This document shows, in pieces, positions 1-58,436 of a DNA stretch of 58,436 bases. Each line of letters opens with the position of its first letter. Position 1 is the stretch's first letter. The position numbers and the translations under genes are program-made. This DNA comes from an uncultured Woeseiaceae bacterium (GTDB taxonomy: Bacteria; Pseudomonadota; Gammaproteobacteria; Steroidobacterales; Woeseiaceae). The notes beneath the pieces were generated by a model. That model did not search any database and was not told the origin of the DNA. It saw nothing but the letters and a program-made list of their open reading frames with translations. The DNA lies in assembly GCA_905480255.1 (NCBI GenBank), contig CAJQPR010000038.1:1-58436 (forward strand). The letters are read 5' to 3'.

Positions 1-1801
<1,801 letters not shown>

Positions 1802-1817
1802 TCGCCTGCTTGGATGA

Positions 1818-3287
1818 TTAGTTGTTTGTACGGTAGTTAGGGGCTTCTTTTGTGATGGTCACATCATGCACATGGCTTTCACGCATGCCTGCAGATGTGA
1901 TCCTCACGAATTTCGGCTTCGTTCGCATTTGATCGATATTGTGACTGCCGGTGTACCCCATCGCGGCCCGCACGCCACCGATTAGTTGATGCACGATAGC
2001 AACCATTGAACCTTTATAGGAGACCCGACCTTCGATGCCTTCCGGCACGAGTTTTTCGAGTTCCTCGGTGGCGTCCTGGAAATAACGGTCGGATGAACCG
2101 TGTTTCTGCCCCATCGCGCCAACTGAACCCATGCCTCGGTAAGATTTATATGAGCGACCCTGGTAAAGCTCAACCTCGCCGGGCGATTCTTCGGTGCCGG
2201 CAAACAAGCCACCGATCATCACCGAGTAGGCGCCCGCAACCAGTGCTTTGGAGATATCGCCCGAGTACCGGATTCCGCCATCTGCAATCAAGGGTATGCC
2301 TTTCTTTTTCATCGCTTCGGCGACTTCAGCAACTGCCGAAATCTGTGGCACGCCGACACCAGCGACGACACGCGTGGTACAAATCGAGCCCGGACCGATT
2401 CCTACTTTGACGCCATCCGCGCCGGCATCTACCAGGGCGAGCGCGGCATCCGCCGTGACGATATTGCCGCCAATCACCTGAAGGTCGGGATACTGTCGCT
2501 TGATCAGGGCAACCCGATCAATGACACCCTTCGAAAATCCGTGTGAGGTATCCACGACCACCACATCAACGCCCGCACTGACCAGGGCCTCAACCCGCTC
2601 GTCCGTGTCATAACCGGTTCCAACAGCCGCGCCGACACGCAATGCCCCGCGATCGTCCTTGCAGGCCCTTGGATAGTCGCTGGCCTTCTGAAAGTCCTTC
2701 GCCGTGATCATGCCGCGCAGTTCGAAGTTGTCCGTGACTACCAGCACTTTCTCAATGCGGTGCTTGTGCAGCAGGGACAACACCTCGTCATCATCGGCAC
2801 CCTCGCTAACCGTCACCAGGCGCTCTTTGGGCGTCATCACGGTCGAAACAGGAGCATCAAGCTGCGTTTCAAACCGCAGGTCGCGATGCGTCACAATGCC
2901 AAGAGTCTCTTTGCCCTGGACTACAGGAACACCCGAAATTCCCATCGCTTTGGTCAGGTCGATGACCTCGCGAATACTCATATCCGGAGTCACCGTGATC
3001 GGATCGCGGACGATGCCACTCTCGAACTTCTTGACCTTGAGGACTTCCCTTGCCTGGCTATCTGGCAACATGTTCTTGTGGATGATGCCGATGCCGCCTT
3101 CCTGCGCGAGCGCTATCGCAAGGCGAGCCTCTGTCACGGTGTCCATTGCTGCAGACAACAATGGAAGATTAAGTGTAATTTCAGCGGTCAACTTTGTGGA
3201 CAGGTCGACCTCGCGCGGCAGGACGTCCGAATAGTCCGGCTGGAGTAAAACGTCGTCAAATGTCAGCGCTTCCTTGGCAATCCGCAT
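1818..3287 (-). CDS. guaB: IMP dehydrogenase
   Basis: This enzyme oxidises IMP to XMP with NAD, the committed step to GMP. From the ATG at 3285-3287 it has 489 residues, the normal size, and opens with the typical [17 protein letters not shown]. The frame is open to 3335, but those 16 extra residues are not conserved in the family, so the shorter start is preferred. Two CBS domains lie at about 95-205 inside the TIM barrel, and the catalytic Cys303 is in [10 protein letters not shown] sigma70-like promoter is recognisable about 50 nt upstream. It leads the guaB-guaA-tadA operon, divergent from xseA. Confidence 0.97.
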
Positions 3288-3334
3288 GCGTAATTCCCGT
3301 GGGGTCAGGTTGAATTGGGTAAATAAAACCGGCA

Positions 3335-3363
3335 ATTGTACGCATACCGGATTTGCCGGTAAA
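3335..3363 (-). promoter_or_regulatory. Putative sigma70 promoter of guaB-guaA-tadA
   Basis: Read on the minus strand, a -35 TTTACC (3358-3363) and a -10 TACAAT (3335-3340) are separated by exactly 17 nt. Each has 4-5 of 6 consensus bases. The predicted transcript would start near 3328, giving a leader of about 40 nt before the guaB ATG. I see no PurR-type operator here. Found by eye only. Confidence 0.5.
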
Positions 3364-3380
3364 CGCCGGCACTGAATTAA

Positions 3381-4778
3381 ATGCGGACGTATACTGTCGC
3401 GGTGAACGACCTACTGACCGAATCGCCCGCAAACCGCGCCATCAGCGTCTCCGAACTGAACCGGCAGGCCAAGGCCTTGCTCGAACAGGGCATCGCCCGC
3501 ATCTGGGTCGCCGGTGAAATTTCGAACCTGGCCAGGCCCGCGTCGGGACACCTGTATTTCACGCTGAAAGACGAGTCCGCCCAGCTTCGTTGTGCTTTTT
3601 TCCGCGGCCGGCAGCGGGGCCCGGTGATCAATATCAAGAACGGCGACCAGATGCTGGTCTTCGGCAAGGTCAGTATTTTCGAGTCTCGCGGGGAATTTCA
3701 GCTGATTGTCGAGCAGGTTGAGGAAGCAGGTGAGGGAGAGCTTCTGCGCCGCTTCGAGGCATTGAAAAAGACGCTTGCTGCAGAAGGGCTTTTCTCCGAT
3801 GAACGTAAGCAGGCATTGCCAACATTGCCTTCGCGGATCGGTGTTATCACGTCCCACACGGGTGCTGCGGTGCGGGACATCGTTTCCGTGCTGAGGCGGA
3901 GATTCCCGGCCATCCCGGTGGTCATCTATCCGACGGCTGTACAGGGCGAATGGGCGGCACCGCAGATTGTTGGCGCGATCGACACAGCCATTCGCCGCGG
4001 GGAATGTGACGTTCTGATTGTCGGACGCGGCGGCGGCTCCCTGGAAGACCTTTGGCCGTTCAACGAAGAAATTGTGGCCCGAGCGATTGCCGATTGCCCG
4101 ATTCCTGTCATCAGCGCCGTTGGTCATGAGGTCGACTTCACCATCGCCGATTTCGTGGCGGATGTCCGTGCAGCCACACCCTCCGGTGCTGCAGAAATCG
4201 TGGTTCCGGATCAGGCGGAGTGGCAACGCCACCTGGCAATAGCATCAACCCGCATCGCAACACTCGGCAGGCGCTATATCGAGGACCGGTATCAGTCGAT
4301 TGACTGGTTGGGAAAACGACTGGCGCAAAGCAGTCCTGCGGCAACCGTTGCCCGGCAACGCGACTGGCTCAGGAACCTGCAACAGGTCATGACCGGTGCA
4401 ATGCGGCACGGCTTGAGTCATCGGGCAGGAAAATTTGAAAGAACGCGGTCGCAACTGTTGCAACACTCGCCCGTGCTTCTGGTCCAGCGGGAAACCAGTA
4501 AGACAGGCTCGCTGGAACAACGGCTTCGAGTAGCGGGAGCAAACTCGGTCGAACGACTGCGACAGAAACTTAACCTGGCCGCGAGAGGTCTGGACGCGGT
4601 CAGCCCGTTAGCAACGCTCGACCGGGGCTATGCAATCATCAGCGACGTTGAAAGTGGCCGGATCCTGACGGATGCAAAAAAGATTGAGCAAGGCGCAAGA
4701 ATCAAAGCCCGGCTGGCCCGTGGCGCCGTCGAAGCAACCGTTACGAAATCTTTGACTGAGAACTCTGATGAAGATTAG
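3381..4778 (+). CDS. xseA: Exodeoxyribonuclease VII large subunit
   Basis: XseA is the catalytic subunit of ExoVII, which degrades single-stranded DNA to oligonucleotides together with the small subunit XseB. The 465 residues fit the family. An N-terminal OB-fold (about 20-115, with ISVSELN and the WVAGEISN segment) is followed by the catalytic core containing [14 protein letters not shown] and [20 protein letters not shown], then a long helical region. The C-terminal segment holds the conserved LDRGYAII. The last 11 nt overlap the downstream peptidase gene. The gene is divergent from guaB, a common arrangement. xseB is not in this window. Confidence 0.97.
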
Positions 4779-5586
4779 CAACTGGCTTATGTTTGCAATG
4801 CTAATTGCCTGCCAATCGGCAGGCGCAGCACCCGAACATTCACCGTGGCCCGGCGGAATTGGCTACGTGGAGATTGATGGCAACGAATCACGACCAGCTG
4901 TCACCGTTAATGACCGGCAGGCGCTGGTCATTCAATCTGACGGCATGTGGATGGCCGTGATCGGGATCCCACTTGACCAGGATCCGGCCACGCCGCTGGT
5001 CGCTCGCATTTCCCGCACGGGTCATGCGGACAAGACTGTCGAAATCCCGTTGCAGAATGCGGACTATCGGGTCCAGCACCTGACAGTAGATAAAAAGTAC
5101 GTTGATCCGGGCCAGGAAGCCCTCGACCGGATATTTGCCGAGAGAGATGTAATTGACAGTGCACTGAACAACTGGCGCGCCGAATCGCTCAACTCGGTTG
5201 AGCTGCTACCGCCCGTTCCCGGTACCAGGAGTACAAGTTTCGGTTCACGCCGCGTTTTCAATGACCAGCCCCGTTCGCCTCATAAGGGTATGGACATCTC
5301 CGGAACCTCGGGCACGCAGATAACCGCGCCACTGAACGGGCTCGTGACCGCCACGGGCGACTACTACTTCAATGGCAATACTGTAATTGTTGATCACGGG
5401 CAGGGACTGATCAGTCTCTACTGCCACCTGAGTGAAATTGACGTCGAGGAAGGTCAGTCTGTGGAAAGCGGCGAATTGCTCGGCAAAGTCGGAGCTACCG
5501 GAAGAGTGACCGGCCCTCATTTGCATTTCGCGACGTATCTGAACGGCACGGCAGTCGATCCCGCCCTGTTGCTGACACAACCCTAA
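4768..5586 (+). CDS. Secreted M23-family (LytM) peptidoglycan endopeptidase
   Basis: This is a 272-residue zinc metallopeptidase that probably cleaves peptide cross-links in the periplasm. Residues 1-20 form a signal peptide (MKISNWLMF... ending SAGA-A). A beta-rich N-terminal domain (about 25-110) precedes the LytM domain at about 165-265. All zinc and catalytic residues are present: HKGMD (H172, D176), H220 in YCHL, and HLH (H251, H253). An intact set argues for an active enzyme rather than an EnvC/NlpD-type amidase activator. The start overlaps the xseA end by 11 nt. No SPOR or LysM domain is visible, and substrate specificity cannot be read from sequence. Confidence 0.92.
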   Translation: MKISNWLMFAMLIACQSAGAAPEHSPWPGGIGYVEIDGNESRPAVTVNDRQALVIQSDGMWMAVIGIPLDQDPATPLVARISRTGHADKTVEIPLQNADYRVQHLTVDKKYVDPGQEALDRIFAERDVIDSALNNWRAESLNSVELLPPVPGTRSTSFGSRRVFNDQPRSPHKGMDISGTSGTQITAPLNGLVTATGDYYFNGNTVIVDHGQGLISLYCHLSEIDVEEGQSVESGELLGKVGATGRVTGPHLHFATYLNGTAVDPALLLTQP

Positions 5587-5600
5587 AAGGCCGCCTGCAA

Positions 5601-6698
5601 CTAATTGGGATCGAAGTAGCGGGAAATAACCGGCCGAAATGCATCCATTTCGACCAGGAATGAATCATGCCCCTTGATGCAATCAAGGTGTACGAACTCG
5701 GTGTCAGGAATCACTTCAGCCAGGCCTTTGGCCAGCTCATCCTGTTGCCTGACAGGAAACAAAAGGTCTGTCTCGACGCCTATTACCATCGCTCTTTCCA
5801 GGTTGAGCTTTTTGAAACCCGCCGCAAGCGACCCGCCGTGTTCAGCAAAATCGAACAAGTCCGACGCACGCGACAGGTACAGGTAACAATTTGCGTCGAA
5901 CTGGCCGGTAAACCGGTTTGCATGGTTTTCGAGATAACTTTCAACGGCAAAGTCACCGAAAAATTGTTCGTCGGAATGCATTTCCAGGGAGATTCGTTCA
6001 CGCCCGAATCGTTGTTCCCATTCGCGCGGTGAACGATATGTCATCATGCCGAGCTTCCTGGCGAGGCGTTGCCCGACGACCGGCGGATCCGCCAAATCGT
6101 AGTTGCCGTTATTCCATTTCGGATCCTTAACAATCATTTCCCGCTGCAGCGAACGAATCGCTATCGAGAACGGCAAGGCGCGGGTCGCCGACGAAATTGA
6201 GATCAGCCCACCGCCAAGTTCAGGGTGGCGCACACAGAAGGCTAAAGCCGTCATACCACCCATTGAGCAACCGATCGTCGTATGCACCTTTTCCAGGCCG
6301 AGTGCCCGGATGACCTCATAGCCACCTTCGGCGACATCTTCAAGTGTCAGCACCGGGAATTTAGTTCTGTAAATTTCGCCTGTTGAGGGATTCTCAGATG
6401 CCGGACCTGTTGACCCGTAGCAACTGCCGAGAGAATTGATACAAATAATGAAGTACTTGTCGGAGTCGAGCGGTAAACCTGAACCGATCATGTCTTCCCA
6501 CCAGCCCGCCGACGGATTTCCCGGGGACGATGAAGCATGAGCAGACGGTGACAACCCGGTAAACAGGACGATCGCATTTTCGCCTTTGCCCTTCAGCTCA
6601 CCCCAGGTTTCATAGGCGATTGTCGGCGACTCCAGGAAACCGCCACGGTGCATGACGAATTTCCCGTCGACCTGGACCGTTTTGCTTGCCTCCCTCAT
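5601..6698 (-). CDS. MetX-family acyltransferase, probably serine O-succinyltransferase
   Basis: This is a 365-residue alpha/beta-hydrolase acyltransferase with Ser145 in the elbow GCSMGG, Asp311 in VETDLLFP and His344 in KGHDSF. MetX proteins acylate homoserine for methionine synthesis. This one has the features I associate with the xanthomonad subgroup reported to succinylate serine: [50 protein letters not shown] and [11 protein letters not shown]. In that case it would supply O-succinylserine for cysteine. Acetyl-homoserine formation remains possible. Its ATG overlaps the TGA of der as ATGA, which puts it last in the ndk-to-der run. A cysteine synthase-glutaredoxin fusion lies at 48757-50250. 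Confidence 0.85.
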
Positions 6699-8095
6699 TT
6701 TTTCTTAACTTTCTTCATCAGTCGACTTCGGTGCCGTTCCTGCCGCGGCGTCAGCTTGTTGCGCCTGCCTTTGAACGGGTTATCGCTCGTCTTGAATGAT
6801 AGCCGAACCGGCGTACCTTTGAGACGAAATGTCTTACGAAACCGGTTGATCAGATAGCGACGATAGGCGTCCGGCAGCCGTTCAGTCTGATTCCCATGGA
6901 TGACAATGACCGGGGGATTCTTACCACCCTGGTGTGCATATCTGAGCTTTATTCGCCTGCCGCGAACGAGCGGCGGTGCATGCGCGGACACAGCATCTTC
7001 GAGTTCGCGGGTCAGTACCGTAGTTGACATGTCCCGCATTGCTGCCTTGTAGGCGCGCTCGGTTGCAGGCAATACGTCACCCACTGCCGTCCCGTGCAGC
7101 GCAGAGATCGTCATACGCTCCGCAAAATCAAGAAACGGCAGGCGCCGTTCAAGATCTTCTTTGAGATGCCGGCGTTGGTCCCGACTCAGGCCATCCCATT
7201 TGTTAGCAACCACTACCAGCGCGCGACCGCGTTCGACCGCAAGCCCGATAAGGCTGACATCCTGTTCAGTTACGCCTTCGCTGGCATCGAGAACCGGGAT
7301 GACTACCTGGGCGCGCTCCATGGCCTGTAGCGCTTTCACGATGCTGAACTTCTCAACAGTTTCATGGACCCTGGATTTTCGACGGACGCCAGCGGTATCT
7401 ATCAGCATATATTTTTTACCATCACGCTCGAAAGGAACGGCGACACTATCGCGCGTTGTTCCAGGCTGGTCGTAAACAACCAGCCTGTCCTCACCGATCA
7501 AGCGGTTGATCAGGGTCGACTTTCCTACATTTGGCCTGCCGATAACCGCGATGCGGAGTGGCTTGTCTTCATCTGCAGCATCCTCGGCATCGTCACCCTC
7601 TTCCGGGACAAAAGGTGCAAGCACCTCGTCCATCAGGCTGCTGATGCGATCGCCGTGAGCGGCAGATATGGCGACCGGATCGCCGAGGCCCAGCGAATAG
7701 AATTCGCCGGAAGCCATGTCCTGATCCAGGCCTTCCGCTTTGTTGACAGCGAGCCAGGTTGATTTCGCATGTTTGCGCGCAAGTGAAACGACATGCTCGT
7801 CCGCCGCTGTGACGCCGCTCCTGCCGTCCACCATGACAATGGCGACATCGGCTTCCTGCAGGGCACGGACGGTCTGTTCGACCATCAGCTCTTCGATACC
7901 TTCCTCGCCGCCGGCGACGCCCCCTGTGTCGATAACGATGTAAGGAACGGGCCCGAGCTTGCCGAAACCGTACTGGCGGTCTCGCGTCAGGCCGGGATAG
8001 TCAGCAACGATTGCATCGCGTGAACGGGTCAGGCGATTAAAGAGCGTCGACTTCCCAACATTGGGTCGACCGATGAGTGCGATAACAGGGAGCAT
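6695..8095 (-). CDS. der: Ribosome biogenesis GTPase Der (EngA)
   Basis: Der is an essential GTPase of 50S ribosomal subunit assembly with two tandem G domains; here it has 466 residues. P-loops GRPNVGKS occur at 9-16 and again at about 182-189, with DTGG/DTAG switch motifs and NKAE/NKWD specificity motifs. The KH-like C-terminal domain ends in a basic tail (KKVKKK). It sits 36 nt after bamB on the same strand, the widely conserved bamB-der order. The stop codon overlaps the start of the MetX homologue. Confidence 0.98.
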
Positions 8096-8131
8096 GACAG
8101 TAGGTCACCATAGCGCAGGGCTTCTGCCGCG

Positions 8132-9385
8132 TCAGCTTTCTTCGTTTGCCTCATCGGCATCGTCATTCTCAGGTTCATCCTCTTTTTCAGGCAAGCGGAC
8201 AACGAATGCGGAGAGAACTCCCGATTCGCTCTGCACAAAGAGCTTGTCACCCATTACGACGGGCGTGCCGGAAATCATACCTTTGCCGACTCGTTCCCTC
8301 GCGACCGGCCGGCCATCGAAATTAGAGAAGAAATGGACATATCCCTCAAAGTCACCGACCACAATTGCCGTGCTAAACGGAACCGGTACAGTTGGCTCCC
8401 GACGCAACAGGCTCTCCTGGCGCCAGACGTCATCACCATTTCTACGCAACAGTGCGACTACTTCGCCCCCATTGCCGACGGTGTAGATATTATTCCAGTC
8501 TGCCGCCACGCCGGCAGGCGATGACATCTCCCTCGCCCACAATACCTGCCCTGACTCAGCGGCCAGAGCAGCGAGGCGCCCGTTAAAACCTGCGGCATAG
8601 ACGTCCTGCCCAACTACAGCAAGCCCGCCATCAACGTCGGCAAGTCGTTCGAGGTCAGACCTGCCTGAAGGTGGAGTCAAAACTGCTTCCCACTCCACTA
8701 TGCCGTCGGAGAGATCTGCAGCGACCAGCCGGCCATTGTCGAATCCGGAAATAATCGAACTGCCCACCAGTATCGGGGCCGAGGAGCCCCTCTGCGTCAA
8801 CGCCGGGACTGGCTGCTCCATAGCCCACTTTTCCGTGCCATCAAGGGCGGAGAATACGCGTAGCTGTCCGTCAATCGTGTAAACGACCACTGAGTTGTCT
8901 TCGACAAGCGGCCGGGACAACGATTCCGCGGCGATATTCACGCGCCACGCTTCCGTCCCGTCCTCGCTTCGAAATGCGACCAGATCGCCGTCAAACCCGC
9001 CAACGATGACCAGACCGTTACCAACACCCGGACCTGCCGACAAAGCCAGCTCCGTTTCGACCCGCCAGATAACATCGCCGTTTTCGGGATCGAAAGCAGA
9101 GACCTTGCCATCGATGCTGGCGGCATAGATTCGGTTACCATCCCCCGCCGGGCTGAGACCGATGCGCAGGAACTCGGAACCCTTGCCAACTTTCTCTGAC
9201 CAAACGCGGCGCACATCAAGGGTTTCTTCAATATCCGTCAACTCGAGCGGTTCGAGCTCTTTATCGTCGTCGTCGTCACCAAATAAGCTGCAGCCGCTGA
9301 ATGCGAACGCAATCGCAGACACGACCAGGAAACGGCCCAGGGAACGCTTTCCCGCAGCGCGATGAGCTGGCGAAAAACTAAACAT
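8132..9385 (-). CDS. bamB: Outer-membrane assembly lipoprotein BamB
   Basis: BamB is a beta-propeller lipoprotein of the BAM complex that inserts outer-membrane beta-barrels. The protein has 417 residues. The signal peptide ends in the lipobox FSGC with the lipidated Cys at residue 32; the next residue is Ser, so outer-membrane sorting is expected. Repeated PQQ-like blades are visible, for example VSAFDPENGDVIWRVE, VAFRSEDGTEAWRV and RVFSALDGTEKWAM. A run of Asp follows the lipidated Cys, and the last 20 or so residues are strongly acidic, which is unusual for BamB. The start overlaps the yfgM stop by 1 nt (TAATG). Confidence 0.95.
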   Translation of the reverse strand: MFSFSPAHRAAGKRSLGRFLVVSAIAFAFSGCSLFGDDDDDKELEPLELTDIEETLDVRRVWSEKVGKGSEFLRIGLSPAGDGNRIYAASIDGKVSAFDPENGDVIWRVETELALSAGPGVGNGLVIVGGFDGDLVAFRSEDGTEAWRVNIAAESLSRPLVEDNSVVVYTIDGQLRVFSALDGTEKWAMEQPVPALTQRGSSAPILVGSSIISGFDNGRLVAADLSDGIVEWEAVLTPPSGRSDLERLADVDGGLAVVGQDVYAAGFNGRLAALAAESGQVLWAREMSSPAGVAADWNNIYTVGNGGEVVALLRRNGDDVWRQESLLRREPTVPVPFSTAIVVGDFEGYVHFFSNFDGRPVARERVGKGMISGTPVVMGDKLFVQSESGVLSAFVVRLPEKEDEPENDDADEANEES

Positions 9386-10158
9386 TACTCGCTCTCTGGC
9401 TCGTCGTCTTCGCTTGCTTCAGCTGGCTGCTCCTCGGGAGCGACGTCGTCAACAGCCGAATCAACCTGATCATCTGCGGCAACTTCATCTGCTGTCGAAT
9501 CTTCCAGCTGGATGGCAGCGACCTCTTCCGCGACGGGAAGATCATTTATCTTCAACTGAATGAGTGCAACGTCCACGGTCGGAATAGATGGATTGTCATT
9601 CAGTGCGGCTATATAAGCTGCCTCGGCTTCCACGTACGAGCCCAATGCGACGTAAGCATCGCCAAGGACTTCATTGAAGCGTGATGCAAATGCTGTTTCC
9701 ATATTCCCTGAAACAAGTTCCACAACTTCCTGTGCCTTGTCCTGATACAGCAGAATCTTGGCCAGGCGGAGGCGACCAACCAGTGACAGTTCGCCCGCCG
9801 ACGAAGACTCTGCGAGCGGTCTGAGCACGTCCGCCGCGTCCTGATCCCGGCCACTGTCCATGTACATTCGGGCCATCGCCAGCCGGGCCTGGGCGGCATA
9901 CGCCGAATCGCTGTAGTCACTAAACAATTCACCGGCCGGGCCTGCTGCCGCGTCCAGGTTGCCGCGACCTGACGATTCCATGACATTTTCAAACAATGTG
10001 GACGCAGCAATCTCCGTATCGGAAATGCCCGTCTGCCACCTGTTCCAGCCGAAAATGATGAGTACGCCAACTATGATTCCGCCGATGACATAGCTGCCAT
10101 TCTCGGACCACCACGTCCGCAGCGCTTCCAGTTGTTCTTTTTCAGTTAATTCTTCCAC
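9385..10158 (-). CDS. yfgM: YfgM-like TPR membrane protein (SecYEG-associated)
   Basis: A 257-residue protein with a short cytoplasmic N-terminus (MEELTEKEQLEALRTWW), one transmembrane helix at about 24-41 and a periplasmic helical TPR-like region (about 50-205). YfgM in E. coli is an ancillary SecYEG partner linked to periplasmic chaperones; identification rests on the N-terminal signature and on the position between hisS and bamB. The final 40 or so residues form a low-complexity tail rich in Asp, Glu and Ala, longer than I expect for the family. It is co-oriented with hisS (19 nt gap) and overlaps bamB by 1 nt. Confidence 0.9.
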   Translation of the reverse strand: MEELTEKEQLEALRTWWSENGSYVIGGIIVGVLIIFGWNRWQTGISDTEIAASTLFENVMESSGRGNLDAAAGPAGELFSDYSDSAYAAQARLAMARMYMDSGRDQDAADVLRPLAESSSAGELSLVGRLRLAKILLYQDKAQEVVELVSGNMETAFASRFNEVLGDAYVALGSYVEAEAAYIAALNDNPSIPTVDVALIQLKINDLPVAEEVAAIQLEDSTADEVAADDQVDSAVDDVAPEEQPAEASEDDEPESE

Positions 10159-10177
10159 AAGTTTGCCTTTATTAATC

Positions 10178-11446
10178 CTATCCCTTCAGCCGCTCGGCCA
10201 AAGCGTTTGCTAATTCGTCCAGAGCCACACTGGTTTGATCCTCACCCGTGCGCAAAGGTTTCAACCCTGCCTCATTTCGCGCTATCTCATCCTCACCAAG
10301 GATGACCGCATACGCTGCACCACTCTTGTCGGCTCGCTTCAGCTGCGACTTGAAGCTGCCACCACCCAGGTTAAGTTCAACTTTCAGGCCCGCTATGACA
10401 TCCCGCAACTGCTCGGCAAGTTTCATTCCGGCTGCAAATGCCCCGTCACCAGCAGCAACAACATAAACATCCGGTGCCGAATTACCTGCTTCGCCGCCAC
10501 ACGCTTCATAGAGCGCTACCAGGCGCTCTGCGCCCATCGCCCAGCCAATTGCCGGGGTCGACCGGCCACCAAGCTTTTCTACAAGACCGTCATACCGACC
10601 GCCAGCACAAACTGCGCCCTGAGATCCGAGTGCATCTGTGATCCATTCGAAAACGGTCAGGTTGTAATAATCGAGTCCACGGACCAGTCGCGGGTTCACC
10701 TCGAAAGCCACCCCCGCAGCATCCAGAATCGACTTTAGCCCATCGAAATGCGCTGCCGATTCAGCATCGAGATAGTCAGTCATGACCGGTGCGGCTGCGA
10801 CTAGCTCCTGCATTTCGGGGTTCTTGCTGTCCAGAATTCTGAGCGGGTTTTTCCCGAGCCGGCGAATACTATCCTCATCCAGCTGACTTTTCACACCTGA
10901 AAAGTAACTGACGAGCTCCTCCCGGTACTTTTCGCGCGTTTGCGGTGAACCCAGTGTATTGATCTCGAGCGACAGGCGGGAGAGACCGAGGCGCTCCCAC
11001 ATCCGTGCGCACATGATAATAAGCTCAGCATCGATATCGGGACCCGCATATCCCATCGCCTCAACATCGAACTGATGGAATTGACGGTAGCGTCCTTTTT
11101 GCGGTTTTTCATAGCGGAACATCGGCCCCAACGTCCAGAGTTTTTGCCGCTGGTTATGGAAAAGGCCGTTCGTGATGCCGGCGCGCACCATGCCTGCGGT
11201 CGCTTCCGGCCGCATGGTCAGGCTTTCGTCATTCCGGTCACGAAAGGTGTACATCTCCTTCTCAACGATGTCTGTGGCATCACCTATCGCGCGCGCAAAC
11301 ACTTCTGTGTGCTCAAGGACAGGCAGGCGGATCTCGCGATAACCGTAGGATTCAATCACATCACAGACAATCGACTCAACGAGCTGCCAGGTTGCCGATA
11401 CATCCGGAAGGATGTCATTCATGCCACGAATAGGTTTGGGTTTCAC
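10178..11446 (-). CDS. hisS: Histidyl-tRNA synthetase
   Basis: HisRS charges tRNA-His. The 422 residues fit the bacterial enzyme. It opens with KPIRGMNDILPD, has class II motif 2 in FRYEKPQKGRYRQFHQFDVE, the histidine-binding GLDYYNLTVFEW, motif 3 with AIGWAMGAERL, and a C-terminal anticodon-binding domain (about 330-420). It lies between rodZ (61 nt gap) and yfgM (19 nt gap) in the same direction, as in many gammaproteobacteria. Confidence 0.98.
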   Translation of the reverse strand: MKPKPIRGMNDILPDVSATWQLVESIVCDVIESYGYREIRLPVLEHTEVFARAIGDATDIVEKEMYTFRDRNDESLTMRPEATAGMVRAGITNGLFHNQRQKLWTLGPMFRYEKPQKGRYRQFHQFDVEAMGYAGPDIDAELIIMCARMWERLGLSRLSLEINTLGSPQTREKYREELVSYFSGVKSQLDEDSIRRLGKNPLRILDSKNPEMQELVAAAPVMTDYLDAESAAHFDGLKSILDAAGVAFEVNPRLVRGLDYYNLTVFEWITDALGSQGAVCAGGRYDGLVEKLGGRSTPAIGWAMGAERLVALYEACGGEAGNSAPDVYVVAAGDGAFAAGMKLAEQLRDVIAGLKVELNLGGGSFKSQLKRADKSGAAYAVILGEDEIARNEAGLKPLRTGEDQTSVALDELANALAERLKG

Positions 11447-11507
11447 TTGAGTTTCAGTCCACGAGCAAAGCGCAGAAGGCTCCGTGTTGGTGAGTCACGA
11501 CAAATGC

Positions 11508-12377
11508 CTACTGTGTGGTAATCGTGAGCCGCGCCAGGCGCCCGCTGCGCGCCGAGGCAGGGATTGGCCAGGGCCGGCCGCCCACCGAAACACTGACGTT
11601 TTCGCTGTCGCCGAGTATTACTCGCAATGGTGCGTCGCCGGACAATGTCACTATCCGGCCCTCGGTTCCAAGGTCGTAGAACAGCCTGCGTCCACTGCCA
11701 TCGGAAACCTCGGTCCAGCAATCACCAGTGAAGGAGAGGTCCACCTCGGCCTGCGGCGCCCCCGGTGTTGACTGGTAGGTCGGAATATCCGCCAAAGGCT
11801 CGCTTTCAGCGGCTGCCGGCAAAGGCTCCGCCTCGGCTGCGACCGGTGCATCAATTGGCTCATCGTCGGGGGCCGCTTCCAAAACAGCTTCGTCTGTAAC
11901 CGTTTCGGTGGATTCAGGCTGGCTTGTATACGGGGCGAGTGTCGCGGGTTCAATAGTGGCGACCGGCTCAACTGACCGAATTGCAAACCACCAGTAAAGA
12001 GCCCCGGCAAGAACTATGACGGCAATCGCACCGCCGATCCACGGGCCCGGATTGATGTTACGAGGCTGCACACGTTTGGGACCAACAACGGGCGGCACAC
12101 CGGACGACCGGGTCATCTGGTAGTAGTCGGTCATGATGTCGTCGACCGCTACACCGACCATTTCTGCATATTTGCGTAAATGGCCCTTGGCGAACACAGG
12201 TGCACCAAGCACGTCAAATTCGTTTTTTTCGAGAGCCCTCACTTTTAGCTCATCGAGGTGCAACTCCTTTGCAACATCCATGACAGAAATATCATTGGCA
12301 CGGCGCGCGGCGCGCAGGCGCTCTCCGCCAACCGGGCCTTCTTCCTGCTCTTCCTCGTTTGACGTTTGCTCGTTCAT
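11508..12377 (-). CDS. rodZ: RodZ-like cytoskeleton-linked membrane protein
   Basis: RodZ links MreB to the elongation machinery and sets rod shape. The 289 residues show the family plan: an N-terminal Cro/CI-like helix-turn-helix (about 17-85, GERLRAARRANDISVMDVAKEL and FDVLGAPVFAKGHLRKYAEM), one transmembrane helix at 113-131, a Pro/Glu/Ala/Thr-rich periplasmic linker (about 135-210), and a C-terminal DUF4115 beta-domain with GDCWTEVSDGSGRRLFYDL. It is 7 nt downstream of pilW, the usual neighbour. The ISVMDVAKELHLDE start region is typical. Confidence 0.93.
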   Translation of the reverse strand: MNEQTSNEEEQEEGPVGGERLRAARRANDISVMDVAKELHLDELKVRALEKNEFDVLGAPVFAKGHLRKYAEMVGVAVDDIMTDYYQMTRSSGVPPVVGPKRVQPRNINPGPWIGGAIAVIVLAGALYWWFAIRSVEPVATIEPATLAPYTSQPESTETVTDEAVLEAAPDDEPIDAPVAAEAEPLPAAAESEPLADIPTYQSTPGAPQAEVDLSFTGDCWTEVSDGSGRRLFYDLGTEGRIVTLSGDAPLRVILGDSENVSVSVGGRPWPIPASARSGRLARLTITTQ

Positions 12378-12384
12378 TTCTGTG

Positions 12385-13152
12385 TCAGGACTCCTGTCTG
12401 TCCTGCTGAAGCATTAGCCTGGCTTCGGCCGATTCGGGAAAATCCCGCAGTAGTTGATTCATGTAATCAGTCGCCGCACGGTCATCGCTGTTGCCGGTTT
12501 CAATTAGAACCGCGAGATAGAGTACGGGTGCCGACGCCGGGTTAGAATCGAGATAACGCTGCAGAAAAGCCCGTGCCGTAAGATCATCGTCGTTTTTGTG
12601 TTTGAGCGACGCCATCTGAATCAGCGCTTCTCCAAAGGTCGGTCGTAGCTGCAACGCGGCCCGGAAATACTCTTCGGCCCGCGCAAGGTCCGGTTTTTGC
12701 GATACGCAGACTCCGGCGTTCGTCATTTCGACCCATTTGTTGTCGTTTTCCCGAATAGCGATCGCACGATCGAATTGTTCCAGTGCATCGTCATATTCAT
12801 CCTGTTGGCACAGAAAAACGGCAAAAGCATTGCGAACATCCTTGTTGTCCGGGTCAAGCCGTACCGAACGATCGAACGATTCGGTCGCCAGTCGAGGGTT
12901 ACCGAGCTCAACCAGCGTCAAAGCCAGAAGCGAGTGGGCGGAGGCATTGCTGGAATCCAGTGCGATGGCTCGCTCAAGGCGATCCCGGGCAAGTTCGTAG
13001 CTGCCATTCCGGTAATACTGAGCACCCAACTGGTAGTTGTGGCCGTAGGCCTCTTCACTGGGCCCGCTGTTTCCGCTGACAGTCTGTGAGGAAATACAAC
13101 CAAACATCGCAAGTGTTAACAGCAATCCACCAATTAACGTCATTCTAGTCAT
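12385..13152 (-). CDS. pilW: Type IV pilus biogenesis lipoprotein PilW/PilF (TPR)
   Basis: PilW/PilF helps the PilQ secretin assemble in the outer membrane. From the ATG at 13150-13152 the protein has 255 residues. The frame opens 9 codons earlier, and another ATG lies 3 codons further in; no strong ribosome-binding site decides, but this start gives a clean signal peptide with lipobox AMFGC. About five TPR repeats follow (YQLGAQYYRNGSYELARDRL, LTLVELGNPRLATESFDRSV, VFLCQQDEYDDALEQFDRAI and others). It sits between rlmN and rodZ, its conserved place. No other pilus genes are in the window. Confidence 0.9.
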   Translation of the reverse strand: MTRMTLIGGLLLTLAMFGCISSQTVSGNSGPSEEAYGHNYQLGAQYYRNGSYELARDRLERAIALDSSNASAHSLLALTLVELGNPRLATESFDRSVRLDPDNKDVRNAFAVFLCQQDEYDDALEQFDRAIAIRENDNKWVEMTNAGVCVSQKPDLARAEEYFRAALQLRPTFGEALIQMASLKHKNDDDLTARAFLQRYLDSNPASAPVLYLAVLIETGNSDDRAATDYMNQLLRDFPESAEARLMLQQDRQES

Positions 13153-13191
13153 AATTTCTGCCGCATCCTGTTCGCCCAATCAGCAAGACAA

Positions 13192-14328
13192 TCACACCCG
13201 TGCCGCCTTTTTACCCTTTTCGCCGAGGCGGACCCGCATCCTGTCGCGTACTTTACCAGCCAGCTGCCCGCAAGCTGCATCGATATCGTCGCCGCGGGTC
13301 CTGCGCGTAGTAGATACGATGCCATGACCCCGTAACCGGCTCTGAAAAGCCTCAATTGTTTTCGACCGGGAGCGTTCAAAATCATTGCCTGGAAAGGGGT
13401 TGAACGGAATCAGGTTTACTTTGGCCGGCCGGTTCCTGAGCAAGCCGGCCAGCTCGTCTGCATCCTGGATGGAATCATTGACGTCCCGCAGCATTACGTA
13501 CTCAAAGGTGATGAATCGATTTGCGCGCTTGGCGGCATAACGCCAGCAGGCATCCAGCAGCTCGGCAATGCGGTGCAGTCGATTGATCGGCACAAGCTGA
13601 TCTCTGAGTTCATCGTTTGGCGCATGCAGAGAAACGGCCAACGACACGTTGCAGTCGTCTCCCAGCTTCTCGATATGCGGAACAATGCCTGATGTGCTTA
13701 CGGTAATGCGTCGCCGAGACAGGCCATAGGCATAGTCAGATAACAGAAGATCAAGTGCCGGCAATACATTGCGATAATTAGCCAGCGGTTCACCCATACC
13801 CATGAAGACGACGTTCGTTACCGCAGGCTCGCCATTCGCGCGAATCGGCAAATGACGATTTGCGTGAGTCACCTGGCCAATGATTTCGTTCACGTCGAGA
13901 TTTCGATTAAAGCCCTGAGCGCCCGTCGCGCAGAACGAGCAATCCATCGCACAACCAACCTGCGAAGAAATACAAAGCGTGCCGCGACCTGGCTCAGGTA
14001 TGAAAACCGTCTCAACCGCCTGGCCGGCGCCGGACTCAAACAGCCATTTGACCGTGCCATCGGATGATTTCTTTTCCGATACGACTTCGGGCAGCTCGAT
14101 TGATGCGATCTCGCAAAGCTGCTCGCGGAGATTCCTCGACAGGTCGGTCATCTCGTCGAAGCGGGATGCATTTCGCTGATGGATCCACTGCAAAACCTGG
14201 CGCGCCCGAAATGGTTTTTCGCCGAGACCGTCAAAAAACTTCGCCAGCACGGACTCGGACTTACCGAGGAGATTGGTTCTCGGTAAGCCCTGTGCGTCGG
14301 GAATCGATTTGTCGGCGTCGGCTTTCAT
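13192..14328 (-). CDS. rlmN: Dual-specificity 23S rRNA/tRNA methyltransferase RlmN
   Basis: RlmN is a radical SAM enzyme that methylates C2 of A2503 in 23S rRNA and A37 in some tRNAs. The 4Fe-4S motif CAMDCSFC is present in the context SSQVGCAMDCSFCATG. GMGEPL, ITVSTSG and SLHAPND follow, and the catalytic C-terminal Cys is in DIDAACGQLAG. I chose the ATG at 14326-14328 (378 residues), 5 nt after the ndk stop. A TTG 24 nt further upstream would overlap ndk and is less likely. It is part of the ndk-rlmN-pilW-rodZ-hisS run. Confidence 0.96.
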   Translation of the reverse strand: MKADADKSIPDAQGLPRTNLLGKSESVLAKFFDGLGEKPFRARQVLQWIHQRNASRFDEMTDLSRNLREQLCEIASIELPEVVSEKKSSDGTVKWLFESGAGQAVETVFIPEPGRGTLCISSQVGCAMDCSFCATGAQGFNRNLDVNEIIGQVTHANRHLPIRANGEPAVTNVVFMGMGEPLANYRNVLPALDLLLSDYAYGLSRRRITVSTSGIVPHIEKLGDDCNVSLAVSLHAPNDELRDQLVPINRLHRIAELLDACWRYAAKRANRFITFEYVMLRDVNDSIQDADELAGLLRNRPAKVNLIPFNPFPGNDFERSRSKTIEAFQSRLRGHGIVSTTRRTRGDDIDAACGQLAGKVRDRMRVRLGEKGKKAARV

Positions 14329-14333
14329 CAGCT

Positions 14334-14765
14334 TTATCGTGTGCGGGGGCAAAGCCCGTCGTCGCCAAAGAAAAATGCTATTTCCTGGGCGGCGGTATCA
14401 GGTCCATCGGAACCATGCACAACGTTCTCTTCAATACTTGCAGCGAAGTCCTTGCGGATCGTGCCATCAGCTGCATCAGCAGGATTGGTTGCGCCCATGA
14501 TTTCACGATTCTTGTCGATTGCAGACTCACCTTCGAGAGCCTGGACCATAACGGGCCCGGATGTCATGTAACTCACCAGGTCACCATAAAACGGACGCTC
14601 TTTGTGAACTGCATAAAAACCTTCGGCCTGTTCTTTTGAGAGGTGCATCATGCGTGCAGCAATAATTTGCAGGCCGGCTTTCTCGAAGCGGCTGTATATT
14701 TCACCCATCAGGTTTTTCTGAACGCCATCAGGCTTGATGATGGAGAGCGTCTGCTCTACGGACAT
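14334..14765 (-). CDS. ndk: Nucleoside diphosphate kinase
   Basis: Ndk transfers the gamma-phosphate of ATP to other NDPs to balance NTP and dNTP pools. The 143 residues match the bacterial length. The signature [10 protein letters not shown] is at 6-15 and the phospho-accepting His117 is in NVVHGSDG. The ribosome-binding site AAAGGAAG precedes the ATG. It is the first gene of the long minus-strand run. A recognisable promoter lies upstream at 14840-14868, with a terminator-like hairpin between that promoter and the gene. Confidence 0.97.
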
Positions 14766-14795
14766 TTTGTTCTTCCTTTTGCTTGAAGTGATTCC

Positions 14796-14823
14796 AAAAA
14801 AGCCGGCTACTCAAAGTGCCGGC
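14796..14823 (-). terminator. Intrinsic terminator or attenuator hairpin in the ndk leader
   Basis: On the minus strand GCCGGC (14818-14823) and GCCGGC (14802-14807) can form a 6-bp GC stem, extendable by an inner ACT/AGT, followed directly by six T residues (14796-14801). This is a standard intrinsic terminator shape. It lies after iscA and would end that operon. It also lies downstream of the best ndk promoter candidate and about 30 nt before the ndk ATG, so it could attenuate ndk transcription. Confidence 0.65.
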
Positions 14824-14839
14824 AATACGTAAACCCTCA

Positions 14840-14868
14840 ATTTTACTTGGATAAATGGAGTCAGGCAA
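14840..14868 (-). promoter_or_regulatory. Putative sigma70 promoter of the ndk-rlmN-... run
   Basis: On the minus strand, -35 TTGCCT (14863-14868) and -10 TAAAAT (14840-14845) are spaced exactly 17 nt apart, with 4/6 and 5/6 consensus matches. Initiation would be near 14833, giving a leader of about 68 nt that contains the hairpin at 14796-14823. Found by eye only. Confidence 0.5.
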
Positions 14869-14919
14869 TGAATGAGATGAGGCACGCCCGGGTGGAAAAA
14901 CCGCCTGAAACCGGGATAT

Positions 14920-15243
14920 TCAGATACTGAAGCTCTCGCCGCAGCCGCATTCCCCGGCTACATTCGGATTTCGAAACTTAAAAGCCTCGTTCAGGCCCTC
15001 TTTGACAAAATCGACCTCCGTGCCATCAATCAAAGGCAGGCTTGCCTCATCGACAACCACAGTAACGCCGCGATCCTCGAAAATACGGTCATCTTCGGTG
15101 ACCTTGTCAGCATAGTTGATGACGTAGGCGAAGCCATTACATCCGGTTTTCTTGACGCCGAGCCGCAACCCGACACCGCTGCCCCGGGCCTCGAGATGGT
15201 TCCTGACCCGCTCTGCAGCAGGTTCTGTAAGTGATATTGCCAT
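14920..15243 (-). CDS. iscA: A-type iron-sulfur carrier IscA
   Basis: A-type carriers pass Fe-S clusters or iron to apoproteins. From the ATG at 15241-15243 the protein has 107 residues, the IscA size; the frame extends 8 codons upstream with no family similarity. The three cluster-binding cysteines are present: Cys35 in [11 protein letters not shown], and Cys99 and Cys101 in GECGCGESF. It is 13 nt downstream of the iscU-like gene and is the last gene of trmJ-iscS-iscU-iscA. ErpA is an alternative name for such proteins, but operon position favours IscA. Confidence 0.9.
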
Positions 15244-15256
15244 TACTATTCCAGTT

Positions 15257-15643
15257 CTATTCCGCACAAACAGCTTGTCGGTGCAGCAATCTCAGAGCGT
15301 CTTCAACGAGAAAGAGCCGCCCGGTTTTCCCGACAGGCACGGCTAATCGCTCCATCAGTCCGTTCGTTCCAATCGCCGCAAGTCGTTCTAACGGCCCGTT
15401 TTCCAGCTCGCTGCAGACCAGTTCAGCCGCGGCAACCAGGTGCGGGCAGCCAAATGCCCTGAAGCGTATCTCTGCGACTATCCCGTCTTCGACGCCAGCA
15501 GATACGACGAGGCGTGAGCCATTGGCGGATTCTGACACATCGGCGACGAGAACCTCAGGATATTCGCCTTCGACATCGCCCGCATGGACCGGCGTCTCAA
15601 AGCAGCGCCTCACTTCCTCGTTGTAAGGGTCGTTGGCCGGCAT
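15257..15643 (-). CDS. Degenerate IscU/NifU-N-like scaffold protein
   Basis: A 128-residue protein aligning with the whole of IscU. HYENPRNVGSF of E. coli corresponds to [11 protein letters not shown] here, ARFKTYGC to IRFRAFGC, and LAEDAI to LVEDAL. IscU normally holds the nascent cluster with three Cys and an Asp. Here only the middle one survives (Cys66). The first Cys is Ala (in SESANGS), the Asp two residues on is Gly, and the third Cys is Arg (in TGRLFLVED). Other Cys are at 14, 77 and 126. The ATG follows the iscS TGA by 1 nt, so coupling is likely. The role is uncertain: it could regulate IscS, take sulfur as persulfide on Cys66, or have lost cluster assembly. Confidence 0.8.
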
Positions 15644-15644
15644 T

Positions 15645-16808
15645 TCAAGACACCGGGGAGATTGAACGGCAATGATCGACCGCAAAACGGTAACGCTCTA
15701 TAGCGATATCAATATCCCCTTCGCTGGCCATCCTGCCAAAACTGAATCGCACTGCGCTTTGAGCTTCCATGTCCGAACGCCCAAGCGCCCGCAATACGTA
15801 GGAAGGCTCACCGCTGGTTGAATTACAGGCTGAACCACTGGCTACGCAGACCGGTTCCATGGCCAGCATCAGGCTTTCTCCTTCAATGTCAGCAATGCCC
15901 ACATTCAGTATCCCGGGGTAACCCCCTTCGGCAGGCCCGTTCCGCTGGAGTCCCTCGATATCCGCTATACCCGCCCACATCCGGTTTCCTAATGCGCTTA
16001 CGTGGCGCAGGTCCTGGTCGTGCTCTGCAAATGCCAGGGTAGCTGCGGTACCCAGCCCTGCAATCAGGTGTGCCGGCAGTGTGCCGGGCCGAATGCGTTT
16101 TTCCTGCCCTCCACCGAACATGATTGGCAAAACATTGCAGTGCGGCCGGTCCGCAATGTACAGCACGCCGACTCCCTGGGGTCCGTAAAATTTGTGGCCG
16201 GTCAGTGAAAGCAAATCGACGGGCAAATCGTTGAGATCCAATTCAAGTTTGCCTGCAGACTGCGCGGCATCAGTGTGAAACAGGACATCACGTGCGCGAC
16301 ACAAGTCCCCGATCGCCCGTATGTCCTGGATCGCACCCGTTTCGTTGTTGACGTGCATTACCGAAACCAGCTGCGTGTCCTCACGAATCGCAGCAGCCAG
16401 CTCGTCGATATCCAGAACGCCATATTCGTCTGGCCTGACCCAGGTAACGTCGAAGCCTTCTCTTGCAAGCGCCCGGAATGTGTCAGCGACAGCCTTGTGC
16501 TCCGTGGGCATCGAAATGAGGTGCTTGCCACGATTGGCGCGCGCCATCGCGGCCCCTCGGATCGCCAGGTTATTGGATTCCGTTGCGCCCGATGTCCAGA
16601 TCAACCGGCCAGGCTCCGTTCCAAGCAGCGTAGCCACCTTCTGCCTTGCGTCAGCAACGATTGCCGCCGACTTTCTGCCTGCTATGTGGACCGACGCCGG
16701 ATTGGCGAACGTCCCTCCCGCGCCCATACATGACTGCATCGCGTCAATGACACGCGGATCCGCCGGTGTCGTGGCCGCATAGTCCAGGTAGACGAAGTCA
16801 CGATTCAT
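15645..16808 (-). CDS. iscS: Cysteine desulfurase (IscS-type)
   Basis: This PLP enzyme converts cysteine to alanine and a protein-bound persulfide for Fe-S clusters and tRNA thiolation. The 387 residues include His104 (TEHKA), the PLP lysine Lys206 (LTGHKFYGPQG) and catalytic Cys328 in the loop SGSACNS, with the longer IscS-type loop (group I). It is shorter than E. coli IscS (404) and lacks the C-terminal tail that contributes to IscU binding there. The start overlaps the trmJ TGA as ATGA. No IscR repressor gene precedes it. The combination of short tail and degenerate IscU neighbour is notable. Confidence 0.93.
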   Translation of the reverse strand: MNRDFVYLDYAATTPADPRVIDAMQSCMGAGGTFANPASVHIAGRKSAAIVADARQKVATLLGTEPGRLIWTSGATESNNLAIRGAAMARANRGKHLISMPTEHKAVADTFRALAREGFDVTWVRPDEYGVLDIDELAAAIREDTQLVSVMHVNNETGAIQDIRAIGDLCRARDVLFHTDAAQSAGKLELDLNDLPVDLLSLTGHKFYGPQGVGVLYIADRPHCNVLPIMFGGGQEKRIRPGTLPAHLIAGLGTAATLAFAEHDQDLRHVSALGNRMWAGIADIEGLQRNGPAEGGYPGILNVGIADIEGESLMLAMEPVCVASGSACNSTSGEPSYVLRALGRSDMEAQSAVRFSFGRMASEGDIDIAIERYRFAVDHCRSISPVS

Positions 16809-17527
16809 TCTGAGGAACCCCGGTACCGTTCGGGATCAAGCGACGTCAATATTCCACGCAGAATATTGATTTCGTTTTTGTCCGGCTCCGCTTTGTTGTA
16901 CAGCCGCCGCAATCTCCGCATCAGGGTGCGCGGGTTTTCAGGATTGAGAAAACCACTTTTTGTGAGCACTTCTTCAAGGTGCCCGAAGTAGAATTCCATT
17001 TCTTCAGCAGTCGCCGGCAGGACTTCAGGCTCCGTTGGCGTCGGCTGTTCGAGTGTCGCGAGCCTTAATTCGTAGGTGATGACCTGAACCGCCATGGCGA
17101 TATTCAACGAGCTGAAGTCGGGGTCGGTCGGTATCGTCAGGAGCAACTGACACCGATCCAGGTCTTCGTTACAGAGCCCCGTCTTTTCAGGGCCAAAGAC
17201 CACGGCGACATTCCCGCCGGCGCTTTCTTCGATCAGCCGTGCTGCGCATTCTCGCGGCGGTAACGTGGGCCATTCGATTGTTCGTGATCGCGCGCTTGCG
17301 CCGGCAGCGAAATGACAATCAGCCAATGCCTCGGCGAGACTTGAAACGACACGTGTAGTGTCCAGTACATCTTCGGCACCGGATGCCCGGGCCGTTGCAT
17401 CTTCATGAGGGAACTGACGCGGATTGACCAGTACCAGGTCCTTCAGCCCCATATTTTTAATGGCGCGCGCTGCAGCCCCGATGTTGCCCGGATGTGTTGT
17501 ACCCACGAGAATGATGCGAACAGTCAC
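16805..17527 (-). CDS. trmJ: tRNA (cytidine/uridine-2'-O-)-methyltransferase TrmJ
   Basis: TrmJ is a SPOUT methyltransferase that 2'-O-methylates position 32 of tRNA. I place the start at the GTG 17525-17527, giving 240 residues opening MTVRIILVGTTHPGNIGAAARA, preceded by AAGGA 10 nt away. The frame is open a further 88 codons upstream, but those run antisense across the start of suhB and are not conserved. Knot motifs are GNIGAAARA, VFGPEKTGL and PTDPDFSSLNIAMAVQ. The position next to iscS and divergent from suhB matches E. coli, except that iscR is missing. Confidence 0.94.
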   Translation of the reverse strand: MTVRIILVGTTHPGNIGAAARAIKNMGLKDLVLVNPRQFPHEDATARASGAEDVLDTTRVVSSLAEALADCHFAAGASARSRTIEWPTLPPRECAARLIEESAGGNVAVVFGPEKTGLCNEDLDRCQLLLTIPTDPDFSSLNIAMAVQVITYELRLATLEQPTPTEPEVLPATAEEMEFYFGHLEEVLTKSGFLNPENPRTLMRRLRRLYNKAEPDKNEINILRGILTSLDPERYRGSSE

Positions 17528-17621
17528 GTAAACTGAGTCCTTCCGTTCAAAGGTCTGGTATTCTACCGCCGCTTTCCGGATCAGTCCGGAATCTGTTCTT
17601 TTGAAAATCGGCGGAATCAAG

Positions 17622-18422
17622 ATGCACGCAATGCTCAACGTGGCCGTTATGGCTGCCCGGCGCGGGGGAGACACTCTCATCCGCAATATGAACAAGCTCG
17701 AAAAACTCCGGGTCGAGCAAAAAGGTCGCAATGATTTCGTCAGTGACGCCGATCTCGCCGCCGAGCGGGAGATAATCGATGTCATTCTCAAACATTATCC
17801 GGACCACGCTATCAAAGCCGAAGAAAGCGGCTCCCGTGGGCAGTCCGATTATGAGTGGATCATCGATCCACTGGACGGCACGACCAACTATCTGCATGGA
17901 TTCCCAGTGTTCTGTGTCTCAGTTGCGCTGGCCCACAAGGGACGCGTGGAACACGGCGCCGTTTACGATCCGCTGCGACAGGAATTTTTCACCGCATCGC
18001 GCGGACAGGGAGCGCAACTCGAAGGCCGCAAGATCAGGGTATCGGGAAGACTGGAACTCGAAAATGCGCTGATTGGCACCGGTTTTCCCTACAGGGACTC
18101 GAATGAGGCTCTCGAGCCATACCTGAACATGCTGACCAACGCGATGAAGCATACCAGTGGAATCCGTCGCGCCGGCGCGGCGGCGCTGGATCTTTGTTAT
18201 GTCGCAGCCGGGCGACTGGACGCTTTCTGGGAAACCGGGCTGATGCCGTGGGATATGGCTGCGGGCGCGTTGATTATTCGTGAGGCCGGCGGCATCGTCA
18301 GCGGGCTGGACGGTAGTGAAAACTTCCTGGATACCGGACACATTCTGTGCGGCTCACCGAAAATTTACAGTGGCCTCGCCAAAATGTTCGGGCCTGACAT
18401 CAAAACCATGTTTGGAACCTAG
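17622..18422 (+). CDS. suhB: Inositol-1-monophosphatase family protein SuhB
   Basis: SuhB hydrolyses inositol phosphate in vitro and acts in rRNA antitermination complexes with NusA in E. coli. The ATG at 17622, preceded by GGCGGA, gives 266 residues; an in-frame TTG at 17601 is less likely. Metal ligands Glu67 (AEESG), Asp82 and Asp85 (DPLDGTTNYLHGFP) and the second signature WDMAAGALIIREAGG are present. It is divergent from trmJ and convergent with secF 23 nt away, with no visible terminator between. Confidence 0.95.
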   Translation: MHAMLNVAVMAARRGGDTLIRNMNKLEKLRVEQKGRNDFVSDADLAAEREIIDVILKHYPDHAIKAEESGSRGQSDYEWIIDPLDGTTNYLHGFPVFCVSVALAHKGRVEHGAVYDPLRQEFFTASRGQGAQLEGRKIRVSGRLELENALIGTGFPYRDSNEALEPYLNMLTNAMKHTSGIRRAGAAALDLCYVAAGRLDAFWETGLMPWDMAAGALIIREAGGIVSGLDGSENFLDTGHILCGSPKIYSGLAKMFGPDIKTMFGT

Positions 18423-18445
18423 TCGCGCACCGTCTGAAATACGAA

Positions 18446-19387
18446 TCAGGGGAGGTCGTCGATGAGCTCAGGATCGACTTCCGGCGGCATGAGATCCTGC
18501 GGGGTTACATGCAGCATCAATGCGGTGGCGCTCGCCGTATAGATCGATGAATAGGTGCCCACTATAATTCCGACGATCAACGCGATCGAAAACGGCGCTA
18601 CAGATTCGCCACCAAGCAACAACAGTGCGATCAATACAACCAACGTAGTCACGCCCGTAATTATCGTTCGCGCCAACATTTCGTTGATCGACGTGTTCAT
18701 CGATTCTTCGGGTGTCACGCCACGCAGCTTCGCAAAGTTCTCACGAATTCTGTCGAACGCAACCACAGTATCGTTCAACGAGTAGCCGATGACGGCCAGT
18801 ACGGCCGCAACGACCGAAAGATCGAATGAAATTCCCGTAACAGAGAAGAATCCGATCGTCACGATTACGTCGTGCGCGAGCGCGGCGACCGCACCCATTG
18901 CAAACTTCCACTGGAACCGGAACATGACGTAGGCAAAAATCATCAGGAGCGCAAAAATCAATGCCAGTCCGCCCTGCTCTGTCAGTTCTTCGCCAACCTG
19001 CGCACTAACCAGTTCCACGCGCTGCAGTACTACGTTCGGATCACCGGCCGAAAGGACAGAGAACAATGTGTCACGAATTGCATTGGCATCCTCCCCAACC
19101 TGTGGCGGCAGACGAACGAGGACGTCGTCGGAGGTACCGAATTCCTGTACCACGTTGCGCTCGAATCCGGCTTCAGCAAGGTTCTGCCTGATGGCGACGA
19201 GGTCGGCAGCCTGTGGATATTTAACCTCGAGGAGGATACCGCCGGTGAAATCGATGCCCAGGTTCAGCCCGCGCGTCGCCATCGATGCAAGCGAAATGAT
19301 GATTACAAGAATCGATATGCCAACAGCAATATTCCTTCGGCCCCGGCTGAGGAAGTCGATAGTCGGTTTGTCTTTGATCAGTCGCAT
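18446..19387 (-). CDS. secF: Protein translocase subunit SecF
   Basis: SecF works with SecD to use the proton gradient for late steps of protein export. From the ATG at 19385-19387 it has 313 residues and starts MRLIKDKPTIDFLSRGR; 36 codons of open frame upstream belong to the secD end region and are rejected. Six transmembrane segments are apparent: the first at about 20-38, a periplasmic domain, then five in the C-terminal half. The conserved LGIDFTGGILLEV and the MNTSINEMLARTIITG motif are clear. It follows secD by 10 nt. Confidence 0.97.
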   Translation of the reverse strand: MRLIKDKPTIDFLSRGRRNIAVGISILVIIISLASMATRGLNLGIDFTGGILLEVKYPQAADLVAIRQNLAEAGFERNVVQEFGTSDDVLVRLPPQVGEDANAIRDTLFSVLSAGDPNVVLQRVELVSAQVGEELTEQGGLALIFALLMIFAYVMFRFQWKFAMGAVAALAHDVIVTIGFFSVTGISFDLSVVAAVLAVIGYSLNDTVVAFDRIRENFAKLRGVTPEESMNTSINEMLARTIITGVTTLVVLIALLLLGGESVAPFSIALIVGIIVGTYSSIYTASATALMLHVTPQDLMPPEVDPELIDDLP

Positions 19388-19397
19388 CGACGCAGCC

Positions 19398-21209
19398 TCA
19401 AATAGGTAGTTTTTCGAGCCGGCGTCCGCCGAACACAAGATTGACGACTGTGCGCGTGCCAACAATTGCCGTGAACATCGAAGTGATGATTCCAAGCGAT
19501 AGTGTTACAGCAAAGCCTTTGATTGGTCCGGTTCCGAAAGCAAACAGGACGATAGCGGCGATCAGGGTTGTGATGTTGGCGTCGGTAATTGACGAGAACG
19601 CTTTCTCGTAGCCCGCGTGAATGCTGTTTTGAATTGTATTTCCGGACGTTATCTCTTCGCGTATTCGTTCAAAAATCAGCACGTTAGCATCCACCGCCAT
19701 ACCGACCGTCAAGACGATGCCGGCGATACCTGGCAAAGTCAGTGATGCCTGAATCAACGACAGCAATGCAACAATAAATATCAGGTTGGAGAACAGCGCG
19801 AGATTCGCAATCATGCCGAATCCGCGATAATAAATTGCCATAAACACAACGACAGCGAGGAAACCAATTCTTACCGCGTTGAAGCCACGGTCAATATTCT
19901 CCTGTCCCAGGGTTGGACCAATCGTACGATCCTCAACTTTGAATACCGGGGCGGCAAGCGCTCCGGCCCTTAACAGCAGCGCAAGATCACGGGCCTCGAC
20001 CGGGGTCAGGCCGGTTGTAACGAATCGATCCTTGAAGATGCCGTTAATTGTCGCCGTGTTGATGATCTCTTCGGTTTTCACGGTGCGGTAACTGGCCGAA
20101 CCGTCAGGCAACGTGACTGACTCGCGACGGGTTTCGATAAACACCGTCGACATCGGTTTGCGCAGATTTTCCTGCGTGTTCTTCAACATGCGCTCACCGC
20201 CCGCAGAGTCGAGTGTTATGAACACTGCAGGCTGACCTTCAGAGAAGCCGGACTCGGCATTGATGATCTGATCGCCTGATGCAACAACTTCCCGCTTCAA
20301 CATCTGACTCGGCACACCGCGCCCGGTGTAGCGCCGCGACCCGGGGCTATCGCCCGCGGTATCGACCATGCGGAATTCGAGCGTCGCTGTCGCCGTGAGA
20401 ATTTCATCCAGCTGATTCGGGTCCAGCACGCCGGGAAGCTGCACTACGATACGGTTAACACCCTGACGCTGTACCAGCGGTTCAGCGACACCCAGCTGGT
20501 CGACACGATTTCTTAGCGTCGTGATGTTCTGTTCGATCGCAAAATCCTGGCGCGCCTTGATCTGGACATCGCTCATCCGAACCCGCAGCGACCTTGCGTC
20601 CGCACCATCAAAGATCAGGAGATCGGCATCAGCTGCGCTGACAATCTCGCGGGCTTTTTCCGTGTCCTCGGCACTTTGCAGACGGATGTTGATTTGTGAG
20701 TCGTTAATCTCAACACGGCTCCGAATTCTTTCGTCGCGCAATCTTTCGGCAAAGTCCTGCTCGTAGGCGGCCAGCCGGCTCTCAACCGCACTGTCCATAT
20801 CCACTTCGAGAAGTACGTAAACGCCTCCGCGCAGATCCAGACCGAGACTCATCGGACTCAACCCGAAACCTCGCACCCATGCTGGCAGCTTCGGTGCGAT
20901 CGTAAACGCTACATTCGAATCTGAAGAGAAGGCGTCCCGGAACAACTCACCGGCTTTTCCCTGGTCGTCAGTGGACTCAAATCGAACAACGACACGACCA
21001 TCCTGAATGAACGTTGCCTCTGGCGTGATGCCCGCATTTTCAAGCACCTGCTCAACACGTGCGACGCGGGCCTCAGCAAACGGGTTACCGTCGGCCTGAG
21101 CCAGCTGCACCGCCGGGACGGTGCCATACAGGTTGGGCATGGCAATCAGCGTACCCATTACAAGAATGAGCAGTACGAGGAGATTCAACCACGTCGGATA
21201 TCGATTCAT
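19398..21209 (-). CDS. secD: Protein translocase subunit SecD
   Basis: SecD is the larger partner of SecF, with a big periplasmic domain that helps pull out exported proteins. The 603 residues match the family. An N-terminal membrane helix at about 7-26 is followed by the first conserved motif LGLDLRGGVYVLLEVDM, a long periplasmic region, and a C-terminal six-helix RND module with VDANVLIFERIREE and GPIKGFAVTLSLGI. It lies in the order yajC-secD-secF on the minus strand, 14 nt after yajC. Confidence 0.98.
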   Translation of the reverse strand: MNRYPTWLNLLVLLILVMGTLIAMPNLYGTVPAVQLAQADGNPFAEARVARVEQVLENAGITPEATFIQDGRVVVRFESTDDQGKAGELFRDAFSSDSNVAFTIAPKLPAWVRGFGLSPMSLGLDLRGGVYVLLEVDMDSAVESRLAAYEQDFAERLRDERIRSRVEINDSQINIRLQSAEDTEKAREIVSAADADLLIFDGADARSLRVRMSDVQIKARQDFAIEQNITTLRNRVDQLGVAEPLVQRQGVNRIVVQLPGVLDPNQLDEILTATATLEFRMVDTAGDSPGSRRYTGRGVPSQMLKREVVASGDQIINAESGFSEGQPAVFITLDSAGGERMLKNTQENLRKPMSTVFIETRRESVTLPDGSASYRTVKTEEIINTATINGIFKDRFVTTGLTPVEARDLALLLRAGALAAPVFKVEDRTIGPTLGQENIDRGFNAVRIGFLAVVVFMAIYYRGFGMIANLALFSNLIFIVALLSLIQASLTLPGIAGIVLTVGMAVDANVLIFERIREEITSGNTIQNSIHAGYEKAFSSITDANITTLIAAIVLFAFGTGPIKGFAVTLSLGIITSMFTAIVGTRTVVNLVFGGRRLEKLPI

Positions 21210-21223
21210 GAGAAATGCCGGGC

Positions 21224-21547
21224 TCAGGCAGCGTCAATAGTGCCCTTGGGCACGACAGCCGAGACAGTCGACTTCTGAACTTTGATTTCAACCTTATCCG
21301 CAATTTCCAGCGTCGCGTAGTGCTCGCTGACAGCAGTCACTTTTCCAAGCACACCACCGGCGGTCAGCACCTCGTCGCCAGTCGACAATGCGCTCACAAG
21401 TTCTGTGTGAGCCTTCTGCCGTTTTTGCTGCGGTCGAATCAGCAGAAAATAGAACGCAACGAAAATGACGATCATTGGCACGAAGAAACCGAACGGGTCG
21501 GACTGAGCGGCATCCTGTGCGTATGCAGGACTAATCAAGAAATCCAT
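21224..21547 (-). CDS. yajC: Sec translocon accessory protein YajC
   Basis: YajC is a small inner-membrane partner of SecDF. The 107 residues contain one transmembrane helix at about 21-38 (FFVPMIVIFVAFYFLLIRP), followed by the conserved RPQQKRQKAH and a cytoplasmic domain with GDEVLTAGGVLGKV. It is 14 nt upstream of secD. The 138-nt gap back to tgt contains a TTGACA-like hexamer (minus strand, 21667-21672) but only a weak -10, so I do not call a promoter. Confidence 0.96.
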   Translation of the reverse strand: MDFLISPAYAQDAAQSDPFGFFVPMIVIFVAFYFLLIRPQQKRQKAHTELVSALSTGDEVLTAGGVLGKVTAVSEHYATLEIADKVEIKVQKSTVSAVVPKGTIDAA

Positions 21548-21685
21548 GAGTTTTTATTCCTATTCCCGGGTCAACTTCGGGCGGCAAAAAAAGGCGCGCT
21601 ATTATGGCACACGAGCGAGGGACTTGGGGATGTCCCTTGTTGATTCAAGGCGATATTCCAAAACGGTGTCAATTGATGGCATTGA

Positions 21686-23820
<2,135 letters not shown>

Positions 23821-23895
23821 GGGCGCGCATGGTAACCCACGCGCGCCCATTGCGGGATGATAAACCTGGCGGGGACAGCCAGGCAGTTCAGTTGA

Positions 23896-25029
23896 TCAAA
23901 TTCGCTCGTTACTGGTAACAATCACTCTGACAGGCGCGACACCCGGGCTCGGAGCCACAGGTGGAACAGGAGCAACACCAGCTTGCGGAGCAACGGCGGC
24001 AGGCTTCACCCAGCTGCGGCGATTATCAGGCATTTCAATTTTGATCGTTCGCTTGCGTTTCTCACGCATGATCTCGATCTTCAGCTCCTCGCCGCCCGAA
24101 TAGGAGCTCAATATACGTAAGGCATGAGATACGGAATTAGGAGTGCGACCATCGATATTCAGGATCACGTCACCATCTTCCAGCTTCAAATCCTCATTCT
24201 CGGGCGCCCGCACAACAAGCAACCCCTCGGTTGTCCCAAAGTAACTGCCAAGATTCTCGGTCAGCTTGACCATTTCCATCGCACCGAAGCCGTCATCGTG
24301 CATTGCCCAGACAAATCCACTACTTACCTCTCCGACGTGCGGTGCAACATGCACTTCGATATCAGGAGACGTGAAGTTCTCTCCGTCGAACTCGAAGGCA
24401 AACACATTGTTTTCAATCGGGCGCGGCGTCAGTTCAACCGACGCATTCTTACCATTACGCATATATGCGATTTCAAGCTCATCGCCCTCTTCGATGCCTT
24501 GCATGAATTCCAGCATTTTTTTCGTCGCTGCTTTTGCACTATCAGCGGTCAACTCCTCACCGTTGATCGATGTAATTGTGTCGCCAGCCCGCAGGCCCGA
24601 TTCTTCCGCGGCCCCGCCCGGCGTAACACCCAGAAGCTCAACGCCTTTGACCGGCTCCATGGACTTGTTCGCACCTATTGTGACACCGAGAACAGGCCCT
24701 CGATTGGTGCGAATAATGCGCTCGATTCTTTCCACGCGCGGCAACTTCGCCATTGATAGATCCGCCATCTGTCGAGCTGCTTCTGACATGCGCCGTTCGG
24801 CTTCTCTCATGCGAACTTCAGCTTCCACTATCTCAGCGTGAGATCGCTGTTCGGCGCGCCGAATTTCACGGGCCTCCTGGGCGCTTTCCATCGCCCTCGC
24901 TTCCATTTCAAGCCGTGCTTCAGCTTCCCGCATCCGCGCATCCAATTCATCGTCGGTCTCCTGCGCGAAAGTCGGTGCACAGGCAAGCAAAAGCGCTGCT
25001 GCCGCAATTACTTTAATCCAAATTACCAT
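23896..25029 (-). CDS. Periplasmic coiled-coil protein with two PDZ domains
   Basis: A 377-residue protein with a signal peptide (about 1-22, ending TFA-Q), a charged helical coiled-coil region rich in Glu, Arg and Met (about 25-95), a first PDZ domain (about 108-205, with PGGAAEESGLRAGDTITSIN), a second PDZ domain (about 255-335, with GLLVVRAPENEDLKLEDGDV), and a Pro/Ala/Val-rich tail. No trypsin-like or metalloprotease catalytic domain is present, so it is not DegS, DegP or MucD. It lies 65 nt after an anti-sigma-like gene and an ECF sigma gene. It could be the envelope sensor or regulator of that pair, but that is inference from position. Confidence 0.8.
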   Translation of the reverse strand: MVIWIKVIAAAALLLACAPTFAQETDDELDARMREAEARLEMEARAMESAQEAREIRRAEQRSHAEIVEAEVRMREAERRMSEAARQMADLSMAKLPRVERIERIIRTNRGPVLGVTIGANKSMEPVKGVELLGVTPGGAAEESGLRAGDTITSINGEELTADSAKAATKKMLEFMQGIEEGDELEIAYMRNGKNASVELTPRPIENNVFAFEFDGENFTSPDIEVHVAPHVGEVSSGFVWAMHDDGFGAMEMVKLTENLGSYFGTTEGLLVVRAPENEDLKLEDGDVILNIDGRTPNSVSHALRILSSYSGGEELKIEIMREKRKRTIKIEMPDNRRSWVKPAAVAPQAGVAPVPPVAPSPGVAPVRVIVTSNERI

Positions 25030-25094
25030 CTGCCAACTCCTGGTCCTGTGCGCTCAACCCAAGTGAGCGAGCAGGACGTTAATACCTGGTTTCT

Positions 25095-25688
25095 TTAAAA
25101 AGCCATTCGTTGCGCCTGCGCCCGGCGCAGGTTCAACAGGGAATTCATTAACCTGACGCGTTCACGCCAGTAAATTTCAGTCTGGTCCGGGCTCATCTGC
25201 ACTTCCGGGTGGCTTAGCCAGAAATCTATCGTTGCTATTCGGTTTTCGATCTCTTCGATAGTCGCTGCCGTGCTGGCTCTTACCAGGCTCGGCTGTCCTG
25301 GCAATGCGCGGAGATCGCGCTCGATCTGCTGAGACTGCACCATCAATGCGCTCAGGTTCGTCGGCGTTGTGTTACCGGTTGCCACGGATACCGGCGGGGT
25401 TGCACTGATATTCCCGCTACCGCTGTCCACCACCGTGTTCGCGAACGGAATGTTCAGCACTGCAAGCACGACGGCAGCTGCAATACCGGTTCCGGCAAAC
25501 CATTTCGTACCTTCCGCTACCCGATGTTTGAACAAACCTTCGGCGCGTGCCTGGGCCTCAATACGACGCCAGACGTCACGCGGCGGAACCGTGTCCTCAA
25601 GCTCCGCAAGCGCGGCATGAAAAACATCGCGTTCCGCAATGCTCAGACCGCTATTCATTTCATCATCCTGCAAGTCATGTTCTGTCAT
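25095..25688 (-). CDS. Probable membrane-bound anti-sigma factor
   Basis: From the ATG at 25686-25688, which follows AGGATAAAAAG, the protein has 197 residues; the frame continues 31 codons upstream into the sigma gene and is rejected. It has an acidic cytoplasmic N-terminal segment (about 1-60, with ERDVFHAALAELEDTVPPRDVW), one transmembrane helix (about 63-82) and a periplasmic helical domain of about 110 residues. This plan and the location 25 nt after an ECF sigma gene suggest an anti-sigma factor. The zinc-binding HxxxCxxC motif of ZAS anti-sigmas is absent. I do not recognise a named family. Confidence 0.65.
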   Translation of the reverse strand: MTEHDLQDDEMNSGLSIAERDVFHAALAELEDTVPPRDVWRRIEAQARAEGLFKHRVAEGTKWFAGTGIAAAVVLAVLNIPFANTVVDSGSGNISATPPVSVATGNTTPTNLSALMVQSQQIERDLRALPGQPSLVRASTAATIEEIENRIATIDFWLSHPEVQMSPDQTEIYWRERVRLMNSLLNLRRAQAQRMAF

Positions 25689-25713
25689 CTTTTTATCCTG
25701 ATTCTGCGTTTCA

Positions 25714-26325
25714 TCAACAGCTGCTGAGAATTGAATTCTGCATCGCCGACTCCGCGTCCTCTCGCTCGATCTCTGCACCAAGCATTGGTCTTAACCTTTG
25801 ATATGCGCGGGACAGTTGTGACTTGGAAAAACTTTCCGTCTTGCCCATCAGTCCCGCTATTTCTTTATGCGTATATCCTTCTACGTCGTGTAACCAGACA
25901 ACCGTCCGACCGACCGCTGGCAAATCCGCAAGTGCTGCATCAAGATCCATCGCCTGGTCGTGCTGCTGAGATCCTGCCGCGGATGCCCGGCCGTCAAACG
26001 TTATTTCTTCCCAATCATCGTCGAGGCTCTGCCCCCTGGCATGCCATGCCGACCGCAGAAACATGAGCGCCTTCGAAACAGCGATTCGACGAATCCAGAT
26101 ACCAACCGGGGCATCCCCGCGGAACTGGGCTATCTTTCGAATCACCTCTATAAAGGTCTCCTGGAGGAGATCCTCAGCCTGTGCCGGCACTCGCGTGAAT
26201 CGCAGGCATACTGAATAGACTGGCGCCGAAAAGGCGCGATAGAGGATTTCGTGCGCCTTCGCATCCCCACGGGTTGCGCGCTTCACGATTGCCGGATCGA
26301 TCAAAATGTCAGCGAACTTACTCAT
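25714..26325 (-). CDS. ECF-type RNA polymerase sigma factor
   Basis: A 203-residue extracytoplasmic-function sigma-70 protein. Region 2 spans about 20-95 (AHEILYRAFSAPVYSVCLRF, QAEDLLQETFIEVIRKIAQFRG, IWIRRIAVSKALMFLR). Region 4 spans about 130-185 (ALADLPAVGRTVVWLHDVEG and YTHKEIAGLMGKTESFSKSQLSRAYQRLR). It heads an operon with a membrane anti-sigma and a PDZ protein, suggesting control by an envelope signal. No clear ECF self-promoter (AAC...GTC) is visible upstream. It is not RpoE of the rseA-rseB-mucD type, judging by its neighbours. Confidence 0.93.
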   Translation of the reverse strand: MSKFADILIDPAIVKRATRGDAKAHEILYRAFSAPVYSVCLRFTRVPAQAEDLLQETFIEVIRKIAQFRGDAPVGIWIRRIAVSKALMFLRSAWHARGQSLDDDWEEITFDGRASAAGSQQHDQAMDLDAALADLPAVGRTVVWLHDVEGYTHKEIAGLMGKTESFSKSQLSRAYQRLRPMLGAEIEREDAESAMQNSILSSC

Positions 26326-26470
26326 GTCTCGTATCTAGGATGCAGCCTATTGGAAAAAGGTCGCAGATTTTATTCAGTATAGTGTGGCGGCCCCCGATTC
26401 TGCCGCATATACTTACCGCCTTTCGGCCAGGGCGCCTGTCTGCAGGCGGCTTGGGCGAACAAGTGATCAA

Positions 26471-26557
26471 GCCGGGGTGGCGGAACTGGTAGACGCGCCG
26501 GATTCAAAATCCGGTTTCTGAAAGGAAGTGCGAGTTCGATTCTCGCTCCCGGCACCA
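26471..26557 (+). tRNA. tRNA-Leu(CAA)
   Basis: An 87-nt cloverleaf with 5' GCCGGGG pairing to 3' TCCCGGC, discriminator A and encoded CCA. The anticodon stem CCGGA/TCCGG encloses the loop TTCAAAA, anticodon CAA (reads UUG). A long class II variable arm with TTC/GAA stem and the T-loop TTCGATT follow. Upstream, the hexamer TATAGT (26378-26383) with a GC-rich stretch after it could be a -10, but no good -35 is seen. On the minus strand TATACT (26376-26381) overlaps it, which might serve the sigma gene. Confidence 0.97.
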
Positions 26558-26578
26558 CCACACAATTCTCCTGACTCT

Positions 26579-27118
26579 ATGAAGTATTGCTCAAACTGCG
26601 GCCAGAAAGTCGCCAAACGAATCCCTGACGGCGACACGAGGGAGCGCTGGGTCTGCGACCTCTGCGACCTGGTCCACTATCAGAATCCCAAGGTTGTTGT
26701 CGGCTGCATTCCTGAAAGGGACGGCAAAATACTTCTTTGCAAACGTGCGATAGAGCCACGCTACGGTTACTGGACGGTGCCTGCGGGCTTTATGGAGATT
26801 GGTGAAACGATCGCTGAAGGAGCAGCGCGGGAGACGCTTGAAGAAGCCTGTGCGGAAGTCAGCATCGGCCACCTGTTTGCTTCAGTCGATGTTCCGCAGG
26901 CAGGTCAGCTACACCTATTCTTTACAGCGGAACTCAAAGGTGATTTTTCAGCGGGCGACGAATCTCTCGACGTCGCGCTCTTCGGCAAGGACGAAATCCC
27001 CTGGGAGGAAATTGCTTTTCGCAGTGGCAAATTCGCGTTGGAAAAATACCTGGAAGACGCCGGTCATAACAACGGCGTGCACATACATGAAGTAGTGTTT
27101 AACCGGGGTAAAGAGTAA
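26579..27118 (+). CDS. NUDIX hydrolase with N-terminal zinc ribbon
   Basis: From the ATG at 26579 it has 179 residues. Cys4, Cys7, Cys26 and Cys29 (CSNC and CDLC) form a zinc ribbon, and the NUDIX box runs from about 70 to 94 (GFMEIGETIAEGAARETLEE...). Such proteins hydrolyse nucleoside diphosphates linked to another group, often ADP-ribose or NADH-like substrates; the substrate is not evident. The gene begins only 21 nt after the CCA of tRNA-Leu and has no purine-rich ribosome-binding site, so it is probably cotranscribed with the tRNA. It ends 3 nt from convergent dsbC. The open frame reaches back into the tRNA, which is not coding. Confidence 0.92.
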   Translation: MKYCSNCGQKVAKRIPDGDTRERWVCDLCDLVHYQNPKVVVGCIPERDGKILLCKRAIEPRYGYWTVPAGFMEIGETIAEGAARETLEEACAEVSIGHLFASVDVPQAGQLHLFFTAELKGDFSAGDESLDVALFGKDEIPWEEIAFRSGKFALEKYLEDAGHNNGVHIHEVVFNRGKE

Positions 27119-27121
27119 TAA

Positions 27122-27865
27122 CTACTCGCCGAGAGCTGACGCGATCGCTTCCGACAACTGCTTGGGTGGCAGGTAGCCGCTGAACAATGTGCCGTCTTCG
27201 AGAACGATAGCCGGCGTGCCACGCAGTCCAACGTCCTGACCTATCGCATAGTGCGAACTAACAACCGAGCTGTCGCACTGCTTTGAATCGAAATCTTCAT
27301 CAAGCTTGGCAAGCGTCAGCGCCTCATTCCGGTCTTTCGAGCACCAGACCTGTTCGGCCTTGACCCAGGATTCCGATGCAGGGCCGCTGCGCGGATAGAG
27401 GAAATATCGAATCTCGATTCCTTCTTCCATGTACTCGTCGATCTGGCTGTGCAAACGGCGGCAAAAGGTGCAATCGATATCGGTGAAAACAGATACGGTG
27501 TGCCGGACTGTTTCAGGCGTAAAGACGATCGCCTGATCGTCAGGAACGTCTGTCATCATATTGACGCGGGCGTTGTTACGATCTTTCTCGGAAAGATTCA
27601 CCTGGCCTTCGAGGTCGATCAGGTCCCCCTGAAGCAGGTAGCGGCCATCAGCAGAAATGTACGCGATGATTGCGCCCTTGCGAATTGTGTACCAACCATC
27701 AATATCGCTTGCGAACACATCGTCAGCCTGGATGCCATCGAACATACCGGAAACGGTTGCCCGAACCTTCTGCAATTCGGCGTTTTCATCCGCGGATAAC
27801 ACGGGCGCTGACAGCAAGCCCAGGGCCGCTATCAGCGTGCCAATTCGCAGAGTGATTGATTTCAT
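27122..27865 (-). CDS. dsbC: Thiol:disulfide interchange protein DsbC
   Basis: DsbC is a periplasmic disulfide isomerase. The ATG at 27863-27865, after AAAGGAACACC, gives 247 residues with a signal peptide cleaved near LSA-DE (24). The N-terminal dimerisation domain (about 25-85) is followed by a thioredoxin fold with active-site CTFC (Cys132, Cys135) in DIDCTFCRRLH, a second Cys pair (in VWCSKDR and KQCDSS), and the cis-Pro region GLRGTPAIVLEDG. The dipeptide between the active cysteines differs from the Gly-Tyr of E. coli. It is downstream of xerD, the usual order. Confidence 0.94.
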   Translation of the reverse strand: MKSITLRIGTLIAALGLLSAPVLSADENAELQKVRATVSGMFDGIQADDVFASDIDGWYTIRKGAIIAYISADGRYLLQGDLIDLEGQVNLSEKDRNNARVNMMTDVPDDQAIVFTPETVRHTVSVFTDIDCTFCRRLHSQIDEYMEEGIEIRYFLYPRSGPASESWVKAEQVWCSKDRNEALTLAKLDEDFDSKQCDSSVVSSHYAIGQDVGLRGTPAIVLEDGTLFSGYLPPKQLSEAIASALGE

Positions 27866-28025
27866 CAGGTGTTCCTTTATTCGGGGCGCCAAATTGCTGG
27901 CTGCAACAATATATTTGGACTATCAGTTGTTCCGCCGGTTCCACAAACCTGACGGGCCGCGATTGTAGCAAAGGAGACCTGAAAAAACGCCATTTGTTAC
28001 GCGATATGAGCGCGAACTGAGGCGA

Positions 28026-28955
28026 TTAACCTCTTGGGTGGTGCTCGCCGTGCAGGTCTTTAAGACGCTCGCGTGCCACGTGGGTATAGATCTGGGTCGT
28101 TGAAAGGTCGCTATGACCCAACAAAAGCTGAACTACACGCAAGTCCGCCCCGCGATTTAGCAAATGCGTCGCGAAAGCATGCCGCAGGCTGTGTGGAGAC
28201 AATTTCTTATCGATGCCGGCCTTTTGGGCGTAGCGCTTGATAATGTGCCAGAAAGCCTGGCGGGTCATACGATCGCCACGGCGGGTCGGGAAAAGGTAGT
28301 CAGTCTGGCGCTCGAGGAGAATTTCCATTCGCGGGCCATCGATGAAATCACGCAACCAGCGTTGCGCTTCATCACCCAGCGGAATCAGACGTTCCCGATC
28401 GCCCTTGCCAATGATACGCAGTACGCCCTGATTGAAATTAACCTGCGACTGCTTGAGATTGATCAGTTCTGAAACCCGGAGACCAGTCGCGTACAGCAGC
28501 TCCAGCATCGCACGATCCCGATGACCCAGCGGCTCATCAGTATTAGGTGCCTGAAGAAGTGCGTCGACTTCGTCCTCGGTCAGTGTCTTCGGCAACGAGC
28601 GACCTATGCGGGGCATTTCAATATCCGCAGTAGGATCGGTGTCGCGCAGACCTTCGCGCATGATGTAGCGGAAGAATCGTCGGAAACTCGACAACTGGCG
28701 CGCAGTGGATCGCGGCTTGGCGCCACTCTCAACCCGCCTTGCGATAAATTCAAGCAGATCAGCTTTTTCCGCGCGCTCGATCTTGATATCACGTTCAGAC
28801 AGGCGACGTCCAAGCGTCATCAGGTCCGCACGATAGGCGCCGAGCGTATTTGCAGATAAGCCGCGCTCCATCCAGATTGCGTCCAGGAACCGGTCTACCA
28901 GCTCCTCGGAATTCGCTTGCGACTTTTCAGGTTTATCAGGCGTACTGCTGGTCAT
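28026..28955 (-). CDS. xerD: Site-specific tyrosine recombinase XerD
   Basis: XerD with XerC resolves chromosome dimers at dif. The conserved active site is complete: Arg in TGLRVSELI, Lys in IIGKGDRERLIPLG, His and Arg in SPHSLRHAFATHLL, His in LLGHSDLS and Tyr in TTQIYTHVA. The N-terminal SAM-like domain has FLDAIWMERGLSANTLGAYRADL. I chose the ATG at 28953-28955, preceded by GGAAACT (309 residues); ATGs at 28964 and 28982 are also in frame. The position before dsbC and the lack of phage genes argue for the housekeeping recombinase rather than an integrase. Confidence 0.95.
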   Translation of the reverse strand: MTSSTPDKPEKSQANSEELVDRFLDAIWMERGLSANTLGAYRADLMTLGRRLSERDIKIERAEKADLLEFIARRVESGAKPRSTARQLSSFRRFFRYIMREGLRDTDPTADIEMPRIGRSLPKTLTEDEVDALLQAPNTDEPLGHRDRAMLELLYATGLRVSELINLKQSQVNFNQGVLRIIGKGDRERLIPLGDEAQRWLRDFIDGPRMEILLERQTDYLFPTRRGDRMTRQAFWHIIKRYAQKAGIDKKLSPHSLRHAFATHLLNRGADLRVVQLLLGHSDLSTTQIYTHVARERLKDLHGEHHPRG

Positions 28956-29134
28956 AGTTTCCATCGTATTCAGGCCGTCCATGGCTTGCTCGTCAATCTA
29001 AGTGATCGCTATTCTCAACCTCGCTGGTAACATAGCGTTCTGCAGCTGGTGAGCGTCGCAACTTCTGTCAATCCGATCGCCAAGCAACGGATTTTTCAAG
29101 GAATTGAGTATGGGCAGGCCTATACACAATCGGC

Positions 29135-29148
29135 GTGATCGCTGTCAC
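29135..29148. promoter_or_regulatory. CRP-like palindrome, site 1
   Basis: GTGATCGCTGTCAC has perfect GTGA-N6-TCAC half-sites, the core of Crp/Vfr/Clp-family binding sites, and continues with A on the right as in TCACA. It lies 86 nt before the plsC ATG in the 279-nt gap between divergent xerD and plsC. A second copy follows at 29174-29187. Confidence 0.55.
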
Positions 29149-29173
29149 AAATTGACCAAGGCATTAACATAAA

Positions 29174-29187
29174 GTGATCTGCGTCAC
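29174..29187. promoter_or_regulatory. CRP-like palindrome, site 2
   Basis: GTGATCTGCGTCAC has perfect GTGA-N6-TCAC half-sites with flanking AAA on the left and A on the right, very like the Crp consensus. Its centre is 39 nt from that of site 1. It ends 47 nt before the plsC ATG. Together the two sites suggest control of the plsC-thiolase-SDR run by a Crp-type regulator, or of divergent xerD. Confidence 0.6.
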
Positions 29188-29234
29188 AGGCGAAAGAGCC
29201 AATTCCGTCGGCAATCAACGTCCATTCACGGCCA

Positions 29235-29990
29235 ATGACTGATTCAAATCCCACCGCGAGCATCGGTATCACCAGTATTTTCTATGGCATCTACGCCTGG
29301 TTTACATTCATTCCGTGCCTGCTCGCCGCAATTTTAGGCGCGTTGCTCATCCCCGGGCTTGATCGGCGGCGTCGGTGGGTAATGGTTTGCTCCAGGCTTC
29401 CATTCAAGCTTTCAGGAATTAAAACCACTGTCAGAGGACTTGAAAAACTGCCCGCCGGCGATTGCATTTTGGTCGCGAATCACGCGAGCTATATCGATGG
29501 CGTCCTGGCGCAAGCATTCCTGCCGCCCCGTTTTTCTTACGTCATCAAAGGCGAAGTTCAGAATGTTCCGGTGGCTGGGTTCCTGCTCAAAAGAATCGGC
29601 TCGAAATTTGTCGAGCGTTTCAATGTCTCCGGCAGTGCGCGGGACGCACGTAGCCTGATGAAAGCGGCCAGCGCCGGTGAGTCTCTTGCATTCTTCCCCG
29701 AAGGTACTTTTGTCGAGGAACCGGGACTTGGCAAATTTCGGGCAGGCGCATTTGCAGCTGCAATCAACGCCGGCGTTCCCCTGGTCCCGGTGGTAATTTG
29801 CGGTTCACGGAAGATCCTGCCGGCTGGGGCAATACTGCCCAGGCATGGCCACCTTCAAATCGAAATTCTCAATCCGATTGACCGCAACGAAGCTGCGTGG
29901 GACAACAGCCGCCAACTCGCGGAGCTGGCTCGGCAGCGAATTCTGGAAGTGCTCGATGAGCCTGACCTCGTGTCAAAAGCGGCACAGTAA
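29235..29990 (+). CDS. 1-acyl-sn-glycerol-3-phosphate acyltransferase (PlsC family)
   Basis: A 251-residue membrane acyltransferase of phospholipid synthesis. An N-terminal hydrophobic segment (about 13-40) precedes the HX4D motif NHASYIDG (His83, Asp88). The acceptor-binding FFPEGTF is at about 151-157, and VPLVPVVICGSRKILP follows. The short linker between motifs fits lysophosphatidate acyltransferases, but related lyso-lipid acyltransferases cannot be excluded. It is the first gene after two CRP-like sites, followed 92 nt later by a thiolase. Confidence 0.88.
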   Translation: MTDSNPTASIGITSIFYGIYAWFTFIPCLLAAILGALLIPGLDRRRRWVMVCSRLPFKLSGIKTTVRGLEKLPAGDCILVANHASYIDGVLAQAFLPPRFSYVIKGEVQNVPVAGFLLKRIGSKFVERFNVSGSARDARSLMKAASAGESLAFFPEGTFVEEPGLGKFRAGAFAAAINAGVPLVPVVICGSRKILPAGAILPRHGHLQIEILNPIDRNEAAWDNSRQLAELARQRILEVLDEPDLVSKAAQ

Positions 29991-30082
29991 TCGTCTATTC
30001 GAATATCAGTATTGCGCGATCGGTTTGGATACGGGAAAGTAGCGCCCATCAACCAATGCTGCATTAACGGAACACCACTATC

Positions 30083-31264
30083 ATGAGTCACGATCCCGTT
30101 GTTATTGTTGCCGCCCGACGCACACCAATGGGTGCGTTCCAGGGGGTTCTCGAGCCTGTTTCGGCCACGGCTCTGTCTGCAACGGCCTGTCGTGCAGCGC
30201 TCGCTGACAGCCAGCTCGATGGCTCAGACATCGGTGAGGTCCTGTTGGGATGCGTTCTTCCTGCGGGCCTCGGGCAGGCACCGGCACGCCAGGCGGCACT
30301 GGCTGCCGGTTTACCGAAAGCTGTGCCCTGCACAACGGTCAACAAAGTCTGTGGCTCTGGCATGAAGACAACCATGCTTGGTCATGACCTGATCCTTGCG
30401 GGCAGTGCAGATGTCGTGCTGACAGGCGGCATGGAATCGATGAGCAATGCCCCCTACCTGATGCCCAAAGCCCGCAGCGGCTATCGTATGGGCCACCAGG
30501 AAGTCCTGGACCACATGTTTTTCGACGGGCTGCAAAACCCCTACGACGGCAACATGATGGGACATTTCGCTGAATTGACGGCAAGGAAATACGGCTTTTC
30601 GCGTGAGGATCAGGACGCCTTCGCTATAGCGTCTGTTACGAGAGCTCGTGCGGCGGCGGAAGCTGGCAGCTTCGAGGGTGAGATCGCACCGGTTACGGTC
30701 AAGACTCGCAAAGGCGAATCAATTGTCAGTGCAGACGAAGGGCCGACCGTGGCCAACATCGAAAAGATTCCCAATCTACGTCCTGCGTTTGCCAGAGATG
30801 GCACGGTTACTGCGGCAAGTTCGTCCTCAATCTCTGATGGCGCTGCCAGCCTTATCCTGATGCGCAAGAGCGACGCTGACTCGAGAAACATCAAGCCGCT
30901 GGCGACCATTGCCGGTCATTCTGGATTCGCGCATGAACCAGAGTGGTTTACGACCGCACCGGTCTTTGCCCTAAGAGCGCTGCACAAAAAGCTCGGCTGG
31001 GATGCAAATTCCGTTGACCTCTACGAAATTAATGAAGCATTCGCCTGCGTCACGATGGCAGCAATGAAGGACGTTGGACTTGATCACGGCAAAGTGAATG
31101 TCAATGGCGGCGCCTGCGCACTTGGCCACCCAATCGGCGCGTCAGGGGCGCGCATCATCGTTACGTTGGTCCACGCCTTGAAGAACCGTGGTGGTGGTAA
31201 GGGGATTGCATCACTTTGCATTGGCGGTGGCGAAGCAGTGGCCATCGGCGTTGAAGTCGAATAA
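30083..31264 (+). CDS. Acetyl-CoA C-acetyltransferase (thiolase)
   Basis: A 393-residue thiolase that forms or cleaves acetoacetyl-CoA or 3-ketoacyl-CoA. The acyl-accepting Cys90 is in NKVCGSGMK, His349 in ALGHPIGASGARI and the acid/base Cys379 in CIGGGEAVA, so the active site is complete. The size and GHDLILAGSADVVLTGGMESMS point to the degradative or biosynthetic acetyl-CoA acetyltransferase group. It is followed 19 nt later by an SDR gene, so the two could act in successive steps of fatty-acyl or ketone-body metabolism. Confidence 0.93.
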   Translation: MSHDPVVIVAARRTPMGAFQGVLEPVSATALSATACRAALADSQLDGSDIGEVLLGCVLPAGLGQAPARQAALAAGLPKAVPCTTVNKVCGSGMKTTMLGHDLILAGSADVVLTGGMESMSNAPYLMPKARSGYRMGHQEVLDHMFFDGLQNPYDGNMMGHFAELTARKYGFSREDQDAFAIASVTRARAAAEAGSFEGEIAPVTVKTRKGESIVSADEGPTVANIEKIPNLRPAFARDGTVTAASSSSISDGAASLILMRKSDADSRNIKPLATIAGHSGFAHEPEWFTTAPVFALRALHKKLGWDANSVDLYEINEAFACVTMAAMKDVGLDHGKVNVNGGACALGHPIGASGARIIVTLVHALKNRGGGKGIASLCIGGGEAVAIGVEVE

Positions 31265-31283
31265 GAAAACATCGGAGATAATA

Positions 31284-32057
31284 ATGGATCTTGCATCAGC
31301 CAAAGCCGTCATAACCGGCGCCGCATCAATTCATGGACTGGGATTTGCCACAGCCAGGAAGGTAATCGACGCCGGTGGGCAAGTAGCGCTGTTGGACGTC
31401 AATGACGAAGAAGGCGAAAAGAGCGCGGCTGAACTCGGTGATCGTGCCATTTACATACACACCGACGTCTCCTCGGAAGCCGATGTTCAGTCTGCAATTA
31501 GCAAAGCGAACGATTTTATGGGCGGGATCACGCTGGCAGTCAACTGTGCCGGCATCATCGGTGCCGCGCGAGCGCTCGGCCGCGAAGCCCCAATGGCAGG
31601 TGAATTTTTCGAAAAAACCGTGAAAGTTAACCTCATTGGCTCCTTTCTCATTGCGAAGGAAGCCGCGAACGTGATGCAACACAACGAACCAAATACAGAT
31701 GGCGAGCGTGGTCTGATTATTAGTACTGCATCAATTGCCGCATTTGAAGGACAGATCGGCCAGGTTTCGTATTCGGCATCGAAGGGTGGTGTTGTCGGTA
31801 TGACACTTCCCCTGGCGAGAGAATTCGCACGGATTGGTGTTCGCGTAAATGTCATTGCGCCTGGTATCTTCATGACCCCGATGGTCGCTGGAATGACGCC
31901 GGAGCTTCAGGATTCACTGGGTGCGCAGGTTCCCTTCCCCTCTCGCCTCGGGCGGCCGGAAGAGTATGCCCACCTGGCAGCCAGCATTTATGAGAATGCA
32001 ATGATCAATGGCGAAACCATCCGCCTCGATGGCGCGATCAGGATGCAGCCAAAGTAA
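31284..32057 (+). CDS. SDR-family dehydrogenase (HSD10-like, probable 3-hydroxyacyl-CoA dehydrogenase)
   Basis: From the ATG at 31284 (after CGGAGATAATA) it has 257 residues; an upstream open frame overlapping the thiolase is rejected. The NAD-binding loop is TGAASIHGLG, two residues longer than the usual TGxxxGxG. VNCAG at 87-91 and the active site Ser150-Tyr163-Lys167 (YSASK) are intact. The APGIFMTPMV and PFPSRLGRPEEYAHL segments resemble type-2 3-hydroxyacyl-CoA dehydrogenases. Next to a thiolase this suits beta-oxidation. The exact substrate is unknown. Confidence 0.88.
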   Translation: MDLASAKAVITGAASIHGLGFATARKVIDAGGQVALLDVNDEEGEKSAAELGDRAIYIHTDVSSEADVQSAISKANDFMGGITLAVNCAGIIGAARALGREAPMAGEFFEKTVKVNLIGSFLIAKEAANVMQHNEPNTDGERGLIISTASIAAFEGQIGQVSYSASKGGVVGMTLPLAREFARIGVRVNVIAPGIFMTPMVAGMTPELQDSLGAQVPFPSRLGRPEEYAHLAASIYENAMINGETIRLDGAIRMQPK

Positions 32058-32115
32058 GTTAGGATTACCCGCGAACGATCAGATCCGAGGGAACCTATCG
32101 ACCGGGCCGCGGCAA

Positions 32116-33774
32116 TTACATCCCCGAATAGTTTGGCCCACCGCCGCCTTCCGGAACCGTCCAAACGATGTTTTGTTTGGGATCCTTGATGTCGCAGGTC
32201 TTGCAGTGAACGCAATTCTGCGCATTGATTTGAAACCGCGGTTCACCACCGTCATCGATAACCTCGTACACCCCGGCCGGACAGTACCGCTGTGCGGGCT
32301 CGCCGAATTCCGGCAGGTTGTATGAAATCGGGATCGACTCGTCTTTCAGCCTGAGATGTGAAGGCTGATCTTCCTCATGATTGGTACTCGAAAGATACAC
32401 GGACGACAGTCGATCGAAAGTGATGACACCATCTGGAGCCGGATATTCAATAGCTGGGGCATTGTCAGCTTTATCCAGTGACTCGTTGTCACGGTCTTTG
32501 TTGCGTAGTGTGAATGGCAATTTGCCGCGGAATATATTCTGGTCAATGAATGTAAACGCAGCGCCAAGGAACGTACCGAACCGGTGCAGAGCCGGACCGA
32601 AGTTTCTCGCCCGATACATCTCGTCGTGAACCCAGGACTCTTTGACCGCATTTCCAAAGGCAGTCAGATCTGAATTCGCCGAGCCGTTTGCAAGCGCCTC
32701 AAATACGCTCTCGGCTGCCAGCATCCCGGTCTTTATCGCGGTATGTGCACCCTTAATCTTCACGCCATTCAGAAAACCCGCGCCGCAACCAACGAGAACG
32801 CCGCCAGGGAATGTCAGTTTTGGCAAAGACTGGAGACCACCTTTGTTGACTGCTCGCGCTCCATAGCCGATCCGCTTGCCGCCTTCGAGGTAACCGCGAA
32901 TCTTCGGGTGCAGCTTCCAACGCTGAAATTCCTGGAACGGCGACAAATTAGGATTATCGTAGTTGAGCGCCACAATGAAACCCAAAAATACCTGGTTGTT
33001 CCCGGCGTGATACAGAAAGCCGCCACCCTCGGTTCGATTGTTCAGTGGCCAACCCATCGTATGCACCACGAGGCCTTCCTGGTGCTTTTCAGGATCGATC
33101 TCCCAGACCTCTTTCACGCCAAGACCGTAATGTTGCGGGTCCGCGTCCTCTCTCAGGTTGAACTTGTCCATCAGTTCTTCGCCGAGGTTACCGCGTACCC
33201 CTTCGGCAAAAATCGTGTATTTGCCGAGCAGCTCGTAACCGCGCTGGTAGCCGGGCTTTTTTTCGCCGTTTTTACCAACACCCATGTCGCTGGTCGCAAC
33301 GCCGGTAACCTGCCCTGCCTCGTTGTACAGAACTTCCGACGCGGCAAAGCCCGGAAAGATGTTGATCCCGGACTCTTCTGCCTTTTCACCGAGCCACTGG
33401 CACAACCTGCCGAGGCTAATAATATAATTGCCCTTGTTGTGCATGGGCGATGGCAGGAACATTCCAGGCACAGGCATCGATTTTCGCTCACTCGTCAGGT
33501 AGTGAATGATGTCTTTGCTGACGGCAGTCTGGACGGGTGCACCCTCTTCCTTCCAGTTCGGAAACAGCTCATCGAGACCGCGCGGCTCGAAGACATTTCC
33601 CGAAAGAATGTGGGCGCCGATTTCAGAGCCTTTTTCGACCACAACCACAGAAATCTCGCTGCCTGCCGTCTCCGCCAGCTGTGCCAGTCGGCACGCCGCA
33701 GCAAGCCCGGCAGCCCCGCCACCGACGATGACAACGTCAAATTCCATGGATTCCCGTTCTGCTTGTTCGGACAT
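32116..33774 (-). CDS. Electron transfer flavoprotein-ubiquinone oxidoreductase
   Basis: ETF-QO passes electrons from ETF, and so from acyl-CoA dehydrogenases, to ubiquinone at the membrane. The 552 residues match the family. The FAD-binding GGGAAGLAAACRL is at about 18-30, with EKGSEIGAHILSGNVFEPR, the ubiquinone-binding region, and a C-terminal 4Fe-4S domain with YCPAGVYE and CVHCKTCDIKDPKQNI. The gene stands alone on the minus strand, convergent with the SDR. It functionally links the two acyl-CoA dehydrogenases at 54389-56737 to respiration. Confidence 0.97.
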   Translation of the reverse strand: MSEQAERESMEFDVVIVGGGAAGLAAACRLAQLAETAGSEISVVVVEKGSEIGAHILSGNVFEPRGLDELFPNWKEEGAPVQTAVSKDIIHYLTSERKSMPVPGMFLPSPMHNKGNYIISLGRLCQWLGEKAEESGINIFPGFAASEVLYNEAGQVTGVATSDMGVGKNGEKKPGYQRGYELLGKYTIFAEGVRGNLGEELMDKFNLREDADPQHYGLGVKEVWEIDPEKHQEGLVVHTMGWPLNNRTEGGGFLYHAGNNQVFLGFIVALNYDNPNLSPFQEFQRWKLHPKIRGYLEGGKRIGYGARAVNKGGLQSLPKLTFPGGVLVGCGAGFLNGVKIKGAHTAIKTGMLAAESVFEALANGSANSDLTAFGNAVKESWVHDEMYRARNFGPALHRFGTFLGAAFTFIDQNIFRGKLPFTLRNKDRDNESLDKADNAPAIEYPAPDGVITFDRLSSVYLSSTNHEEDQPSHLRLKDESIPISYNLPEFGEPAQRYCPAGVYEVIDDGGEPRFQINAQNCVHCKTCDIKDPKQNIVWTVPEGGGGPNYSGM

Positions 33775-33876
33775 TGTTTCTTCTTCTTTAGGTCAGTGCC
33801 GGCTCATTCTAGCAAAACAGCGGTTTTTCACCGTACCAAAATCGATGTAGGCTCTCGGCACGATGGCGACTTCCCT

Positions 33877-34965
33877 GTGACAATCAAAGCTCAATACGAG
33901 GCTGTAGTGGCTGCCGGGACGATCGTTACTGACGACGCTCAACGCCGTGTGGTCGACAAACTCGATGCATTGCAGCTGAGAATAGCCGCACAGAGTACGC
34001 TCAGAGCAAAAATCAGTCGCCTGCTTTCGGGGAAAAGGGAGCGTCCAGCGCCCAGAGGGATCTACTTGTGGGGTGGCGTCGGTCGGGGCAAGACATTCCT
34101 GATGGATCTGTTCTACGGCTCACTCGAAATCGAAGCGAAAAGGCGAATTCACTTCCACCGCATGATGAGTGAAGTTCACGCCCGGCTGAAAAATATCGAG
34201 GATACAGAGGACCCACTCGACCTGGTCGCAGCGAATATTGCTGCAGAAACATCCGTGCTTTGTTTTGACGAGTTCTTTGTCAGCGATATCGGCGACGCGA
34301 TGATTCTTGGCCGGCTGCTGGACGGGCTATTCCAACGTGGCGTCATTCTGGTCACAACTTCAAATGCCCGGCCTGCAGAACTCTATCGTGATGGCCTGCA
34401 ACGCCAGAGCTTTCTCCCTGCTATCGACGCCCTGGAAAGACATACCGACGTGATTGAGCTGGACGGCGGCACCGACTACCGCCTGCAGCTATTCGAGGAG
34501 GCGGGAACGTATCTGATGTCTTCTGACAATTCCACCGAAATAAAGCTGGATCACTACTTCAATGGCATCGCGTCGGGTGAAAAGCTTGAGAACCACAGGA
34601 TCGAGGTCCTCGGCCGGGATATTCAAACACGCCGTTGCGCCAAAGGCATAGCCTGGTTCGACTTCATGGAGCTCTGCGATGGACCGAGAAGCCAGGAGGA
34701 TTACATCGAGATCGCCCGCTGGTACCCCACCGTGATCGTATCGGGTTTGCCTGAACTGGGCATGGAAAATGAAAACGCTGCCCGGCGTTTCATTGCCCTT
34801 GTCGACGAGTTTTATGACCGCAAGGTCAAACTGGTCGTTTCGGCGGAGGCCCCGGCAGACTCACTGTATAAAGGGGCTCGCCTTGAATTCGAATTCCAGC
34901 GGACTGCGAGCCGCCTGATCGAGATGCAATCCGCGGCATATCTGCACGCCCCACACCTCGCCTGA
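33877..34965 (+). CDS. zapE: Cell division protein ZapE (AFG1-family ATPase)
   Basis: ZapE is an ATPase associated with the Z-ring under stress. The start is taken as GTG 33877 (362 residues; E. coli has 375). The same frame is open to 32743, but that part is antisense to ETF-QO and has no in-frame ATG near the domain start. Walker A GGVGRGKT is at 66-73 and Walker B is in LCFDEFFVSD. IHFHRMMSEVH, VTTSNARP and RRCAKGIAWFDFMELC are family signatures. No strong ribosome-binding site is visible, so the start could lie slightly elsewhere. It is divergent from ETF-QO. Confidence 0.93.
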   Translation: MTIKAQYEAVVAAGTIVTDDAQRRVVDKLDALQLRIAAQSTLRAKISRLLSGKRERPAPRGIYLWGGVGRGKTFLMDLFYGSLEIEAKRRIHFHRMMSEVHARLKNIEDTEDPLDLVAANIAAETSVLCFDEFFVSDIGDAMILGRLLDGLFQRGVILVTTSNARPAELYRDGLQRQSFLPAIDALERHTDVIELDGGTDYRLQLFEEAGTYLMSSDNSTEIKLDHYFNGIASGEKLENHRIEVLGRDIQTRRCAKGIAWFDFMELCDGPRSQEDYIEIARWYPTVIVSGLPELGMENENAARRFIALVDEFYDRKVKLVVSAEAPADSLYKGARLEFEFQRTASRLIEMQSAAYLHAPHLA

Positions 34966-35056
34966 ATGGTTCTGCGGTAAGTCCCGATTCCCCATACGGA
35001 AACAACAAAGTAGAATCGCCTGTCCACTTTGCAAGGTCCGGCAGGAGCATACCGGG

Positions 35057-35518
35057 ATGAATGAAAACCCCGATAAAGAACTGATTTTAGAAGACTTTTT
35101 GCCGTACCGGCTGGCCATTCTGTCGCACACAGTTTCAAGCCTCATTGCCCGCGTTTACGACAAGCGCTTCGGGCTCACCATTCCGGAATGGCGGGTCATA
35201 GCCATTGTCGGCCGCTTTCCCGGCCTTTCTGCGGTCGAAGTTGCAGAAAGAACCATGCTGGACAAGGTTGCCGTGAGTCGTGCGGTCACGAAGCTGATAA
35301 AAGCCGGGCGGATTGACCGTGAATTTGCGGATGCCGACAGGCGGCGCTCGATACTTACCCTGTCGGAGGACGGTCGCAAGGTTCACGACGAAGTCGCGCC
35401 CCTCGCAATGGCGATGGAAGACGACCTGCTGCATGGTCTCGCTGATGACGAAATCGCTATCCTGAATACCGTTATAGAGCGCCTCCTGGTTCGGGCACGC
35501 CTTATCAGTTCACCTTGA
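35057..35518 (+). CDS. MarR-family transcriptional regulator
   Basis: A 153-residue winged-helix protein. The fold is visible from about 20 to 145: LSHTVSSLIARVYDKRFGLTIPEWRVIAIV, the recognition-helix region VEVAERTMLDKVAVSRAVTKL, and the wing DADRRRSILTLSEDGRKVHDEV. Its effector is unknown. It lies 92 nt after zapE and 143 nt before the NAD-glutamate dehydrogenase gene in the same direction, so it could regulate that gene or itself. I see no convincing palindrome in the gap. Confidence 0.92.
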   Translation: MNENPDKELILEDFLPYRLAILSHTVSSLIARVYDKRFGLTIPEWRVIAIVGRFPGLSAVEVAERTMLDKVAVSRAVTKLIKAGRIDREFADADRRRSILTLSEDGRKVHDEVAPLAMAMEDDLLHGLADDEIAILNTVIERLLVRARLISSP

Positions 35519-35660
35519 AAAACCCGAGATAATTTTTTACCTGTTTTAGCGACCTGATGGGTAGTAATGCGCGTGCCAGAAGACTAACCTTGCCATCCGA
35601 AAGCTTCAGCTAATTATTGCGCCAGCAAGACCCTGCAATCGACCGGTCGGAGTACCCGCG

Positions 35661-38600
35661 GTGTCAAAACAGCAACAACGTCGTTCCAGCGATTTTTCCG
35701 AAAATCTGATCGAAGAAATAATTGCGACCAAGCCCCGGCCGCAGTGCCTGGCCTCGAAAAAAGAAATTGATCCCTTTCTGCGCCAGTATTTTGCGCACGT
35801 GCCCTATGAAGACATGCTCGGCCGGTCGCCGGTTATCATGGGACAGGCTGCGGCATCGCACCTGGACTTCGCCAGAATCCGCAAACCCGGCAAGGCTTTG
35901 TTGCGGATCTTTAACCCGATAGCAAAAAAACACGGCTACCAGTCGGCGTTCACCATCATTGAAATGGTCAACGACAATATGCCATTCCTTGTTGATTCGG
36001 TATCGGCCGCAATCAATAGGCAGGGCCTCGCAATCCATATGACTGTGCACCCGATTCTCCGGGTCTTCCGCGACGGTCGCGGCAAACTGATGCACATTGG
36101 TGGAGAGCACGACGACGGCGGCCAGGTCGAATCCTACATTCGCTTTACGGTAGACCGTGAAGCCGACGAGCAGCATCTGAATATCCTTGAACACGAGATA
36201 CAAAAGGTTCTTTCAGATGTTCGGGTCTCAGTTCGCGACTGGCGGAAAATGCGCGACAAGATGCTTGAAGCGGCGTCGACGTTGAATCGCGGTCCCGCAG
36301 GTGCCGACGCTGCAGTCCGGGTCGAGACGGACGCACTGCTGCAGTGGATGGTCGACGATCATTTCACGTTCCTGGGTTATCGGGAGTACAGGCTAAGAAA
36401 ACGAGGTGAAAAACTATTCCTGGCGCCAGTCAAAGGATCCGGGCTTGGCGTCCTGTCCAACGACGAACGTGGTGGACGCGCTGTGGAACTCAGTAAAGAA
36501 ATGCGCCGCCATACCCGCTCAAAAGACTGGCTCATTATTACAAAGGCGAATTCCCGGTCAACGATTCACCGCCACAGTTTTCTCGACTATGTTGGGGTTA
36601 AGATATTTGACGGTAAGGGAAACGCGGTCGGCGAAAAACGTTTTATAGGACTTTTTACCTCTGTCGCTTACAGCGAAAATCCACGCAACATCCCGCTGCT
36701 CCGTCTCAAGGTTCAGCGCGTCCTCGAATCTGCAGATATTGGCCCGTCGGGACATCGCGGCAAAGCGTTAATGCACATTATCGATTCATTTCCGCGCGAT
36801 GAACTATTCCAGGCGACAGTTCCCGACCTGGTTCGAACGACCACGGGCATCCTGAATCTGCAGGATAGGCGGCGCGTTAAGTTTTTTTTACGGCGAGATA
36901 CGTTTCGGCGTTTCTTCTCGTGCATTGTTTACGTGCCACGAGAACAATACACAACCGTGATACGTCGTCGCGTCGAAGAAATCCTGCTTGACGAGTTTCA
37001 GGGTCTGTCAGTCGACTCAAGCGTGCAAATCGTAGACTCGCCACTTGCGAGGCTACACACGATTGTACGGACCAGTGTTGACGGGAAGCCGAAGATCAGC
37101 ATCAAGCGGATTGAGCAGCGGATTGAGAACGCGGTCATCAGCTGGCGAGATCACTTGCGCGTCCAGTTAATAGATCGATTCGGCCAGGACGAAGGATTCG
37201 GCTTATTTCGTGAATATGGAGAAAGCTTTTCGCCAGCATACGAAGACGACACGGACCCCCGGATTGCATGTCTCGATGTGAAACGAATGGATGGACTGCT
37301 CAAAGGGGAGCATGAAAACTTCCTTTTGCTTCACCAGCCTGCCGGCGCAGATGCCAGCACACTGCACTTCCGCACATTCAGAAAAGGTGAGCCGCTGGCA
37401 TTGTCCCGCGTCCTGCCGCTACTTGAAGACCTTGGCACTGAAGTTTATGCAGAAAGGCCCTATCCCGTAGAATTGCGTAACGGCGATTCCTTCTGGATTC
37501 AGGACTTCGAGCTCCGTTTCGAAAACTCCGCGGACATCGATATAGAATCTGCCGCCGAAAGGTTTCAGGAGGGATTCCGGCAGGCATTGTCAGGAGAGTC
37601 AGAAAGCGACAATTTCAATAGACTGATTCTGGCCGCCAGCCTGGACGCCAGGCAGATTTCGCTGATCCGTTGTTACGCGAAGTTCATTCTGCAGCTCGGC
37701 ATCCCGTTCAGCCAAAACGCAATGGAAGAGGTTCTGGTCGCACATGCCGATCTTGCGCGTGCGTTCGTCCGGCAGTTCGAGTTGCAGTTTAATCCGAAAC
37801 TAAAGAAGCCTGCCCGACTTGAAAGCATCAAAAACTGCACCTCGACAATTTCGCGTGGTGTTTCCCGCGCCAGAAGCCTGGATGAAGACAGGATCCTGAC
37901 CGCGTTTGCCGGCGCCATCAGCGCCACCCTCCGGACGAATTATTTTCAAACGGACGATGACGGCCAGTTCAAGCCGTGTATATCCATCAAGGTTGATCCG
38001 GACAGGATTCCTGAGGCGCCATTGCCGAAGCCGAAGTATGAGATCTTCGTCTATTCGTCCCGTGTAGAGGGCGTGCATCTTCGCGGCGGCGATATCGCTC
38101 GCGGCGGCATTCGCTGGTCTGATCGCCGCGAGGACTTCCGGACTGAAGTCCTCGGCTTGATGAAGGCCCAGGTCGTAAAAAACACCGTCATTGTTCCAAC
38201 CGGCGCCAAGGGCGGTTTCTTTCCAAAAAACCTTCCGGACGACGACCGTGAAGCAATCATGGCGGAAGGCATTGCCTGCTACCGAATTTTTATCTCGGGC
38301 CTGCTCGATATCACTGATAACGTCGCCGACGACAAGGTCGTGCCCCCAAAGAATGTTGTCCGCCGAGACGGCGACGACCCCTACCTGGTCGTCGCAGCAG
38401 ACAAAGGAACTGCAACGTTCTCGGATATCGCCAATGGAATTGCCGCAGAATACGAATTCTGGCTTGACGATGCGTTCGCATCCGGCGGGTCGGCCGGTTA
38501 TGACCATAAGAAAATGGGAATCACCGCTCGTGGCGCCTGGGAAGCAGTGCGACGACATTTCCGCGAGCAAGACGTAGATGTTCAGAAGGACCTGTTCACC

Positions 38601-40493
38601 GTTGCCGGAATCGGGGATCTCAGTGGCGATGTGTTTGGCAATGGCATGCTGCTCTCGCGCAAGATCAGGCTTCTCGCGGCATTCAATCACATGCACATTT
38701 TCCTCGATCCGGATCCGGACGTTGCGGCGAGTTTTCGCGAACGCCAGCGCGTATTCCGCATGGGCCGCTCAAGCTGGACAGACTACAAAGAGGAACTGAT
38801 TTCGAAAGGCGGCGGTGTGTTCTCCCGCCAGGCCAAAAAGATTCGCCTGAGCGCGGAAGCGCGGCGCATGCTCGGAACGCAAGAGACCACGATGCGGCCG
38901 CTGGAACTCATTCGAACGATTCTGCGAATGGAAGTGGATTTGTTTTGGAATGGTGGTATCGGCACCTACGTTAAGGCAAGCACAGAAAGCCATGCAGATG
39001 TCGGCGACAGAAGTAATGACAATGTGCGAGTCAACGCAAACGAACTTCGTTGCAAGGTTGTTGGCGAAGGCGGCAATCTTGGTCTGACACAACGAGCTCG
39101 CATCGAGTACAGCCTGAACGGCGGGCGGATCAATACAGATTTTATTGACAACTCCGCTGGCGTAGACAGTTCGGACCGGGAAGTAAATATCAAAATCCTG
39201 CTGGGCGCCGCAGAACAGGACGGACGACTGACGCGCGAGAAACGCAACAAGATTCTTGCCGAAATGACCGATGATGTTGCCGCGTTTGTACTGCGCAACA
39301 ACTACCTGCAGACGCAGGCAATCAGCATGATGGAAGCTCGCACGCGGGAACGAATCTCGGAGACTGCGAGGCTGATCAACAACCTTGAGAAGACCGGTCT
39401 CCTGGATCGCGATCTGGAATTCCTTCCGGACGAGGTTGAAATCGAAGAGCGCCGACAACGAAAGCAGGGGCTGACCCGGCCAGAGCTCGCCGTAGTTGTC
39501 AGTTACGCGAAAATCGATCTGTACAACGGTCTTGTGAGTTCGGATCACGCCCTGGACGACTTTTTGACCACGGATCCGCAGCGCTACTTCCCACCACTCA
39601 TCCGAAAGCGCTTCACTGACCTGATTCCGGGGCACAGGCTGAGCCGGCAAATCCTGGCGACACTCATTGCCAATAATATTGTCAACCGGATGGGACCGGC
39701 TTTCGTCAAGCGAGTCGAGGTCGACTCCGGTGCGGACATCGTGACAATTGCCAGGGCATACGTAGTCGCCCGCGAAGTCTGTCAGGCAAGCGATATCTGG
39801 CACACGATTGAGAGCCTCGACAACGTGATTCCGACGTCTGTGCAGCAAAGCATCATGTTCGATGTGGGCCGGATTCTTCGCCATGCCTGTTATTGGCTAA
39901 TCGAAAGATACGGTGACGACCTGGACATTGTGGAGTCCGTTGATCACCTCAAAGATCATATGGCAACGATCTACTCGCGCGCTCTTGGCATCGTCATTGG
40001 GCCTGCGAAGAAACGGCAGAAAGCTGCTGCAAAGGAATACATCAATCACGGCGTTCCCGACAAGCTCGCGAAAAAGATGTCGTCGCTGTTACTTACGCGG
40101 GGCGGGCTCGACATTGCAGATCTCTCTAATCGATTCCGTAAAGATGTCATGGAAACCGCGCGCATGTACTCCCAGATGAGCGATCGTCTTGGCATTGTCT
40201 GGATGAATCGCTGTGTCGAGGGCCTGGAGGTGGAAGGTCGCTGGCAGGCACTGGCCCGCAGCAATCTGCGCGATGATTTCTACCGCATTCGCCGCGATTT
40301 CGCAGTGGCGCTGTTGAGCGGTCGAAGTCGAAAAACACCGGAGAACATTTTTTACACGTGGATGGAAAAGAACTCTGGCGCTGTTCGAAAATTCGATTCA
40401 ATATTGTCCGAAATGCAGCTTCGGCAGGATATCGACTTCGCTACACTGTCGGTCGCTTCGCAGGAATTGCGCAAGCTGACGGACAGTCTTTAA
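35661..40493 (+). CDS. gdhB: NAD-specific glutamate dehydrogenase, 180-kDa type
   Basis: A 1610-residue enzyme of the very large bacterial class that oxidises glutamate to 2-oxoglutarate with NAD. It has a long regulatory N-terminal half (ACT-like regions, for example NDNMPFLVDSVSAAINRQGL), a catalytic core at about 750-1200 (GGDIARGGIRWSDR, VPTGAKGGFFPK, GGSAGYDHKKMGITARGAWE, AGIGDLSGDVFGNGML), and a C-terminal helical region. The GTG start at 35661 is the first in frame after the marR gap. The family is usually catabolic. A MarR-family gene precedes it. The symbol follows Pseudomonas usage. Confidence 0.96.
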   Translation: MSKQQQRRSSDFSENLIEEIIATKPRPQCLASKKEIDPFLRQYFAHVPYEDMLGRSPVIMGQAAASHLDFARIRKPGKALLRIFNPIAKKHGYQSAFTIIEMVNDNMPFLVDSVSAAINRQGLAIHMTVHPILRVFRDGRGKLMHIGGEHDDGGQVESYIRFTVDREADEQHLNILEHEIQKVLSDVRVSVRDWRKMRDKMLEAASTLNRGPAGADAAVRVETDALLQWMVDDHFTFLGYREYRLRKRGEKLFLAPVKGSGLGVLSNDERGGRAVELSKEMRRHTRSKDWLIITKANSRSTIHRHSFLDYVGVKIFDGKGNAVGEKRFIGLFTSVAYSENPRNIPLLRLKVQRVLESADIGPSGHRGKALMHIIDSFPRDELFQATVPDLVRTTTGILNLQDRRRVKFFLRRDTFRRFFSCIVYVPREQYTTVIRRRVEEILLDEFQGLSVDSSVQIVDSPLARLHTIVRTSVDGKPKISIKRIEQRIENAVISWRDHLRVQLIDRFGQDEGFGLFREYGESFSPAYEDDTDPRIACLDVKRMDGLLKGEHENFLLLHQPAGADASTLHFRTFRKGEPLALSRVLPLLEDLGTEVYAERPYPVELRNGDSFWIQDFELRFENSADIDIESAAERFQEGFRQALSGESESDNFNRLILAASLDARQISLIRCYAKFILQLGIPFSQNAMEEVLVAHADLARAFVRQFELQFNPKLKKPARLESIKNCTSTISRGVSRARSLDEDRILTAFAGAISATLRTNYFQTDDDGQFKPCISIKVDPDRIPEAPLPKPKYEIFVYSSRVEGVHLRGGDIARGGIRWSDRREDFRTEVLGLMKAQVVKNTVIVPTGAKGGFFPKNLPDDDREAIMAEGIACYRIFISGLLDITDNVADDKVVPPKNVVRRDGDDPYLVVAADKGTATFSDIANGIAAEYEFWLDDAFASGGSAGYDHKKMGITARGAWEAVRRHFREQDVDVQKDLFTVAGIGDLSGDVFGNGMLLSRKIRLLAAFNHMHIFLDPDPDVAASFRERQRVFRMGRSSWTDYKEELISKGGGVFSRQAKKIRLSAEARRMLGTQETTMRPLELIRTILRMEVDLFWNGGIGTYVKASTESHADVGDRSNDNVRVNANELRCKVVGEGGNLGLTQRARIEYSLNGGRINTDFIDNSAGVDSSDREVNIKILLGAAEQDGRLTREKRNKILAEMTDDVAAFVLRNNYLQTQAISMMEARTRERISETARLINNLEKTGLLDRDLEFLPDEVEIEERRQRKQGLTRPELAVVVSYAKIDLYNGLVSSDHALDDFLTTDPQRYFPPLIRKRFTDLIPGHRLSRQILATLIANNIVNRMGPAFVKRVEVDSGADIVTIARAYVVAREVCQASDIWHTIESLDNVIPTSVQQSIMFDVGRILRHACYWLIERYGDDLDIVESVDHLKDHMATIYSRALGIVIGPAKKRQKAAAKEYINHGVPDKLAKKMSSLLLTRGGLDIADLSNRFRKDVMETARMYSQMSDRLGIVWMNRCVEGLEVEGRWQALARSNLRDDFYRIRRDFAVALLSGRSRKTPENIFYTWMEKNSGAVRKFDSILSEMQLRQDIDFATLSVASQELRKLTDSL

Positions 40494-40521
40494 ATAAACC
40501 TCAGAATATGCCGGAGCATTC

Positions 40522-41265
40522 ATGTCTGGAAAATTGATACTTTGCCGTCACGGCCAAAGCGAGTGGAATCTTAAGAACCTGTTTACCGGGTGGCACGACG
40601 TAGATTTGACTGATAAAGGCGTAGAAGAAGCAAAAGAAGCCGGCCGGCTTCTCGGCGAACTCGACTACAACATCGACATCGCATTCACATCTGTCCTTAA
40701 ACGCGCCATCAGAACGTTGTGGCTGATGCTCGATGAAATGGACCGTATGTGGATCCCGGTTGTTCGGGACTGGCGATTGAATGAGCGCCATTACGGCGCT
40801 CTGCAGGGATTGAACAAGGCCGAAACAGCCGAAAAATATGGTGACGAGCAGGTACATGTCTGGCGACGAAGCTACGCCACTCCACCACCGGCACTTGAAC
40901 CTGACGATGAAAGACATCCTTCCCACGATGAGCGCTACCGGGGAATCGCTGATTTGCCGGCCACAGAATCACTCGCGACCACTCTGGATCGCGTTGTCCC
41001 GTGCTGGGAGCAGATTATTGTTCCCGAGCTAAGAAATGGCCGGAACGTGTTGATCGCTGCTCACGGTAATAGTCTGCGGGCCCTGGTAAAGATGCTTGAC
41101 GATGTGTCCGAAGAGGAAATCACCGGGTTCAACATACCCACCGGCGTACCCATTGCCTATGAACTTGATGACAACCTGAAACCTGTTTCGCGCGAGTTTC
41201 TGGGCGATCCGGAGGCTGTTGCGGCTGCCGCCGCTGCAGTCGCGAACCAGGCCAAGGCGAAATGA
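40522..41265 (+). CDS. gpmA: 2,3-bisphosphoglycerate-dependent phosphoglycerate mutase
   Basis: GpmA interconverts 3- and 2-phosphoglycerate in glycolysis and gluconeogenesis. The 247 residues match the family. His10 in [24 protein letters not shown] is the phosphohistidine; [28 protein letters not shown] and [14 protein letters not shown] supply the remaining active site. The tail ends in a stretch of Ala (about 230-240). It follows the glutamate dehydrogenase gene by 28 nt, possibly cotranscribed. Confidence 0.97.
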
Positions 41266-41311
41266 CCCGGAGTTCTGATACCGCAGCGCAGGTGTCCTAG
41301 AGGCGCGCGCA

Positions 41312-42061
41312 ATTCGCTTCCTCACGACAATCCTCTGCCCGATTTTTGCAGTCGGGCTCGCCAACGCCCAAAACGCCGATATCCTGGCCACGGCCCCTCC
41401 CACCTCGATAGTCCTTGAGACCGACTACATCGGCAATGATGACTTGCCGAATTGTGACTGGTACACCCCGGCGGCCGAATTTCTAACTTCGGAAGAGCCG
41501 GAAAAATTCGGCCGGGCCTGTCGAGTAAATATTCGGATCCGAGGCGCCATTAATCGTGATGGCGCAAAGTTGTTTGCGGAATTGATTTCAAGCCTTAAAG
41601 ATTTTGGCTATCAACCCACGTCGATTGTACTCAACTCCCGCGGCGGAGATGCGGATGCGGCAATCTCAATTGCCCGTATTATTCGCGATACCGAAGTTTT
41701 CGACAGCATGCAGGTGGAGACCCGAATCGACGAGAGTTATGACGCTGTATGCTTCAGCGCCTGTATTGTTATTTTCTCGGCCGGTTATCAGCGGAGCCTG
41801 GACTTCAATATCAACGGCGACAACAATCTGCCATCGCGGCTGGGTATGCACGGCCCCGGGCAGTTCGACCGAAGCCAGGCCAGTTATGACACGTCACCAG
41901 GCAACTCCGAAATCATGCGCATAGGCCGCCGACTGAAGGAATACTTTCGTGACATCGGTGTCGCTGAAGAATTTGTAGATGACATGTTCAATGTGCCGTT
42001 TGACGAAATACACCTGCTCACCCGCCAGGAGCTGATCAGCTACGGTCTTTATTCGGATTAG
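41312..42061 (+). CDS. Periplasmic ClpP/crotonase-fold protein, probable ATT start
   Basis: The coding frame is open from 41279 to 42061, but no ATG or GTG is in frame before the conserved part; the first standard start is a TTG at 41444, which cuts off an evident signal peptide. Reading from ATT at 41312, 8 nt after AGAGG, gives 249 residues opening with a typical export signal (RFLTTILCPIFAVGLANA, cleavage near Gln20). The conserved part has SIVLNSRGGDADAAISIARI and CFSACIVIFSAG with a candidate nucleophile Ser149, then LGMHGPG and RQELISYGLY. This resembles COG3904-type ClpP-fold periplasmic proteins. Function is unknown. A point mutation of ATG is an alternative to a true ATT start. Confidence 0.7.
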   Translation: MRFLTTILCPIFAVGLANAQNADILATAPPTSIVLETDYIGNDDLPNCDWYTPAAEFLTSEEPEKFGRACRVNIRIRGAINRDGAKLFAELISSLKDFGYQPTSIVLNSRGGDADAAISIARIIRDTEVFDSMQVETRIDESYDAVCFSACIVIFSAGYQRSLDFNINGDNNLPSRLGMHGPGQFDRSQASYDTSPGNSEIMRIGRRLKEYFRDIGVAEEFVDDMFNVPFDEIHLLTRQELISYGLYSD

Positions 42062-42073
42062 TGGCGGACGCCA

Positions 42074-42976
42074 TCACTCCTGTTTTTTCGGATCAGAACG
42101 TTTCGTATGCGTTGCGTCTTCTGCGAGGACTCGTACCAGGCCCTCCTGGGTGCTCGATGCCACGAGAGCACCTGCGCGATTGAAAAACTGGCCCCGGGCA
42201 AACCCTCTTGCGCCGGATGAATTCGGGCTGTCCATTGAATAGAGCAGCCAATCATCGACGCGGACATCACGATGAAACCACAGAGCGTGATCAAGACTCG
42301 CCATCATTACCCGACCCTGGCCGAATGGCAGACCATGCGGCAATGTACTGGTTCCTAGTAGCTCATAGTCAGACACGTAAGCAAGCAGGTTTTGATGAAG
42401 ACTTTGCTCATCCGGCAGCGCGTCTACCGTTTTTATCCAGACATGCTTCACGGCCGGTCTCGGTTCCAGTGACATGAATTCCATTGGCTGTACCGGCCTG
42501 AATTCGAAAGGTCGCTTGATCGTCAGGTAGCGATGCATTTTTTCCGGGATTTTATCGAGCATCTGTGGCGCGACTTCTGTCAGATCCGGCAGGCCATCAG
42601 GGCCTTCGACTTCCGGCATTGCCGAATGGTGTTCAAGGCCGTGCTCGGGCACCTGGAAGGACGCTGCAAGGTTAAAAATCGGCCGGCCATGCTGAATGGC
42701 AACCACCCGTCGGACGGAAAAACTCCCCCCATCGCGCGAACGATCTACATCGTAAATGATTGGCGCGCTCATATCGCCACGACGGAGAAAATACGCGTGC
42801 AGGGAATGCGCACGCCGTCCTTCAACGGTGTGGTGCGCTGCCGATAATGCCTGACCGAGAACCTGCCCACCGAAAACCTGCGCGCCGCCTATGTCGCGGC
42901 TCTCGCCCCGGAATATATTATCTTCGATGCGCTCAAGCTTCAGGAGATGAAGCAGGTCCTTTAAGACTGGATGCAT
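42074..42976 (-). CDS. tesB: Acyl-CoA thioesterase II (TesB)
   Basis: TesB hydrolyses medium- to long-chain acyl-CoA. The 300 residues form the double hot-dog fold: FRGESRDIGGAQVFGGQVLGQAL opens the first half, and ASLDHALWFHRD with SPNSSGARGFARGQFFNRAG carries the second. The Asp/Ser/Gln catalytic set is recognisable (LDH, SSGARG, STQEGLVR). The short tail is basic. It is the last of three co-oriented genes (acyl-CoA ligase, SDR-like, TesB), 9 nt after the SDR-like gene. Confidence 0.94.
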   Translation of the reverse strand: MHPVLKDLLHLLKLERIEDNIFRGESRDIGGAQVFGGQVLGQALSAAHHTVEGRRAHSLHAYFLRRGDMSAPIIYDVDRSRDGGSFSVRRVVAIQHGRPIFNLAASFQVPEHGLEHHSAMPEVEGPDGLPDLTEVAPQMLDKIPEKMHRYLTIKRPFEFRPVQPMEFMSLEPRPAVKHVWIKTVDALPDEQSLHQNLLAYVSDYELLGTSTLPHGLPFGQGRVMMASLDHALWFHRDVRVDDWLLYSMDSPNSSGARGFARGQFFNRAGALVASSTQEGLVRVLAEDATHTKRSDPKKQE

Positions 42977-42985
42977 AAGGCCCGG

Positions 42986-43738
42986 TCAGCTGTTCGCTAT
43001 TCCGCCATCGACCACTATTCCGGTGCCGCTGACAAATACCGAATCATCTGTCGCAAGGAATAATGCGACCTTGGCAATATCAACCGGCTCGCCCAAACGC
43101 CGGGCGGCTGAACGCTTAATACAATAATCTCGAAGGTCTTTGTCGTTATTGAAAACGCGACGACTTTCCGGAGTCATAATGGCACCAAGCTGGATGTAGT
43201 TCGCGTTGATGCCAAATTGGGCAGTATCCGCCGCCAACCTGCCGGTGAGTTCTGCAATTGCGGCTTCGGATTTAGCATACGCATCAGAGCCGTTCTGGCT
43301 GAATACGCTTCTGTTGAAGCCCAGGATGATAAGGCGGCCGGCAGGGCTACTCTTCATCAGCGGCAATAGTTGCGTACAAACCCCTTCAACGAGGTCGTTT
43401 TTTCGCGTGATTATTTTGGCCAGTGCTTCGTCATCGCCGTCACTGACTGGTGCGTCAGCGTACAGGCTGAAATTGCAGACCACGATATCAACAACACCGA
43501 GCTCACTCGACGCAAGTTTGCCAATCTGGGCGGCGACGTCCGGCGCATTGATGTCGATCGGCGCGCCACGAACACCACGAACACCCTTGAAATGTGTATC
43601 GATACCAGAGTTCACGGAATCCAGCGCAAGAACTTCGGCGCCATGTTTGATCAGCGTGCGCACGATTGCTTCACCAATGCCGCTCGCGGCACCAGTTACC
43701 ACTGCCCTTAACCCGAAAAGACGCAAGGCGTTAGCCAT
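42986..43738 (-). CDS. SDR-fold protein with lost catalytic residues
   Basis: A 250-residue Rossmann protein with an intact NAD(P) loop TGAASGIG (15-22) and a C-terminal SGTGIVVDGG typical of classical SDRs. In the active site only Tyr154 remains: the Lys four residues on is Glu158 (YAKSE), the Ser 13 residues before is Phe141 (GFNRS), and the NNAG motif reads CNFS (88-91). It therefore looks catalytically inactive or altered in chemistry, while still able to bind nucleotide. It lies between an acyl-CoA ligase (34 nt) and tesB (9 nt), so a regulatory or scaffolding role in acyl-CoA metabolism is possible but speculative. Confidence 0.85.
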   Translation of the reverse strand: MANALRLFGLRAVVTGAASGIGEAIVRTLIKHGAEVLALDSVNSGIDTHFKGVRGVRGAPIDINAPDVAAQIGKLASSELGVVDIVVCNFSLYADAPVSDGDDEALAKIITRKNDLVEGVCTQLLPLMKSSPAGRLIILGFNRSVFSQNGSDAYAKSEAAIAELTGRLAADTAQFGINANYIQLGAIMTPESRRVFNNDKDLRDYCIKRSAARRLGEPVDIAKVALFLATDDSVFVSGTGIVVDGGIANS

Positions 43739-43772
43739 AATTCACCCAAAGAAAATATCGTCTGAAATTCTA

Positions 43773-45404
43773 TCAGCCCGGCAACTTGTAATCCGCGAAC
43801 TGCTTCCGTAAATCGATCTTTTTAATCTTGCCCGTCGCAGTATGCGGAATTTCATCGACGAACACGACATCGTCCGGGATCCACCACTTTGCGATCTTGC
43901 CATCCAGCCACTGCAGAATTTCCTCACCGGTCAATTCGGCGCCTTCGGCCTTGATGATGATCAGTAGCGGGCGTTCGGTCCATTTTGGATGCGGTACGCC
44001 AATCACCGCTGCCTCGGCAACGGCAGGGTGCCCCATGGCCGTATTCTCTACATCAATGGAACTAATCCACTCGCCACCGGATTTAATGACATCCTTGGTG
44101 CGATCGGTAATCGCCATGTAGCCAAGCTCATCAATGGTCGCGACATCGCCCGTGTCGAACCAGCCGTCTTCCGTATGCGACTCGCTTTCACCTTCAAGTT
44201 TGTAGTAATCACTGCAGATCCAGGGTCCGCGAACCTGTAACGCCCCGTAGGCTACGCCATCCCAGGGCAACTCCTTGCCCTCGTCATCAACAATCCTCAT
44301 TTCGACACCGCAGATGCCGCGGCCTGCTTTAGCCTTCAGTGAAATCATGTCGTCCGGGCTCAGGTTCTCGGTGCCAAACTTTGGCGTGCTAACCGTACCG
44401 AGCGGGCTCATTTCGGTCATGCCCCAACCCTGGATGACATCCACGTCGTGCTTGTCACGAAATTCCCTGATCATGGCTTCCGGAACAGCCGCCCCGCCAA
44501 TAATTGTTCGCTCGAGACAGTTGAGCTTCTGGCCACTGGCCTCCGCGTACTGAAGCAATGCCAGCCACACGGTTGGAACGCCGAGAGAAAGAGACACTTC
44601 TTCCTGCTCCAACAACTGATACAAAGTCTCTCCATCACCCATCTTAGGTCCGGGGAAAACCAACTTCGTCCCAACCATCATCGCAGCGTAGGGAATGCCC
44701 CAGGCATTCACGTGGAAAAGCGGAACGACCGGCAGCACGCAATCGTGACTCCGAAGATTCATGACATCCGGCGACACCGCCGCGTAGGCGTGCAGGATCT
44801 GCGAGCGGTGGCTAAAAAGAACACCCTTTGGGTTGCCCGTTGTGCCTGACGTGTAACAAAGTGCACAAGCAGTGCGCTCGTCGAATTCAGGCCATTCATA
44901 CTCGTCGCTTTCGGAGCCGATAAGAGATTCGTAGGAAACCGCATTTTTCAAACTTGTTTCAGGCATGTTCGCGTCGTCAGTCATAACGACGAATCCTTCA
45001 ACACCCGGAATCTGATCGGCGATCTTTTCTACGAGCGGAAGGATCAGCAGGTCGACGAACAGCCATTTGTCTTCAGCATGGTTGATGATGAAGACGATCT
45101 GCTCAGGGAATAATCTCGGATTCACCGTGTGGCAGACAAAGCCCGCCCCACCAATTGCGTAGTAGGCCTCAAGGTGCCGGTAGTCGTTCCAGGCAAGCGT
45201 CGCGATACGATCGCCATGATCAAGACCCAGTTTAGCTATGGCATTGGCAAGCTGACGCGTACGGCGACAACAATCAGCGTAGGTGTAACGATGCAGAGGG
45301 TTGTCAGCGGTCACTGACACAATTTCCCGATCGCCGAAATTCTTGTCTGCGTGTCGCAGAATCGACGAAATCAGGAGTTCAGACTCCATCATCAAGCCGT
45401 GCAT
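43773..45404 (-). CDS. Fatty-acyl-CoA synthetase-like AMP-dependent ligase
   Basis: A 543-residue ANL-superfamily ligase that activates a carboxylic acid to acyl-CoA through acyl-AMP. The P-loop motif [11 protein letters not shown] is at about 189-199, [13 protein letters not shown] follows, and the AMP-binding [14 protein letters not shown] plus the C-terminal catalytic Lys in [14 protein letters not shown] are present. The family includes medium- and long-chain acyl-CoA synthetases and DmdB-type ligases; the substrate is not evident. The ATG follows AAAGGAATC. It leads the ligase-SDR-tesB group and is divergent from a TonB-dependent receptor, which could import its substrate. Confidence 0.92.
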
Positions 45405-45721
45405 TTTGATTCCTTTTGTTGTTCTGAGTGCCTTGATCGGACTGGCAATTTAACAGAACTTGGCTGCCGAACTGAAACAATTGTTGATGCACATCAGCGC
45501 GCTGTCGACAGATTCTTCAGAATGTCTCGGGAAAATCGCCATATCGTCCCGAATCCACGCGAATTCTGCGGCTTTCCGTAGCACCTTCTGGCGAACTATC
45601 GTGATATCCTTCAGCGACTTAACGCTGCAGATGGCCACGAGACACGGATATTCTCTCGGACATCAGGGAAGCGGGCCCGGCCAACAGACTGGCTGGAGCG
45701 ATCTGATTATTCTGGAGAAAA
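45405..45721. other. Intergenic region between divergent ligase and TonB receptor genes
   Basis: This 317-nt stretch must hold the promoters of both divergent genes. Ribosome-binding sites are clear at each end (AAAGGA for the ligase on the minus strand, TGGAGAAAA for the receptor on the plus strand). I find no consensus -35/-10 pair, riboswitch-like fold or strong palindrome. An open frame crossing it on the plus strand (45460-45828) runs out of frame into the receptor and has no support. Confidence 0.6.
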
Positions 45722-48388
45722 ATGATGGCCAGCGTATTCCACCAATCGTTTTTGAAATTCACACTGCGAACCGCGGTTGCAGTGTTCGCCTCGGCAGGAA
45801 TCTGTCTGCCGGCAATAGCACAGGATGACGTGCTCATTGAAGAAATCATTGTTTTCGCCACCAAGAGGGCGGCGGACGTTCAGGAGATCCCGGTTGCTGT
45901 GACGGCAATCACAGGCGACGAAATCCAGAATGCTGGTATCAAGGATGTATTCGACCTGCAGCAAAATGCACCCGGCCTCATCGTCGGGCAAAGCCAGACC
46001 GCAACGACATCGAACTTCTCGATTCGCGGCATCGGCACCAGCTCTAACAACTTTGGCCTCGAGTCATCCGTCGGCCTTTATGTCGATGGCGTCTACCGCT
46101 CGCGGCAAAACTCGATGATCAACGAACTTGTCGACATCGAAGCGGTGGAGGTACTCCGAGGTCCACAGGGCACGCTATTCGGCAAGAATACGCCGCAGGG
46201 TGCGATCAACATCCGTACGGTTGCGCCAGATACTGATGACTCGAATGCGTTTGTCGAATTGACCGCAGGCGATTACGGCCTGATGCGACTTTCAGCAGCG
46301 GGCAATTTCTCGCTGACCGACAACACCGCAGTGCGCGCAACATTATTTGGCAGTCAACGTGATGGATACGTCGACGACTTTTACGGCGGCAGCGACGTTT
46401 TCAACGACCGCGATCGATTTGGTGGACGATTACAACTTGCGTACTCGAATAACGATAATTTTGACATGCGCATCATCGCCGACTATTCCGAAATCGACGA
46501 GACATGCTGTGTCGCAGTCGCCCGGGTTGACAGCATTTATGCCAACGCCTACACCAACCCCGCCTCGCCAGTTCCGGGCGGCCTCGTTCCAGGATCAGAT
46601 TTCCTGTTATTCGGCCTGGGCGGCACGGTCTTCTCAGCCAATCCTTATGGTCCGGCAGAGATCGGGCTGGCAACGGCAGTTGCGCAGGGACTTGGGCTAC
46701 CTGGTAACGGCACCATCGTGGGCAGCACGCCTTTCGACGAATACACCGTGGCGCTCAATTCGATGCCAAACTCGACCAGCGAAGACGCCGGCTTGTCCGT
46801 CGAATTTAACTGGGACCTGGCCAATGACATGACGATCACGTCAATCACGGCGTACCGCGCATTCGACACGACCTCCACGATCGACGCAGATTTCACGGAC
46901 TCGCCTTTGCTGAACCGGCAACAGCAGGCACAACAATCTTCAATTTCACAGGAATTGCGTTTGTCAGGCAGTTTTGGTGATGATGATCGCGGGACTTTTG
47001 TGACGGGGTTTTATTACTTTGATCAGGACCTCGACAACCAGCGCCAGACCAACGGCGAGGTATTATTAGGACCTTATCTCGGTGTGGCGCAGCCGGACCT
47101 GACCCTTGTCGCTGGCGGTGTTGATGCACTCAGTGCGGCAACGGGTGGCCTTATCCCGCCATCGGGTACTGCGTTCCCATTCGGTTCGTTTGCCGACGAT
47201 GACGTCAAACAACAACACACGAGCATGGCAGTCTTCGGCCAGGTCGATTTCCCGATCGGTGAAAATTTCCTCCTGACCGTCGGCGCGCGGTATACCGATG
47301 AGCAGAAGGATATGACCGCGAACTTCGTGCAGACCGCGCAGGGACCGCCGCCTGATCTGGATGCCATTCAGGTTGTATTTTGTTCTGCTGATCCCGTTTG
47401 CGGACCGGCGTTCGGCTTGCCGCCGTTCAATCCATTAGATCCGGCTACCCAGGCGATCATCGCACCGTATACAGTTGATGGTTGGGGTACCTACCTGTTT
47501 GCTCCGTTGTCGCCACGTCCTGATATCGACACCAGCCTGGAGGACGATCAGGTCACCGGCACGGCCAAGCTGACCTGGTTCGCCAGTGATTCGACAATGT
47601 TGTACTTGTCTTACGGCGAAGGCTACAAGTCGGGCGGCACGAACACCGACCGTATCAATCCCGCATTCGATGTCCTGTTTGCTGCCGAAACTTCTGAATC
47701 GATTGAACTCGGCATAAAGGCAGACTTCCCGGATGCAAACCTGAGAGTCAACCTCGCTGTCTATGACACGCAGGTCGACAACCTCCAGGCGAACTCCTGG
47801 ACCGGCACCGGATTCAACGTGCAGAACGCCGGTAAAGCGGATACGTCAGGCTGGGAACTGGAAACCTGGTGGTTGCCGACGGACACGCTCTCATTTCAGG
47901 CCTTCTGGGTTCGCAGCGACGCCAAGTACGAAGACTTCCTGCTAGGCACCTGCCAGGACGCCTGGGTGTTTCATAATGGCCAACCTGATCCAGGTAGCGG
48001 CGGGGATATTGACGCCAACATCTGCGACAGAAGTGGCGGCCGCCTGGCATACAACCCGGAAGACACGTTTTTCTTCGCATTTACCAAAGATTTCCTGATT
48101 GGAAACTCATCGGTTTTATTCATTCGTGGTGAGTACTCGTACTACTCGGATACACTTACCGACGGCGACCTCGATCCGCTCACAAATCTTGAAGCCTTCA
48201 GTATTGTCAATGCGCGAATTGGTATGCGTTGGGAAGATGCGGGGACGGAACTTACGCTCTGGGGCCGAAACCTCACCGACGAGCGCTACTACGCAGGCTC
48301 CTTCGATGGTCCAGTGCAGTCTGGCAGGATGAATTCCTACCCGGCCGAACCGATGACTTTCGGCGCGACATTCCGCATGAGCTTCTAA
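45722..48388 (+). CDS. TonB-dependent outer-membrane receptor
   Basis: An 888-residue beta-barrel transporter. The signal peptide ends near LPAIAQ (34). The TonB-box-like EEIIVFATKR is at about 41-50, a plug domain follows (about 55-165, with SIRGIGTSSN, SVGLYVDGVYRSR and VEVLRGPQGTLFGKNTPQGAIN), then the barrel with LSYGEGYKSGGTN and a final Phe (TFRMSF). It resembles the large receptor group common in marine heterotrophs and xanthomonads. Substrate is unknown; siderophore, vitamin or hydrophobic organics are possible. Paired Cys occur in extracellular loops (ETCC, CSADPVC). It is divergent from an acyl-CoA ligase and is followed by a terminator. Confidence 0.95.
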   Translation: MMASVFHQSFLKFTLRTAVAVFASAGICLPAIAQDDVLIEEIIVFATKRAADVQEIPVAVTAITGDEIQNAGIKDVFDLQQNAPGLIVGQSQTATTSNFSIRGIGTSSNNFGLESSVGLYVDGVYRSRQNSMINELVDIEAVEVLRGPQGTLFGKNTPQGAINIRTVAPDTDDSNAFVELTAGDYGLMRLSAAGNFSLTDNTAVRATLFGSQRDGYVDDFYGGSDVFNDRDRFGGRLQLAYSNNDNFDMRIIADYSEIDETCCVAVARVDSIYANAYTNPASPVPGGLVPGSDFLLFGLGGTVFSANPYGPAEIGLATAVAQGLGLPGNGTIVGSTPFDEYTVALNSMPNSTSEDAGLSVEFNWDLANDMTITSITAYRAFDTTSTIDADFTDSPLLNRQQQAQQSSISQELRLSGSFGDDDRGTFVTGFYYFDQDLDNQRQTNGEVLLGPYLGVAQPDLTLVAGGVDALSAATGGLIPPSGTAFPFGSFADDDVKQQHTSMAVFGQVDFPIGENFLLTVGARYTDEQKDMTANFVQTAQGPPPDLDAIQVVFCSADPVCGPAFGLPPFNPLDPATQAIIAPYTVDGWGTYLFAPLSPRPDIDTSLEDDQVTGTAKLTWFASDSTMLYLSYGEGYKSGGTNTDRINPAFDVLFAAETSESIELGIKADFPDANLRVNLAVYDTQVDNLQANSWTGTGFNVQNAGKADTSGWELETWWLPTDTLSFQAFWVRSDAKYEDFLLGTCQDAWVFHNGQPDPGSGGDIDANICDRSGGRLAYNPEDTFFFAFTKDFLIGNSSVLFIRGEYSYYSDTLTDGDLDPLTNLEAFSIVNARIGMRWEDAGTELTLWGRNLTDERYYAGSFDGPVQSGRMNSYPAEPMTFGATFRMSF

Positions 48389-48410
48389 AGAAAGACGACA
48401 TGAACAAAAG

Positions 48411-48435
48411 ACGGGCCTTAGGGCCCGTTTTTTTT
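48411..48435. terminator. Bidirectional intrinsic terminator after the TonB receptor
   Basis: ACGGGCC (48411-48417), loop TTAG, GGCCCGT (48422-48428), then eight T residues on the plus strand. On the minus strand the same hairpin is followed by CTTTTG, a weaker T run, so it could also end the small gene at 48434-48613, whose stop codon overlaps the T tract. Confidence 0.88.
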
Positions 48436-48613
48436 ATCTTGCTCTGCCCGGCCCGGCGATGTACCAGGCGACATGTGCAAACACCGGAAGAAGTATGACG
48501 ACCGCAATCCAGATCGTCTTGCCCCAATGTCCCGCAGAGCTGTGAAATATCCGCCACACCACCCAAATATCCAATAACAGCATCAGAAACCCAACGATAA
48601 CGGCTACTTCCAT
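48434..48613 (-). CDS. Small membrane protein with PLD nuclease N-terminal (PLDc_N)-like fold
   Basis: This 59-codon gene fills most of the gap between the TonB receptor and the cysteine synthase. It begins MEVAVIVGFLMLLLDIWVVW, has a short polar loop with HSSAGHWGKTIW, and a second hydrophobic segment (IAVVILLPVFAHVAWYI), ending PGRAR. Two membrane segments and the loop pattern resemble PLDc_N-domain proteins of about 60-70 residues. Function is unknown. A potential ribosome-binding site (GGGAGTGATCG) precedes the ATG. Its stop lies in the receptor terminator. Confidence 0.75.
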   Translation of the reverse strand: MEVAVIVGFLMLLLDIWVVWRIFHSSAGHWGKTIWIAVVILLPVFAHVAWYIAGPGRAR

Positions 48614-48756
48614 CGATCACTCCCGCATCTTTTTATTACTTGGCTCAACCGGATCTGGTGCATTGTAGACTCTTCTAAATGCGATTGTTTGCGGTAGTAT
48701 TCGGGACAATCTCCGGCACACCGTAGCCGGCAAAATAACAAAAGGAACAAATCGCC

Positions 48757-50250
48757 ATGGGGTATCTATACAGCAATATCCTGGAAACGATCGGCAGGAC
48801 ACCGGTTGTTCGCCTGAATAAGATTGCGCCGGAAGGCATTAACATTTACGTCAAGATCGAGTCGTTCAATCCCATGGGCTCAGTCAAGGACCGGCTCGCG
48901 CTCGGCGTTATTGAAGACGCTGAGAAATCCGGCGCTTTGAAGCCAGGCCAGACGGTCATCGAGGCCACCAGTGGCAATACAGGAATCGGACTGGCAATGG
49001 TCTGCGCCCAGAAGGGCTATCCTCTCGTCGTAACAATGGCTGAGAGCTTCAGTATTGAACGCCGCAAGATGATGCGTTTCCTGGGAGCGAAAGTCGTATT
49101 GACGCCAGCAGCGCTGAAAGGCAGCGGCATGCTCGCCAAGGCAACAGAACTCGCTGAAGAACACGACTGGTTTCTGAGCCGGCAATTTGAAAACGAATCC
49201 AACGCAGATGCACACACCCGCACGACAGGTCCTGAAATACTGGACGACTTCGATGGCGAGAGGCTCGACTACTGGGTCACCGGATTTGGCACCGGCGGCA
49301 CGCTAAAGGGTGTTTCCCGCGTGCTCAAGGCAGAACGGCCAGGCACCAAAATCATCGTCTGCGAACCGGATAATTCACAAATTCTCGGCAGCGGTATTCC
49401 GCAGGAGAGAGATGCCAGTGGCACGCCCTCTGACAGTCATCCCTTCTTCCGCCCCCATCTCATGCAAGGCTGGAGCCCGGACTTTATTCCGAAGCTCACA
49501 GAGGATGCTGCAGCGGCGGATATGATCGATGAGATTGTTCCTGTCAGCGGAGCCGAGGCAATGCGGCTAAGCAAGGCTCTCGCCGCGGAGGAAGGAATAT
49601 TTGTTGGCGTATCTGCCGGAGCGACCCTGGCTGGAGCCATGGAAGTTGCAAAGGTGGCCGACAAGGGATCCACGATTCTCTGCATGCTGCCGGACACCGG
49701 TGAGCGATATCTCTCTACGCCATTGTTCGAGGACATTCCCGAGGACATGACGACTGACGAAATGGATATCTCGAAATCGACGCCGGGCTATCGATTCGAC
49801 GCACCGCCACCTGCGTCACCTGCTGAAGAAGAGGAAGAGGACGTTGCCGCGGCACCGGCAGACGCCGTAAAGTTTCTCGAAGAGACAACTCATGACAAGG
49901 AGTTTCCCGTTGTACTGCTGGCGCTCGAATGGTGCGAGTTTTGCTGGTCCGTACGCAAGATGCTGGCCAAATACGAAATCCCCTATCGGGCGGTCGATCT
50001 CGATTCGGTCGAATACCAGCAGGACAACAAAGGCGGCAATATCCGGGCGGCCATTCGCGAACAAACCGGTTTGAAAACAATTCCTCAAATCTACATTGGC
50101 GGTCAGCACATTGGTGGTGCGACGGAGTTGTTCGATGCCTGCAAAGACGGTTCAATGCAGAAACTGCTGGAGGAAAACGCGGTCTCGTACAACAAAGACG
50201 TTGGCATCGACCCCTACTCTTTCCTGCCAGGTTGGTTGCATTCCCGGTAA
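48757..50250 (+). CDS. Cysteine synthase-glutaredoxin fusion protein
   Basis: A 497-residue two-domain protein. Residues 1-330 are a PLP-dependent cysteine synthase/CBS-type enzyme with PLP Lys44 (GSVKDR), substrate loop TSGNTG (71-76), phosphate loop TGFGTGGT (175-182) and SAGAT (286-290). An acidic, Pro/Ala-rich linker (about 335-370) leads to a glutaredoxin domain (371-475) with CEFC (Cys393, Cys396), cis-Pro in TIPQ (443) and GG (453-454). The ribosome-binding site AAAGGAAC precedes the ATG. The enzyme part would make cysteine from an O-acylserine and sulfide; the glutaredoxin part could keep sulfur or the product reduced. The serine-acyl donor enzyme may be the MetX homologue at 5601-6698. 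Confidence 0.92.
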   Translation: MGYLYSNILETIGRTPVVRLNKIAPEGINIYVKIESFNPMGSVKDRLALGVIEDAEKSGALKPGQTVIEATSGNTGIGLAMVCAQKGYPLVVTMAESFSIERRKMMRFLGAKVVLTPAALKGSGMLAKATELAEEHDWFLSRQFENESNADAHTRTTGPEILDDFDGERLDYWVTGFGTGGTLKGVSRVLKAERPGTKIIVCEPDNSQILGSGIPQERDASGTPSDSHPFFRPHLMQGWSPDFIPKLTEDAAAADMIDEIVPVSGAEAMRLSKALAAEEGIFVGVSAGATLAGAMEVAKVADKGSTILCMLPDTGERYLSTPLFEDIPEDMTTDEMDISKSTPGYRFDAPPPASPAEEEEEDVAAAPADAVKFLEETTHDKEFPVVLLALEWCEFCWSVRKMLAKYEIPYRAVDLDSVEYQQDNKGGNIRAAIREQTGLKTIPQIYIGGQHIGGATELFDACKDGSMQKLLEENAVSYNKDVGIDPYSFLPGWLHSR

Positions 50251-50277
50251 ATTGAGCAGGCCTCGCCGTCTATAGAG

Positions 50278-50742
50278 CTAAAGCCCCTCGAAGAAGTAGA
50301 TTCCGATTGTTTCTGCAATGCAGGCGGGTTTTCTTTCGCCCTCGACCTCAATTTTGACCTCCGAAGTCAGGTGCAATGCACCACCCCGTTTGCGCGCCGT
50401 CAGAACAGTCGCCCTGCCCCGAACCCTGGCACCGTGCGGCACCATCGTATAAAAGCGCACTTTGTTGCAGCCAAAATTGAGCGCACGAGTCAGCGTCGGC
50501 ACTTCGACAAATTTACCGGTTAGCGCCGGAATCAGGGCCAGCGTCAGGTAGCCGTGCGCGATGGTCTTGCCGTCAGGCAACTCCCTTGCAGCCCGCTCTT
50601 TATCTACGTGAATCCATTGAAAATCATCAGTCGCATCTGCGAACTTTTCGATCCTGTCCTGATCGATCAACATCCAGTCGGAAACTCCGACTTCCTGCCC
50701 TATAAGGGCCTGTGCGTCCTCGATTGACCTGATGATGTGCAA
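50278..50742 (-). CDS. MaoC-family (R)-specific enoyl-CoA hydratase-like protein
   Basis: A 154-residue single hot-dog protein. The hydratase motif with catalytic Asp and His is visible in FADATDDFQWIHVD, followed by GKTIAHGYLTLALIPAL and a C-terminal beta-strand region. NodN/MaoC-type proteins hydrate enoyl-CoA or related thioesters; the substrate is not evident. It stands alone on the minus strand, convergent with the cysteine synthase fusion (27 nt gap, no terminator seen) and divergent from mocA. Confidence 0.9.
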   Translation of the reverse strand: MHIIRSIEDAQALIGQEVGVSDWMLIDQDRIEKFADATDDFQWIHVDKERAARELPDGKTIAHGYLTLALIPALTGKFVEVPTLTRALNFGCNKVRFYTMVPHGARVRGRATVLTARKRGGALHLTSEVKIEVEGERKPACIAETIGIYFFEGL

Positions 50743-50851
50743 TACATACTCCGTTTAAAAAATGCTGCAGTGCAAAAAATAACAGAACTCGCATACAGAG
50801 CAAGTTTTCTGTCAATTTGCCGACGCCGCGAATCGCTTATAGAGTGCAGCA

Positions 50852-51430
50852 ATGTCCGGACACGCACTATTCGCCATCGTCCTTGCCGCGGGAAAGGCCA
50901 GCCGCTTCGGCGCTACCAAGCAGCTTGCGAAGATTGACGGTACATCACTGGTGGCGCGGGCAATTCGCAACGCCGAGTCCGTGTGCGGCGATCGAAGCGT
51001 GCTTGTAGCAGGCATGGATTGGCAGGCTGTCGCTGCTGCCAGCGCGCCACTTCGTGGGTACCTGGTCGTCAACAGCGAATACGCGGACGGAATTTCAGGT
51101 TCCCTGAATGCCGGCATTGCTGCCGTCTGTCCTGCCGCGGACGCCGTTCTGCTGATGCTCGCCGATCAGCCGCTCGTTACGACGGAGCACCTTCGAAACC
51201 TGATTGCCGAATGGCACGCGTCCCCGAGTTCGATCATCGCCAGCGCTTATTCGGCAACGACGGGACCGCCAGTGATCTTTCCGCGGAGGTATTTTCCAGA
51301 GTTGCTGTCTGTTGACGGCGATCGAGGCGCGAAATCAGTTCTTGATGCAAATTCAGAACAGGTACTGGTCGTTGAATTTGAAGCTGCGGGTATCGATATC
51401 GATCACCCTGATGATCTGGCCGGGATTTAG
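50852..51430 (+). CDS. mocA: Molybdenum cofactor cytidylyltransferase-like protein (MocA family)
   Basis: A 192-residue nucleotidyltransferase that adds CMP (or GMP) to molybdopterin. The NTP-binding signature LAAGKASRFGATKQL is at 11-25, ADQPLV is the metal-binding region, and GPPVIFPRRYFPEL and GDRGAK are typical of MocA. CMP-molybdopterin serves xanthine-dehydrogenase-type enzymes, none of which is in this window. It is convergent with moaE: the two stop codons overlap by 3 nt. Nicotine-blue-oxidoreductase-like proteins share the fold, but the cofactor neighbourhood favours MocA. Confidence 0.86.
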   Translation: MSGHALFAIVLAAGKASRFGATKQLAKIDGTSLVARAIRNAESVCGDRSVLVAGMDWQAVAAASAPLRGYLVVNSEYADGISGSLNAGIAAVCPAADAVLLMLADQPLVTTEHLRNLIAEWHASPSSIIASAYSATTGPPVIFPRRYFPELLSVDGDRGAKSVLDANSEQVLVVEFEAAGIDIDHPDDLAGI

Positions 51431-51879
51431 GAGCTCACGGCTTCCGGATGGGTGTGGCCATGTTCGGCGCATCGTTCACAGTTCACCCAGCCGGAATGCC
51501 CATCCACGTAATGTTCTTTTTTCCAGATTGGTAGCCGAACCTTGACCTGGTCAATAATAAAACGGCACGCGGCGAAAGCCTCGTCACGATGTGCCGACGT
51601 TACGCCAACCCAGACAGCGCACTCGCCGATGTCCAGAGCGCCTGACCGGTGCACGCATTCAGCGTGCAACAGCGGAAACTTCTCGACTGCCTCCGCAATG
51701 ACCTTTGCTCCCTCGGCAAGCGCCAAAGGCTCATACACTTCGTACTCCAGGCGGAGTACCTGTTCACCTTCGTTGTGATTCCTTATCCAGCCTTCGAACC
51801 CAACATAGGCCCCCGCGGCCGCATCGACCAGTTCGTTACGAAGCTCGTCGGGGTTGATTCGGTCTGCCGTTATTCGCAC
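51427..51879 (-). CDS. moaE: Molybdopterin synthase catalytic subunit MoaE
   Basis: MoaE combines with MoaD to insert sulfur into precursor Z, forming molybdopterin. The 150 residues carry family features: GAYVGFEGWIRNHNEG near the N-terminus, LEYEVYEPLA, HRSGALDIGE, VTSAHRDEAFAACRFIIDQVK and the catalytic Lys in PIWKKEH. The C-terminus adds a CERC and His-rich tail (CAEHGHTH) that could bind metal. It lies 3 nt after moaD and converges on mocA. Confidence 0.95.
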   Translation of the reverse strand: MRITADRINPDELRNELVDAAAGAYVGFEGWIRNHNEGEQVLRLEYEVYEPLALAEGAKVIAEAVEKFPLLHAECVHRSGALDIGECAVWVGVTSAHRDEAFAACRFIIDQVKVRLPIWKKEHYVDGHSGWVNCERCAEHGHTHPEAVSS

Positions 51880-51882
51880 CGC

Positions 51883-52128
51883 TTAACCTCCGGCGACCGG
51901 CGGAAACAGGAGAACGGTATCGCCATCGCTGACTGCCGCGTCCCAATCCGCCATCTGGTCGTTGATGGCCACCTTGCAGTGACCCAGCGGTTCCGCAGAG
52001 CCGTGCCGATGCTGCAGTTTCTTGTAGACGTCAGCGGCAGTGCTGGCCTCGACAGCTATAGTTTCTTTGTCGATCCCGGCATGTTCACGAAATCCGGCGA
52101 AATAACGAACGGTAATATTCTTTGTCAT
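51883..52128 (-). CDS. moaD: Molybdopterin synthase sulfur-carrier subunit MoaD
   Basis: A ubiquitin-like 81-residue protein whose C-terminal Gly-Gly (PPVAGG) is thiocarboxylated and delivers sulfur to MoaE. The beta-grasp fold is apparent (ITVRYFAGFREHAGIDKETI, VAINDQMADWDAAVSDGDTVLLFPP). The ATG overlaps the mobA stop as ATGA, so translation is probably coupled. Confidence 0.93.
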   Translation of the reverse strand: MTKNITVRYFAGFREHAGIDKETIAVEASTAADVYKKLQHRHGSAEPLGHCKVAINDQMADWDAAVSDGDTVLLFPPVAGG

Positions 52129-52718
52129 GATGCGAGGTCTATGTCGGTACCGGCGAGGTCTTCCGGCGTATTGATGTTATGCAATGCGCCAGGATTCGGC
52201 TGAGTCAGCAGGCAGGTCGGCGAGTTGATCAATATCTTGCGCGGGCAATTAAAGCCATCTTTGACAAAGCTGTCGATAATTGCCCTTGAGGCAGGCCGGT
52301 AAATTGCACACAAGGGCTCCGGCATATCATCGACGACGCTGCGAAACGCCGTGGCCGGATGATCAGCCGAAGCGTTTTCCAGAAGATAGTCAATTGTGCT
52401 TTCATCGATATTAGGCAGATCGCATGCCAACACCAGCCAACTGACTTCTGTCTCCATATCCATCGCGGACAGTATTCCAGCGATTGGCCCCATGTCCTCG
52501 TAGCGATCAACAATTTGATCAAAGTCTCTGCGCACCGGGTCATTCTCCTGGCTGGCTGATGTTGAAACAAACACCCGATCAACGTGAGCGGTGAGAAGCT
52601 TTACTGCTCGCCCCAGCTGAGTCTCTCCGCCAGACACCAGCGCTGCTTTGTCGCTGCCCATCCGGCGACTCTTGCCGCCTGCCAGCACCAGGCCATAGAC
52701 CTGCTCAGGCACTGTCAC
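52125..52718 (-). CDS. mobA: Molybdenum cofactor guanylyltransferase MobA
   Basis: MobA attaches GMP to molybdopterin to form the bis-MGD precursor used by DMSO-reductase-family enzymes. The 197 residues show GLVLAGGKSRRMGSDKAAL at 9-27, ACDLPNI as the metal-binding motif, and the C-terminal INTPEDLA. It overlaps moaC upstream by 14 nt and moaD downstream by 4 nt. Together with mocA the window encodes both the GMP- and CMP-type final steps. Confidence 0.93.
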   Translation of the reverse strand: MTVPEQVYGLVLAGGKSRRMGSDKAALVSGGETQLGRAVKLLTAHVDRVFVSTSASQENDPVRRDFDQIVDRYEDMGPIAGILSAMDMETEVSWLVLACDLPNIDESTIDYLLENASADHPATAFRSVVDDMPEPLCAIYRPASRAIIDSFVKDGFNCPRKILINSPTCLLTQPNPGALHNINTPEDLAGTDIDLAS

Positions 52719-53187
52719 GAAAATAGTCCTCTTTACCGCCGGTTTTCGATATCAGCCGTGTCTCACTAATGACAATCTCGTGAGACAGAGCCTTGCACAT
52801 ATCGTAAATCGTGAGAGCCGCAACGCTTGCGCCAGTCAGCGCCTCCATCTCCACGCCGGTCCTGTGATGAACCTTACATTTGCAGTCGACGACGGCCCTT
52901 TGTTGGCTATCCAATTCAATCGTGATCTTACAGTTGTCGAGCCCAAGTGGATGACAGAATGGAATGAGCTCGTGAGTTCGTTTCGCCGCCATGACGCCAG
53001 CAATAACGGCAGTCACGAAAACAGGCCCTTTTGCAGTTTCTATATCACCGTCCGAAAATCTCTGTGCGACGTCCGCCGGAAACTCCACGATAGTCCTGGC
53101 GTGAGCCTCCCGATCGCTCGGCGTTTTTTTGCTGACATCAACCATCGTTGGACGATTGCTCTTATCGACATGCGAAAGCCCGCTCAT
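52705..53187 (-). CDS. moaC: Cyclic pyranopterin monophosphate synthase MoaC
   Basis: MoaC converts the MoaA product 3',8-cyclo-GTP to cyclic pyranopterin phosphate. The 160 residues match the family: MSGLSHVDKSNRPTMVDVS at the start, AAKRTHELIPFCHPLGLDNC with the catalytic residues, and VEMEALTGASVAALTIYDMCKA. It lies 3 nt after moaA, and its end overlaps mobA by 14 nt. Confidence 0.97.
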   Translation of the reverse strand: MSGLSHVDKSNRPTMVDVSKKTPSDREAHARTIVEFPADVAQRFSDGDIETAKGPVFVTAVIAGVMAAKRTHELIPFCHPLGLDNCKITIELDSQQRAVVDCKCKVHHRTGVEMEALTGASVAALTIYDMCKALSHEIVISETRLISKTGGKEDYFRDSA

Positions 53188-53190
53188 CCC

Positions 53191-54252
53191 TTAGCCACCC
53201 ATCCTGTACATTTCGACTTTGTTGACCAGCGGTTTTTCGACCGGTCCCGGTTTACGCAATTCACTGTAGCGATCCTTTCGTTTTAGCCAGACGCGCGTCA
53301 GGATATTTGCAATTGCATCGTCATCCGATCCATCTCTTAGCGCCGTGCGCAAGTCTGTGCCGTTGGTTGCAAACAGGCAGGTATAAAGCGTCCCGTCCGC
53401 GGACAGGCGCGCCCGGCTACAAGAACCACAAAAGGGTTCCGTGACGGATGAAATAAAACCCACTTCACCCTTGCCATCAAGATACTCATAACGCCGCGCC
53501 ACTTCACCCGGATAATTTTTACCGACAGCCCGCACGGGCCACCTGGTCTGGATCATTTTAAGGGTTTCTTTTGACGGTACGACTTGCTCCATCGTCCAGT
53601 CATTGCGATTTCCGACATCCATGAATTCGATAAGGCGGACGATATGCCCTGTGCCGCGGAAACGGTCCAGAACATCGAGGACCGTGTGGTCGTTCACGCC
53701 GCGCTGGACCACGACATTGATCTTTATCGGCGACAGGCCGGCCTGCTCAGCAGCCGCGATGCCAGTAAATACTTTATCGAGATCACCCCGATTTCCGCTC
53801 ATTGAGCGAAAGACTTCCTCATTCAGGCTATCCAGGCTTATGGTGACACGCTGCAATCCTGCCTTTGCCAGGGCTTCGGCAATCGGAGCCAGCAGCACAC
53901 CATTCGTTGTCAGCGCCAGATCGTCAACCCCGTCGAGTTCCGCCAGGCGCCCAACAAGGCTCGCAACCTTTTTGTCGAGCAGCGGTTCCCCGCCGGTAAT
54001 CCGCAACTTCGTTACGCCAAGCCCGACTGCAATCGAAGCAACGCGAAAGATCTCGTCATGGCTTAGACGAGCTGTCTTTGAAAGAAACTGGTAGTCCTCG
54101 GTGTACTCTGATTCCGGCATGCAATAGGGACAGCGAAAATTGCAGCGATCAAGAAGCGAAATCCTCAGGTCCTGCATCGGACGGTCGAATGCGTCTGTGA
54201 CGAATGCATCGCCACCAGCAGACCGCAGATCCTGTTCTCTTCCGTCTTCCAT
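53191..54252 (-). CDS. moaA: GTP 3',8-cyclase MoaA
   Basis: MoaA is a radical SAM enzyme that starts molybdopterin synthesis from GTP. From the ATG at 54250-54252 it has 353 residues; a GTG 39 nt upstream is also in frame. The SAM cluster CNFRCPYC is in SLLDRCNFRCPYCMPE, and the second C-terminal cluster is in EPFCGSCSRARL with a third Cys in LYTCLF. TGGEPLLDKKV, TNGVLL and SLDSL are present. The final Gly-Gly expected for activity is present (MYRMGG). It heads moaA-moaC-mobA-moaD-moaE. Confidence 0.97.
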   Translation of the reverse strand: MEDGREQDLRSAGGDAFVTDAFDRPMQDLRISLLDRCNFRCPYCMPESEYTEDYQFLSKTARLSHDEIFRVASIAVGLGVTKLRITGGEPLLDKKVASLVGRLAELDGVDDLALTTNGVLLAPIAEALAKAGLQRVTISLDSLNEEVFRSMSGNRGDLDKVFTGIAAAEQAGLSPIKINVVVQRGVNDHTVLDVLDRFRGTGHIVRLIEFMDVGNRNDWTMEQVVPSKETLKMIQTRWPVRAVGKNYPGEVARRYEYLDGKGEVGFISSVTEPFCGSCSRARLSADGTLYTCLFATNGTDLRTALRDGSDDDAIANILTRVWLKRKDRYSELRKPGPVEKPLVNKVEMYRMGG

Positions 54253-54388
54253 CGGCGAATTTTGCCCGATTACGACTCGATCTGATACCACCCCGGGGCA
54301 GGAAAGGTCCCGAAAAACTCAGGAAATTCGGTCTTCGGCCATTATACTGTGCTGCTGGCAGGCAGCCCCGGCATAACGAGATGAGCCC

Positions 54389-55591
54389 ATGAACATCGAT
54401 TTGACCGAAGAAGAACTGGCATTCCGCGATGAAGTCCGCCAATTCTTTACCAGCAACTACCCCGAAGACATTCGCCGCAAGAGAGACAACGGCATTACTC
54501 TGACCCGCGATGACATGATTCGCTGGCAGAAAATTCTGAGTGACAAGGGCTGGTTTGCGGTCAATTGGCCGGTCGAACATGGCGGTACTGGCTGGACGGC
54601 GGTACAGAAATACATCTTTGCCAACGAGATGGCTGCTGTTAACGCTCCACCGCTGGTCGCATTTGGCGTCAAGATGGTCGCGCCTATTATTTACACGTAT
54701 GGAACTGACGAGCAAAAAAGCCGGTTTCTGCCCGATATCCTGGCAAGCAATGTCTGGTGGTGTCAGGGCTACTCGGAGCCAGGTTCCGGATCCGACCTTG
54801 CGTCATTGAAAACCCGTGCCGATCGCGACGGCGATAACTACATTGTCAACGGGACGAAAACCTGGACGACGCTTGGGCAGTACGCAGACTGGATTTTTTG
54901 CCTGGTGCGTACAAATTCGGACGTTGCGCGCCGACAGGAAGGAATCAGCTTCATATTGATAGACATGCAAACGCCTGGCGTTTCCGTTCGGCCAATTATC
55001 ACTATCGAAGGCGATCACGAAGTGAACGAAGTCCACTTCGAAAACGTTGTTGTGCCTGTCAAAAACCTCGTCGGAGAAGAAGGCAAAGGCTGGACGTACG
55101 GCAAAGTTCTTTTGCAGCACGAACGAACAAATATTGCTGGTGTCGCCGTTTCTCAGTATCGACTCGACCGCCTGAAAGAGAAAGCTGCTGAATCAATTCA
55201 CGGTGGCAGGCCCTTGCTCGACGATCGCAATTTCGTCCGTAAACTGGCAGCGCTTGAAATTGAATTGAAAGCGCTGGAGTACACAGAGCTGCGCACGCTC
55301 GCGGCAGTGGCAGTTGGCGGCGCGCCGGGACCGGAATCCTCGTTGCTCAAGATCAGGGGGACGGAAGTTCAGCAATCACTGGATGCCCTGCTAATGGAAG
55401 CCGCCGGCTACTATGCCCTGCCCTATGTCCCCGCTCAGTACGATGTGGATTGGCCTGACGCAGACCGAATTGGCCACGGCACCGAGACCAGCACCTCGTT
55501 ACGGTACTTCAACAACCGGAAAGCGTCGATTTACGGCGGCTCCAACGAGATACAAAGAAACATTATTGCCAAGCACGTGCTCGGTCTGTAA
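54389..55591 (+). CDS. Acyl-CoA dehydrogenase (large-type subunit of a probable heteromeric pair)
   Basis: A 400-residue FAD enzyme. The N-terminal helical domain includes WPVEHGGTGWT. FAD and substrate motifs are CQGYSEPGSGSDLASLKTRA and GTKTWTTLGQYADW. The C-terminal SIYGGSNEIQRNIIAKHVLGL has Gly where MCAD-type enzymes have the catalytic Glu; the base is probably Glu245 in QHERTNIAG, the position used by isovaleryl- and long-chain-type enzymes. Enzymes of this kind commonly pair with a smaller partner gene, here 12 nt downstream (PimC/PimD- or ChsE-like pairs). It heads the operon to 58351. Confidence 0.93.
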   Translation: MNIDLTEEELAFRDEVRQFFTSNYPEDIRRKRDNGITLTRDDMIRWQKILSDKGWFAVNWPVEHGGTGWTAVQKYIFANEMAAVNAPPLVAFGVKMVAPIIYTYGTDEQKSRFLPDILASNVWWCQGYSEPGSGSDLASLKTRADRDGDNYIVNGTKTWTTLGQYADWIFCLVRTNSDVARRQEGISFILIDMQTPGVSVRPIITIEGDHEVNEVHFENVVVPVKNLVGEEGKGWTYGKVLLQHERTNIAGVAVSQYRLDRLKEKAAESIHGGRPLLDDRNFVRKLAALEIELKALEYTELRTLAAVAVGGAPGPESSLLKIRGTEVQQSLDALLMEAAGYYALPYVPAQYDVDWPDADRIGHGTETSTSLRYFNNRKASIYGGSNEIQRNIIAKHVLGL

Positions 55592-55603
55592 GGCGGTTTA
55601 CCC

Positions 55604-56737
55604 ATGGATTTCTCACTAACCGAAGAACAGGAAATGCTGGCGGACAGCATTGCGCGCTTCATTGAAACTGACTACGACTTCGAAACCCGACAAAGAATTG
55701 CGGCCGGCGAACGCGGCTTCAGTGACGAGATGTGGCGCACATTTGCCGAACTCGGATGGACTGCTGTGCCGTTTTCAGAAGAGGATGGTGGCCTCGATGG
55801 CGGTCCGGTTGAACTGATGCTGATGATGCAGGAATTCGGCCGCGGTCTTCTCGTCGAACCGTTCCTGGCCAACATTGTGCTCGCGGGCGGCGCACTAAGA
55901 AGATTGGCCAGCAAGGATCAGAAAACGAAATGGATGACCCCTCTAATTGCTGGCGAACTTCATGCCGGCCTGGCGTTTGCGGAACCCCAGGCGCGATTCG
56001 AACTTTCGGATATTGCGACCACCGCGAAAGAAGGTGGTGACGGCTACATTTTGAATGGCAGGAAAACGTTGGTTCTGAATGGCGGAGCGGCTGACTTGCT
56101 TATCATTCCTGCCCGCACCGCCGGCAAACAGACCGACGAATCAGGAATCACACTATTCGCCGTACCATCAAATGCGGCGGGGGTTAGCAGGAGGGCCTAT
56201 CCGACCGTGGATGGTCTGCAAGCGGCAGAGCTTGATCTGGCGGACGTGACTGTAGGCCTGGATAACGTGCTCGGGTCAGTTGATGAGGGTTTCGATACCT
56301 TGCGCAACATCGTTGACGAAGCCACGCTTGCCGTATCTGCAGAGGCCGTCGGCATCATGCAGGCGATGCACGACAAGACGGTTGAATATTCCAAAGACCG
56401 GGTCCAGTTCGGCGTTCCAATCGGCACTTTTCAGGCACTACAGCACCGGATGGTTGAGACGATGATGAGCTGCGAACAAAGCCGCTCGTTGCTGTACTGG
56501 TGCGTCATGCTCAATTGCTCAAACGACAATGACGGGAGAAAGGCGATCAGTGCGCTCAAGTACCAGGTGGGAACGGCCGGTGTGCACGTTGCTCGGGAGG
56601 CGGTGCAGATTCATGGTGGGATGGGTGTCACGTGGGAGCTCGATATTGCGCATTACTTCAAGAGAATATCTGCGATTGATCTGATGTTTGGCAATGCCGA
56701 CTATCATCTGGATCGATTCGCCGATTTCCCGGCTTAA
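55604..56737 (+). CDS. Acyl-CoA dehydrogenase (small-type partner)
   Basis: A 377-residue member of the same fold, but more divergent. The N-terminal domain has WTAVPFSEEDGGLDGGPVEL. The FAD-contact motif usually reading TEP is replaced by AFAEPQARFELSDI. ILNGRKTLVLNGGAADLLII and QFGVPIGTFQALQHRMVE are clear, and the C-terminus has QIHGGMGVTWELDIAHYFKR. Such small partners form alpha2beta2 enzymes with the larger one in bacterial dicarboxylate, steroid side-chain and other acyl-CoA pathways. The substrate cannot be read from sequence. It follows its partner by 12 nt and precedes yhhQ by 15 nt. Confidence 0.9.
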   Translation: MDFSLTEEQEMLADSIARFIETDYDFETRQRIAAGERGFSDEMWRTFAELGWTAVPFSEEDGGLDGGPVELMLMMQEFGRGLLVEPFLANIVLAGGALRRLASKDQKTKWMTPLIAGELHAGLAFAEPQARFELSDIATTAKEGGDGYILNGRKTLVLNGGAADLLIIPARTAGKQTDESGITLFAVPSNAAGVSRRAYPTVDGLQAAELDLADVTVGLDNVLGSVDEGFDTLRNIVDEATLAVSAEAVGIMQAMHDKTVEYSKDRVQFGVPIGTFQALQHRMVETMMSCEQSRSLLYWCVMLNCSNDNDGRKAISALKYQVGTAGVHVAREAVQIHGGMGVTWELDIAHYFKRISAIDLMFGNADYHLDRFADFPA

Positions 56738-56752
56738 GTCGGGAAGAACACT

Positions 56753-57505
56753 ATGTTTCCCGACTCCATGGTTCAGTTCTTTGGCCATAACCAGGAACTC
56801 CTCTGGTTGACCACGTTACTGCTGGACCTTGCGGCCACAGTCACGTTATATCGCCTGTTTGGCAAAACCGGGCTGCAAGTCGCTATCGCAACAGCCATTA
56901 TCCTTGCCAATCTGCAGGGTCCGAAGTTAACGATTATTTTCGGCATTGAGACGACGCTCGGCGTCATTTTTTATTCGAGCATTTTTTTTGCGACAGATGT
57001 ACTGAGTGAGAACTACGGTCGCGCCGAGGCAAACAAGGCAGTTCGAATGGGATTTGCGGTCAGCGTAATCGTGCTGGTCATGATGAGCCTGGCGTTGCTT
57101 TACCTGCCAAGTGACAGGCCAAATACAGCTCAATTTTCGAACGATATTCACGATGCGTTTTCGACCATCCTGAATTTTACGCCCAGGTTTATTGTGGGCT
57201 CACTACTCGCCTATATCATCAGCCAGAGTTTCGATGTCTGGGCCTTCCACCAGATAAAGAAAATTACCGGTGAGAAGTGGCTTTGGGTGAGAAACAACCT
57301 CTCGACGATGAGTTCACAGGTGCTCGACACATTAATTTTTTCGCTGGTCGCATGGTGGGGTGTGGTCGACCTGGCGACGGCGCTTAAACTGGGTGCCGCC
57401 AAGTACGTTTTCAAGATTATCATTGCAATGATCGACACCACTTTTATCTATTGGGCCAGGTCGATGTTCCGCAAACACCATGTTCCACTTGTCCAGGCGG
57501 GCTGA
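56753..57505 (+). CDS. yhhQ: Queuosine precursor transporter YhhQ (VUT family)
   Basis: A 250-residue integral membrane protein with about six hydrophobic segments that imports preQ0/preQ1 or related bases. Family signatures are IFFATDVLSENYGRAEANKAVRMGF, FTPRFIVGSLLAYIISQSFDVWAFHQIK and WVRNNLSTMSSQVLDTLIF. A second ATG five codons in is an alternative start. It is in line with the acyl-CoA dehydrogenase pair upstream and a SAM hydroxide adenosyltransferase gene downstream. The queuosine enzymes tgt and queA are elsewhere in the window (21686-23820). Confidence 0.93.
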   Translation: MFPDSMVQFFGHNQELLWLTTLLLDLAATVTLYRLFGKTGLQVAIATAIILANLQGPKLTIIFGIETTLGVIFYSSIFFATDVLSENYGRAEANKAVRMGFAVSVIVLVMMSLALLYLPSDRPNTAQFSNDIHDAFSTILNFTPRFIVGSLLAYIISQSFDVWAFHQIKKITGEKWLWVRNNLSTMSSQVLDTLIFSLVAWWGVVDLATALKLGAAKYVFKIIIAMIDTTFIYWARSMFRKHHVPLVQAG

Positions 57506-57547
57506 ACTCGCCGAACGGTTGACGATATTGGGATATCATTATTCACC

Positions 57548-58351
57548 ATGAGCAATTGGCAGCCGTCGGGCGTAATAACGATCACCACGGACTTTGGCCA
57601 CAAAGGTCCGTTTGCAGCCGTCATGACTGGTGTCATCGTCAGCCGGTACCCTGCGGCACGCGTCATTGATCTCGCACACGATATTCCCGCCCACTGGCCA
57701 CCAGAAGCAGGTTTCTGGCTGAGCCGGTCTTATAGCTACTTCCCAAGCGGTACCGTTCACGTTGCCATTGTTGACCCCGGCGTCGGCACGGAACGGGAAA
57801 TTTTGCTCGTAGAGAAAGATGGTCACATTTTCATGGCGCCGGATAACGGATTGCTCGCACCGGTGCTTGCGGACGCAGACCGGATTTGCAAACTAAATCA
57901 CGATGGACTGACAGAGTTTGGAGTTGAATCCCCGAGCCTTACATTCCACGGTAGGGATATATTTGCTCCACTGGCGGCCGAGTTGGCGGCAGGCCGAATC
58001 ACTATTGATGATGTCGGCAGTGACACGGCCGACTGGACACCGGGCTGGCTCGATGATCCGAAAATTCAGGCCGGACGGGTCAGCGGCATCGTGGTAACGA
58101 TAGACGCGTTTGGCAATCTGATTTCCAACATCGACGGCTCGCTCATCGAAGGTTTCGAGAGGCCAGTCATCGAAATGGCCGGACATCGAATTGAAATGAA
58201 ACCAACATACGGGCGCGCGAGTCCTGGCGATTACCTCGGACTTGTTAATTCATTCAATGTCATTGAGATTGCACGCGCAGAAGATAGTGCTGCAAAAGGT
58301 CTCAGCTGCGAGCGCGGCGCGCCGGTGATTGTTGTAGATGCGGCCGATTAG
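57548..58351 (+). CDS. SAM hydroxide adenosyltransferase (DUF62 family)
   Basis: A 267-residue protein of the family that splits S-adenosylmethionine with water into adenosine and methionine; fluorinase and chlorinase are relatives. ITTDFGHKGPFAAVMTGVI opens the N-terminal domain, and VHVAIVDPGVGTER and TFHGRDIFAPLAAELA carry the conserved Asp, Arg and His. The C-terminal barrel has TIDAFGNLISNID. The halogenase-specific loop is not evident, so hydrolysis is the likelier reaction. It is the last gene before a terminator and follows yhhQ by 42 nt. Biological role is poorly understood in the family. Confidence 0.92.
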   Translation: MSNWQPSGVITITTDFGHKGPFAAVMTGVIVSRYPAARVIDLAHDIPAHWPPEAGFWLSRSYSYFPSGTVHVAIVDPGVGTEREILLVEKDGHIFMAPDNGLLAPVLADADRICKLNHDGLTEFGVESPSLTFHGRDIFAPLAAELAAGRITIDDVGSDTADWTPGWLDDPKIQAGRVSGIVVTIDAFGNLISNIDGSLIEGFERPVIEMAGHRIEMKPTYGRASPGDYLGLVNSFNVIEIARAEDSAAKGLSCERGAPVIVVDAAD

Positions 58352-58360
58352 CCTATAACC

Positions 58361-58391
58361 CGCTGTCAGTTTCCTGACAGCGCCTGTTTTT
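58361..58391 (+). terminator. Intrinsic terminator ending the ACAD-yhhQ-SAM hydrolase run
   Basis: CGCTGTCAG (58361-58369) and CTGACAGCG (58374-58382) form a perfect 9-bp stem with a TTTC loop, followed by CCTG and a run of five T. It lies 9 nt after the last stop codon. Confidence 0.8.
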
Positions 58392-58436
58392 CGATCTTGG
58401 CCCCAGTCCGCCCGATATGCAGACCTTGAGAAAATG

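Follow-up and report, generated by a model that had tools for sequence, protein, structure and literature searches.

A ClpP-fold gene with no common start codon ahead of its predicted signal peptide and a candidate AUU start in an uncultured Woeseiaceae bacterium

Introduction

Where does translation begin in a gene whose conserved N-terminus is preceded by none of the common start codons? The question is raised by a ClpP-fold gene of an uncultured Woeseiaceae bacterium (assembly GCA_905480255.1, contig CAJQPR010000038.1), located between what we take to be a gpmA-like phosphoglycerate mutase gene and, on the opposite strand, a gene that is presumably a tesB-like acyl-CoA thioesterase. The whole 58,436-nt stretch analysed here is referred to as the window and its source genome as G000.

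Experimentally supported non-canonical starts provide a frame of reference. In Staphylococcus aureus, cvfC1 (AUU) and ccpN (AUA) have starts that were mapped by ribosome profiling, are conserved and are accompanied by extended Shine–Dalgarno sequences (SDs); expression was ~10% of the AUG level in poor medium and, for one gene, reached as much as 30% when the medium was rich (PMC13009471). Streptomyces sigR starts at GTC, and this start is repressed by IF3 (PMC5472188). In vitro, where the initiator pair is mismatched, as in AUU/CAU, more IF3 leaves a smaller share of full-length product (PMC10158994). Reconstructed switches to AUU are very rare, a published count giving 1 in 61,358 for AUG to AUU and 1 in 5,080 for GUG to AUU (PMC5622118), and annotation bias may lower these counts.

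Results

The open frame and its candidate start codon

Downstream of an in-frame TGA at 41276–41278, an open frame runs from 41279 to 42061 on the forward strand, and its first ATG, GTG or TTG is the TTG at 41444, which would give a product of 205 aa. A first-pass annotation, made from the sequence alone, had reported the lack of a common start ahead of the signal peptide and had proposed that an ATT at 41312, with AGAGG 8 nt upstream, opens it; as sequence observations, both were confirmed (Table 1). From this ATT the product would read M-RFLTTILCPIFAVGLANA^QNADIL, with residues 1–19 forming the signal peptide and the mature protein beginning with the Q at 41369. No ATG, GTG or TTG is compatible with the conserved N-terminus, as would be expected where an AUU start is functional, and the ATT at 41312 is the best candidate among the table-11 codons left, if the gene is expressed.

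Two other candidates, ATC at 41330 and ATT at 41342, were rejected by reading only, as either would leave a signal peptide that is too short and uncharged. Extension of gpmA by frame-shift or read-through was also rejected: the gpmA frame ends at 41265 and the open frame begins at 41279, with no overlap. Between the two genes lies a 12-codon ORF in another frame, whose ATG at 41262 overlaps the gpmA stop (ATGA) and whose TAG at 41298–41300 runs into the GAGG.

Table 1. Coordinates of the ClpP-fold gene, its candidate translation signals and its neighbours (positions in the window)
Feature	Position	Strand	Basis or remark
Upstream neighbour, phosphoglycerate mutase, gpmA-like	40522–41265	+	Presumed identity
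12-codon ORF, other frame	41262–41300	+	Possible reinitiation leader, or chance
Open frame of the ClpP-fold gene, stop to stop	41279–42061	+	No ATG/GTG/TTG before 41444
AGAGG	41299–41303	+	GAGG 41300–41303 fits the SD consensus; spaced 8 nt from the ATT
ATT, best candidate initiation codon	41312–41314	+	22 residues before the conserved DIL
Predicted signal peptide, 19 codons, cleavage ANA^Q	41312–41368	+	By reading and rule-based test
Mature ClpP-fold domain, 230 aa	41369–42058	+	Alignment, predicted model, structure and profile matches
Conserved coding sequence ahead of the TTG (DILxxxPxTxIxxETxY...)	41378–41443	+	Orthologue comparison
TTG, first common start codon in frame	41444–41446	+	Not the ancestral start, by orthologue comparison
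S-R-G-G, in register with ClpP S-x-G-G	41636–41647	+	Alignments
C-F-S-A-C motif; Ser codon 41756–41758 in nucleophile register	41750–41764	+	Alignments
His (G-M-H), in register with the ClpP catalytic His	41849–41851	+	Alignments
Downstream convergent neighbour, acyl-CoA thioesterase, tesB-like	42074–42976	−	Presumed identity

Fold and family of the encoded protein

The protein is confidently predicted to adopt the ClpP fold, as the first-pass annotation had suggested, with a predicted model, structure matches and a profile alignment all pointing the same way. An AlphaFold2 model built from a 13-sequence alignment reached a pLDDT of 89.3 and replaced a first model from three sequences (pLDDT 61), for which the best Foldseek match was already ClpP. 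With VIA-align the best match was ClpP1 (9uxt_A; Z 14.5, rmsd 3.2, 157 aligned residues), and the 50 matches listed were ClpP entries; the best Foldseek match (E 3.3e-06) was likewise ClpP, and the matches listed included the 1510-N stomatin-specific protease. At the sequence level, Listeria ClpP1 (4jcq/4ryf) was the best profile match (E 1.3e-06), and the alignment to 4jcq places Ser and His in registers that we take to be those of the ClpP nucleophile (codon 41756–41758) and catalytic His (41849–41851). Across the 13-sequence alignment, this Ser, its two flanking Cys and the S-x-G-G were invariant (13/13) and the His was present in 12/13; inspection by eye revealed no single conserved acidic or Asn column for the third triad position (Asp/Asn).

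Family assignment is looser. The window protein itself had no Pfam match, CLP_protease being matched by 2 of the 13 aligned members (best E 7.4e-05), and it scored 17.1 bits against a cut-off of 251 for NCBIfam PRK14512, in both cases short of a family match to ATP-dependent ClpP proper. It thus resembles the ClpP proteases in fold and Ser/His register, but differs from them in being only ~20% identical, probably exported, marked by Cys-x-Ser-Ala-Cys around the nucleophile and unclear in its third catalytic residue. Also comparable are exported ClpP-like proteins of the order and class, for which COG3904 is presumably the family name: ten distant relatives that were read had, by eye, signal- or lipobox-like N-termini and shared CxS(A/S)C and GxHR-type motifs (His in 9/10), whereas their identity is 22–27% and ordinary start codons are available to them. 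ClpP proper works as a tetradecamer with a Clp ATPase; an exported protein of this kind would not meet such a cytoplasmic partner, and its Cys-x-Ser-Ala-Cys could form a disulfide after export.

Among mobile elements, viral contigs yielded no relative and plasmids a single record (31% identity over 40% of the query). PHROGs matches were to families of unknown function or proteases, the best being phrog_30575 (unknown function; E 5.7e-06), and a distant phage relative may exist.

Gene neighbourhood and distribution

Among 12 genomes of the genus, several of them incomplete, two (G000 and G002) contained the ClpP-fold gene, and tesB was found in 11. Both flanks were readable in 10, and in eight of these the gpmA–tesB interval lacks the ClpP-fold gene; they include G008, whose tesB is 90% identical. 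In five genomes (G001, G005, G006, G007 and G008) at most 108 bases separate gpmA from tesB, and in three (G003, G004 and G011) the interval holds an ORF that we take to be gamma-carbonic-anhydrase-like. The G002 orthologue lies between the same two neighbours, and in G017 the order is gpmA, carbonic-anhydrase-like gene, ClpP-fold gene and tesB. The interval may therefore hold the carbonic-anhydrase-like gene, the ClpP-fold gene, both or neither (L027, L029, L031 and L011 versus L025, L028, L030, L032 and L033). Judged from this distribution, the ClpP-fold gene is dispensable.

Orthologues and coding sequence upstream of the TTG

Searches with the G000 protein gave matches in 4 of 149 genomes (G000 itself, G002, G017 and a weak one in G001), and searches with the G002 protein in 3 of 107 genomes of the family; a three-sequence profile matched 9 of 396 order-level and 5 of 369 class-level genomes, the additional ones being distant. 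The weak match in G001 (L012, E 7e-4) later showed no match to the three-sequence profile and was dropped as a relative. The only full orthologues found were those of G002 (same genus, 55% identity) and G017 (same family, 46%, one contig).

In the three-way alignment, invariant columns begin at A30 and D34, 26 and 22 residues before the TTG. Over residues 31–55, differences at codon positions 1/2/3 number 6/7/17 between G000 and G002 and 9/7/14 between G000 and G017. Because conserved residues precede the TTG and the differences fall mostly at third positions, this codon is not, by comparison with the orthologues, the ancestral start; conservation of 41378–41443 in both orthologues likewise indicates that coding begins upstream of it. 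The correction of the N-terminus proposed in the first-pass annotation, which had judged the default start at 41444 to be wrong, is on this evidence right. The alignment supports coding from about 41366–41378 onwards, not from the ATT itself, the signal-peptide stretch (residues 12–30; 10/7/11 differences) being too diverged for a third-position bias to be read. Over residues 31–260, 20 residues are unique to G000 and 30 to G002, the Ser, His and GG are intact in the G000 protein, and no relaxed selection is visible in the alignment on the G000 branch.

Start codons of the relatives, taken to be the earliest common one in frame, are ordinary in both orthologues: ATG in G017 (MRCRLLPALVFLAGAGHAAEVDIL), 21 residues before DIL, and GTG in G002, 29 residues before it, compared with 22 for the ATT of the window. 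An AUU start occurs in neither of these two full orthologues, so that the conservation expected of a functional AUU start was not seen. Nor did the start codon of an orthologue align with the ATT (frame residue 12) in any alignment, the M of G017 falling on frame residue 1, 13 (ungapped) or 15/9 (depending on gap cost) and the V of G002 on residue 7; since the signal peptides are too diverged, the start codons cannot be paired. The first-pass annotation had held that close relatives with an ATG at this codon would point to a mutation or read error. Both orthologues do start ordinarily, but at their level of identity, and with codons unpaired with the ATT, they do not amount to close relatives carrying ATG at the same position. 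By eye, an SD core is missing within reach of either orthologue's start. Initiation of the gene thus looks weak in all three genomes, with the GAGG of the window the best of the three.

Strength of the ribosome-binding site and signal peptide

The SD core at ATT 41312 is 4 nt only, short of the strong or extended SD expected of a functional AUU start. A core of at least 4 nt at a distance of 4–11 nt precedes 15 of the 54 first common start codons of window ORFs (a set that includes shadow ORFs and TTG 41444), and the same holds for 9.3% of the 387 internal ATT codons in the window, so that the ribosome-binding site alone is weak evidence for a start. For the signal peptide, a simple rule made for this analysis was applied to ATT, ATC and ATA codons followed by 35 open codons: 39 of 2530 such codons in the window passed (1.5%), and so did ATT 41312 and the starts of both orthologues, in keeping with the export signal that the first-pass annotation had predicted.

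A predicted fold pairs the GAGG with a downstream CCTC; a regulatory hairpin over the ribosome-binding site was nonetheless rejected, folding being not clearly better than in shuffled sequences (80 nt, z 0.76; 46 nt, z −0.98). A promoter scan of 40900–42400 found none. As a separate observation, five terminator-like hairpins were found, against 1.7 expected from shuffles; all lie at 41544–41837, within the ClpP-fold coding region.

Survey of start codons in the window

All of 54 window ORFs, taken longest first with at most 30% overlap, had a match in neighbouring stretches of eight relatives, and an ORF was flagged when similarity started more than three residues before its first common start. 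This flagged 23 ORFs, all of which were inspected, sixteen of them against at most three relatives each. Apart from the 41279 ORF, 20 of them have a start codon at the corresponding position in one relative or more (one codon off for 13195). The other two, 32674–34962 (+) and 52699–53283 (+), contain in-frame stops in 3/5 and 5/6 of the relatives shown, respectively, and are probably shadows of other-strand genes. The 41279 ORF is the only one of the 23 with conserved coding before its first common start.

Starts of infC in the genus

Genus infC was found above the cut-off in 7 of 12 genomes, and in all seven main-locus copies read (L035–L041) no start is plausible other than an ATC that follows GGAGG by 8 nt. 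One copy has an in-frame TTG, but this lies upstream of the SD. The genus therefore appears to use a non-canonical start at infC, with a stronger, conserved site. The ClpP-fold gene shares with infC an AUH codon behind an SD, whereas the infC sites are kept across the genus with a GGAGG core and the ClpP-fold gene has GAGG with no conservation seen. The ribosome-binding site, called good in the first-pass annotation, is indeed present 8 nt upstream of the ATT, but is mediocre beside this infC start.

In G000 itself, infC gave just a weak sub-cut-off match within another long frame. Stretches of frames of ~980–1000 aa that weakly match the N-terminal part of the IF3 family were seen at G000:C180:19526-19711 (L045) and at L043, L044 and L047–L051. 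A second full-length infC match in G006 (L046, G006:C329), outside the seven counted, possibly represents contamination.

Discussion

We tentatively favour the reading that this is an inherited, dispensable gene for an exported ClpP-fold hydrolase, that the ordinary start is absent in its lineage and that AUU 41312 is the most likely start. If the full-length exported protein is made, initiation would most likely take place at this AUU, guided by the GAGG 8 nt upstream, and would be inefficient, given the poor match of AUU to the initiator tRNA and the bias of IF3 against pairs of this kind. Cleavage by signal peptidase I would follow ANA (41368) and leave a mature domain that would work as a Ser–His hydrolase outside the cytoplasm, in the periplasm. 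AUU use, a low level, an effect of IF3, export and catalysis are what we infer, and the AUU may be a weak, possibly IF3-sensitive start. As to the missing start itself, the AUU reading is about as probable as start-loss and sequence error together, because the anomaly comes from a single draft genome and the ribosome-binding site is ordinary.

A stronger version, in which the gene switched within this genus from an ordinary start to AUU and the level of a periplasmic enzyme is set by IF3 (infC itself being AUC-started), perhaps with leader-helped reinitiation, is rather doubtful.

Somewhat less probable again is a recent start-loss, in which the ordinary start disappeared through a genuine mutation, leaving an early, silent or near-silent pseudogene with an otherwise intact frame. 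The ordinary starts of both orthologues favour it, as does the rarity of AUU switches in the published count (PMC5622118). Absence of the gene at the locus in eight of the ten readable genus genomes, including G008 despite its similar tesB, means that a recent loss of function would be no surprise. Against it, the 260 codons carry no other lesion and G000 has fewer unique residues than G002; however, a recent loss would show no lesion either, which makes the intact frame a weak argument.

Sequence error, unlikely in our estimate, would take the form of an error in the consensus or the assembly, or of a contig of mixed strains, concealing a true ordinary start or a small indel near 41279–41297 that links the signal peptide with a different start, for example ATG 41262. 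The anomaly comes from one assembly only, a draft in 188 contigs with 77.9% completeness; the site adjoins a GCGCGCGC run, an ATG lies over the gpmA stop just upstream in another frame, and none of the 22 further ORFs flagged in the window shares the anomaly. That those 22 ORFs show no start-codon damage also cuts the other way, since the error rate of the window looks low.

Very improbable is a start at TTG 41444, the first common in-frame codon, giving a truncated cytoplasmic protein: such a protein would lack the predicted fold's first strand and residues that both orthologues conserve, the TTG has no SD core of at least 4 nt, both orthologues satisfy the signal-peptide rule, and the N-termini of the ten distant relatives look, by eye, signal- or lipobox-like. 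Equally remote is termination–reinitiation, in which gpmA ribosomes would translate the 12-codon ORF, end at its TAG by the GAGG and reinitiate at the AUU, coupling offsetting the poor codon; only the geometry speaks for it (ATG over the gpmA stop, TAG into GAGG, AUU 12 nt on), and the arrangement is absent in the orthologues, whose ordinary starts lie 16–17 nt from the upstream stop. The short ORF may also be chance.

Set beside known systems, the proposed AUU start resembles that of cvfC1 and ccpN in concerning a gene other than infC, but the S. aureus starts are profiled, conserved and backed by extended SDs, compared with a 4-nt core here (PMC13009471). It resembles sigR as a non-canonical start that annotation overlooks and that sets a low level; the sigR start was proven by mutation and N-terminal sequencing, and it belongs to a regulator, not an exported enzyme (PMC5472188). 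Our literature search did not find an AUU-started exported ClpP-like protein.

If the AUU is used, the gene would join the few genes other than infC that have AUH starts, here on a probably exported enzyme, and would show how an export signal can be lost through start calling. If it is not used, the locus would represent a start-loss caught early. Either way, comparison with relatives can find conserved coding sequence ahead of the first common start, as in the one window analysed here.
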